From Methanobacteriota archaeon (lineage in GTDB: Archaea > Thermoplasmatota > Thermoplasmata > UBA10834): a stretch of 41,338 bases of DNA. The position numbers and the translations under genes are program-made. Location of the stretch: assembly GCA_020347565.1 (NCBI GenBank), contig CP070732.1:777175-818512 (forward strand). Direction: 5' to 3'. Positions 1 to 41,338 of this stretch are shown here, one piece after another. Each line of letters starts with the position of its first letter. Within the stretch, counting starts at the first letter, position 1. The notes beneath the pieces are model-generated. The model was not told the DNA's origin. It made no database searches and was given only the letters and a program-made list of their open reading frames with translations.

Positions 1-1637
1 ATCGCGTGTCTGGCAACAGGGTCCATGGTGCGAAGAGACTCGTTGTAGAGGGCATCGTACTCAGGCACAGACATGTATTCACCGCTCCATGTGCCGATTT
101 CCATTGTTGTGAGGACCGACAGGATGTCAGTGGATGGGTCAGACAGCGGCGAGAAGATCCAGTCCCATAGCCAGATGTCATAGTCTCCTACGTACCATGC
201 GTTGTTCATCTGGTTCACGCTGAGCAATTCCATATTGAGCTTTATGCCGGCCTCTTCGCACCAGCCCACGATCAAGGTACCCGCAACGTCCCATTCTACT
301 GCAGTATTCAGCGTATAGAACCTGAATTCCAGGGGCACTCCCTCATCGTCGTACAGAGGACACTGATCTGTCCCCGATACGTCTCTGCCCGCAGCGTCGT
401 ATTTCCAACCTGCCGCCTCCAATTCAAGCCTGGCAAGGTCAGGATCGAATGACACCAGCTCAGGGCCGTCATATCTGTGGTACCATGGATTCACTTCGGG
501 GATCAGCGAGTCGGCATATGACCCAAGACCCCCCAATACATCCTCGACGAACTGGTCCTTGTCGATGCATCTCGCAAACGCTTTCTTGAAGACTGGGTCC
601 AGCAGTATCTGACTGTTGTATGCGTTGCCTCCTGTCCAACCCAGATGCTCCCTCATTTCCGGAGTGAGCTGGTTCAGGCTGATTTCGTACACGAAGCCTG
701 TGCTTTGCGCGAAACCTTCGAGGTTGGGTTCACCTGGGAGATCCATGATATACTGTGATGGAGATACTGTCGGCAGGCAGTCAATGTCGCCATTCTTCAG
801 CATCTCCCATGCTGTATTCTGATTCGTTGTCGATACGAGTTTCAGGGTATCGACATGAATCTGCCATCCTCTGTTCTCCTCCTGGAACCATATCGGATTC
901 CTCTTCAGAGTTGCCTCTCCCGCCTCGGGGACTCCGTCAAGGGCGTAGTAGAAAGGTCCAGAGCCGATCGGCAGTGCATTCTGGAGGTTTGTAGGGTCTC
1001 CACCTCCTGCAGGTTCCCAGTAGTACTTCGGCAATATCGGGATAGATGCTATTGCGCCGAGAAACGGAGCGTACGGGTGGTCAAGCTGGATCGTCAGGCT
1101 ATAGTTACCATCGGGGGTCATCGACGCAATCGTCGGAGGAACATCTGGCCCGTCAACTGGGCCAGGGAAATAGTGCAGATTGCTCTTGTAATCCTGTATC
1201 AAATTGTATGTGAATATCACGTCGTGCACTGTTAGCTTGCGACTCTCTTCCTTTGTTTCGGGGTCGTCAGGGTCACAGAAATATGCGTTATCAACGATCT
1301 CAAAATCCCACGTCAGGCCATCGTCAGAAACGTCCCATGACTTGGCCAGGTCGCCCACAATCTCCAGGTCCAGATTGTATGTGAGCAACGTGCTCATACA
1401 AGACCAGATGCACATCGCCTCGTCCACCATTGTGTACTCGAATACGTTCAGTGTCGAGACGGACAGATCCAAGGTGCCGATCTTGTACAGTCGATCCACA
1501 TCAGGCAAAGCCGCTGCCTTCCCCACGGGACTGATGCCAGTCTCTGCAAATGATGGCAGGCCAAGCATCAGGACCGAAAAGGACACGGCAACAATCAGCG
1601 TGGTTCTCGAAAAACGGGTCTTACAACTATACTCCAT
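1..1637 (-). CDS. Peptide ABC transporter substrate-binding protein (family 5), 3' end missing
   Basis: Reading the minus strand from the ATG at 1637 gives an uninterrupted frame that runs off the window start (545 codons visible). The N-terminus is a signal peptide: basic start, then a hydrophobic run at about residues 12-28 ending near PSFAETG. The following sequence has the pattern of DppA/OppA-type binding proteins: an early segment with LAKSWDVSDDGLTWDFEI, then KLTVHDVIFTYNLIQD, then a later segment with FKKAFARCIDKDQFVEDVLG. These proteins capture oligopeptides outside the cell and deliver them to DppBC permeases, whose genes lie just upstream on the same strand. A purine-rich site (GGGGGAAGAGGA) precedes the ATG. 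It has its own TATA box, so it can be expressed apart from dppBC. The exact ligand (di- or oligopeptide, or another solute) cannot be told. Confidence 0.9.
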   Translation of the reverse strand, partial: MEYSCKTRFSRTTLIVAVSFSVLMLGLPSFAETGISPVGKAAALPDVDRLYKIGTLDLSVSTLNVFEYTMVDEAMCIWSCMSTLLTYNLDLEIVGDLAKSWDVSDDGLTWDFEIVDNAYFCDPDDPETKEESRKLTVHDVIFTYNLIQDYKSNLHYFPGPVDGPDVPPTIASMTPDGNYSLTIQLDHPYAPFLGAIASIPILPKYYWEPAGGGDPTNLQNALPIGSGPFYYALDGVPEAGEATLKRNPIWFQEENRGWQIHVDTLKLVSTTNQNTAWEMLKNGDIDCLPTVSPSQYIMDLPGEPNLEGFAQSTGFVYEISLNQLTPEMREHLGWTGGNAYNSQILLDPVFKKAFARCIDKDQFVEDVLGGLGSYADSLIPEVNPWYHRYDGPELVSFDPDLARLELEAAGWKYDAAGRDVSGTDQCPLYDDEGVPLEFRFYTLNTAVEWDVAGTLIVGWCEEAGIKLNMELLSVNQMNNAWYVGDYDIWLWDWIFSPLSDPSTDILSVLTTMEIGTWSGEYMSVPEYDALYNESLRTMDPVARHA

Positions 1638-2029
1638 CTGTCCTCTTCCCCCTTCAATCGCTACCAGTCAGATTGCGCATTCTCTACGTTCGTGAATCAG
1701 CACTGGCTTGGATTAGATACGACTGCTAAACTCTCAGTGCTATATAGCATTTTACCAATCTGAGCCGCGCAGCTGCAATGCTGTTTGGGGCGTCTATGGC
1801 AGAGAAGACCTTCTTGGCATACCCCCATCGGCTCCGGATGCAGTAATGAGACCGCGATTTCCAAATGGCGGCCAAATCGAACGACAACCGAGGCGTTTCA
1901 GTCAATCACAAATTCGATTTTTCACTTCTAGACGGGCACGACCTGCAATCTCCAACTCTGCGATGTTGAGCAGCGGCTGCTCGATAACATCCTGATGAAA
2001 CTGCCAGATTGAACCATCTTGATTTCGCT
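1638..2029. other. 392-base intergenic region between dppC and the binding-protein gene
   Basis: It contains the TATA box and leader of the binding-protein gene. No convincing gene is seen. The dppC frame stays open for 44 codons past its TAG stop, but this is within chance and does not resemble a family I know. No clear hairpin plus T-run terminator is visible. Confidence 0.5.
1738..1750 (-). promoter_or_regulatory. TATA box of the peptide-binding protein gene
   Basis: The minus strand reads ATGCTATATAGC about 100 bases before the ATG at 1637. A start of transcription some 25 bases downstream would leave a leader of about 75 bases. Binding proteins are often made in excess of their permeases, which a private promoter would allow. 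Confidence 0.55.
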
Positions 2030-3622
2030 TCAGCGCCTTCTAAGTCTTGGGTTCAGAATATCGTCAAGAGCATATCCTAGAAGCGTAAATCCGAGTACGA
2101 CGAACACTATGCAAAGCCCGGGGGCAATTATCCACCAGTGCAAGCCTATCGTAAATGCACCTGCACTGGAAGCGTACGACAGCATCGTCCCCCATGTGAC
2201 GACTCCAACAGGTCTCATCCCGAGGAAACTCAGAGTAGCCTCTGAGAGAATGGAACCAGCCACCGTCAGAATAGTGTTCGCGAAGACGAGGGGGAACGAG
2301 TTTGGCAGCACGTGCCGACGAATGATCCCAAGGTCCGAGGCTCCAATCGCTCGAGCGCGCTCAATGTACTGACGCTCCTTGATGGAAAGCACCTGCGCCC
2401 TAACCATTCTCGCAGTCGGGGACCATCCTGTGAATCCTATGATCAGAATGATCCCGAGGAGATCGATCTTCCCAATCATAGCAGCGATGACAATCATCAG
2501 TACCAACCAAGGGACAGAAAGGACGACGTCATTCGCGCGCATCAAGACCTCATCGATGCGTCCGCCGGCATAACCTGAGTACAGGCCGATTACCGCTCCT
2601 AGGACGGACGCAATTATCGCAGAGAACACGCCGACAATTATGGATGTCCGAGCTCCGTAGATGAGCTTACTGAAGATGTCTGCTTCGAAAGAGTCCGTCC
2701 CCATCCAATGAGTCGTCCAATTCTCCACCAGATACACAGAGATACCTGTGATGATTACAGCCGAAGCCAGCAAAATCGCCGTGCCTCTAGCCAACGTCGC
2801 AATCCTTGTCGGGAACTTGACTCCTCTCTTCTCAGACTTGGTGACTACTGCGGCAGGTCGGGCGTAAGCGCTACGGAAACTCATGCCACTGATCAAGAGG
2901 AAGAAACCGCCAATCACATACGCTGTAAGAGGGTAATGTCCCGAGCGCTCCGGTGGGAAGTCAACAACAAGGAAGAGGGACATTATGGCCATGGGAGCGG
3001 CAGCGCACCCGATCCCGAACCATCTTCTGACGCTCCTCCTCCTGCTGACTCGCCGCCTCGTACCATAAGAGAGCATAACAAGACATGCGCCCACGACGGA
3101 TGCTAGATAGAGCCAGTCATTCCACTCTGTTGTCATTCTGCCCCAGAGGCCAAATTCCTCGTCAGAGAAAACCAACGATAGATATGCGAACGTCAGCACA
3201 CACGCGAGGACAGACGATGCAGCTAGCGCCGCGACCTGAAGGGATTTATTCAACCTCCATTCTGAAGTCCTTATGAACGCAGCCCTCAGCGCGACCGCCG
3301 AAGCCACTATGCTCACGAGCGGCAGCATAATCAGAGACGTGAATTCCGCAGATAGTGGAGCGTCTGTAGTGAAATCCGACGGCAACGACCATTTGCCCTC
3401 GTCGAGGTTGCTTGTGTCGTATGGAGCAATTGCCGGGCCAACCGCAGCAAGTATTGAGAAGATCACGAGTATTCCGACGCCTACCGCGCCCATCGGATTT
3501 CTAAGGATTTGCATGGTGACATCAAGAAGCCGTTTGGTAGTCAGACGGATCTTCTCGATCCGAACCTCATCCAGGGACGGAATCCCGACGGTTTTGCCCT
3601 TTGCATCACGCCTCACAGACAT
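2030..3622 (-). CDS. Peptide ABC transporter permease, DppC/OppC type, with a large membrane insertion
   Basis: Inner-membrane permease of a peptide importer, partner of DppB. The C-terminal half is a standard DppC core: GTDSFEADIFSKLIYGAR (the family's GTDxxGRDxxSRLIYGAR), an EAA loop RARAIGASDLGIIRRHVLP that contacts the ATPase, and the ending DDILNPRLRR. The N-terminal membrane helix and IAPYD motif are also standard. Between IAPYD and the GTD motif, where the family has about 25-30 residues, there are some 220 residues with about five or six extra hydrophobic segments, which brings the protein to 530 residues against about 300 usual. I chose the ATG at 3622, ten bases after the dppB stop, because GGTGAG precedes it; an upstream in-frame start would overlap dppB. 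ATPase genes are not in the window and may lie beyond position 1. Confidence 0.9.
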   Translation of the reverse strand: MSVRRDAKGKTVGIPSLDEVRIEKIRLTTKRLLDVTMQILRNPMGAVGVGILVIFSILAAVGPAIAPYDTSNLDEGKWSLPSDFTTDAPLSAEFTSLIMLPLVSIVASAVALRAAFIRTSEWRLNKSLQVAALAASSVLACVLTFAYLSLVFSDEEFGLWGRMTTEWNDWLYLASVVGACLVMLSYGTRRRVSRRRSVRRWFGIGCAAAPMAIMSLFLVVDFPPERSGHYPLTAYVIGGFFLLISGMSFRSAYARPAAVVTKSEKRGVKFPTRIATLARGTAILLASAVIITGISVYLVENWTTHWMGTDSFEADIFSKLIYGARTSIIVGVFSAIIASVLGAVIGLYSGYAGGRIDEVLMRANDVVLSVPWLVLMIVIAAMIGKIDLLGIILIIGFTGWSPTARMVRAQVLSIKERQYIERARAIGASDLGIIRRHVLPNSFPLVFANTILTVAGSILSEATLSFLGMRPVGVVTWGTMLSYASSAGAFTIGLHWWIIAPGLCIVFVVLGFTLLGYALDDILNPRLRRR

Positions 3623-3632
3623 CTCACCATCC

Positions 3633-4580
3633 CTATGAGATCTTGATCCTCGGATCAATGTACAAGAGCAGTAGGTCAGCGATGAAGTTCGCAACGATAA
3701 CTGCGACGCCGCCGATCACGATGATGAACTGCAGAATGGGGAAGTCCAGCGTCTCAATAGCCTTGATTGTCCGATAGCCAATGCCTGGGTAATTGAATAT
3801 GACCTCTACCTGATAGGCACCTCCGATTATGAACGCGATATACATGGCAATCAAGGCGATCATCGGTGGCAATCCATTGGGAAGAGCGTGCCTTCTGAGC
3901 ACGTCGTAGTCACTGCATCCCTTCGCTCTCGCAGTTACGACGAAATCCTCGGTGAACACATCGATGAGTGAACTACGCATTACTAGCGATATGCCCGCGA
4001 CCGAAGCGAGAGCGAGAGTCAGCGACGGCACAATCAGGTGTTTGACCACGCTCAGCATGATTGGAAGAGTCCATTTGAACTCTGACCCATAAGTATCGGT
4101 ATCATAGTATCCAGCCAGGGGGAATTGAGGCCACCAATTCAGCTCAAAGGGGTGTGAATTGAACAGTAGCTGCAGAATTATCGCGAACCAGAAGACAGGC
4201 ATTCCGTAGAAGAAGAGGGATAAGGCACTGGAGCCGAGGTCGAACGGCCCCCCTCGCCTGAACGCGGCATACGCGCCAATGGCCATCCCAATGAGAATCG
4301 TGAAGATTGTCGAAGCCCCGACGAGTAATAAAGTCCATCGCATATCATTGGCAATTATATCCGCCACAGGGCGCGCATTTGCCATATACGAGGTGCCCCA
4401 ATCAAGCGTGATGGTGTTGTAGAGATAGATCACGAACTGCTCAGGCAGACTCTCATTAAGATGGAACTTCTCCATCAGCTCAAACCTGAGCGATTCGTCG
4501 AATTTCGGGTCACGTGGGACCATGTTGAGTACCGGATTGCCCGGCATCATATGGATGAGTAAGAAGTTGAGAAGCATCAC
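3633..4580 (-). CDS. Peptide ABC transporter permease, DppB/OppB type
   Basis: Integral membrane permease that pairs with DppC. The visible family marks are LLIHMMPGNPV near the N-terminus, the EAA loop TARAKGCSDYDVLRRHALPNG, and the ending FNYPGIGYRTIKAIETLDFPILQ followed by LLLLYIDPRIKIS. About six hydrophobic segments are present. The coordinates start at the first permitted codon, GTG 4580, but this removes half of the first membrane helix. The same frame runs upstream to a stop at 4677-4679 and encodes a normal DppB start (RGIIARRVVNVFITIFGV). No ATG, GTG or TTG lies there; CTG at 4655 overlaps the upstream TGA stop as CTGA behind a GGAGGAGGTGG run. The true start is therefore probably upstream and non-standard, giving about 340 residues, or a sequence error hides it. 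Confidence 0.9.
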   Translation of the reverse strand: MMLLNFLLIHMMPGNPVLNMVPRDPKFDESLRFELMEKFHLNESLPEQFVIYLYNTITLDWGTSYMANARPVADIIANDMRWTLLLVGASTIFTILIGMAIGAYAAFRRGGPFDLGSSALSLFFYGMPVFWFAIILQLLFNSHPFELNWWPQFPLAGYYDTDTYGSEFKWTLPIMLSVVKHLIVPSLTLALASVAGISLVMRSSLIDVFTEDFVVTARAKGCSDYDVLRRHALPNGLPPMIALIAMYIAFIIGGAYQVEVIFNYPGIGYRTIKAIETLDFPILQFIIVIGGVAVIVANFIADLLLLYIDPRIKIS

Positions 4581-4651
4581 GCCGAATATCGTGATGAAGA
4601 CGTTAACGACCCGGCGAGCAATAATCCCTCTGAAGGATCGTCTCCCTGTCG

Positions 4652-6655
4652 TCAGTCCACCTCCTCCTCGGATAGGTCATCAGGCTCATCCAGCAGGATG
4701 CTCTCTCTGAGCTTCAGCTCTTCAAGAGAAACGCCTTGTGCCTCGAGCCGTTTCCGCCGCCTTCTTGTCCGGAGCAGGTTTAGAACGAGCGCGACGGGAA
4801 TCATCAGAATGACGATTAGGGCAGTGTAGTCCCACCAGCTCCAGTGATCGACGACCCTGTCGAACGGCAGGTCGACGACCACTGTTGCCACTTTGGTCCT
4901 TTCGTGCGTGAGGATGCCAAAGATCTCATTGTCTGAATACGTTATAGTCACGTTGTAACTCCCTACTTCAGAGTACGAGTGACTGACGATGCAAGTGACG
5001 CTCCCGTTCACATATTCTGTCAGGTTGAAGCTGAGAATGGAGCTGTTATCGCCAAAATCCCACGTCATCTCGATAACGTCCATCTCAGGATCCGATAGCG
5101 ATATGGAGAACTCGATCTCCTCTCCAGGGGTAGCGTGATTGCCGGCATCATATGTGAAGTTGAAACTGACAACACTAGGCGGCATATTGTTGGAGGTAAC
5201 GGTGAATTCCCTGTAGCTCACAGCTTCATGTCCGGGAATGCCATCAGAGATGACGACCGAAACGTTGTATATGCCAGTTTGATTGAAGAGTCTCTCCTGC
5301 CGGAAGGTGTAGGTGATCGGTCCTCCGGCAGAGATATTCACCACGGAATCTCCCCCGTCGTCGAGGTCCCAGGTCGCGGTTATGACGTCCCCATCGACAT
5401 CTCTTGTCTGAATCGCGAACATCACAATGAGAAACCCTATGTCGGTGTCGATCTGTGGGCTCTCTTCGGACATGGCGATTTCATCAACAACCGATGGGAG
5501 CGAGTTACCGACCACAGTGACGGAGATCGACTTGGTCACGTTGTGAGCTAGGCTCTGGTACGGATCAAGCCCATCGCAGACATAGAGCCGCACTTCATAG
5601 TCGCCAGGTGATTCAAACGCGTATGTGATATTGTTCCACACCTTTGTGTCAGGCGGTGTGACGTCCGTGTGATAGGTAGCCACATAGACATCCTCGTAGC
5701 TATTGTTGAAGACGAAGGTCCATGTCAACGCCTCCCCCTCCGGGTCGGTCGCGTTGGCGTAGAAAGTCACTTCATCCATCGAATCGACCGAGACGTCGGA
5801 GGAGGAAAGTCCGATAACCGGATATCCGTTCGGAGGCAACTCAACAGTAATCTGACAGGTCGCCGTCTCCGTGTGTGTGTAGGGATCCTCTAAGGTGACC
5901 ACGAGCGAGAAATACATCTCTCCTCCGATGCCTGGACCAGTCACGGGATACCATGCGTGGGTTTGATTGAAATACACCCCAGGTAGAGCGGTTCCGGTTG
6001 TATTGACGGCAACAGTTCCGTCTCCGAAATCCCAATTCGCAGTTACGGGGTCGCCGTCAGGGTCGGAGACCCTAACCGACAAGTTGACTTCCTCTCCGGG
6101 GTCCAACACCGGCAGGGATTTCGGGAGGGCGCTTTCGAATGTCGGAGCCGTATTTTCTATAACGTATACGCTGATGAGGTCAGTGGCGGTCGTAGCGGAT
6201 CCGTCATTGACGACAAGACGCACACAGTAGAATGTGTCGGTACCAGATGTCAGATTTCCAAGGCGATCATAAGTGAATGTCGCAGTCACCGTACCGGGAT
6301 TGTCGGTGACATGAACCGTGTAGGGGCTGTTAGTGTTGTTCGTCGGAAAGGGAGGGACAATAGCGTCGTAGTAAATGATGAAGGTGAGACTGGTGCTGGT
6401 TGTGCTGCTCGCGGTAGCAGTGAAGGTAACCTCCTCTCCGGTGTACGCTCTATCGGGACTGGCATCGAAGCTCTGAATGCTCGCAGCCAAGGTGCTGCAG
6501 CGTAGCTCCTCGTCCGAGTCCGTGGTTATTGAATTCAATCCACACAAAGCGCCTGAGAGAAATCCGGTGAGCAGAAGGACTGAAACGAGAATCTTCGCTG
6601 TTCCCAATCCCCAACTACCTGCGAGATGAGTTGCCGGCCTCATGACCGAAACCAT
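4652..6655 (-). CDS. Secreted, membrane-anchored PKD-domain surface protein
   Basis: A 667-residue protein. Residues about 20-40 are a hydrophobic signal segment. Four or five PKD/Ig-like beta-sandwich repeats follow, recognisable by DPDGDPVTANWDFGDG, RDVDGDVITATWDLDDG and DPEMDVIEMTWDFGDNSS and by closing strands such as SHSYSEVGSYNVTITYSD. Many NxS/NxT sequons suggest N-glycosylation. A single membrane helix near residues 610-630 (YTALIVILMIPVALVLNLL) is followed by an Arg/Lys cluster and an acidic cytoplasmic tail. PKD domains usually mediate protein or polysaccharide contacts on archaeal surfaces. Its stop overlaps the extended dppB frame, so it is likely co-transcribed with the peptide permeases and may help hold or present substrate; that role is inference. 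A GGAGGGGGCT site precedes the ATG. Confidence 0.88.
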   Translation of the reverse strand: MVSVMRPATHLAGSWGLGTAKILVSVLLLTGFLSGALCGLNSITTDSDEELRCSTLAASIQSFDASPDRAYTGEEVTFTATASSTTSTSLTFIIYYDAIVPPFPTNNTNSPYTVHVTDNPGTVTATFTYDRLGNLTSGTDTFYCVRLVVNDGSATTATDLISVYVIENTAPTFESALPKSLPVLDPGEEVNLSVRVSDPDGDPVTANWDFGDGTVAVNTTGTALPGVYFNQTHAWYPVTGPGIGGEMYFSLVVTLEDPYTHTETATCQITVELPPNGYPVIGLSSSDVSVDSMDEVTFYANATDPEGEALTWTFVFNNSYEDVYVATYHTDVTPPDTKVWNNITYAFESPGDYEVRLYVCDGLDPYQSLAHNVTKSISVTVVGNSLPSVVDEIAMSEESPQIDTDIGFLIVMFAIQTRDVDGDVITATWDLDDGGDSVVNISAGGPITYTFRQERLFNQTGIYNVSVVISDGIPGHEAVSYREFTVTSNNMPPSVVSFNFTYDAGNHATPGEEIEFSISLSDPEMDVIEMTWDFGDNSSILSFNLTEYVNGSVTCIVSHSYSEVGSYNVTITYSDNEIFGILTHERTKVATVVVDLPFDRVVDHWSWWDYTALIVILMIPVALVLNLLRTRRRRKRLEAQGVSLEELKLRESILLDEPDDLSEEEVD
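4657..4667 (-). promoter_or_regulatory. Shine-Dalgarno-like run before the extended dppB frame
   Basis: The minus strand reads GGAGGAGGTGG immediately before the CTG/TGA overlap of the PKD gene and dppB. It would suit translational coupling of dppB, but the same bases also encode the Glu-Glu-Glu-Val end of the upstream protein, so the match may be a by-product of that acidic tail. Confidence 0.35.
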
Positions 6656-6748
6656 AGCCCCCTCCCCCCGACGGTCGGTCCATCCAAATCGATGACACTC
6701 TGGATGGCCTCAGAGGATCGGATATCAGGACCAACCCACCGCACTTGC

Positions 6749-6760
6749 TCTATTTAAGCT
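6749..6760 (-). promoter_or_regulatory. TATA box of the PKD-dppB-dppC unit
   Basis: The minus strand reads AGCTTAAATAGAG about 95 bases before the ATG at 6655, in otherwise GC-rich DNA. Distance and sequence match the other minus-strand promoters of this window. Confidence 0.5.
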
Positions 6761-6878
6761 ATGCCCAGCAGTCACGGTCAATTGAGATCTGTGGCTGTGC
6801 GCTCAATAGGGCAACAGCTCGCTTTCGAAGCGAGGTGGGGGGAGTCTCAAGGAGAAAGACGGACGGGACCGAATGGTC

Positions 6879-7073
6879 CTAGATGGCCTGGCTCATCTCC
6901 CTATCTATGAGAGAGCACTCCTTTGGGTCCGTGGCAGCGCCGTCGACAGGTATCATGAGTTGTCCTTTGTCGAGTACCACCCGCTCGCTGATCAACTGAA
7001 CGAACTTGACGACGCTCTTGGAATCGTTCTGCGTGTTGAGGTCCTCTGAACCTTGGTATTGCAGCTGACCGGT
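6879..7073 (-). pseudogene. Remnant of a DUF835-family protein (C-terminal end only)
   Basis: The minus strand encodes about 64 codons ending in TAG at 6879-6881. It includes NDSKSVVKFVQLISERVV, then GQLMIPVDGAATDPKECSLI and a final DREMSQAI. This matches the end of DUF835 domains: a helix with V(L/V)KFxQ, a beta strand IPV, a D/N-P turn and a final LLEREM helix. The frame is closed upstream by TAA at 7074-7076, with no start codon and no readable DUF835 N-terminal half. In intact proteins this domain is a C-terminal signalling-type module, often behind sensor domains. I read this as a decayed gene, not a functional small protein. The family call rests on pattern memory. Confidence 0.5.
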
Positions 7074-7149
7074 TTAACAGAAACAAGCTTGGCCCCAATA
7101 CGACCATCAATTCCCCCTATTCAATCCAAGCCCTGACTTACTGGCTCCT

Positions 7150-7174
7150 CGGGGTTCGAATCCCCTTCTGTCCT
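7150..7174 (+). other. tRNA T-arm-like piece (possible tRNA 3' scar)
   Basis: The plus strand has GGGGTTCGAATCCCC, a 4-bp stem with an ideal T-loop (TTCGAAT), followed by TCTGTCC where the 3' acceptor strand would be. No matching GGACAGA acceptor strand, D-arm or anticodon arm lies at the right distance upstream, so it is not a complete tRNA. Integrating elements often leave such 3' tRNA halves. Chance occurrence is possible. Confidence 0.25.
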
Positions 7175-7262
7175 TGTTTGCACCTCAGCAGTCATGCTTG
7201 CGTTGACAGCCACAGGCATGTTCTCTCACGAGAAGGCCGTCAAAGCGATAGAGCCCCGAATC

Positions 7263-8636
7263 TCACCCGTCTCCGATCAACAGATCCACACATTCGGCGA
7301 ACACTTCGCTGTATCGGTCAACGTCGCCCTCGTTCGTTTCTGGAGAGACCAGCGCCATGTAATGGAACGGGGTGAGTAAAATACCTCGATTCAATGCCAT
7401 CAAGTGCATCAGCCTGTCCAGTTCGTAGTCCTCGACTTCCTGGCCTTCAGAGCCGTTGCGGAGCGGTTCGGGCTGGAACTCGTATTCCACCCTCGCCCCG
7501 AGGCGTATCACATGCCACGGCAGGTCCCTTGACCTTATCACTTCGTTGATCCCTCTCTCGAGGCGTTTTGCCATGGCGGTCATCCTTTCGTAGGCCTCTT
7601 CAGTCATGACCTTCTCCAGATTCGCCTTCATGGCCGTCACTGCCAAGGCATTGCCTGAGAGAGTGCCTCCCACGCCGCTGTCCGATGCGTTCGTCTTCAT
7701 GGTCTCGGCGACCTTGGCCTGGACCCTTGCGGCGACTTCCTCGCTGATCCCATACGCTGCGGCCGGTATTCCGCCCGCAATCGGCTTCCCGATGGTTATC
7801 ATGTCTGGCGTCAGCTGATGCTCGCGCGTGTATCCTCCCGGGCCGGTGCAGATTGTGTGCGTCTCGTCGAAGATCAGAAGGGTCCCGTGACGTCTCGTTA
7901 TCTCCCGAAGGGCCTCATGGTAGCCCTCCTGAGGGAGCACGATGCCGATGTTGGTCATCGCTGGCTCGCAAAGGACGCAGGCGACATCATCATGGCTTAG
8001 GGCTTCTTCGAGCGCGGGAATATCGTTGAACTCGACCACCCTAGTCGTCATGGCCGGGTCTATCGCGGGTCCGGTGTTGCCAGGGCCAGGCAGGGCCTTG
8101 CCGTCTCTGATCCATATCAATGCCTCGTCCACGCTGCCATGGTAGCATCCGTTGAAAACCAGTATCTTGCTGCGCCCTGTGACCTCCCTCGCGAGACGGA
8201 TCGAGAATCTGTTTGCGTCCGTTGCGGTCATCACGAACTGCCAATATGGGAGGCCGAACCTCTCCGCCAACGCCTCTCCAACCCAGATGGAGTCCTCTGT
8301 GGGCAGCATCGTGGTGATGCCGCTGTCTATGCGGCCCTTGACGGCGTCTGCGACATCCTTGGGAGAGTGACCGAACATCGCCCCTGTGTCTCCAAGGCAG
8401 AAGTCAATGTACTGATGACCATCCACATCCTCGATGTGGGCTCCCTTCGCGCTCGCGACGAAGACGGGGAAGGGCCCGGCCCACCTCACCATCCAGTTCA
8501 TCGGCACGCCAGCGAGTAGTGATTTCTTCGCCCTTTTGAACATGGCATTCGACTTCGGATTTTCTGCGACGAATCGCTTCTCCTCCTTCTCCTGCAACGT
8601 GCCTATTCGACGTCGGTCGATGCCGGCCAAGAGCAA
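7263..8636 (-). CDS. Class III PLP aminotransferase, glutamate-1-semialdehyde aminotransferase-like
   Basis: A 457-residue fold type I PLP enzyme. Visible marks: the substrate-side segment near residues 65-90, FNGCYHGSVD near 161-170 (cofactor phosphate side), LIFDETHT near 254-261 with the Asp that binds the pyridine nitrogen, and ITIGKPIAGGIP near 280-291, where Lys284 should form the Schiff base. The usual (S/T)GTEA box of true GSA aminomutases is TATDANRFSIRLAR here. No heme-biosynthesis gene is nearby, so a catabolic or amino-acid aminotransferase is as likely as HemL. The start is uncertain: TTG 8636 follows AGGAAGTGA too closely, TTG 8630 is spaced better and TTG 8597 is also possible. 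It would fit amino-acid use alongside the peptide transporter. Confidence 0.85.
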   Translation of the reverse strand: MLLAGIDRRRIGTLQEKEEKRFVAENPKSNAMFKRAKKSLLAGVPMNWMVRWAGPFPVFVASAKGAHIEDVDGHQYIDFCLGDTGAMFGHSPKDVADAVKGRIDSGITTMLPTEDSIWVGEALAERFGLPYWQFVMTATDANRFSIRLAREVTGRSKILVFNGCYHGSVDEALIWIRDGKALPGPGNTGPAIDPAMTTRVVEFNDIPALEEALSHDDVACVLCEPAMTNIGIVLPQEGYHEALREITRRHGTLLIFDETHTICTGPGGYTREHQLTPDMITIGKPIAGGIPAAAYGISEEVAARVQAKVAETMKTNASDSGVGGTLSGNALAVTAMKANLEKVMTEEAYERMTAMAKRLERGINEVIRSRDLPWHVIRLGARVEYEFQPEPLRNGSEGQEVEDYELDRLMHLMALNRGILLTPFHYMALVSPETNEGDVDRYSEVFAECVDLLIGDG

Positions 8637-8947
8637 TCACTTCCTATGTCGTCCTATCACACTAGACGTTATTATGATTGTTGCGAAGAGGGATAGGCGG
8701 CGAGGGCCGTCAGCGAAGCCGCTTTGCAGAGAGCGTCCCGAGGGCAGATCGGATGACACTCCTCCCACCATTCCATCGGAGTTCATGTCCTCGTGTGCCG
8801 AGATCCCTTTGGGCATTGCGCTCACGATGAGTGCTGGCTGAAGCCCAGCCGTGTCCCTGGAGGCAAGAGGTGTATCGGAAAAACCGATGGAAATGGGTTT
8901 CTGGAAAGGGTTTCATCGAACGTCCGCGGACGTGCGCTGCGAAAGCT
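8637..8947. other. 311-base intergenic region with promoter-like and hairpin sequence
   Basis: It lies between the C11 protease stop and the aminotransferase start, both on the minus strand. The minus strand has CATAATAAC at about 8666-8675, a weak TATA candidate for the aminotransferase gene, and a small inverted repeat at 8874-8888. Open frames here lack family resemblance and I reject them as genes. Confidence 0.4.
8874..8888 (-). terminator. Small inverted repeat downstream of the C11 protease gene
   Basis: ATCGG-AAAAA-CCGAT is a perfect 5-bp inverted repeat. On the minus strand its loop is TTTTT, about 60 bases after the protease stop codon, so it could act as a T-rich archaeal terminator. 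The stem is short and the call is tentative. Confidence 0.3.
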
Positions 8948-10162
8948 TCACTCCTGTCCCCAGGTCCGACCGCTCCAGTTCGAGAACATCAGGACGAACT
9001 CGTACCAGCTGGTGTCCTGTCCGAACGGGATTTCCTCGTAGGTCTCCTTGATGTGGTGCATTCCATCGTTGCTTGAAGGCAGATAGATGGCCAGACCATA
9101 GGAGTCCTGGTTGAGCTTGCTGTTCACCATCGCAAACACGCCGCCCTCGACAGCTTCTATGACATCCTCTGCGGCTGCCTTGAGAGCTGGGCTGTCTATG
9201 GCGTCATCAGCGACCAGGTTCATGGCGAAGTCCTTGAGGTCCACGTTGTACGGATAGTAGTACTTCTGCGCGTTCAGCACGTCCTTCTGGATGTAGTTCA
9301 TGTACTCGCGCAACGAGACGAGCAGCTCGGCGCCCAAGTCGTCTACCGCATCGAATACATCGTCCATGTACTCCATGTCAAAGGCACTGATCGTCCAGTC
9401 GACCCATCCCGGCAGCGCGTTGTAGTAAGCGCCGTAGTCCTCGACTATGACCTCGCACAATCCCATACCGTCCATGGTTGGTTCGGCGACAAGATCCTCC
9501 GCGATCGCGTCATACGGGAATCCCGCGCCTGGGACCGTCTCCTCGCTGAACACGATGTACTCAGCGCAGTCCCTCACCTGATATGCTACCTCGGGCATCG
9601 CCATGAGGCAAAGGTCGAACCCGACTACGTCGAGGACGATTCCCGTCTGTGCCTTGGCGTCGACAAGCGCGTCCCGGAGTTCCAACATCGAGATGAACTC
9701 GCTCTCTCCGGTTTCCTCGGAAGTTGTGTCATCCCAACACAGTCCGCGCCATCCGCCGCCGTGGTCCCAGAGGATCAAGGCGTAGTTCTCTGCCGGGTAG
9801 TCGTTGCATCCATTCACGACGAACTGCTCGAGGACCTCAGGGTCCGCCATGTCGACCTCGGCCGGGTAGCCGTATGCCTCACCAACAGATTCTGAGCTGC
9901 CCTCGTTCACATATAGCAAGTCCGCGACTCCGCTGTAGGTGTCCATGAGCACCAGGAAGTTCACGTCCTGGTCGGAGCCCACGGTCTCCAGCCATTCGAG
10001 GTTCAATACGCCGAACTCTTCCAGATTGTTGTCCGCGTCCAAGTAGACCATGAAAGTCCACTGGGCCCCGCTGTTTCCGGCAGACATCGCGGCTGGAACG
10101 GCCATCACCGCCAGCATTACCACGGCTGCCAGCGCACCAGATACTTTAACATGCCTATTCAT
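8948..10162 (-). CDS. Secreted clostripain-family (C11) cysteine peptidase
   Basis: A 404-residue protein with a signal peptide (residues about 8-28, ending PAAMSAG). The C11 core follows: WTFMVYLDADNNLE at about 35-48 (the family's first strand), ALILWDHGGGWRG with catalytic His134, and DVVGFDLCLMAMPEVAYQV with catalytic Cys185, then the FSEETVPGAGFPY motif. C11 enzymes cut mainly after Arg or Lys and work outside the cell. It has no second membrane anchor, so it is probably released or loosely bound. Together with the peptide importer and aminotransferase it fits degradation of external protein. GGGGGAGAG precedes the ATG, and it is transcribed from its own TATA box. Confidence 0.92.
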   Translation of the reverse strand: MNRHVKVSGALAAVVMLAVMAVPAAMSAGNSGAQWTFMVYLDADNNLEEFGVLNLEWLETVGSDQDVNFLVLMDTYSGVADLLYVNEGSSESVGEAYGYPAEVDMADPEVLEQFVVNGCNDYPAENYALILWDHGGGWRGLCWDDTTSEETGESEFISMLELRDALVDAKAQTGIVLDVVGFDLCLMAMPEVAYQVRDCAEYIVFSEETVPGAGFPYDAIAEDLVAEPTMDGMGLCEVIVEDYGAYYNALPGWVDWTISAFDMEYMDDVFDAVDDLGAELLVSLREYMNYIQKDVLNAQKYYYPYNVDLKDFAMNLVADDAIDSPALKAAAEDVIEAVEGGVFAMVNSKLNQDSYGLAIYLPSSNDGMHHIKETYEEIPFGQDTSWYEFVLMFSNWSGRTWGQE

Positions 10163-10242
10163 CAGTCTCTCCCCCTTGTCACTGTGCAGATGAAGCGGTT
10201 TCCCGCTCCTCGCGTTCCCTGCGCTATCGTCTGACCACTCTC

Positions 10243-10254
10243 ATGCTATATAAC
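10243..10254 (-). promoter_or_regulatory. TATA box of the C11 peptidase gene
   Basis: The minus strand reads GTTATATAGCAT about 85 bases upstream of the ATG at 10162, nearly the same box as that of the peptide-binding protein gene (GCTATATAGC). Shared control of the protease and the transporter is possible but not shown. Confidence 0.55.
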
Positions 10255-10329
10255 TCCTTCATTCGAGACGGGCCCCCTTTCCAGGAAAGCACCGCGTCTG
10301 CTGGCCCATGCCGTGGGGGTCTCGTCCAT

Positions 10330-13300
10330 TCAGCGAGCCGTTCCCTCGCCAAGCTCGTCGCCGGGTCGACCGCCTGTGAGAGAGCCGTCCGGACGCCCGC
10401 ATCTGTTCCGGACGCGCCTTCGTAGGATGAATGCCGTGAACATGGCAAGCGTGGTGAGCACGGGCACGATCACATCGTCGAACTCAGGTATGACATCGAA
10501 GAACACCTCGATGGTCCCTGTAGTGTTCTGGGTCCATAGCCAACACACCTTCGACTCGCCGTCAACGCTGTAGATCGAGGTCAAGTAGTGTTTCACGCAG
10601 GAGCTCTGGGCGCCGAACGAGATGCTGGTCCAGCTTCCGCCGTCGGACTTCGTCTTTCCCATTACGGTACTGGGGACGCTGCTGGTGTCCGTCCTCATCC
10701 AGAAGGCGTAGAGATCCCCGGTAGCGGAGTCGACGCTGATCGTCGGGTACTTGTTACCCACGTTGCTCGGTTTGGAGGAATCGAGGTCGATGCTTGTCGC
10801 CCATGTCGTCGCCCCTGTCTGGTTGTGCGTGTACCAGACAGCAGGTTTCGAATAGCCTCCCTCCTCGGACATGTCCCCATATACGACGTGTACGACCTGG
10901 CTGTCGCCGACGACCGCGGACGGTGGCGAGTTGAAGGTGTTCTCGTCCTGACTCCCTGATTCGGAGTATATCGTCTGTTCGCTGCTCTCCCACGTGCCGC
11001 TCGTCCGCTTCTTGCTGAAGACCTTCCCGTCATAGGCGAATATCGCCCACATGTCGCTCCCCGTCCCGGCTGGTACGATGGAGCCGCAGATGTCGCTGTC
11101 CTGAGTCTGAGCGCTTGGCAGCAGATCGCCCCTGGAGGTCCATGCGGTTATATCATTGATGGAGTCGCTCTGCCACGATCCAAGCTGGTACTTGACCTGG
11201 GGGCTCGTCCTTGTGAGGTCGGTGCACAATATCCAGAGATAGCCGTTCGCGTCCCTGGATATGTAGGAGTTCTTCTCCGAGGTCGCTTCGGTGGACACGG
11301 TGGGCGCCGAGTCGCTCGCAGCCCATGAGATGGTGCTCGTACTCGAGCTGACGGAGCCCTTCTGGACATAGATGTATCTGGTTGCGCTTGCCGAGTCCCC
11401 TACCGCATAGACCACGCTATTCGTCGAGTCGTGCCAAACTGAGACCTCCCTCACACCAGAGGTCTTGAAGACGCTGCCCCTGCTCGTCCAAGTCGCTCCA
11501 CCGTCGTCGCTGTACTCACATACGGTGTCGCTGCCGTCGAAGTAGAAGCTCCAGAAGTTCTCACCGTCGTATAGCAGCTTCCTCTGGTAGGAGAGCGAAG
11601 TGGCGTATTGCGAAGTGCCGGACGAATCGACGACCCAAGTCCTCGGCCATATGAAGGTCGTCTGATTGCTGGCGTAGTCCGCCTCTCCTCGCCAATCCGT
11701 TGCCTCCACGAGGAAGTCGAAGCTGTCCGTGCCCCCGATCGCGTCCGCGAGCACCCCGATCTCAACTCTGCTCTCGTCTTTCGCGGCATCCAATTGCATG
11801 GGGATGAGCGCCCAGGCTCCTGCGATATACAGATATGATTGAACAGATGTGATCTTGCAGCAGAGGCCGCAGACTTCGATCATGTGGTCGGCGCCGATAG
11901 TCAGAGGTCCGACAGAAATCAGCATGCCAGACGCACTCGACCGATCGGAGTCTATGTAGATTCTGATGATGTCTTCGCCTGTGCGTCTTGCGGGCACCGT
12001 CGTCGCCCCTCCGGGGCTTATGTACGAAGTACATGTCTTCGGAACGTATGCGCCCGCGCACAGATAGCCGTTGACGCCGACGAAGAAGTACGAGCGTTCG
12101 TCCGTGATGTTCGTTCCGACCTGGTCTATGTCGATGTTCAGGTTCTCGAGCGTCGTCCCATCCATGTCGTCCGTTGTCCTGCCTTCCCAGTCCGCGAAGG
12201 CTCCGTCTATCGTGACGCTTCCCGGAGGAGCATAGGCGTAAGCGCTCACAGGGCATCCGACGACGCGAGTGTATCTGAACGTTGAGGATATCTTCTCCTG
12301 GCTAATCGCGACCGACACGAACTGCCCGTCCACTAGCGCAGAGGAGTCCACGCGCAGATCTACGACATGCTCCTCCCCCACCTCGATCGCGAACGACCCG
12401 ATGGGCTCGAACGATGGCAAGCCCGAGAGAGTCGGTGTTACGCTCTCGACAGACCCTCCCACTCCCTGGCACGTGAACCGTAGCCTCGCATAGCTCGTGC
12501 TCGTCCCTCTCTGCAGGATGCCGTCTGACGATATCCCGGGAGCGGCCTGCTGCTCGACGATGAGCAGCCCGCCATCCATTGCGACAGGATGACTGATGCA
12601 GGTAACACCCCGCTGGGTCTGTGCCGTCAGGATGAACTTGGCGGACTCATTCAGACAGGCGGGGAGCCTCGCCATCGCCTCCAGCTGACTCTGCGCCACT
12701 GAACTCTTCACGTATCTCGCGTTCGACCACTGGCTCCAGTTGAGTCTGTCATCGTCTGAGCAGAATTCAAGCAGTAGGGACGAGCGAATAGATTCGTTCC
12801 AGCCGAAGATCTCCATCATGAAGTCCGCTCCAAAGCCTCCTACCATGTATCCCGTAGCGTCCGAGTCATCACTGTCCATGAACAGGACGAATCTCTCGGC
12901 TTCGGAGCTGGTCATCAGGCTCTCCTCCGCCCGGATGTATAGGAAGACCGTCTCGCCGTACGAGTCTACCGACCATTCTATCGTCTGGCCAACTTGGTCC
13001 GCAGATGCTGCTGTGGCCGTGAATGTTGTTCGGATATCCCAATCGCTGAAATCTCCGTCGATTGCGTGGGGCATTTCTTCTCCGATGGTCACCAGGTGGA
13101 GGACCGTCGGAGCGGTGACTACGATGGCCACGAGGACTGCTATGAACTGCCATCTGGCATAGAACGGAAGCCGCTCCTTTGCCGTGAGCGGATAATGCCT
13201 CCTGCCGGCCGAGCCGTTCAGGATGCCCATTCCGTTGACGAGGTCTCTGCCGTTGATGATGCCCTTTCCGTTCACGAGATGAGCGCCGTTGATCTGGCCT

Positions 13301-14052
13301 CTGCCATTGATCAGACTCTTGCCGTTGATCATCCCAGTGCCGTTGGTGACGCTGGCTCCGTTCGAGAGGCCCCTGGCCCTCTCGGCCCCTGCCTCGCGCG
13401 CGACGGTCATGAGCCCTTCGTGATCCTTGATGACCTTTGGCTTCGGCACCACATGGAGCTTCTTGATGGCTCTCGCAGGCATGGGCTTGAGCGCTTCGAG
13501 GAGCGGCTCTTCCTCGAGCTCGAAGTCCGCGCCACAGGATGGACACGTTGACACGACAAGGTCGACGAACTCCCCGCAGATGGGGCAATACGCCTGCTCC
13601 TCGGGCTCCAACAATCCGTCCGCTGCCTCGATCTCGAAGATGGCCCCGCAGTCAGGGCATTCCTGGTCCGAGAGGCTCACCGCCCTGCCGCATACAGGAC
13701 AGACCGCCTCCTCTGTGTCCTCGCCGCCCCCCACCTCGGGAGCCGGCTCCTCCAGGGGCGCCTCCTCGCCTTCGGGCTCCATCTCTTCTCTGAGGATGTC
13801 GATCTCCTGCGCGATTCTATCGAGCGCTTTCTCCAAGAGACGTTCTTCGGCCCTCTCAACGAAATCGTGGTAATTCACCTGGCAGGAAGGACAGCGTTCG
13901 GAGTCTGGCGACACGAGGGTGCCGCAGAAAGGGCACTCCAACTTGACGTCGTGACTGAACGGCTTCCCGCATCTAGGGCAGGCTCTCTCCAGTCCTGAAA
14001 CCCTCAGACTGCAGCCTGGGCATGAGAAGATCTTTGCTCTGCTTGGGGTCAT
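10330..14052 (-). CDS. Giant membrane protein: zinc ribbons, N-G repeat, membrane helix, extracellular CBM9-like and beta-propeller domains
   Basis: A 1240-residue protein. Residues 1-180 hold four paired CxxC zinc ribbons (CPGC/CPRC, CPFC/CPSC, CPVC/CPDC, CPIC/CPSC) with an acidic coiled stretch between the second and third. Residues 230-280 are nine hexapeptide N-G repeats. A membrane helix follows at 302-320. The rest should be outside: two CBM9/DOMON-like modules beginning IDGDFSDWD (331) and IDGAFADWEG (615), then about 350 residues resembling a BNR/sialidase propeller, with an Asp-box YSDDGGATWTS near 847-857. The end is VIPEFDDVIVPVLTTLAMF plus an Arg cluster, which resembles archaeal PEF-type C-terminal anchors. 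Zinc ribbons inside and sugar- or protein-binding modules outside suggest signalling or scaffolding across the membrane; the function is unknown. GGGAGAGG precedes the ATG. Confidence 0.9.
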   Translation of the reverse strand: MTPSRAKIFSCPGCSLRVSGLERACPRCGKPFSHDVKLECPFCGTLVSPDSERCPSCQVNYHDFVERAEERLLEKALDRIAQEIDILREEMEPEGEEAPLEEPAPEVGGGEDTEEAVCPVCGRAVSLSDQECPDCGAIFEIEAADGLLEPEEQAYCPICGEFVDLVVSTCPSCGADFELEEEPLLEALKPMPARAIKKLHVVPKPKVIKDHEGLMTVAREAGAERARGLSNGASVTNGTGMINGKSLINGRGQINGAHLVNGKGIINGRDLVNGMGILNGSAGRRHYPLTAKERLPFYARWQFIAVLVAIVVTAPTVLHLVTIGEEMPHAIDGDFSDWDIRTTFTATAASADQVGQTIEWSVDSYGETVFLYIRAEESLMTSSEAERFVLFMDSDDSDATGYMVGGFGADFMMEIFGWNESIRSSLLLEFCSDDDRLNWSQWSNARYVKSSVAQSQLEAMARLPACLNESAKFILTAQTQRGVTCISHPVAMDGGLLIVEQQAAPGISSDGILQRGTSTSYARLRFTCQGVGGSVESVTPTLSGLPSFEPIGSFAIEVGEEHVVDLRVDSSALVDGQFVSVAISQEKISSTFRYTRVVGCPVSAYAYAPPGSVTIDGAFADWEGRTTDDMDGTTLENLNIDIDQVGTNITDERSYFFVGVNGYLCAGAYVPKTCTSYISPGGATTVPARRTGEDIIRIYIDSDRSSASGMLISVGPLTIGADHMIEVCGLCCKITSVQSYLYIAGAWALIPMQLDAAKDESRVEIGVLADAIGGTDSFDFLVEATDWRGEADYASNQTTFIWPRTWVVDSSGTSQYATSLSYQRKLLYDGENFWSFYFDGSDTVCEYSDDGGATWTSRGSVFKTSGVREVSVWHDSTNSVVYAVGDSASATRYIYVQKGSVSSSTSTISWAASDSAPTVSTEATSEKNSYISRDANGYLWILCTDLTRTSPQVKYQLGSWQSDSINDITAWTSRGDLLPSAQTQDSDICGSIVPAGTGSDMWAIFAYDGKVFSKKRTSGTWESSEQTIYSESGSQDENTFNSPPSAVVGDSQVVHVVYGDMSEEGGYSKPAVWYTHNQTGATTWATSIDLDSSKPSNVGNKYPTISVDSATGDLYAFWMRTDTSSVPSTVMGKTKSDGGSWTSISFGAQSSCVKHYLTSIYSVDGESKVCWLWTQNTTGTIEVFFDVIPEFDDVIVPVLTTLAMFTAFILRRRVRNRCGRPDGSLTGGRPGDELGEGTAR
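13213..13365 (-). repeat. 18-bp-period coding repeat, nine N-G hexapeptides
   Basis: Residues 230-280 of the 1240-residue protein repeat every six residues with an invariant Asn-Gly: SNGASV, TNGTGM, INGKSL, INGRGQ, INGAHL, VNGKGI, INGRDL, VNGMGI, LNGSAG. A hydrophobic residue precedes each Asn. It sits between the zinc ribbons and the membrane helix. Confidence 0.85.
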
Positions 14053-14133
14053 CCTCTCCCAGTTCCCAGCGCTCGGCGTTAGCTCAAGCTCACGCTGCTT
14101 GTCAGTCCCTGCGAGCGCATCCCTCCTGTCTAG

Positions 14134-14155
14134 TAGTATAAACGATGTTATATTA
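14134..14155 (-). promoter_or_regulatory. TATA-like boxes of the 1240-residue protein gene
   Basis: The minus strand has AATATAACAT and, just downstream, GTTTATACTA, 80-100 bases before the ATG at 14052. This A+T-rich island stands out. Either box could bind TBP. Confidence 0.45.
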
Positions 14156-14276
14156 CTAAACCTCTCCGATATGGTTCCTCAGTGTTGGCACCGAGAGTGC
14201 GATCACGTGCGGTGAGCACGCCCCGCGCGCTCCTCGTATAGAAAGCTCAATAGGACGTCACGCCACTCACTGTTCG

Positions 14277-14570
14277 ATGGCGCGCTCGAGCTGCGACCTC
14301 GAAGCCGTTGGAGGTGAGCAGAAACAGAACGAAAGGAGAAGGCGCGCTCGGATCGTCTGCTGTATTGCCGTCGCCGTGGCTGTGATCGACTTGTATCTGT
14401 ACCTATGGCTCATACCTTGGGTCGACAGTCAGGAGTGGGCGAGGACGGACTACGGCAGCGTGGGATATGCATTGTTTTTCATCATGGTATCATTCACCTT
14501 CGTGACCTTCGTGGCTTCTGTGGCTTTCTTCTTCTCGGGCTCTTCCTACCCTGCAGACAAGTGGCAGTGA
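14277..14570 (+). CDS. Small two-helix membrane protein of unknown function
   Basis: A 97-residue protein. A basic cytoplasmic N-terminus (residues 1-26, ending in an Arg cluster) is followed by a membrane helix at about 27-47, a short loop with two acidic residues, and a second helix at about 63-88. I recognise no family. A possible TATA box (CGTATAGAAA, 14235-14244) would give a leader of about 12 bases, which fits the lack of a Shine-Dalgarno site. It converges with the methyltransferase-like gene 25 bases downstream. The regular amphipathic and hydrophobic pattern argues for a real gene. Confidence 0.55.
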   Translation: MARSSCDLEAVGGEQKQNERRRRARIVCCIAVAVAVIDLYLYLWLIPWVDSQEWARTDYGSVGYALFFIMVSFTFVTFVASVAFFFSGSSYPADKWQ

Positions 14571-14595
14571 TATCAGCTCTGCGGCGGCCGAGCCA

Positions 14596-15105
14596 TCATC
14601 TGTCCGGTGGTCTCCTCAGGAAGCGAATCGCACCCGACGCGAAGTTGACCCCTGGCACCTCCCGCATGTAACGAGAGTAATCCCCGCCGAACGTATCGGC
14701 CAGCCTTCGCTCCTCTGACCGTATGAGAAGGTAACAGCTGCACACGCCTACGACCGTACTGAGAGTAACGGCCCAGTGCTGGCCGAAGCAGATGTGCGAC
14801 AAGAACATCACCATCCCCCCGACATACATCGGATGCCGGACGATGGCGTATATGCCGTTTCTGTTGAGGCTTGTTGTTCCATGCGTGCGAAGACTGAGGA
14901 TCGAGAGCGTTACAGGTGAGGCGCCCAAGAACAGCAGCATCCATCCCAGGATGGCCAACTCCTCCATGACCGGGTTGGTGTCCAGAATCACGTTGCTGAG
15001 CAGTAGAAAGTTCACGAAGAAGACAAACGCGACGGTGCTCATTAGGATGTTGTCCTTGGTCTCACTCTTCACGCGAATCGCCCCTGCCGAGCGCTTATTG
15101 ATCAT
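14596..15105 (-). CDS. Isoprenylcysteine carboxyl methyltransferase / phospholipid methyltransferase-like membrane protein
   Basis: A 169-residue integral membrane protein with about four hydrophobic segments. The C-terminal half has the ICMT/PEMT signature: GIYAIVRHPMYVGGMVMF (the conserved RHPxY) and EERRLADTFGGDYSRYMREV (the conserved E-E and Y-x-x-Y cluster). Such enzymes move a methyl group from S-adenosylmethionine to prenylcysteines or lipids in the membrane. Many archaeal members have no known substrate. I use ATG 15105; a TTG two codons upstream is possible and neither has a clear ribosome-binding site. Confidence 0.8.
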   Translation of the reverse strand: MINKRSAGAIRVKSETKDNILMSTVAFVFFVNFLLLSNVILDTNPVMEELAILGWMLLFLGASPVTLSILSLRTHGTTSLNRNGIYAIVRHPMYVGGMVMFLSHICFGQHWAVTLSTVVGVCSCYLLIRSEERRLADTFGGDYSRYMREVPGVNFASGAIRFLRRPPDR

Positions 15106-15295
15106 GGCCAATACGTTATGAACTCTTGGACTCTCCTCTCATCCTCATCGTGCCCAAGCTCTGGCGGCCGGGGCCGTCTGCAATCCTCGCAGAAATCGAG
15201 AGAACTTCAGGGAAGAAGTGGTCGATACGAGGCCGCCATCTTCGATAATCCCCAGAAGTCGGTGGTACCAGGCCTCGTCGGGGGAGACGAGACGA

Positions 15296-15535
15296 TCATC
15301 GATACTTCGAGTACCTGTCGAGGAGCGCGCATATCTCGTCGGTCGCTTCTCGGGGGCAGTTACCGGCTTCTCTCTGCCCGTCAACATAGGACATCGCCGA
15401 GGCGATGGAGAGTCGAGAGCCCTTGGCTATCACCGTCGCGACGATGGAGGACGCCACCGCTTCGTTGACCTCATAATGGTCCATGATCTCTCTTATGCTG
15501 TACCTGAAGCTCGATATTCTGTTGAGATTCAGCAT
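15296..15535 (-). CDS. Small helical protein of unknown function
   Basis: A 79-residue, largely alpha-helical protein beginning MLNLNRISSFRYSIREIM. The frame extends further upstream, but that part is an Arg-rich run typical of out-of-gene reading. ATG 15535 has GGGTGG just upstream and a TATA box at 15591-15600. Segments such as YEVNEAVASSIVATVIAKGS look like packed helices. No motif or family is recognised. It is flanked by short intergenic regions and appears monocistronic. Confidence 0.6.
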   Translation of the reverse strand: MLNLNRISSFRYSIREIMDHYEVNEAVASSIVATVIAKGSRLSIASAMSYVDGQREAGNCPREATDEICALLDRYSKYR

Positions 15536-15590
15536 GGCCACCCGCTTTGTGTCGGCGGACCGTCGCGGCCTCCGCTGGTCGTACCTGCGT

Positions 15591-15600
15591 CCTTTATATC
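15591..15600 (-). promoter_or_regulatory. TATA box of the 79-residue protein gene
   Basis: The minus strand reads GATATAAAGG about 60 bases before ATG 15535, a strong match to the archaeal TATA consensus. Transcription would start near 15570 with a leader of about 35 bases holding the GGGTGG site. Confidence 0.6.
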
Positions 15601-15787
15601 TGCCTCGGCTCCTTGCCAATAAGCCCTCTCCGTACCTGCGCCTATATCCACACATGTACTTTAAATGTTGGCGAGATCGAGGGTATCTGGACTCGCGAAA
15701 TAGCGTACGCACAGAGGCGGGTTGACGAAGCCTACGGATCGGGCCGACTACTCCCGACAGACCGTCCGAGGCGGGTGCTGCGGCGTT

Positions 15788-16984
15788 TCATTCCTCCACC
15801 CGCCTCGTGATCTCCTCGTGTACGGGTATGTTCTTCTCCGGGAGCTTCGCGCAAAACTTCACCGGGTCCACGGCTTCGGGGGACTTCACTCCCTTGAGAC
15901 TTATGTCGCCGCTCGCGAACATGTCCACCGCCACAGCAACGGGCATCGCAGTCTGGAACGCGGTGGCATGGATACCCGAGAGCTTGTAAGCCTCCTCATG
16001 GGACATATAGGTCCATGTCTTGATGACAGTGTCCTGGTTCTCCATCCTTCCTGAGACTTCCGTCAGCACGCAACATGTGCCTTCCAGCTTGCCCGCAAGG
16101 TCGTCGGGCCGCGGCATTGTCGCTATAACCACTTCAATGGGGGCTACCTCCATTCCACGGATGTTCACGTGATCGAAGGACAGCAGTCCGAGCTTCTTGA
16201 GGAATTCGACGTACTCGATGAACTTCCCGTCCAGCGTAATCATGAAGTCGCATCGCTTGATCCTCTTGCCAATGAACCTGGGCACTAGCTCGCTCTCTTC
16301 GTGGTCGGTCATGTAGACCTTCATCGGTCCGACGGGGTCAGGGAACGAGTAGACTTCGCTCGTGCTGAGGGATGGCATGCGCTTCCACTTCCCGTTCTCG
16401 TAGTACAGCGGATCCCTGATGCATTCCTCGATCATGGCATCTGGTGAGAAGTACGTCGCGAACTCGTAACCCTCCAGATGGCTGGTGTCTGCGTCTCGGA
16501 CCTTGACGTAGTCCACTGATTCCATCCTGTCGGCTGCCCGCTTGGCGAAGAGGTTCGACGCGCCTGGGTCGATTCCCATCGAACAGAGCGCGAAGATTCC
16601 AGCGTCCTTGAACTTCTTGTCATACTTCTCCTGGTCCTCGAACATGGGATGGCCGAATTCCTGGTCCCCTGACGCCATGTCCAGGTAGTTGGCCCCTCCC
16701 TTGAGGCAGCCTTCCATGATCTTCAGGTTCAACGCCGGTACCGTGCCGTTTACCACCATGTCCGCCTTCTCCGCTACCTGCGCGACCTGACTTGGGTCGG
16801 ACGCATCGACCTTCAGTATCTCTATCTTGTCGCTCTTGCTCCTCCTCTTCACAGATTGAGGGCCCTTAAGATTCACATCCGCCAGTATCAGGTGCTGGAT
16901 ACGGTCGTTCTTGACCAGATCCTGCGCTATGCACTGCCCTACTCCTCCGCATCCGATTATTGCCGCATCCATCTCATTCGCCAT
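15788..16984 (-). CDS. Saccharopine dehydrogenase-family oxidoreductase
   Basis: A 398-residue protein. The N-terminal Rossmann fold starts DAAIIGCGGVGQCIAQDL (GxGxxG at about residues 11-16), with an acidic residue at the end of the second strand (LILADVN), suggesting NAD(H). Downstream segments MVVNGTVPALNLKIMEGCL, GGANYLDMASGD and CSMGIDPGASNLFAKRAAD match the saccharopine dehydrogenase/carboxynorspermidine family. Members act in lysine, polyamine or other amino-acid metabolism by oxidising or reducing a secondary amine. No lysine or polyamine gene is adjacent, so the substrate is open. GGGAAATC lies before the ATG; a second in-frame ATG follows four codons later. Confidence 0.85.
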   Translation of the reverse strand: MANEMDAAIIGCGGVGQCIAQDLVKNDRIQHLILADVNLKGPQSVKRRSKSDKIEILKVDASDPSQVAQVAEKADMVVNGTVPALNLKIMEGCLKGGANYLDMASGDQEFGHPMFEDQEKYDKKFKDAGIFALCSMGIDPGASNLFAKRAADRMESVDYVKVRDADTSHLEGYEFATYFSPDAMIEECIRDPLYYENGKWKRMPSLSTSEVYSFPDPVGPMKVYMTDHEESELVPRFIGKRIKRCDFMITLDGKFIEYVEFLKKLGLLSFDHVNIRGMEVAPIEVVIATMPRPDDLAGKLEGTCCVLTEVSGRMENQDTVIKTWTYMSHEEAYKLSGIHATAFQTAMPVAVAVDMFASGDISLKGVKSPEAVDPVKFCAKLPEKNIPVHEEITRRVEE

Positions 16985-17303
16985 GATTTCCCTACTGTTC
17001 GGTCCAGCTACGCTGGACAGAGGGGTAGAACCCTGGGAATCATAAATACCCTCGCTGCCATTCTGCCGACCCCCTTAAAAAGTGTTTCACAATGCGCCCC
17101 TTGAGACCTGGCGCAGATCGACCATAGTGAGCAGGAGATGGCCGCATGTGAAGCCAGGCACCTGTGGCGCAGTGTTGAACGCGGCTTGATGAACGCCCTC
17201 CTGCATTTGACTTCGGGCATTCCGAGGGCGTCGACGACAGCTCTTATGCTCACGGCACTGCTCAGCTCGGTTCTTGAAGTGGAACAAGGCTCTGGAGGCC
17301 GAT
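16985..17303. other. 319-base region with promoters and one doubtful small ORF
   Basis: It holds the TATA box of the minus-strand oxidoreductase gene and, at 17074-17082, CTTAAAAAG, a good TATA box on the plus strand. The plus-strand box faces a 60-codon frame at 17138. Minus-strand frames in the same stretch are open in pieces but have no start or family resemblance. Confidence 0.4.
17041..17050 (-). promoter_or_regulatory. TATA box of the saccharopine dehydrogenase-like gene
   Basis: The minus strand reads GGTATTTATG about 60 bases before the ATG at 16984. This predicts a leader of about 33 bases. Confidence 0.5.
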
Positions 17304-17320
17304 CTACCCTTCTCTCTTGA
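17138..17320 (+). CDS. Doubtful 60-residue helical protein
   Basis: An ATG frame of 60 codons behind a plus-strand TATA box (CTTAAAAAG, 17074-17082), which would give a leader of about 30 bases. AGCAGGAG abuts the ATG, too close for a good ribosome-binding site. The middle (MNALLHLTSGIP, then TTALMLTALLSSVLEVE) could be amphipathic helices. It overlaps the end of the convergent LOG-like gene by 17 bases. Codon use is less GC-rich at third positions than in its neighbours. It may be chance. Confidence 0.22.
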   Translation: MAACEARHLWRSVERGLMNALLHLTSGIPRASTTALMLTALLSSVLEVEQGSGGRSTLLS

Positions 17321-17789
17321 CCGCCTGGAACGCCGCATCGACGGCACCCTCCGCCGTGTCGACCCGTACCAGCTGCTCTATCACGGCCTCGGAGATCCTC
17401 CCAAGGTCCCACGAGCGCAGGGCAACGACGGTCTTGCCCATGTTCAGTGCATGCGCCATCTCGGACAGCGTGCCGAACTGCCCCCCAATCGCAATAAGGA
17501 CGTCAGCCGTTCTCACTATGATCACGTTCCTCGCGACGCCCATACCCGTCACGATCGGGATGTCGACGCTGTCATTAGCGTCGAGCCTATCGTCAGAGGG
17601 CAGGACGCCCACGGTCAATCCGCCCATGCTCCGCGCGCCTCTGCAGACCGCTTCCATCACTCCAGTGAGGCCGCCGCAGACGACCGTGCCGCCCCGCTTT
17701 GCGATTCCCTCTCCGACCTTCTCGGCGAGGGAACAGAGCTCTTCATCCGCCTGGCTCGCGCCTATGACGCCTATCATGGCCTGGACCAT
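17304..17789 (-). CDS. LOG-like nucleotide-binding protein, TIGR00725 family
   Basis: A 161-residue Rossmann-type protein of the lysine-decarboxylase-like/DprA superfamily. It starts MVQAMIGVIGASQ, then has GGTVVCGGLTGVMEAVCRGA, a GGLTVGVLPSDDRLDAN segment, the conserved GMGVARNVIIV, and GGQFGTLSEMAHAL (the family's GGxGTxxE phosphate-binding motif). Relatives include cytokinin-activating LOG phosphoribohydrolases, but the archaeal TIGR00725 branch has no assigned substrate. ATG 17789 fits the family's N-terminus; the open frame upstream of it is not conserved-looking. It is divergent from the SPFH operon with about 120 bases between. Confidence 0.85.
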   Translation of the reverse strand: MVQAMIGVIGASQADEELCSLAEKVGEGIAKRGGTVVCGGLTGVMEAVCRGARSMGGLTVGVLPSDDRLDANDSVDIPIVTGMGVARNVIIVRTADVLIAIGGQFGTLSEMAHALNMGKTVVALRSWDLGRISEAVIEQLVRVDTAEGAVDAAFQAVKREG

Positions 17790-17850
17790 GACCGTCCCGA
17801 ACTCATTCCACGGCCTTAAACCCGACGCGAACGTTCGGCTGTCCAACGAC

Positions 17851-17862
17851 ACGTTTATTAGG
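17851..17862. promoter_or_regulatory. Shared TATA-like element between the LOG-like gene and the SPFH operon
   Basis: ACGTTTATTAGG on the plus strand places transcription near 17882, giving a leader of about 26 bases with GAGGAGGG at 17892-17899 before ATG 17908. The complement (CCTAATAAACGT) is positioned about 60 bases before the LOG-like start. One element may serve both directions. Confidence 0.45.
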
Positions 17863-17907
17863 CCAACCAAGCGATATTGAGGCACCGTGCTGAGGAGGGC
17901 GTCCAGG

Positions 17908-18438
17908 ATGGCCGATACAAGGGAGAGGATCGAAGAGGACAGGGGCCTGCTGAAGAAGATCCAGACCTACATCCCAGGATTCAAGGGATACAGGCAGCGA
18001 GAGGACCTGAGGGACGCGGACAGGATGCTCAGGACCCAGCTCGCAGAAAAGCTGGCCCTTCACAGGAGAGGCCTTGAGGAGTGCAGGGGAATACTCGCCC
18101 AGAGCCAGGGCGCCAAGGAGATCGGGATGATAGGCGGCCTGATCAGCCAGTTCAAGAAGGTGGAGGGCCAGGTGACGCATGCAGCGATGGGCTACTCTGG
18201 AGTCGCCGCCGACATCGCCGTGAAGGAGGAGGAGCTTGACAGACTGTACGAATACGACACGAGCATGCTCGACCATATGATTGCGATGTCTGCGAGCATC
18301 GAATCGCTCAAGAACTCCCTCATGGCGGCGGACGAGGCGACGAGCTTCCGAGACATCATGAACATCAAGGCCCGGATCACGGACTTCGAGGATAAGTTCA
18401 AAGCGCGTCTGAGGGCGATAGAGGGCACGGAGGTGTGA
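17908..18438 (+). CDS. Coiled-coil protein, first gene of the SPFH/zinc-ribbon operon
   Basis: A 176-residue protein that is almost entirely charged alpha-helix with long coiled-coil stretches (for example ERIEEDRGLLKKIQTYI near the start, and FEDKFKARLRAIEG at the end). No membrane segment or cysteine pair. ATG 17908 follows GAGGAGGG by eight bases. In Bacillus ydjFGHI the SPFH/zinc-ribbon proteins are encoded with a PspA-type coiled-coil protein; this protein holds the same place in the operon, though it is shorter than PspA (about 220) and I see no clear PspA signature. It ends five bases before the SPFH gene. A role as a membrane-associated scaffold is inference. Confidence 0.75.
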   Translation: MADTRERIEEDRGLLKKIQTYIPGFKGYRQREDLRDADRMLRTQLAEKLALHRRGLEECRGILAQSQGAKEIGMIGGLISQFKKVEGQVTHAAMGYSGVAADIAVKEEELDRLYEYDTSMLDHMIAMSASIESLKNSLMAADEATSFRDIMNIKARITDFEDKFKARLRAIEGTEV

Positions 18439-18442
18439 TTAC

Positions 18443-19558
18443 TTGAGTCTCATAGGAGCGGACACGTTCAAGTGGGAGGACAGCGACAAGCGCTCGAACA
18501 TAATGTACCGGATGCCGAGGAACATCAGGTTCAACGACAATATCGTGGTCAGGGAGGACGAGATCGCCGTGTTCTTCCGGGACGGCAAAGCGCTTGCCTA
18601 CATAGACCGCCCCGACAGATACGCGCTCACCTCTCTGAACGCCCCCGTTGTCGGGAGGATCGTGAGGTTCCTATCCGGCGTGCAGCAGCAGGCTGAGGTC
18701 GTCTATCTTCAGAGACGTGTCTTCGACGCCAAGTTCGGCAGCAAGCAGCCGTATCAGTTCAGGGACAAGGAGTTCGGCATGGTGAACCTGAGGGTGTTCG
18801 GCGAGTTCAGGTTCAAGGTCATCTCTCCGGAGAACTTCGTCAACCAGTTCGTGGGGACGCTCAACTTCGCCACCAGTGCCGAGGTGGAGGAGCGCATAAA
18901 GGAGCAGATGGTGGTTCTCGTCTACGATTCCATAGGAGACATGAAGAAGGACGGCATGGGCGTGGCTGACATCGCGAGCAGCCTCACTGACATCGAGCAG
19001 GTCATTCTCGCCAGGTGCAAGGACCATTTTGACCTCTACGGCCTTGGGGTCGACAAGCTGTCAGGGCTGTACGTGTCGTTGCCGGAGGAGGTTCAGAAGG
19101 CGGTGGACACGCGCTCTTCCATGCAGGTGCTCGGGACGAACTACGTTCAGTACCAGACCGGACAGGCGATGCGCGAGGCCGCACAGAACCCCGAGGGAGG
19201 CACTGCTGGTGCAGGCGTCGGCGTGGGCGCTGGCATAGGCATGGGCTGGTCGATGATGGACGCGATGAAGCAGCCCTCCCCTCAGCAGCCGCCTGGGACT
19301 CAGCCGGCGCCTCAGGGTGTATCGTGCCCTAAGTGCACCGCGACGAACGCACCGGGCAGCAAGTTCTGCTCCTCGTGCGGGGCCAAGATGGCGGCGGACA
19401 CAGCAACCTGTCCGAAGTGCAGTGCGGAGGTGCCCGAGATCTCCAAGTTCTGCCCGGAATGCGGGGGCAGCATGAAGGTCACGAGGAAGTGCGCCGCCTG
19501 CGGCGCCGAGATGGCGAGCACGGTCAAGTTCTGCCCTGAGTGTGGCAAGGAAGCGTGA
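18443..19558 (+). CDS. SPFH/band 7-domain protein with three C-terminal zinc ribbons (YdjI-like)
   Basis: A 371-residue protein. Residues 1-230 are the SPFH-type domain seen in YdjI and 'virion core protein' relatives: FKWEDSDKRSNIMYRMP, NDNIVVREDEIAVFFRDGK, a middle segment with NLRVFGEFRFKVISPENFV, and GLGVDKLSGLYVSLPEEVQ. A Gly-rich linker (about 248-268) and a Pro/Gln stretch lead to three double-CxxC zinc ribbons (CPKC/CSSC, CPKC/CPEC, CAAC/CPEC). The start is TTG 18443 behind GGAGGTG seven bases away. In B. subtilis YdjI is brought to the membrane by YdjG/YdjH and then recruits the PspA-like YdjF. The same gene company here suggests an envelope-stress or lipid-domain role. Confidence 0.9.
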   Translation: MSLIGADTFKWEDSDKRSNIMYRMPRNIRFNDNIVVREDEIAVFFRDGKALAYIDRPDRYALTSLNAPVVGRIVRFLSGVQQQAEVVYLQRRVFDAKFGSKQPYQFRDKEFGMVNLRVFGEFRFKVISPENFVNQFVGTLNFATSAEVEERIKEQMVVLVYDSIGDMKKDGMGVADIASSLTDIEQVILARCKDHFDLYGLGVDKLSGLYVSLPEEVQKAVDTRSSMQVLGTNYVQYQTGQAMREAAQNPEGGTAGAGVGVGAGIGMGWSMMDAMKQPSPQQPPGTQPAPQGVSCPKCTATNAPGSKFCSSCGAKMAADTATCPKCSAEVPEISKFCPECGGSMKVTRKCAACGAEMASTVKFCPECGKEA

Positions 19559-19602
19559 GTAGTCCCCAGAGTCGCATGCGTCGGTGAAGGGACAGGGAGT
19601 CG

Positions 19603-20346
19603 ATGGCTTCTATCAAGTGTCCGAAGTGCGCGGCCCCTGTCGTGTTCGATGCGGGCACTAAATTCGTGAAGTGCACGTACTGCGATTCGCAGATATTCAT
19701 AGACCGCTCGGGTGCTGGCTTCTACTACGCCGCGCCGTTCTTGATCGACGAGGCGAATGCGATCGGCACGTTCCGCCGATGGGCCGCGGGACCGACGAAG
19801 GCGAAGAACCTGGACAGGCTCGCAGAGATCGCCAGCGTCACGAAGCACTACTTCCCGGTCTATATGTTCAAGCGCACGGTCGGAAGGAAGGAGCAGGTCA
19901 TGCTCGAGCCAGCGAGGTCGACCACGCTCCCTGGCCTTCACTCGCTCAAGGTGCCGGCGACCGACCTGAAGGTGTTTGACGCCGCGTTCGACACCGAAGG
20001 GGCCGAGGTGATACAGCCGGATATCGAGATGCTATCATATCTCGACGCTCTCCCGGGGGAGCCTGTGGAGCAGGCGCTGGTGTTCTTCCCCATATGGCGT
20101 CTGTCCTACGTCTTCGCTCAGAAGTGTTACGATGTGGTCATCGACGCCTCTGCGGGAGAGGTGTTCGCGGCAGGGTTTCCCACGAGGGGCTCAGCCGCCT
20201 ACGTGGTGGTGGCTGTCGTCGGATTCGCGGCGTTCACGCTCGAGGGCATCCTTGCGCTCGAATCCATGACCGCCGCGGCGTCACTGATGGCGTTGACCGT
20301 GGTGGGAGTGTTCACGGCTTCATACGCCGTCGCGAGGAGGCTGTGA
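19603..20346 (+). CDS. Zinc-ribbon membrane protein, YdjG-like (1 of 3)
   Basis: A 247-residue protein. One zinc ribbon at the N-terminus (CPKC at 6-9, CTYC at 24-27), then a soluble domain with paired strands (HYFPVYMFKRTVGRKEQV; LVFFPIWRLSYVFAQKCYDV) and, at about 198-245, two membrane helices (AAYVVVAVVGFAAFTLEGIL; ASLMALTVVGVFTASYAVA). The same layout recurs in the next gene, so they are diverged paralogs. YFPVY and FFPIWRLSY resemble the 'LPFWR' strands of the two following proteins. It follows the SPFH gene after 44 bases; GGGACAGGGAG lies before the ATG. The YdjG comparison is by architecture. Confidence 0.8.
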   Translation: MASIKCPKCAAPVVFDAGTKFVKCTYCDSQIFIDRSGAGFYYAAPFLIDEANAIGTFRRWAAGPTKAKNLDRLAEIASVTKHYFPVYMFKRTVGRKEQVMLEPARSTTLPGLHSLKVPATDLKVFDAAFDTEGAEVIQPDIEMLSYLDALPGEPVEQALVFFPIWRLSYVFAQKCYDVVIDASAGEVFAAGFPTRGSAAYVVVAVVGFAAFTLEGILALESMTAAASLMALTVVGVFTASYAVARRL

Positions 20347-20348
20347 CC

Positions 20349-21356
20349 GTGTCCGAAATCTCCGTCGGCCTGAACTGCCCTGCCTGTGGCGGCGCCATAT
20401 CGGTAGTCGAAGGCGACGACACCCTCATTTGCCCCTACTGCGACTCCACGCTGTTCATTGAGGGCGAAAGAGGGGTCTCCACAATCGCCTTCAAGAACAT
20501 ACTCACGCGGGACGGAGCCGTGGCGGAGACAATGCAGTGGTGGTCACGAGGCTGGAAGGCGAGGGACCTGAGCCGCACGGGCGCCGTCAGCGAGGTCTAT
20601 CCGATCTACCTGCCCTTCTGGAGATCCTCAACGCGGGTGGCGGGCTGGATATGCGGCTACACGGAACGCAGGTATACGGATGATAAGGGCAGAACGCACG
20701 TGCAGCGAGTGCCCAAGGAGGAGATGGTGCTGAACGACTATCTCTTCTCGGAGATAGCGACGGATCCTGGCGACTTGGGCATCACGAGCCTGCGCAACTT
20801 CTCGGGAGAGACGGGCTTTGCCGACTTCGACATGATACCCACGTTCGAGGCGACGACAGGTCGGGATGGCGCCGTTGAGCGCTCGAAATCAGACGCGATA
20901 TCCAGGGCGCGCAGGAGCGTCAGCGTGCCGCATATCACGCTGGAGAGGCTTCACGTGTTCCCGAGGAAGCTGTCCATGATCTACTATCCGATATGGGTCG
21001 TGCGATACTCGTACAGGAACAGGATGTACATGTCGACGGTGGACGGTGTGACGGGGGAGGTCCTGTCGGGACGAGCGCCAGGCGACCCCCTTTTCCAGAG
21101 CCTCGCGATCACCGCGGGCACCTCCGTAGGCGGACTCCTCGCGGCCGCAGGCATCATACTGTCGACGCTGACCGTCTCCGAGATACCGCTGGTCGCGTTG
21201 ATGATCGGAGCCGGGGTCCTGTACCTGACGTACAGGTTCTTCAGGCATGGCTCGGAGATCATCGAGGGCGACTTCAAGCACAAGCCCGCATCGGGTGGGG
21301 AGGCCATGAGGGGTTTGGGGGAGACTGCGCGGCTGATCAGGGGGGCGTATAGATGA
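20349..21356 (+). CDS. Zinc-ribbon membrane protein, YdjG-like (2 of 3)
   Basis: A 335-residue protein. One N-terminal zinc ribbon (CPAC, CPYC), a middle domain with YPIYLPFWRSSTRVAGWICG and MIYYPIWVVRYSYRNRMYMS (paired strands as in its neighbours), a GTSVGGLLAAAGIIL membrane helix and a second (IPLVALMIGAGVLYLTYRF), and a short basic tail. I chose GTG 20349, eight bases after GAGGAGG; GTG 20343 overlaps the previous stop as GTGA but is too close to that site. Translational coupling along the operon is clear, as its own stop overlaps the next ATG. Confidence 0.8.
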   Translation: MSEISVGLNCPACGGAISVVEGDDTLICPYCDSTLFIEGERGVSTIAFKNILTRDGAVAETMQWWSRGWKARDLSRTGAVSEVYPIYLPFWRSSTRVAGWICGYTERRYTDDKGRTHVQRVPKEEMVLNDYLFSEIATDPGDLGITSLRNFSGETGFADFDMIPTFEATTGRDGAVERSKSDAISRARRSVSVPHITLERLHVFPRKLSMIYYPIWVVRYSYRNRMYMSTVDGVTGEVLSGRAPGDPLFQSLAITAGTSVGGLLAAAGIILSTLTVSEIPLVALMIGAGVLYLTYRFFRHGSEIIEGDFKHKPASGGEAMRGLGETARLIRGAYR

Positions 21357-21943
21357 GGATCGTACAGGTCAGGTGTCCTTCGTGCAACACGCCGATCATG
21401 TCGAAGCAGAAGGACAGGTTCTTCCATTGCGACAAGTGCAATGTCCTCCATGTCCGGGACGGAGGCACGCGGAACGTCGACTACGAGATAGCTGAGTTCA
21501 GTGATTCCGCGCCTCTCGGCGAGCGGCTCTATGTCCCGTTCTGGAGGTTGTACTGCTCGTTCGTGATAAGGTCGAAGAGCGTCGAGGGCGGCTACGCGTT
21601 CCGATTGGCCTCGTGGATCAAGGGCTCGGACGACGGCGGCAGCCTGTTCATCTATGTCCCGGCAGCTGATTTCGATACGATGACCTTCAAGCGGCTCGCG
21701 ATAGATTTCACCGTCAGATCGCCGAACTACAGGACAAGGCTGAACTTCGGCGGCGTGCGCAGAATGCCAGCGAGGGTCTCGTCCGAGGAGGCCTCGGAGC
21801 TGGCCGATTTCGTGGTTGTGACGATGGAGGCCGAGAAGCCCGGCGTCCTGCAGAGGCTCGACTACTCGTTGACGGTACTGGGCTCGAAGATCGTGTATCT
21901 GCCGTTCGTGTCTTCGCCGAGCGGTCTTGTGCCCGCATTGTAG
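21353..21943 (+). CDS. Zinc-ribbon protein (3 of 3), last gene of the SPFH operon
   Basis: A 196-residue protein starting at the ATGA overlap with the gene before. One N-terminal zinc ribbon (CPSC at 8-11, CDKC at 26-29), then a domain with LYVPFWRLYCSFVIRSKS and a late KIVYLPFVSSP, matching the paired-strand domain of its two neighbours but with no membrane helix. It may be a soluble partner of the two membrane versions. It ends 19 bases from the convergent ModE-NUDIX gene. Confidence 0.75.
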   Translation: MRIVQVRCPSCNTPIMSKQKDRFFHCDKCNVLHVRDGGTRNVDYEIAEFSDSAPLGERLYVPFWRLYCSFVIRSKSVEGGYAFRLASWIKGSDDGGSLFIYVPAADFDTMTFKRLAIDFTVRSPNYRTRLNFGGVRRMPARVSSEEASELADFVVVTMEAEKPGVLQRLDYSLTVLGSKIVYLPFVSSPSGLVPAL

Positions 21944-21962
21944 CGATATCGGGGCTCCCGAC

Positions 21963-22712
21963 TCACCTTCGCTCCGAGAGGAACTCCTTCACGATCTCCC
22001 CGTGGTCGAAAGCCATCGGCGGAAGGTCGCTCGTGGAGAACCACTTGACGCTCTCAGCGTCGTCCCCCGCTGCGAGCCTGCCACCAGTGGGCCTCATCAG
22101 ATATATTGCCGTGACGAAGTGGCCTCGCGGGTCACGTTCGGGGTCGGACCGGACGCCAAGCAGGCGGACGACCTCGCAGGTGAGCCCCGTCTCCTCCTTG
22201 ACCTCCCTCTTCACGCACTCCTCGAGCCTCTCCCCGTACTCCACGAACCCGCCCGGGAGCGCATACGATCCCTTGAACGGGCCCTTGCCCCGCCTGATCA
22301 GCAGGATATTCCTGTCCTTGGTGACGATGCCATCCGCTGTCAGGGACGGCTTCCTCCAGTCGTTCGCCAGTTGGCTCTCCAGCGATTCCGCCTTGCTCTC
22401 GTATTCTGTGAGTATCTTCTCCCCGAGCTCGGTCAGCTCGGACACGCCTCCCTCGCGCCCCCCCCTCGAGGATGTCACGACGTCTCCACCGGCGTTCTCA
22501 GATATTCTCTGAAGGACGTCCCAAGCGTGCCTGTACGACATGCCCATCTCCTTCGCGGCTTTGGACATCGACCCAAGGTCCTTTATCTTCCTCAACAGGG
22601 TTGCCCTGCCGTCGCTTATGAGGAAGCGCCCGTCCTTCACGAGCCAAAGCTTGAGTTGGAGGTCGTACATACTGCTCAGCGGACGAGAATCCGAGTCCGT
22701 GATACTTACCAT
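21963..22712 (-). CDS. ModE-type HTH fused to a NUDIX hydrolase
   Basis: A 249-residue two-domain protein. Residues 15-110 are the N-terminal winged helix of ModE/LysR type: ATLLRKIKDLGSMSKAAKEM, MSYRHAWDVLQRI, a Gly-rich wing GGREGGVSELTELGEKIL. The molybdate-binding domain of ModE is absent. Instead, residues about 118-249 are a NUDIX domain with a full box (GGFVEYGERLEECVKREVKE followed by ETGL; GX5EX7REUXEEXGU), of ADP-ribose or nucleotide-diphosphate hydrolase style. The protein may sense or clear a nucleotide and control transcription. It lies 54 bases downstream of hutU on the same strand, so it may be co-transcribed. ATG 22712 or ATG 22670 are both possible starts. Confidence 0.88.
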   Translation of the reverse strand: MVSITDSDSRPLSSMYDLQLKLWLVKDGRFLISDGRATLLRKIKDLGSMSKAAKEMGMSYRHAWDVLQRISENAGGDVVTSSRGGREGGVSELTELGEKILTEYESKAESLESQLANDWRKPSLTADGIVTKDRNILLIRRGKGPFKGSYALPGGFVEYGERLEECVKREVKEETGLTCEVVRLLGVRSDPERDPRGHFVTAIYLMRPTGGRLAAGDDAESVKWFSTSDLPPMAFDHGEIVKEFLSERR

Positions 22713-22766
22713 TTTCTGGGGCTTCCAGCAGCTGCCGTCCAGGACAGGGTATGGTCGACGGCTACT

Positions 22767-24410
22767 TCATCGTCTCAGCGTCGGGATCCTCACACCCTTC
22801 TCTTTCGCGACTGCGAGGGCCTCGGAATAACCAGCGTCCGCATGCCTCAGTATACCCATGCCGGGGTCCGTCGTGAGGACTCTCTCTATCCGGTCCTCTG
22901 CATCCTTCGTCCCGTCCGCGACGACAAGCAGTCCTGCATGCGTCGAATACCCTATCCCTACACCGCCGCCGTTGTGTATGGCCACGAGGTCCGCCCCGGC
23001 TGCGGTGTTGATAAGGGCGTTCAACATCGGCCAATCGGCGACGGCGTCGCTTCCGTCCCTCATCCCTTCCGTCTCCCTGTTCGGCGATGCGACTGAGCCG
23101 CAGTCGAGATGATCTCTCGTTATGACGATCGGGCCGCTCAGCTCGCCGCTGCCGACCATGTTGTTGATCCTCTTCCCGAACCTGGTCCTCTCGCCGTATC
23201 CTAGCCAACAGACGCGCGCCGGCAGCCCTTCGAAGGGCACTTTGGCCTCGGCCAACCTTATCCAGTTCACGAGCTGATCGTTGTCATCGAACTCCTGCAT
23301 CACTACCGCATCGGTCTTGATTATGTCCTGAGGGTCGCCGGATACCGCGATCCATCTGAACGGTCCTCTTCCCTCGCAGAACATCGGCCTGATGTACAGC
23401 GGCACGAACCCCTTGAAATCGAACGCGTTGTCGACGCCGGCTTTCGACGCTTGCGCCCTTATGTTGTTGCCGTAGTCGAAGACTACAGAGCCCTTGTCCA
23501 TGAAGCCTAGCATCGCCCTCACATGTCCGGCGATGCTCTCCATCGCCCTCCTCCTGTACTCATCTGGATCGCTCTGCCTCAACGCAGCGGCGTCGGCGAT
23601 GTTCAGCCCCTTCGGTATGTATCCTCCGAGCTCGTCGTGGGCCGAGGTCTGATCCGTGACGACGTCGGGCACGAGTCCCATCTCGAGCAGCTTCGGGTGC
23701 GTCTCGGCGCAGTTCCCTGTAAGGCCGATCGACAGCGGCCTGCTTTCGGCCTTCGCCTTCGTCGCTTCGCTGATCGCATCCTTCAGGCTCTCCAGCTGCG
23801 TATCGCAGTAGCCGCTCCGCACGCGTCTGTCCGTCCTTGAGGGGTCACATTCCACGGCGATGCACACGCCCCCGTTCATAGTGACTGCAAGAGGCTGTGC
23901 GCCCCCCATCCCGCCGAGGCCGCCTGTCAGCACCAGCCTTCCCTTCAGCGTCCCGCCGAAGTTGTGCCTCGCACACGCCGCAAAGGTCTCGTAAGTACCT
24001 TGGAGTATCCCCTGCGTCCCTATGTACGCCCATCCGCCAGCGGTCATCTGTCCGTACATGATCAGCCCTTTCGCCTCGAGCTCGTGAAACACCTCCCAAG
24101 TCGACCATCTCGGCACGAGGTGCGCGTTCGCGATGAGCACCCTCGGTGCGAGCCTGTGCGTCCTTAACACGCCCACTGGCTTTCCCGACTGAACGAGCAG
24201 TGTCTCGTCGTCCTCGAGGTCCTTCAGCGACTCGACTATCGCGTCGAATGCCTCCCAGCTCCTGGCCGCCTTCCCGGTCCCGCCGTAGATGATCAGTTCC
24301 TCAGGCCTCTCTGCGTTCTCGAGGTTGTTCTGGAGCATCCTGAGGATGGCCTCCTGCCGCCATCCTTTGCAGATCAGCTCGGGTCCTCTTCTGGCTGCGA
24401 TATTCCTCAT
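22767..24410 (-). CDS. hutU: Urocanate hydratase
   Basis: A 547-residue protein, close to the usual length of about 555. It converts urocanate to imidazolone propionate in histidine breakdown using tightly bound NAD+. Visible family marks: [17 protein letters not shown] near 39-55, [20 protein letters not shown], the glycine-rich NAD site [49 protein letters not shown], and [16 protein letters not shown] plus [11 protein letters not shown] near the end. No hutH, hutI or hutG lies nearby, so the other histidine-degradation genes are elsewhere or absent. Its cytoplasmic role fits amino-acid catabolism. Confidence 0.97.
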
Positions 24411-24433
24411 TGTGCGTCAGCCTACACTAGTTG

Positions 24434-24447
24434 ACTATAGTGATATG
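24434..24447 (-). promoter_or_regulatory. TATA-like box of hutU
   Basis: The minus strand reads CATATCACTATAGT, 25-37 bases before the ATG at 24410, so the transcript would be leaderless or nearly so. No ribosome-binding site is seen before the ATG, which agrees. Confidence 0.4.
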
Positions 24448-24510
24448 AGGCTTTTGGAGGGCAGCCCGTACGGAGGTTTTATGTCGTGAACGGTGATGAG
24501 GGCCAGCGTA

Positions 24511-25461
24511 ATGCTAGACATACCCACCGTACTCACCGCCGACGAGATACTCGACAAGGCTTTCCGAAAGGCGTCTAAGGTGGATGTCCGCCGCGGGACT
24601 CGGCTGGACACGGTCCGGCAGATAAACATATCCAAACTAAAGTCCTCCAGCGACGTGATAGTGTCCACTCTCGGAAGGTATGTGAAGTCCTTTCCGAGCA
24701 TCGAGGCGCTCAGCCCGTTCTATTCGGAGCTGATAGACGTGACGATTGGGACTGACAGGCTGAAGAAGTCCCTGGGCGCGATGGACTGGTGTAGAGGGCA
24801 AGTCGCGAAGGTCTCAAGGGCGGCCGTGAGAGACATGTCCTCCCAGAACTCTACAGCCAGGATCGACGAGCTACGCCGAGGGACCTATGGAAGGATATCC
24901 TCGCTCGTCAAGCAAGTGGATGGCGAGCTCAAGTTCCTTGCCAAGGCGAGGAGTACGATCAAGAAGTTCCCGACGATCGACCACGAGGCGCCTACCACCG
25001 TCATCGGAGGGGCGCCGAATGTGGGAAAGAGCCAGCTGGTGAGAAGAATGTCGACCGCCAAGCCGAGGGTGGCAGTGTACCCGTTCACCACGCAGGAGGT
25101 GTCGGTGGGAGTGTTCGAGAGAGCCCGCGCCCGATACCAGGTGATTGACACACCCGGCCTTCTTGACAGACCCCTGAGCGAGAGGAATGCGATCGAGCTG
25201 AGGGCAGTCCTCGCCCTGCGACACCTGGCTGATGTCGTCGTCTTCGTTATCGACCCGAGCGAGACCTGCGGGTATACCCGCGGGCAGCAGGAGCGCCTGC
25301 TGTCGTCGCTCAAGACGGAGTTCCGGGATGTCCCAATCATAGAGGTCGAGAACAAGGTTGACCTTCTGGACTCTGGCTCATCGAGGATGAAGATATCAGC
25401 CATTACTGGTACGGGCGTCGATGCATTGGTGGACGAGGTCGTCAGCGCCCTCGCGGCGTAG
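24511..25461 (+). CDS. Nog1-family GTPase
   Basis: A 316-residue protein. The N-terminal helical domain begins IPTVLTADEILDKAFRKASK, the mark of Nog1-type proteins, and ends near DHEAPTTVI. The Obg/Nog1 GTPase domain follows: P-loop GGAPNVGKS (about 166-174), a threonine switch (YPFTTQEVSVGVF), DTPGLLDRP (G3), ENKVDLL (G4) and KISAITGTGVD (G5). Nog1 acts in large ribosomal subunit assembly. ATG 24511 is preferred by family alignment; GTG 24493 and ATG 24496 are in frame upstream and GGTGATGAGG lies between. A TTTTATG box at about 24475 is close to the start, hinting at a short or absent leader. Confidence 0.93.
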   Translation: MLDIPTVLTADEILDKAFRKASKVDVRRGTRLDTVRQINISKLKSSSDVIVSTLGRYVKSFPSIEALSPFYSELIDVTIGTDRLKKSLGAMDWCRGQVAKVSRAAVRDMSSQNSTARIDELRRGTYGRISSLVKQVDGELKFLAKARSTIKKFPTIDHEAPTTVIGGAPNVGKSQLVRRMSTAKPRVAVYPFTTQEVSVGVFERARARYQVIDTPGLLDRPLSERNAIELRAVLALRHLADVVVFVIDPSETCGYTRGQQERLLSSLKTEFRDVPIIEVENKVDLLDSGSSRMKISAITGTGVDALVDEVVSALAA

Positions 25462-25467
25462 GCAACG

Positions 25468-25475
25468 CTTATAGA
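25468..25475 (+). promoter_or_regulatory. TATA box upstream of the DNA polymerase D large subunit gene
   Basis: CTTATAGA lies just after the GTPase stop. Transcription would begin near 25498, leaving a leader of about 105 bases. The 140-base gap from the GTPase gene suggests a separate promoter. Confidence 0.45.
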
Positions 25476-25603
25476 TGGAATCCGCGATTAGCTACTTCGG
25501 GATCGCACCTAAATCAACCACACCGGCTGGTCTCGACACGAGGGGTTCCTGCCGGTGACAACTGAGGGGGCCAGCCTTGAGAGGCGTCGTTTGCAGCGAA
25601 TCG

Positions 25604-28600
25604 ATGCAGGATTACTTCTCCTTGCTCCAGCGCGAGGTAGACGTCTGCTACGAACTCGCCAAGAGGGCTCGCATGCTCGGAATGGATCCCGAGCTGGACG
25701 TGGAGATGCCACAGGCATCGGACCTTGCCGCGAGGGTCGAGAAGCTGCTTTTCGAGTGGGAGGTCGATGGCGTTGCGGAGAGGATACGTGAGCTGAGCGA
25801 GGCACACGACAGGGAGGAGGTGTCGCTCCTAATCGCCAAGGAGTACGCCCGCATGCCGGCGAAGTCCCCTGAATTCGCCATCGAGCGCGCAGTCAGGCTC
25901 GGGCTCGCAGTGCTGACCGAGGGAATCCTCGTCGCCCCGCTGGAAGGCATCGCCGGCGTTTCGATCAACAAGAACAGCGACGGGTCGGACTATCTCGTGG
26001 TGTACTTCGCTGGCCCCATAAGATCCGCCGGCGGAACAGGTCAAGCGATGAGCGTCCTGATCGCCGATGTGGTGCGACGTGAGGTCGGCCTTGGAAAGTA
26101 TATGCCCACGGGTTCCGAAGTCCTTCGGCTGAAGGAGGAGATACCTCTGTACAAGTCCTGCCAGCATCTTCAGTACACTCCGTCCGGCGAGGAGATCGAG
26201 ATGATGGCAAGCAACTCCCCCGTCTGCGTCGATGGCGAGGGCACCGAGGACGCCGAGATCACGGGGTTCAGGGATCTTCCGCGGATCGCCACGAACCGCG
26301 TACGGGGCGGCGCGTGCCTTGTGATCGCCGAGGGGCTCTGCCTCAAGGCGCCGAAGCTGCAGAAGCACGTGAAACGGTTGGGGATAGATGGCTGGGAGTT
26401 CATCGACGACCTCATCGGCCTGAGGAGGAGGGGGCAGGAGAGCGGCGGCCCCGAGATATCCCCTAGCGCCAAGTTCCTCAAGGACATGCTCGTGGGAAGG
26501 CCCGTGCTGGCGTACCCATCGCGTGTTGGAGGGCTCAGGCTTAGGTACGGAAGAACGAGGGCGGCCGGCCTCGCGGCGCTCGCACTCAACCCTGCCACGA
26601 TGGCGCTTCTGGACGATTTCGTTGCCATAGGCACCCAGGTGAAGGTCGAGCGTCCAGGCAAGGCAGGGGCGATCACCCCGTGCGACTCCGTTGAAGGGCC
26701 GATCGTGCTGCTCAAGAGCGGCGATCTCGTCCAGGCCAACTCGATGCCCGAGGCGACGGCCATACGGGAAGAGGTTGAAGAGATAATCGATGTCGGCGAG
26801 ATACTGATACCGTTCGGCGAGTTCGTGGAGAACAACCACTTGCTCATGCCGTCTGGCCTGACCATCGACTGGTTCAGGGAGGAGCTACTGGAGAAGTGCC
26901 AAGAGCTTCCATCGGACTGGGAGGAGCCGACGTTCCAGCGAGCACTGGAGATGTGCAAGGAGCTGAAGGCTCCCCTGCACCCGCGCTTCAACCTCTTCTG
27001 GTCCGACATCGGCGCCGAAGAGCTGCTTCGCTTGAGGGAAGACATCGTCGACCATGCCGTGTGGGACGACGGCGCCATCGCCCTCCCGAGCGACTCGCCT
27101 TCGAAGGCGACGCTTGAGTCGCTAGGGGCACTCCATAAGGTCGTGGATGGCACGATAAGGATCGATTTCTATGCCAGACCCTTGCTGCTGGGACTCGGGC
27201 TCGATGTGGCCGATGGCGGAATCGTCAGATGTGATGCCGAGCCGCCGGAAACGTCCGACCCGACTGAGCTGGTGCGCGCGCTGTCCGGTGTGGACGTGCG
27301 ACCGAGGGCGGTCACGAGGATTGGCGCCAGGGTCGCTAGGCCGGAGAAGGCCCGGGAGAGGCGCATGCGCCCGCCCCCGCACTGCCTGTTCCCGGTGGGG
27401 GCGCACGGTGGCCCGCAGAGACTGATTTCCGAGGCGGCCAGCAAAGGGACACTGAAGACGCAGCTTGGCGACCGCGAGTGCCCTATCTGCGGACGGACGG
27501 GCTTCACGAGCAAGTGCGGATGCGGCGGGCACACGGTACTCACGGGGAAGACATCCGTTCATAGCGTCGCTGTTGGTGAGATGTTCCAGGCCGCCCTGGA
27601 CATGATGGACAGCAGGATGACTGAGGTGAAGGGCGTCCAGGGGATGATATCGAGGAGCAGAACGCCGGAGGCGATCGAGAAGGGCATACTCCGGTCCAAG
27701 AGGGGCGTGTTCGTATTCAAGGACGGCACGATACGCGTCGACGCGACGGATGTGCCGCTGACTCATTTCCGACCATCGGAGATAGGGTTGGACATCGATA
27801 CGGCGAAGAGGCTGGGGTACACGAAGACCGCTTCGGGACGAGAGCTCGAGGACCCGGATGACCTCGTCGAGATGAGAGCCCAGGACATCATAGTGCCGGA
27901 CTCCTGCGTGGACTACCTGATCTCCGCAGCCAACTTCGTCGACGATCTCCTCACCAAGTTCTACGGCATGAAGCCGTTCTACAACATCAGGGTCAAGGAG
28001 GACCTTGTCGGTCACCTCACGGTTGGCCTCGCACCGCACACGTCGGGGGGCGTGCTGTCGAGGATGATAGGTTTCACAGAGGCGCATGCAGGGTACGCCC
28101 ATCCGTTCTTCCATGCGGCGAAGCGGAGGAACTGCGACGGCGACGAGGACTCCTTGATACTGCTGATGGACTGCCTGTTGAACTTCTCGCGGTCGTTCCT
28201 CCCTGAGAGGCGAGGCGGCCTCATGGACGCGCCGCTGGTGCTCACGACGAAGATAGATCCGAACGAGATAGACAAAGAGGCGCACAACCTGGACCTTTCA
28301 TCGTCGTATCCGCTGGAGTTCTACAAGGCCACCCAGCGCTACGCTCATCCGAAGGAGGTGGAGCAGACCATGGACCTCGTATCCGGCAGGATCGGGACGG
28401 TGCTGCAATACGAGGGGCTGGGGTTCACCCACGACACGCGCAGCATCTCGGAAGGGCCGGTGTCGTCGGCGTACACCGCCCTGGAGACGATGGGGGACAA
28501 ACTCGAGGCGCAGATAGCCCTCGGCGTGAAGATCAGGGCCGTGGACGCGTCTGATGTGGTGCATCGGATAATCACACGGCACCTGCTACCGGACACTCAG

Positions 28601-28882
28601 GGCAGCCTGAGGCGTTTCACAGGGCAACAGCTAAGGTGCGCGAAGTGCAACGCGAAATACCGAAGGATACCCCTCCGCGGGGAGTGTTACTGCGGCAACA
28701 AGCTGACCTTGACGGTTCACGAGGCTGGCGTGAGCAAGTACCTCGAGACCGCCAAGAGGATAGGGGAGGCGTACAAGGTCTCCCCGTACACGCTCCAGCG
28801 CATATCGCTGCTGGAGAACTCGATTGACTCGCTCTTCCAGTCGGACAAGGTCAAGAACGCCAAGCTGGACGAGTTTCTGTAG
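25604..28882 (+). CDS. polC: DNA polymerase D (family D) large catalytic subunit, DP2
   Basis: A 1092-residue replicative polymerase subunit found in archaea outside the Crenarchaeota. The N-terminal region has YLVVYFAGPIRSAGGTGQAM. Two zinc sites are visible, CPICGRTGFTSKCGCGG near residue 625 and CAKCNAKYRRIPLRGECYCG near 1011. The catalytic aspartates lie in NCDGDEDS at about 843-850, with PERRGGLMDAPLVLTTKIDP after. No intein interrupts the gene, unlike in many archaea. The partner DP1 exonuclease gene is not in the window. The start is ATG 25604 (MQDYFSLLQREVDVCYELA), as in other DP2 proteins; TTG 25577 is an in-frame alternative. It ends four bases before the convergent rpo3 gene. Confidence 0.97.
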   Translation: MQDYFSLLQREVDVCYELAKRARMLGMDPELDVEMPQASDLAARVEKLLFEWEVDGVAERIRELSEAHDREEVSLLIAKEYARMPAKSPEFAIERAVRLGLAVLTEGILVAPLEGIAGVSINKNSDGSDYLVVYFAGPIRSAGGTGQAMSVLIADVVRREVGLGKYMPTGSEVLRLKEEIPLYKSCQHLQYTPSGEEIEMMASNSPVCVDGEGTEDAEITGFRDLPRIATNRVRGGACLVIAEGLCLKAPKLQKHVKRLGIDGWEFIDDLIGLRRRGQESGGPEISPSAKFLKDMLVGRPVLAYPSRVGGLRLRYGRTRAAGLAALALNPATMALLDDFVAIGTQVKVERPGKAGAITPCDSVEGPIVLLKSGDLVQANSMPEATAIREEVEEIIDVGEILIPFGEFVENNHLLMPSGLTIDWFREELLEKCQELPSDWEEPTFQRALEMCKELKAPLHPRFNLFWSDIGAEELLRLREDIVDHAVWDDGAIALPSDSPSKATLESLGALHKVVDGTIRIDFYARPLLLGLGLDVADGGIVRCDAEPPETSDPTELVRALSGVDVRPRAVTRIGARVARPEKARERRMRPPPHCLFPVGAHGGPQRLISEAASKGTLKTQLGDRECPICGRTGFTSKCGCGGHTVLTGKTSVHSVAVGEMFQAALDMMDSRMTEVKGVQGMISRSRTPEAIEKGILRSKRGVFVFKDGTIRVDATDVPLTHFRPSEIGLDIDTAKRLGYTKTASGRELEDPDDLVEMRAQDIIVPDSCVDYLISAANFVDDLLTKFYGMKPFYNIRVKEDLVGHLTVGLAPHTSGGVLSRMIGFTEAHAGYAHPFFHAAKRRNCDGDEDSLILLMDCLLNFSRSFLPERRGGLMDAPLVLTTKIDPNEIDKEAHNLDLSSSYPLEFYKATQRYAHPKEVEQTMDLVSGRIGTVLQYEGLGFTHDTRSISEGPVSSAYTALETMGDKLEAQIALGVKIRAVDASDVVHRIITRHLLPDTQGSLRRFTGQQLRCAKCNAKYRRIPLRGECYCGNKLTLTVHEAGVSKYLETAKRIGEAYKVSPYTLQRISLLENSIDSLFQSDKVKNAKLDEFL

Positions 28883-28886
28883 CCCT

Positions 28887-29720
28887 TCAGTCGAGCGCGG
28901 AGACCTGCTCTCTTAGATGCTCGAAGCGCTGCTCCAGTATGCTCAGGCCCTTGACCAGCACGTCCTTCGCGTCCACGGAGCCGTCTGTCTCGAACCTGAA
29001 GACGACCTTGGTCGGGTCCGGCGTCACCTTTATCGCGTCGACCTCGCACTTCTCGACGCACGAGCTGCAGAGGTTGCACCTCTCCGGATGCTTCACCACG
29101 AGCTTCCTGCCCTCCTTGGCAAGCACGTCCTTGGGGCAGACATCCGCGCAGGAGCATCCGACGTCGCACTTGTCGCTGTCGACCTCTATGTCCGCATGGT
29201 ACCTGTGCCCTGCACCCACAGTCGCCTGCCACTTCGCGTGCCTGCGGCCCGTGCCCAGCTCAGCGGTGGCGTAGACCAGGAGCGCCTGGTCATCGGCCAG
29301 TTTGACGATCGGTATGAGGTCGTCCCTTATCATGAACTCGTCGCTCCCAAGCGGTTCGAGGTCGCCGGAGTACACGGTGCATGGCCCCTTCTTGTTGAGG
29401 GAGTACATGATGGTGCATGACGGGCATCCCTCGCCTCCGCACGAGCACTTCTCCCTGAAGGTGAACTGGTCGAAGTCCGTGGGGATGGGCACGAGCGACA
29501 GCCTGTGGGAGACCATCTCGTCGAAAAGCGGGGAGATGCTCTCGTACGCCTGGCTGCTCTCGTCCATGATGGGTCCCAGGTGGAACTCGACGTTGTCGAT
29601 CGCCATCTTCGGCACGTCGGCGATGATGGTCCTCCTGATGGCGTTCACGAACGTGGGGTTGGTGTCGCTGATCACGACCTCGGCCTTGGTGGGCGTCATC
29701 TCAACTACGTGTATCTTCAT
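28887..29720 (-). CDS. rpoD: RNA polymerase subunit Rpo3 (subunit D) with iron-sulfur domain
   Basis: A 277-residue homologue of the bacterial alpha N-terminal domain and eukaryotic Rpb3; with Rpo11 it nucleates RNA polymerase assembly. It starts MKIHVVEMTPTKAEVVISD and has the conserved NAIRRTIIADVPKMAIDNV. Cysteines 92, 94, 99 and 102 lie in the usual insert. A ferredoxin-like domain at about 180-230 has Cys185, 189, 191, 195 and Cys215, 218, 221, 225. The second set is a normal CxxCxxCxxxC; in the first, the second Cys is shifted (C-x3-C-x-C-x3-CP). This domain binds iron-sulfur clusters in several archaeal lineages. It follows S11 after 11 bases and closes the ribosomal operon. Confidence 0.96.
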   Translation of the reverse strand: MKIHVVEMTPTKAEVVISDTNPTFVNAIRRTIIADVPKMAIDNVEFHLGPIMDESSQAYESISPLFDEMVSHRLSLVPIPTDFDQFTFREKCSCGGEGCPSCTIMYSLNKKGPCTVYSGDLEPLGSDEFMIRDDLIPIVKLADDQALLVYATAELGTGRRHAKWQATVGAGHRYHADIEVDSDKCDVGCSCADVCPKDVLAKEGRKLVVKHPERCNLCSSCVEKCEVDAIKVTPDPTKVVFRFETDGSVDAKDVLVKGLSILEQRFEHLREQVSALD

Positions 29721-29731
29721 CTGCGATCACT

Positions 29732-30115
29732 TCACACCCTGCGTCCCCTTCGTCCGCCCTTCTTCTTCGTGCCGTCGTGCGGGACTGGGGTCACGTCCTC
29801 AATCCGTCCTATCCTCAGGCCAGCCCTCGCAAGCCCCCGTATCGCCGCCTGGGCACCCGGGCCCGGTGATATGGACTTGTTTCCTCCGGGCGCACGCACC
29901 CTCACATGGATCGAGTCGACGCCTTTCTCCTTGGCTATCTCCGCGACCTTCTCGGCCGCACGCATCGCCGCATATGGCGATGCCTCGTCCTTCGCCTGCT
30001 TGACGACCATGCCGCCCGTGGCCTTGGTGATCGTCTCGGCGCCCGTGATGTCCGTAAGCGTGATTACTATGTTGTTGTAGCTGGCGTAGATGTGTGCGAT
30101 GCCCCATCTGCCCAA
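29732..30115 (-). CDS. rps11: Ribosomal protein S11 (uS11)
   Basis: A 127-residue small-subunit protein of the platform near the E site. Starts [18 protein letters not shown] and contains [40 protein letters not shown] and [11 protein letters not shown], ending in a basic [11 protein letters not shown] tail. I chose TTG 30115 because it gives the family's normal N-terminus and length and sits eight bases after GGAGGGG. GTG 30124 overlaps the S4 stop as GTGA and adds three residues. Confidence 0.96.
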
Positions 30116-30120
30116 TCGAT

Positions 30121-30828
30121 TCACCCCTCCGTCTCTTTGCCTTCCTGGGGCTTGGCCTTGGGGGCATCCTTCTTGGGGGAGGCCTCGGTCCTTCCCGGCC
30201 TGCGTTCGGGCTTCCTGCCGCCTCGCTGCCCGGGCCGACTCCTCTCCTCCTTCTCCCTCTCCTTCTCTGCGGCCTCGACCATGCGCTGCCGGTCGAGGTC
30301 CTCCTGCTTGGGCCTTGCAGGATGCATGTCGTCCGTCAGAGGTGACGAGACGTGATACTGGATGAGCTCCTCCTCGCCGCGCTTCACAAGGTATCCCGGG
30401 ATCGTGACCTTTCTTCCGTCCACTGAGGCATGTCCGTGCACTATCATCTGCCTGGCCTGCCTCGGCGTGAAGGCGAGCCCCTTACGGTACACTACGGTCT
30501 GCAGCCTCCTGTCGAGTATCGTCTCGGTGTTCAGGGCGAGCACGTCGTTGAGCGTCGCGCCCTCCGACGGCAGCAGCGCGAGCCTCCCGCATCGCCTCAG
30601 GAGTTCCTTCGTCTCCTTGTCAGCCTGCGGATCGCCCGTCCTCAGCCTCGCCTGGAGCTCCCTGCTCTGCGCTCTCAGCCTCCTCACCATCGACTGCGCC
30701 GTCCAGAGCTCCCTCTTGTTCTTGAGGCCGTACTTCTGCAGCAGCTCGTTCTCGGCCTTGATACGCTCGCCCTCCCAAGGCTGGGCCGGGGTCTCGTACC
30801 TTCTCCTGGAGAACTTGGGGTCGCCCAT
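30121..30828 (-). CDS. rps4: Ribosomal protein S4 (uS4) with a basic C-terminal extension
   Basis: A 235-residue primary rRNA-binding protein of the 30S subunit. It starts [19 protein letters not shown], the archaeal form, and has the S4 RNA-binding domain [19 protein letters not shown]. The last roughly 55 residues are a Lys/Arg/Glu/Pro-rich tail ([20 protein letters not shown]) beyond the usual archaeal length of about 180. ATG 30828 follows AGGTGA; the gene starts seven bases after the S13 stop. Confidence 0.96.
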
Positions 30829-30835
30829 CCGTCAC

Positions 30836-31414
30836 CTACTCCTTCTTCTGCGGGGCTGGACCCTGCTGCTCCTTGCGCTTCATCACTCCGAGCGTCAGCC
30901 CCGATCTGCCGTTCGCCCTGGTTCGCTGTCCGCGCACCTTCTGGCCGGTCTCGTGCCTGACACCCTTGTAGCACCTTATCATCCTCAGCAAATTGACGTC
31001 GTCCCTCTTGTTCAGCTCGACATCTATGCCCACGAGGTGCAAGTCCGCTCCGGAGGACCAGTCGTGTTGCCTGTTGACCATCCAATGGGGCGCCTTCTCG
31101 GAGTACTCCTGCACGAGCTTCTCGAGCTTCTGCGTCTTCTCCTCCGGGAGGTCGCCGATCTTGACATCTCTTGGTATGCCCGCCATGCGGGCTATGACCT
31201 CGGCCGTCCTCAGGCCGACGCCTTTGATGCCTGACAGCGCGATGACGAGGTCCTTGTTGCCGTCGAGGTCCGTGTTGACGAGCCTGACTATGTACCTGAA
31301 GTCCTCGCTCTTCTTCTCCGCCTCAGGAGCCTTCTCGAGCTTCGCGTCTTCCGCAGACTCCTTCCGCTTGCCCTTCGCGGCCCCCTTCCTCTTCGTCTCC
31401 TTCTCCTCGGCCAA
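30836..31414 (-). CDS. rps13: Ribosomal protein S13 (uS13) with a charged N-terminal extension
   Basis: A 192-residue 30S head protein that contacts the P-site tRNA and S19. The core begins near residue 38 (FRYIVRLVNTDLDGNKDLV) and has ALSGIKGVGLRTAEVIARM, CYKGVRHETGQKVRGQRTRA and the archaeal HDWSSGADLHLVG. The first 37 residues are a Lys/Glu/Ala tail absent from most archaea (about 150 residues usual). The start is TTG 31414, seven bases after GGAGGTCG. First gene of the S13-S4-S11-Rpo3 operon. Confidence 0.96.
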   Translation of the reverse strand: MAEEKETKRKGAAKGKRKESAEDAKLEKAPEAEKKSEDFRYIVRLVNTDLDGNKDLVIALSGIKGVGLRTAEVIARMAGIPRDVKIGDLPEEKTQKLEKLVQEYSEKAPHWMVNRQHDWSSGADLHLVGIDVELNKRDDVNLLRMIRCYKGVRHETGQKVRGQRTRANGRSGLTLGVMKRKEQQGPAPQKKE

Positions 31415-31508
31415 CTGGCGACCTCCAATACTGGCGTCTATCGGTTGTCGCGCTCGTTACCAGACAAATCATCACGGCTGGAGCGCATCCTCCCCCACAC
31501 ACTAAGGT

Positions 31509-31516
31509 GTATAAAA
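31509..31516 (-). promoter_or_regulatory. TATA box of the S13-S4-S11-Rpo3 operon
   Basis: The minus strand reads GTTTTATACACC; the core TTTTATAC lies about 98 bases before the S13 start, with a predicted leader of about 70 bases. The complement (GGTGTATAAAACAC) also looks like a TATA box on the plus strand, but no gene begins at a fitting distance there. Confidence 0.6.
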
Positions 31517-31681
31517 CACTTATGCTCTCCCCAGAAGGGTTGACGAGACCGTATGGCACGCGCTCTTTTCCCGGTGCCCGCGAGGAGCGGCACGGAAGTC
31601 CGTGCGTGCTCCCGTCCGGCCTCCTGATCGTGGCGCGACGTCGAAAAAAGATTATCTTGGGTGGACCCGTTCCCCGGTCAG

Positions 31682-32089
31682 ATGCCCGGGCAGAAGCGTA
31701 TATCCATCAGCATCCCCCAAGCGCTACTGAAGGAGTTCGACTCGCTCTCGAAGTCGTTGGGGCACGCGAACAGGTCCAAAGCCGTCGGCGAGGCGATGCG
31801 AGAGTTCATGTCCAGCAGGAAGTGGGACACGGACGCCAAGGGCAGCCTTCCAGGCGTCATCCTGCTGACATACGACCACCATGCCCGAGGGATCTCACGT
31901 GCGATGACCGAGCTGCAGCACGACTATCCAGATGTCGTCACTGCCACGATGCACATTCATCAGTCCAAGCACACCTGCCTCGAGGTGATTGCCTTCAATG
32001 GCGATGCTGGCCGCGTCAAGGCGTTGGCCAGGACGCTTCGCGGGCAGAACGGCGTGCTCGAGCTCAAACTGGTCACCTCGGTGCCGTGA
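31682..32089 (+). CDS. nikR: Nickel-responsive regulator NikR
   Basis: A 135-residue transcription factor. The N-terminal ribbon-helix-helix (KRISISIPQALLKEFDSL, then NRSKAVGEAMREFM) binds DNA as a dimer. The C-terminal ACT-like domain has the metal ligands in the family pattern: LTYDHHARG and ATMHIHQSKHTCLEVIAF, with His, His and Cys. With nickel bound it represses nickel uptake genes. No nickel transporter or nickel enzyme is in the window. I use ATG 31682, which matches the family start; GTG 31661 is in frame upstream. An A-rich GATTATC stretch at about 31643-31655 could be the promoter of a leaderless transcript. Confidence 0.95.
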   Translation: MPGQKRISISIPQALLKEFDSLSKSLGHANRSKAVGEAMREFMSSRKWDTDAKGSLPGVILLTYDHHARGISRAMTELQHDYPDVVTATMHIHQSKHTCLEVIAFNGDAGRVKALARTLRGQNGVLELKLVTSVP

Positions 32090-32186
32090 ACGGCCGGCGC
32101 GCCTGCATGTGTGAATTATGAACGGCTCTGTGGGAGTTTCATCCCGTCTTGAACCATTTATGTCGGTAGTGGTCCGCGCCGCGGGG

Positions 32187-32783
32187 CTATGCGTGCCCGC
32201 CGATGAGGATCAGTATTATCGCGGTCCCGAGCCCCGCGATGACGAACCTCAGCCCTGTGTAGATGAAGGTCTCCCTGATCAGGTTCCCGAGGAACGCGCC
32301 CAGGACGAACAGGAAGATCATCGTTATGACGATGCCGGTCACCACGGCCTCATCGAGCGGCATGAAGAAGAACGGCACAAGCGGGACTATCGCCGCCAAC
32401 AGCGGCGCCACACCGTGGACTATCGCGCTTACCAGGATGCTCACGGTCATCGCTTCGCGCCTGTGCCCTTCGACCGTGGACAGCATCGCCTGCTCCAGAT
32501 GCTTGTGCAGCAGTATGTGCTCGACCCTCTCAGCCTCGTACGCCCCCACGGCGCTCGACACGGCGAGGGCTATCCCACCCGCAATGCCTGCGCCTATGAT
32601 GAGCTGTCGCGCCAGCTCGGGGTCGACGTTCGCCTCCGCGACGTAAGCGCCGATTATGACGCCTAGTATGGTCAACGCGCCGTCGAACGCCCCGATTACG
32701 AAGTACCTCCTAGCTATCGATGCGGACCTGGTCAGCTGGAACAGGTACCTTAGTCTCGCGAACGACTCCTTAATCGGGGACAT
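32187..32783 (-). CDS. VIT1/CCC1-like membrane protein
   Basis: A 198-residue integral membrane protein with about five hydrophobic helices. The first helix region YFVIGAFDGALTILGVIIGAY resembles the VIT1/CCC1 pattern (REIVFGxxDGLVTxxGVV), whose members move iron or manganese across membranes; the acidic residue in FDG is the family's transport-site Asp. The loop with EAERVEHILLHKHLEQAM corresponds to the charged cytoplasmic region after helix 2. ATG 32783 follows GGTTGAT and comes nine bases after the alaS stop, so it is translated from the alaS transcript. Substrate unknown. Confidence 0.7.
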   Translation of the reverse strand: MSPIKESFARLRYLFQLTRSASIARRYFVIGAFDGALTILGVIIGAYVAEANVDPELARQLIIGAGIAGGIALAVSSAVGAYEAERVEHILLHKHLEQAMLSTVEGHRREAMTVSILVSAIVHGVAPLLAAIVPLVPFFFMPLDEAVVTGIVITMIFLFVLGAFLGNLIRETFIYTGLRFVIAGLGTAIILILIGGHA

Positions 32784-32791
32784 CTCAGTTA

Positions 32792-35488
32792 TCAACCTTC
32801 TTCCAGGGCCTTCCTCAGGGACGACATGACCGAATCGACGGCCTCCTCGAGCCTGCTGGCGTCCGGCCCTCCTCCCTGGGCGAAGTCGGGCTTGCCGCCG
32901 CCCGAGCCGCCCACTAGCCTCATCGCGTCGCCCAGGAGCGGTCGGCAGTTGACATCGACGTCGGCGCTGCGGGCGACGATCATCTTCGCTCCCGCCTCGT
33001 CGGATGCGAGCACGGCGATGGTCTTCGGGTGGGCTATGATCTCCTTTGCGAGCTTCACGAGGTGCTTCATATCCTCCGATTGAACATGCCTTACCACCGA
33101 CACGCCGTGTATCTTGGGAGCCTTCTCCACGAGCTCGCCGACAGTCTCGCCGACTATGCCTTTCTTAATCGTCTCGAGCTCCTTCCTCTGCTCCCTGTTC
33201 TCGGCCTGCAGGCGCGCGACCGCACCCACTATGCCGTCCGCCGTCGTCATGAGCATCGAGCTAGCCTTCGAGAGCGTGCGGGACAATGCCATGGTCCTCT
33301 CGACCGCGGCCATGCCCGAGGTGAAATCCAGCCTGACTACGCCGTCCTGTATTCTCTTCGTCTGGGCTATCGATATGGCTCCGACCTCGAGCGTGTTCTT
33401 GCAGTGTATGCCCCCGCACGCCTCGACATCGAAATCGTCTATCTTGACCACGCGTATGTCCTTCCCCGGCACTGCGCCCCCCTGGTAGAGTCTGAAACCG
33501 TACCGCCTCTCCGCGTCGGTCCGGACCATGAACCGCGAGTCGACCTTGATGCCCGCGAGGACTGTCTCGTTGGCCACCCTCTCGATCTGCTCCAGCTGCT
33601 CGGGCGTGATGTCTGCGTAGTGCGTGATGTCCAGGCGCGCGACGTCCTCCGACTTGTGGGCGCCCGTCTGCCAGACGTGGTTCCCCAGGACCTTCCTCGC
33701 CGCGCCATTGACGATGTGGGTCGCGGTGTGGTGCCGTTGCAGCCTTCTCCTCCTGCGCTCGTCGACGACAGAGACGATCTGCTTCCCGACGACGGCCTGC
33801 ATCGGCCCCTCGACCTTGTGGACCACGATGTTGCCGACCTTGTCGGCACGGACGACCTTCATGTCCTTCATCGTGCCGGCGTCCGACTCCTGGCCGCCGC
33901 TCTCCGCGTAGAAGTAGCTCTTGTCTAGGATCACCAGGTCATCCTTGACGGCGAGCACCTTCGCTCTTAACTTGTACTTGTACGGGTCCTTGTAGAACAT
34001 CTGCTTCGTCGGTGGGAGGTCTTCTGGCAGGTCGACGTGTGCCTCGACCTCCTCCTCGTCCTCCGCCCTCACATGCCTCGCTGAGACGCGCCTATAGAAG
34101 TCGTCCGGCACCGCAACCGTCCCTTCCGCGAACTCAGCGACGACATCGGGGTTCAACCCGTGCGAGTCGTACAGTTCTATCAGGTCCTCGTCGGAGATGC
34201 CTCTGCCAGATTCACGTAGAGACTCCTCGAGCCTCTCGACTATGCCTCTTCCCTTGACGAGCGTATCGTCGTACTTGTCCTGCTCAACGTCGACCAGCTC
34301 GATGATGCCCTCCTTGTTCTCCTTCAGGTCGGGGAAGTCCTTTGAGAAGTACTCCACCTGCATCGAGACGATATCGGCCAGCCTAGAAGTCATCCCCAGC
34401 TGCGACATCTCCCTGAGCGCCCGTCTGACGAGCAGGCGCGCGAAGTAACCCTGCCTGACGTTCGAGGGGACGATGCCGTCGCTGAGCATGAACATGAGCG
34501 CCCTGGTATGGTCGCATACGACGTATATGCTCTCGAACGGCCTGATCTGTCGCATGAACTCGTCCGCGTCCATGCCTAGGCGAGACGCCGTGTCTGCACG
34601 GAGCGCCCTTACGTCCGCGGCCGTCTCGATCTTCATGGAGCCCGCGACCTTCGCGTATTCGGCCAGCGTTCTCTCCTGGACGCTCGTGCCTGAGAGCTTC
34701 TTCAGCTCGTCGAGCACGTCTCCGAACACCGCTTCGTAGGCCGATGGCGTACCCTGGGACATCCATGTGAGCCGCTCCAGCCCGTAGCCGGTGTCGACGA
34801 CCTGAGTCTCCAACGGCTTCTGCCCGCCGTTCTCCGTGGCGTAGGCCATGAACACGAGCGTGGCGACCTCGACCCCGCCTATGAGCACCTCCAGGCACGG
34901 GCCGGCGTTGCCTCCGCCCTCCCACCAGGCCTCTGAGTAGTTGACCGATTTGGGGTTGAGCCCCTGCACCTCTGTAAGGAACTCGTGACACAGCTCCGTC
35001 GTCCGGTCCTTCCAGTAGATCTCCTTGCCTCTTCTGTTGAACACATGGTGGGCCATCATCTCGAACATCGTGAAGTGCGAGCCCGTTTTGCCCACGTTGT
35101 CGATGTCGTTGAACCTCACGCAAGTCTGCGATATCCCCAGCGGGTTGGCCGGCGGGTCCACAACGCCGTCTATAACCCATGGCTGGAATCCGTATATGCT
35201 CGCCTGGGTGAAGAAGACGTCGTCCCTCCACCTGGCAGTGATCGGGTACCTTGCTACTCTCTCGTGGTCCTTTCCCTCGAGGAAGGAGAGGAAGCTCTCC
35301 CTCATCTCGTGGATGCTCTGCTTCTCCTTGAAGAGCGGCCGGCCAATGAAGCTGTACTCGACGCACGGCGCCTCGCCGCACGTGTCGCTCTCTCCGAGCG
35401 TCCAGAAGAACTTGCCGCACCCAGCGCACTGTCTCCGGACGAAGCCGTTGCTCTTGAAGAACTCCAACTCGTAATCCTTCGGTTCCAT
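32792..35488 (-). CDS. alaS: Alanyl-tRNA synthetase, archaeal type
   Basis: An 898-residue class II synthetase charging tRNA-Ala. It has the archaeal N-terminal segment with a zinc-type CAGC...CGEAPC region (about 18-40), class II motif 2 and 3 regions (VRFNDIDNVGKTGSHFTMFE and later DTGYGLERLTWMS), the editing domain with zinc ligands HHTATH and CGGIHC, and the C-terminal domain ending with GGSGGGKPDFAQGGG. Archaeal enzymes differ from bacterial ones in the C-terminal tRNA-recognition part. A TATA box 25-30 bases upstream suggests a leaderless mRNA. Confidence 0.97.
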   Translation of the reverse strand: MEPKDYELEFFKSNGFVRRQCAGCGKFFWTLGESDTCGEAPCVEYSFIGRPLFKEKQSIHEMRESFLSFLEGKDHERVARYPITARWRDDVFFTQASIYGFQPWVIDGVVDPPANPLGISQTCVRFNDIDNVGKTGSHFTMFEMMAHHVFNRRGKEIYWKDRTTELCHEFLTEVQGLNPKSVNYSEAWWEGGGNAGPCLEVLIGGVEVATLVFMAYATENGGQKPLETQVVDTGYGLERLTWMSQGTPSAYEAVFGDVLDELKKLSGTSVQERTLAEYAKVAGSMKIETAADVRALRADTASRLGMDADEFMRQIRPFESIYVVCDHTRALMFMLSDGIVPSNVRQGYFARLLVRRALREMSQLGMTSRLADIVSMQVEYFSKDFPDLKENKEGIIELVDVEQDKYDDTLVKGRGIVERLEESLRESGRGISDEDLIELYDSHGLNPDVVAEFAEGTVAVPDDFYRRVSARHVRAEDEEEVEAHVDLPEDLPPTKQMFYKDPYKYKLRAKVLAVKDDLVILDKSYFYAESGGQESDAGTMKDMKVVRADKVGNIVVHKVEGPMQAVVGKQIVSVVDERRRRRLQRHHTATHIVNGAARKVLGNHVWQTGAHKSEDVARLDITHYADITPEQLEQIERVANETVLAGIKVDSRFMVRTDAERRYGFRLYQGGAVPGKDIRVVKIDDFDVEACGGIHCKNTLEVGAISIAQTKRIQDGVVRLDFTSGMAAVERTMALSRTLSKASSMLMTTADGIVGAVARLQAENREQRKELETIKKGIVGETVGELVEKAPKIHGVSVVRHVQSEDMKHLVKLAKEIIAHPKTIAVLASDEAGAKMIVARSADVDVNCRPLLGDAMRLVGGSGGGKPDFAQGGGPDASRLEEAVDSVMSSLRKALEEG

Positions 35489-35510
35489 CCGGTTTCTGGA
35501 TGAGTCCTCA

Positions 35511-35520
35511 GCATATAACG
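35511..35520 (-). promoter_or_regulatory. TATA box of alaS
   Basis: The minus strand reads GTTATATGCT, centred about 28 bases before the ATG at 35488. Transcription would begin at or next to the start codon. Confidence 0.6.
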
Positions 35521-35564
35521 GTTTTCGTCCTCGTGGGAGCAGTCGGCCGCCGGCGCGCCATCCC

Positions 35565-36779
35565 TCAGTCGAAGTCGTATCCGGGGTCGCCTAAGCGGTC
35601 CTTGATGCCGGCGACGGAAGCGCCGTCCTTGATCATCTTCGTAACCTTCGCCGCCTCCTGCTTGGACCCCAACAGTATCGCGCCGATCATCCTGTCGTCC
35701 TTGATCACGAACTTCTTGTAGACGGCCCTGTCCTCGCTGATCGCCCGTATCTCTTCGAAGCCGGCATCCTCCAGCTCGTGCTCGCTCCTGACGGTGCCGA
35801 TCGATGTCAGGTCGACGCCCACGACCTTGAGGGTGTTGGACGGTATCGTGCCCTGATAGCTCGGGGATTCGATTCCCAGCACCTTCTTCACCACCGCCCT
35901 TGCCATGTCGAGAGCGGGGGGTATCATCCCCCACATCCTTCCCTCGAATTCGGCCACGTCTCCGATGGCGTACACGTCCTCGGCGGACGTCAGCAGAGAC
36001 GAGTCGACGACTATCCCTCGGTTGGTCTGAATGCCCGCCGCCTTGGCGAGCGTCAGGTCCGCTCTCGCACCCGCGGAGACGACGACCATGTCGCATTCAA
36101 GTGCCCTGCCGTCCCTGAGCCGAACGGCGCTCGCAGTCCCGTCCCCCACCAGCTCCTGCGTCTCCGCCTTGGTGATTACCTCTGTCCCCATGCCGCGTAT
36201 TAGGTCCTGGAGTATCTCGGCTCCCTGGTGGTCCAGCTGTCTCATGAGCAGGTGCTCTGCATACTCCAGTATCGTGACCCGTATGTCCGGATACCCAGCT
36301 GCGAGTGCTCTTGCCGTCTCGAGCCCCAGCAGGCCCCCGCCTATCACGACGGCCTTACTCGCCTCCTTGGCGGCCTCCTTGATATCCCTCGCGTCCTCGA
36401 GAGTTCTGAGGGTGAATACATTGTCCTTTGGCAGTCCTTCGAATGGAGGAAGGAACGCGCGAGAGCCCGTCGCGAGCACCAGCTTGTCGTAGCTGTGCCA
36501 TTCGCCGTACGCGAACACCCTCTTCCCGGCAGCGTCGATCTGCTCCACCTTCGAGTCCAGGTGGAGGGCGATCCCGTTCTTCTCGTACCAGTCCATCTGA
36601 TAGAAGAGCAGTCCGCTGTCGTCCACCGTTCCGGCTATGTAGTCTATCAGTCTCGGCCTCGCGTAGTACGGAACGATCTCATCGGTGAAGACATGGATCT
36701 CCGCTTCGACGTCGGCATCGCGTATGCCCTTCGCAGCTGTAGTACCGGCCGCGTTGTTTCCTATCACGACGACTTTCAT
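35565..36779 (-). CDS. FAD/NAD(P)-dependent pyridine nucleotide-disulfide-type oxidoreductase
   Basis: A 404-residue flavoprotein. FAD site MKVVVIGNNAAGTTAAKGI at the N-terminus, the NAD(P) site AVVIGGGLLGLETARALA near 143-160, and the second FAD motif SAEDVYAIGDVAEFEG near 265-280. The FAD site is of the GxxAAG type seen in rubredoxin/nitrite reductase (NirB-like) and NADH-oxidase relatives, and there is no redox CxxC at the active site. It probably passes electrons between NAD(P)H and a small carrier such as rubredoxin. ATG 36779 starts directly with the Rossmann strand. Divergent from the DUF763 gene. Confidence 0.9.
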   Translation of the reverse strand: MKVVVIGNNAAGTTAAKGIRDADVEAEIHVFTDEIVPYYARPRLIDYIAGTVDDSGLLFYQMDWYEKNGIALHLDSKVEQIDAAGKRVFAYGEWHSYDKLVLATGSRAFLPPFEGLPKDNVFTLRTLEDARDIKEAAKEASKAVVIGGGLLGLETARALAAGYPDIRVTILEYAEHLLMRQLDHQGAEILQDLIRGMGTEVITKAETQELVGDGTASAVRLRDGRALECDMVVVSAGARADLTLAKAAGIQTNRGIVVDSSLLTSAEDVYAIGDVAEFEGRMWGMIPPALDMARAVVKKVLGIESPSYQGTIPSNTLKVVGVDLTSIGTVRSEHELEDAGFEEIRAISEDRAVYKKFVIKDDRMIGAILLGSKQEAAKVTKMIKDGASVAGIKDRLGDPGYDFD

Positions 36780-36830
36780 GTGCGTCCACGGCTCCCGCAG
36801 GCAACGGGCTCAGCGGAGGGATTGGCGTCC

Positions 36831-36840
36831 CTTTAATCTT
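36831..36840 (-). promoter_or_regulatory. TATA-like box of the FAD oxidoreductase gene
   Basis: The minus strand reads AAGATTAAAG about 55 bases before ATG 36779, leaving a leader of about 30 bases. The plus strand of the same site (CTTTAATC) may serve the divergent DUF763 gene about 100 bases away. Confidence 0.4.
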
Positions 36841-36934
36841 GTGGCAAACCTGCGATGACACTCATTACTCAGGCGGCGCACTTTCGCGGTGCCGCAGGGA
36901 AGGGGTATCTGGGCACTCTGCGATGGAGGTGGCC

Positions 36935-38053
36935 ATGGCCAGGAGATCGGGGATGATGGAGCTGCCGTTGCACGGCGGAGCTACCCCGAGGTGGCTGTTC
37001 GGGCGGATGGTCAACCTGTCCGGGGCGATATCCGAGGCCGTAGTGGACGAGTACGGCTCTGCGGAGCTGCTGAGGAGACTGGCCGACCCGTTGTGGTTCC
37101 AGGCGTTCTCCTGCGTAATAGGTTTCGACTGGCACTCGTCGGGGACGACAACGGTCACGTGCGGCGCCCTCAGAAAGGGCCTCGAGGACGCCGGCATAGG
37201 GGTCCGTCTCGCCGGAGGTAAGGGCGCCAACGTGCGTGACGCCGTCGGCCAAATCCGCTGGCTCGCCGACGCAGGTTTCATCAGCGACGCGAGCGCGAAC
37301 GAACTGGAGCGCTCGAGCAGACTGTCCGCGAAGGTGGACAGCTGCGCCGTTCAGGACGGTCACGATATCTACCATCACACCATCATCTTCGACGAGAGCG
37401 GCAGGTGGACCGTCGTCCAGCAGGGCATGTCGGACCGTACGGGCTTCGCCAGGAGATATCACTGGTGTTCGTCCGATCTCGACGGGGACTTTGTCAGAGA
37501 GCCGCACACGGGCATCGCGGGCACCAGGACGGGTGAGGTGCTCGACCTCACGAGCGATGCGAGCACGCAAGCCAGGGTCGTCTCGACTGACCTCGGATGC
37601 GAGAAGCCGTCCAGGGTGGAGGGGATCATACGGATGGCGTCCCTTGGGCATCAGAAGTCCCTCACCGAGTTCACGGACAGGGCCGAGGAGACCCTGTTCC
37701 GATCCTATATGATGCCCAAGCGCGTCGACTGGAACGCGCTCAGGAGATGCTACGAGGCGCAGCCGACCAACTACGAAGAACTCCTTCTCGTCAAAGGCGT
37801 CGGTCCGAAGCTGACACGGGCGCTCGCCCTCATCTCACAGGCCGTGTACGGCGCTCCGCTGTCTTGGGAGGACCCTGTCAAGTTCTCCTTTGCAGTCGGG
37901 GGGAAGGACGGTGTCCCGTTCCCCGTTGACAGGGAGTCGATGGACGCGGCGACGCGCACGCTCCGCGAAGCCGTCGACCAGTCGCGCATCGGCGTTCAGG
38001 ACAGGAAGGACGCCCTGAAGAGGCTCTCGCGATGCGCGGGCGGCTCCTCCTGA
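36935..38053 (+). CDS. DUF763-family protein
   Basis: A 372-residue protein. It starts MARRSGMMELPLHGGATPRW, matching the family's [KR]-[ST]-G-x-x-x-LPLHGG-x-x-PRWLF. Other marks: FSCVIGFDWHSSGTTTVTCG, LAGGKGANVRDAVGQI, SCAVQDGHDIYHHTIIF, GQQGM-like WTVVQQGMSDRTGFARRYHW, and a helix-hairpin-helix-like stretch LLLVKGVGPKLTRALALI near 290-310, suggesting nucleic-acid contact. The function is unknown. The ATG at 36935 is preceded by GGAGGTGG; upstream in-frame ATGs lie in Arg-rich, unconserved sequence. Confidence 0.85.
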   Translation: MARRSGMMELPLHGGATPRWLFGRMVNLSGAISEAVVDEYGSAELLRRLADPLWFQAFSCVIGFDWHSSGTTTVTCGALRKGLEDAGIGVRLAGGKGANVRDAVGQIRWLADAGFISDASANELERSSRLSAKVDSCAVQDGHDIYHHTIIFDESGRWTVVQQGMSDRTGFARRYHWCSSDLDGDFVREPHTGIAGTRTGEVLDLTSDASTQARVVSTDLGCEKPSRVEGIIRMASLGHQKSLTEFTDRAEETLFRSYMMPKRVDWNALRRCYEAQPTNYEELLLVKGVGPKLTRALALISQAVYGAPLSWEDPVKFSFAVGGKDGVPFPVDRESMDAATRTLREAVDQSRIGVQDRKDALKRLSRCAGGSS

Positions 38054-38107
38054 GCCGTTTGATCTGGGACGACTGTGCTCTGCATGGGTGACACCACCGG
38101 TGCGGAA

Positions 38108-38117
38108 GGGTTATGTC
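38108..38117 (+). promoter_or_regulatory. TATA-like box of the first zinc-ribbon paralog
   Basis: GGGTTATGTC is centred about 28 bases before GTG 38141, which fits a leaderless mRNA. A similar GGTTATTC stands at 38836-38843 before the second paralog, but nearer to its ATG. Confidence 0.35.
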
Positions 38118-38140
38118 TGTCGCATGCGTTCTGCAGGCTG

Positions 38141-38776
38141 GTGGGGATCCTGAGGAAGTGCGCTTCATGCGGGAGGGACAACGATAGCGAAGCTGAACAC
38201 TGCGTATTCTGCGGCAAACGGCTGATGGACCCTGGGATCTGCCCAGAGTGCGGGATCGCAAACCTTCCTGATGCGGCTCTGTGCAGGATCTGCGGAGCTA
38301 GTTTGTCTGGCAGCTCCAATGATCCCAAGGCCGTGGCAGACGAAAGGCCCGGCTACCGCGTCAAGTACCAGGCATGCCCCAAGTGCGGTAGCAAGCTGGG
38401 AGCGACACAGATCGAGTGCCCTGTCTGCGGACACGGTTCGTCCTATGAGGCAAAGGCGAGCAGGAGCCTTGGGCTCCCGATGGCTGCAGGCGTACTGCTG
38501 TTCATAGCAGGTATGATCAACATCTTCTGGGGGCTACTCATCGGCGAGACGTTCGGGCCGTACTTCGAGGACATCGAATACTGCGTCACAATCGAGGTGC
38601 TCGTGGGCATAATCGCGCTTCCCACGGCGTTCCTCTCCATGATGAGGAGGATGCTACCGTTCGTGATAGTGGCATCGGTGTTGACCATGGCGAGCCTTGG
38701 ACCGTTCTTAGTGTGCAGCATCTGCGGATTCTCCGCACTCGTCCTTCTCCTGCTGAGCGCCAAGGAGTTCGATTGA
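38141..38776 (+). CDS. Triple zinc-ribbon, four-helix membrane protein (paralog 1)
   Basis: A 211-residue protein. Three double-CxxC zinc ribbons: CASC/CVFC, CPEC/CRIC, CPKC/CPVC (residues about 8-100). Then hydrophobic segments: PMAAGVLLFIAGMINIFWGL, VTIEVLVGIIALPTAFLSM, LPFVIVASVLTMASLGPFL and CSICGFSALVLLLLSA, ending AKEFD. GTG 38141 is preferred because it begins just before the first ribbon and fits the TATA position; a longer frame to 38075 or 38084 is open but unconserved. No family assigned; zinc ribbons of this kind often bind protein or nucleic acid in the cytoplasm. Confidence 0.75.
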   Translation: MGILRKCASCGRDNDSEAEHCVFCGKRLMDPGICPECGIANLPDAALCRICGASLSGSSNDPKAVADERPGYRVKYQACPKCGSKLGATQIECPVCGHGSSYEAKASRSLGLPMAAGVLLFIAGMINIFWGLLIGETFGPYFEDIEYCVTIEVLVGIIALPTAFLSMMRRMLPFVIVASVLTMASLGPFLVCSICGFSALVLLLLSAKEFD

Positions 38777-38855
38777 CGAACGGGAATTCCGCAACTGCCA
38801 GCCGTGTGCTGGCCCGCTTTCGATGTGAGGACAAAGGTTATTCAGAAGAATCTCA

Positions 38856-39527
38856 ATGTCTTCTCAGGTGGGTCGAGTGGAGAGATGCAGGTCCTGCGGG
38901 AAGGAGAGCGAGGACGATTCGAAGTTCTGCGTGCATTGTGGCAGGCCGTTCAGCGAGGTGAAGAGGTGTCCCAAGTGCGGGCACGATAATCCTGCATTCA
39001 GCAGGTACTGCGGCGAGTGCAGTACTGAACTACCGGTAGTCGAGAGTAGCCCCTACGACTCAATGCCGGAAAAAGTGAGAAACCTACCGACTCAGAAGAA
39101 GTACTGTCCGACGTGCGGCGGCCAAATGAGCATCTACGATTCGGTGTGTCCGGCATGCGACGTCTCAGAGTCACGATTGGGCAAGGGCGAATTCCTTCGC
39201 ACCTCGCAGTCATCTGCCCCGACGATTGGCGGGGTCCTGGCAATCCTCGCGGGAGTGCTCGCAATCGGCCAAGGGCTGCTCTATATGGCTGGATCATCCA
39301 TCGTGGATATTCCCGGCAGCGGTACGCTCTGTTTCTGCGGGGCGGTCGATTTCGTTTTCGGGGCAGCCTCCGTCCTCGGAGGCCTCTCTGCTCTGAAGCG
39401 CGATGGCTTCACGCTGGCTATCATCGGCGCAGTAATGGGTATGCTGGGCTTAGGCTTCTTGATTGGAGGACTGTTCGGATTCATCGCCGTGATACTCATA
39501 GCAATGTCACGCAACGAGATATCATGA
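38856..39527 (+). CDS. Triple zinc-ribbon, four-helix membrane protein (paralog 2)
   Basis: A 223-residue protein with the same plan as its neighbours: zinc ribbons CRSC/CVHC, CPKC/CGEC and CPTC/CPAC, then membrane segments TIGGVLAILAGVLAIGQGLL, CFCGAVDFVFGAASVLGGL and FTLAIIGAVMGMLGLGFLIG, ending in FIAVILIAMSRNEIS. The common C-terminal pattern (hydrophobic run, S, two residues, acidic residue, hydrophobic) is shared with paralogs 1 and 3. GTG at 38868 or 38877 could be used instead of ATG 38856. Confidence 0.78.
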   Translation: MSSQVGRVERCRSCGKESEDDSKFCVHCGRPFSEVKRCPKCGHDNPAFSRYCGECSTELPVVESSPYDSMPEKVRNLPTQKKYCPTCGGQMSIYDSVCPACDVSESRLGKGEFLRTSQSSAPTIGGVLAILAGVLAIGQGLLYMAGSSIVDIPGSGTLCFCGAVDFVFGAASVLGGLSALKRDGFTLAIIGAVMGMLGLGFLIGGLFGFIAVILIAMSRNEIS

Positions 39528-39558
39528 GGCTGATTGGATGTTCTTTCAGGGGGGCTGA

Positions 39559-40239
39559 GTGTTGGAGTTCTGCAAGGAATGCAGCCACGCTAACCCGGAA
39601 GAATCTAGGTTCTGCAACGCCTGCGGCGCCCGTCTTGGAGAACCGGACGCGAGAGTGCCGCCCGATGTAGCCAAGGATAGAACACCTTGCCCCCGCTGCG
39701 GCACAGGCGTCGCATCGTACATGAGCTTCTGCCCCAACTGCGCTATGTCGTTGAGGTCTCTGATTCAAACGGTGCCCTCAGAGCGTGTCGGCAGATGTAG
39801 CGAATGCGGACGCGCGATATCGCCGGGAGCGACAGTCTGTGCGTTGTGCTCGTCGAAACTCTGGCTCGATTCAGAAGGAAACGCACCAACTCGATGGAAG
39901 AGGCTCGACAGGCCCACAATCGTGGGCATACTCCTCGTGGGATCCGCTGCTCTCACGGTGATATCTGTGGTCAGTCTGATACTGAACGGCGAAGTGGCTG
40001 TGCAGGCCGCCGAGCCTGTCGAAATTTCCGGCTTCTTGAGCTGTTGCGGCGTCATCCTAGCGTCTTCCGCGGCATGCAGTTTCGCCGGGGCGCTTCTGTC
40101 GTTCAGGAGAGAGAGACACACATACGTTGTCCTCGCCGCCGCCATCGGCATGCTCGGCGTCGGTCCATTCTTCCTCGCGTCCATCATGAGCCTGCTTGCG
40201 CTCATTCTGGCAGCTTTCTCCGCCACCGATTACGGCTAG
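39559..40239 (+). CDS. Triple zinc-ribbon, four-helix membrane protein (paralog 3)
   Basis: A 226-residue protein: zinc ribbons CKEC/CNAC, CPRC/CPNC and CSEC/CALC, then membrane segments IVGILLVGSAALTVISVVSL, GFLSCCGVILASSAACSFAG, YVVLAAAIGMLGVGPFFLA and IMSLLALILAAFSATDYG. The GMLGxGxFL and final S-x-x-acidic motif recur in paralogs 1 and 2. The start is GTG 39559 behind GGGGGGCTGA. Last gene before the convergent 23S rRNA. Confidence 0.78.
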   Translation: MLEFCKECSHANPEESRFCNACGARLGEPDARVPPDVAKDRTPCPRCGTGVASYMSFCPNCAMSLRSLIQTVPSERVGRCSECGRAISPGATVCALCSSKLWLDSEGNAPTRWKRLDRPTIVGILLVGSAALTVISVVSLILNGEVAVQAAEPVEISGFLSCCGVILASSAACSFAGALLSFRRERHTYVVLAAAIGMLGVGPFFLASIMSLLALILAAFSATDYG

Positions 40240-40349
40240 GGGCGCTGATTCCACAATGTTGAATCGGATGTGACAGCTATCGCTACCGTCGTAGGCGAGA
40301 TGAAAGAATAGTGGAAGGAAGCAGCAGAAACTCATGTGCAATCCGTGTA

Positions 40350-41338
40350 ACGGCTGAGCCGTACTTACCAAATCGGCATGTGTATAGCGACTACGGCGCT
40401 TAGTGGCCGCGGACTGAATGCCTCGGCGAACCTTGGCACTTACATCCCGGCTCTATCAACGCCATCATGTAATGGCGGCCGTAAGATGCCTCGTTTTCGG
40501 GATGGCTTCAAGCTTAGATGCTTTCAGCTTTTATCCACTATCGCGTGGCTGCTCAGCAATGCCCTGCCGGACAACTGATAGACTAGAGGCGACGGATCCT
40601 CGTTCCTCTCGTACTAAAGGATCCTTACCGTCAGGCATCAAGACACTTCCAGCAAAAAGCAACAAACCTGTCTCACGACGGTCTGAACCCAGTTCACGAT
40701 CCCTTTTAATGGGCGAACAACCCCACCCTTGGCAGCTGCTGCACCACCAGGATAGGAAGAACCGACAGCGAAGTAGCAAGCCTCCAGGTCGATATGAACT
40801 CTTGCTGGAGACGACTCAGTTATCCCCGGGGTAACTTCTCTGTAATCACTGACCCCCATTTGTGAGGTACAGTGGTTCGCTAGGCCCTGATTTCTCATCG
40901 TGGATCGTTATTGGGCCGATCCACGTCAAGCCGGCTTTTGCCCTTGCACTCTTCGGTAGATTTCTGACCTACCTGAGCCGACCTTTGGGCGCCCTTGTTA
41001 CTTTTTCGAGGGCGTGGCGCCCCACCCAAACTGCCCACCTACCGGTGTCCATCCGAGGATGTAAGTGATACGAGTTCGAAAGGGCGGTGTTTCAATTTTG
41101 ACTCGGTGCCAACCTAGCGGCTGGCACCTGATAACGTCTCCCGCCTACACTACACATTCGAGCTCATACCACAACGACAGGTTGCAGTAAAGCTCCACGG
41201 GGTCTTCGCTTTCAGCTGGAAGATAACGGACTGTGCGCCGTTAAAGTAGGTTTCACCGGCCTCGACGCGGGGACAGTAGAGCTCTCGTTGGGCCTTCATG
41301 CAAGTCGCCAATTAAGCGACAAGGTATTACGCTACCTT
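40350..41338 (-). rRNA. 23S ribosomal RNA, 3' portion (5' part outside the window)
   Basis: The minus strand carries domain V-VI sequence. At 40601-40615 is the sarcin-ricin loop AGTACGAGAGGAACG. Further 5' on the minus strand lies the conserved TTACCCCGGGGATAACTGAG of the peptidyl-transferase region (around 40815-40835), and at the window end GTAGCGTAATACCTTGTCGC of helices 69-71. Thus roughly the 3' kilobase is present. The 3' end is placed near 40350 by comparison of the helix 100-101 region and is approximate to about 20 bases. No protein frame in this stretch is real. No 16S, 5S or tRNA is visible beside it. Confidence 0.95.

Follow-up and report, generated by a model that had tools for sequence, protein, structure and literature searches.

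The window, that is, the whole 41,338-nucleotide stretch analysed here, contained a five-gene operon composed of a gene for a helical protein (CC), a gene for a flotillin-like SPFH protein and three genes for zinc-ribbon (Z) proteins, two of which were predicted to be located in the membrane. The SPFH/zinc-ribbon operon proposed in the first-pass annotation proved to be real: up to five such genes were clustered in some archaea, and the CC and SPFH neighbourhood recurred in relatives rather than being confined to one genome. The first two genes were as follows.

17908..18438, + strand: CC, a helical protein of 176 aa, first gene, related to NF047596/LIMLP_15305
18443..19558, + strand: YdjI-like SPFH/Band_7_1 protein containing a Gly-rich stretch and, at the C terminus, three zinc ribbons (PF13421, DZR, Zn_Ribbon_1)

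Zinc ribbons were also observed elsewhere in the window. A 1240-aa protein (10333-14052, - strand) carried several zinc-ribbon stretches (DZR, Zn_ribbon_3) and otherwise no Pfam family at E 1e-4, and three tandem proteins of 223-233 aa (38075-40239, + strand), with zinc-ribbon matches in each, lay downstream of a DUF763 gene (36839-38053).

CC had no Pfam match. Along almost all of its sequence (residues 9-174 when translated from 17887) it resembled the LIMLP_15305 family (NF047596), with E 6.8e-15; however, because its score of 55.4 bits was below the curated cut-off of 210 bits, CC is not the same equivalog. The AlphaFold2 model (mean pLDDT 85.1, pTM 0.82) was all-helical, with helices at residues 3-21, 35-64, 69-91, 107-139 and 143-175; among the 50 matches listed in each of two fold comparisons there were general helical bundles only, and CC may still have an ESCRT-III-like fold. 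When CC was compared with four archaeal PspA proteins, hhalign returned a probability of 0.8%, that is, no profile similarity. The SPFH protein matched PF13421 (Band_7_1) well over the curated cut-off (E 3.4e-34, 118.7 bits versus 24), also matched DZR and Zn_Ribbon_1 in Pfam, and had no predicted membrane segment, so that its description as YdjI-like with three zinc ribbons was upheld. Its alternating glycines G258-G268 were invariant in all 11 aligned sequences and likely form an oligomerisation or membrane-contact stretch.

We used NF047596 to find CC in 60 genomes (that of the window, G000, included), and it was present in 39 of them at 42 places, with none of the 60 over the family cut-off. 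In a first set of 38 regions with 39 CC places, which left out G000 itself, G014:C7 and G012:C70, SPFH lay directly after CC in 37 of the 39 cases. The other two were more diverged second CC copies in two order-level relatives (L047:5828-6373 and L058:5030-5677), with no SPFH gene after them. A named set drawn with CC alone (325 stretches, 240 confirmed, 80 kept) overlaps the first set, because several records are the same genomes; here SPFH was next after CC in 79 of 80 loci, and the one locus without it, L132, is cut off within CC by the contig edge. The SPFH frame was broken or short in L064, L077, L120 and L124, the CC frame was short in L102, L106 and L124, and in L108 the SPFH frame was present, with the long CC and SPFH open frames overlapping. 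The third sample comprised 292 Thermoplasmatota genomes, 77 of which carried CC (68 of the 159 good genomes) at 79 places. A strong same-strand downstream Band_7_1 match was found at 75 of these places; in 74 of them it was no more than 171 bases away, and in G139 the distance was 1.3 kb. The remaining four were G305, only 137 bases from a contig end; G095, which has the coordinates of L101, a locus that runs out just after the SPFH start; G286:C18 (E 4.4e-4); and G082 (E 1.2e-10). Band_7_1 matches at E <=1e-12 numbered 84 in this sample, of which 75 adjoined CC and nine did not.

In G000, which is 90% complete, no match was found to PspA_IM30 (PF04012), by which a Psp system is recognised, to TPM (PF04536, the YdjH domain) or to Snf7. 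Among the 60 genomes, PspA_IM30 was over the cut-off in none, with two weak fragments at E <0.001; TPM occurred in eight, adjoining the module in L033, L097 and L098; and Snf7 occurred in four at E <=0.001, two of them over the cut-off. PspA_IM30 was over the cut-off in three of the 292 Thermoplasmatota genomes (seven at E <0.001), and two of these three, G260 and G289, also carried CC; therefore, 214 had neither protein. Most archaea carrying the module were without PspA. Outside the phylum, all five tested genomes L104, L107, L112, L119 and L118 (the last with only CC and SPFH of the module seen) also had PspA, which disfavours a simple replacement of PspA by CC; the other three of the eight tested, L079, L093 and L097, were without it. 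Two PspA genes are published for Methanoperedens BLZ2, and in a published survey that covered 915 archaeal genomes the majority lacked every Psp domain (both PMC9239133).

The CC/SPFH/zinc-ribbon gene set is likely a membrane-protection scaffold. PspA/ESCRT-III is widely regarded as an ancient membrane-repair family (PMC11188069). A more far-reaching possibility, with a probability of roughly 0.3, is that CC represents a new membrane-bracing family unrelated to PspA/ESCRT-III. It would have taken the place of PspA on an SPFH scaffold of the YdjI type, the membrane adaptor being divided among three genes, as a second, independently evolved envelope repair for PspA-less archaea. A constitutive NfeD-stomatin-type organiser of membrane domains, in which SPFH cages would segregate membrane proteins or proteases and CC would be a structural cage partner and no stress-induced effector, is possible but doubtful. 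NfeD-stomatin adjoined the module in six of the 80 named loci (L079 and L084 confirmed by Pfam, the others by phmmer) and, in another arrangement, in L024, and SPFH and CC were nearly inseparable while the number of Z genes varied between loci; however, stomatins have a membrane segment that the module SPFH lacks, its domain make-up resembles the YdjI type, and no NfeD gene adjoined the module within the window. It is unlikely that the genes serve protein quality control or membrane-protein assembly, with zinc ribbons and PepSY-like cores binding clients that SPFH and CC hold at the membrane. The PepSY-like core, LemA-TPM neighbours in three loci and a chaperone-like reading of band-7 and TPM domains (PMC11237479) would fit such a role, but no recurrent protease or chaperone gene was recognised among the neighbour clusters, a weak point because these were read by eye, mostly without family-library comparison. 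A regulatory unit, in which DNA or RNA polymerase would be bound by the zinc ribbons and a transcription regulator would be held by the membrane proteins, is very improbable, although the YdjG zinc ribbon was interpreted as DNA-binding (PMC9239133). Weak TFIIB-ribbon matches also point in this direction. The least credible reading is a true Psp system with CC as its extremely diverged PspA/ESCRT-III member, despite its all-helical model and its adjoining YdjI-like SPFH gene, given the lack of profile similarity, helices after the first of 23-33 residues, shorter than those of PspA, and genuine PspA in some genomes with CC. The conserved Thermoplasmatota unit, with its different helical partner, offers concrete candidates for membrane guarding, and with five genes the question is testable. 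It also suggests that SPFH and the zinc-ribbon adaptor, rather than PspA, may form the constant part of modules of this kind, with an effector that can be exchanged.

Among known systems, two-ribbon proteins named 'primosomal protein', 'RPC12/RpoP' or 'LSD1 zinc finger' differ from the window Z proteins, which have one ribbon each in three genes. The Meth_adaptin ESCRT loci (PMC11188069) resemble the module in an archaeal SPFH protein that carries a coiled coil and a zinc ribbon and is linked to membrane remodelling, but centre on Vps4-like and adaptin genes, none of which was among ten identified window ORFs. The first-pass annotation had likened the operon to the envelope-stress module ydjFGHI of Bacillus, a reading that was partly supported; the YdjI-like SPFH protein with zinc ribbons sustains this likeness, whereas the PspA and TPM genes are absent. 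Compared with pspA-ydjGHI of Bacillus subtilis, the archaeal module places SPFH second rather than last and has three ribbon genes where Bacillus has a single one, a CC without sequence relation to PspA and, in G000, no YdjH-type TPM membrane protein. The Bacillus type also includes a YdjG-type protein, with ribbons, a YpeB-related domain and a membrane segment, of which the Z proteins are putative counterparts, and recruitment of SPFH and its partner to the membrane by the membrane proteins. Nevertheless, the soluble YdjI-like SPFH protein with a zinc ribbon that marks the Bacillus type is present, and, as described in PMC8581546 and PMC11237479 for Bacillus, both systems share a low-complexity stretch and a C-terminal zinc finger in this protein, membrane zinc-ribbon protein(s) and a helical partner encoded by the first gene.
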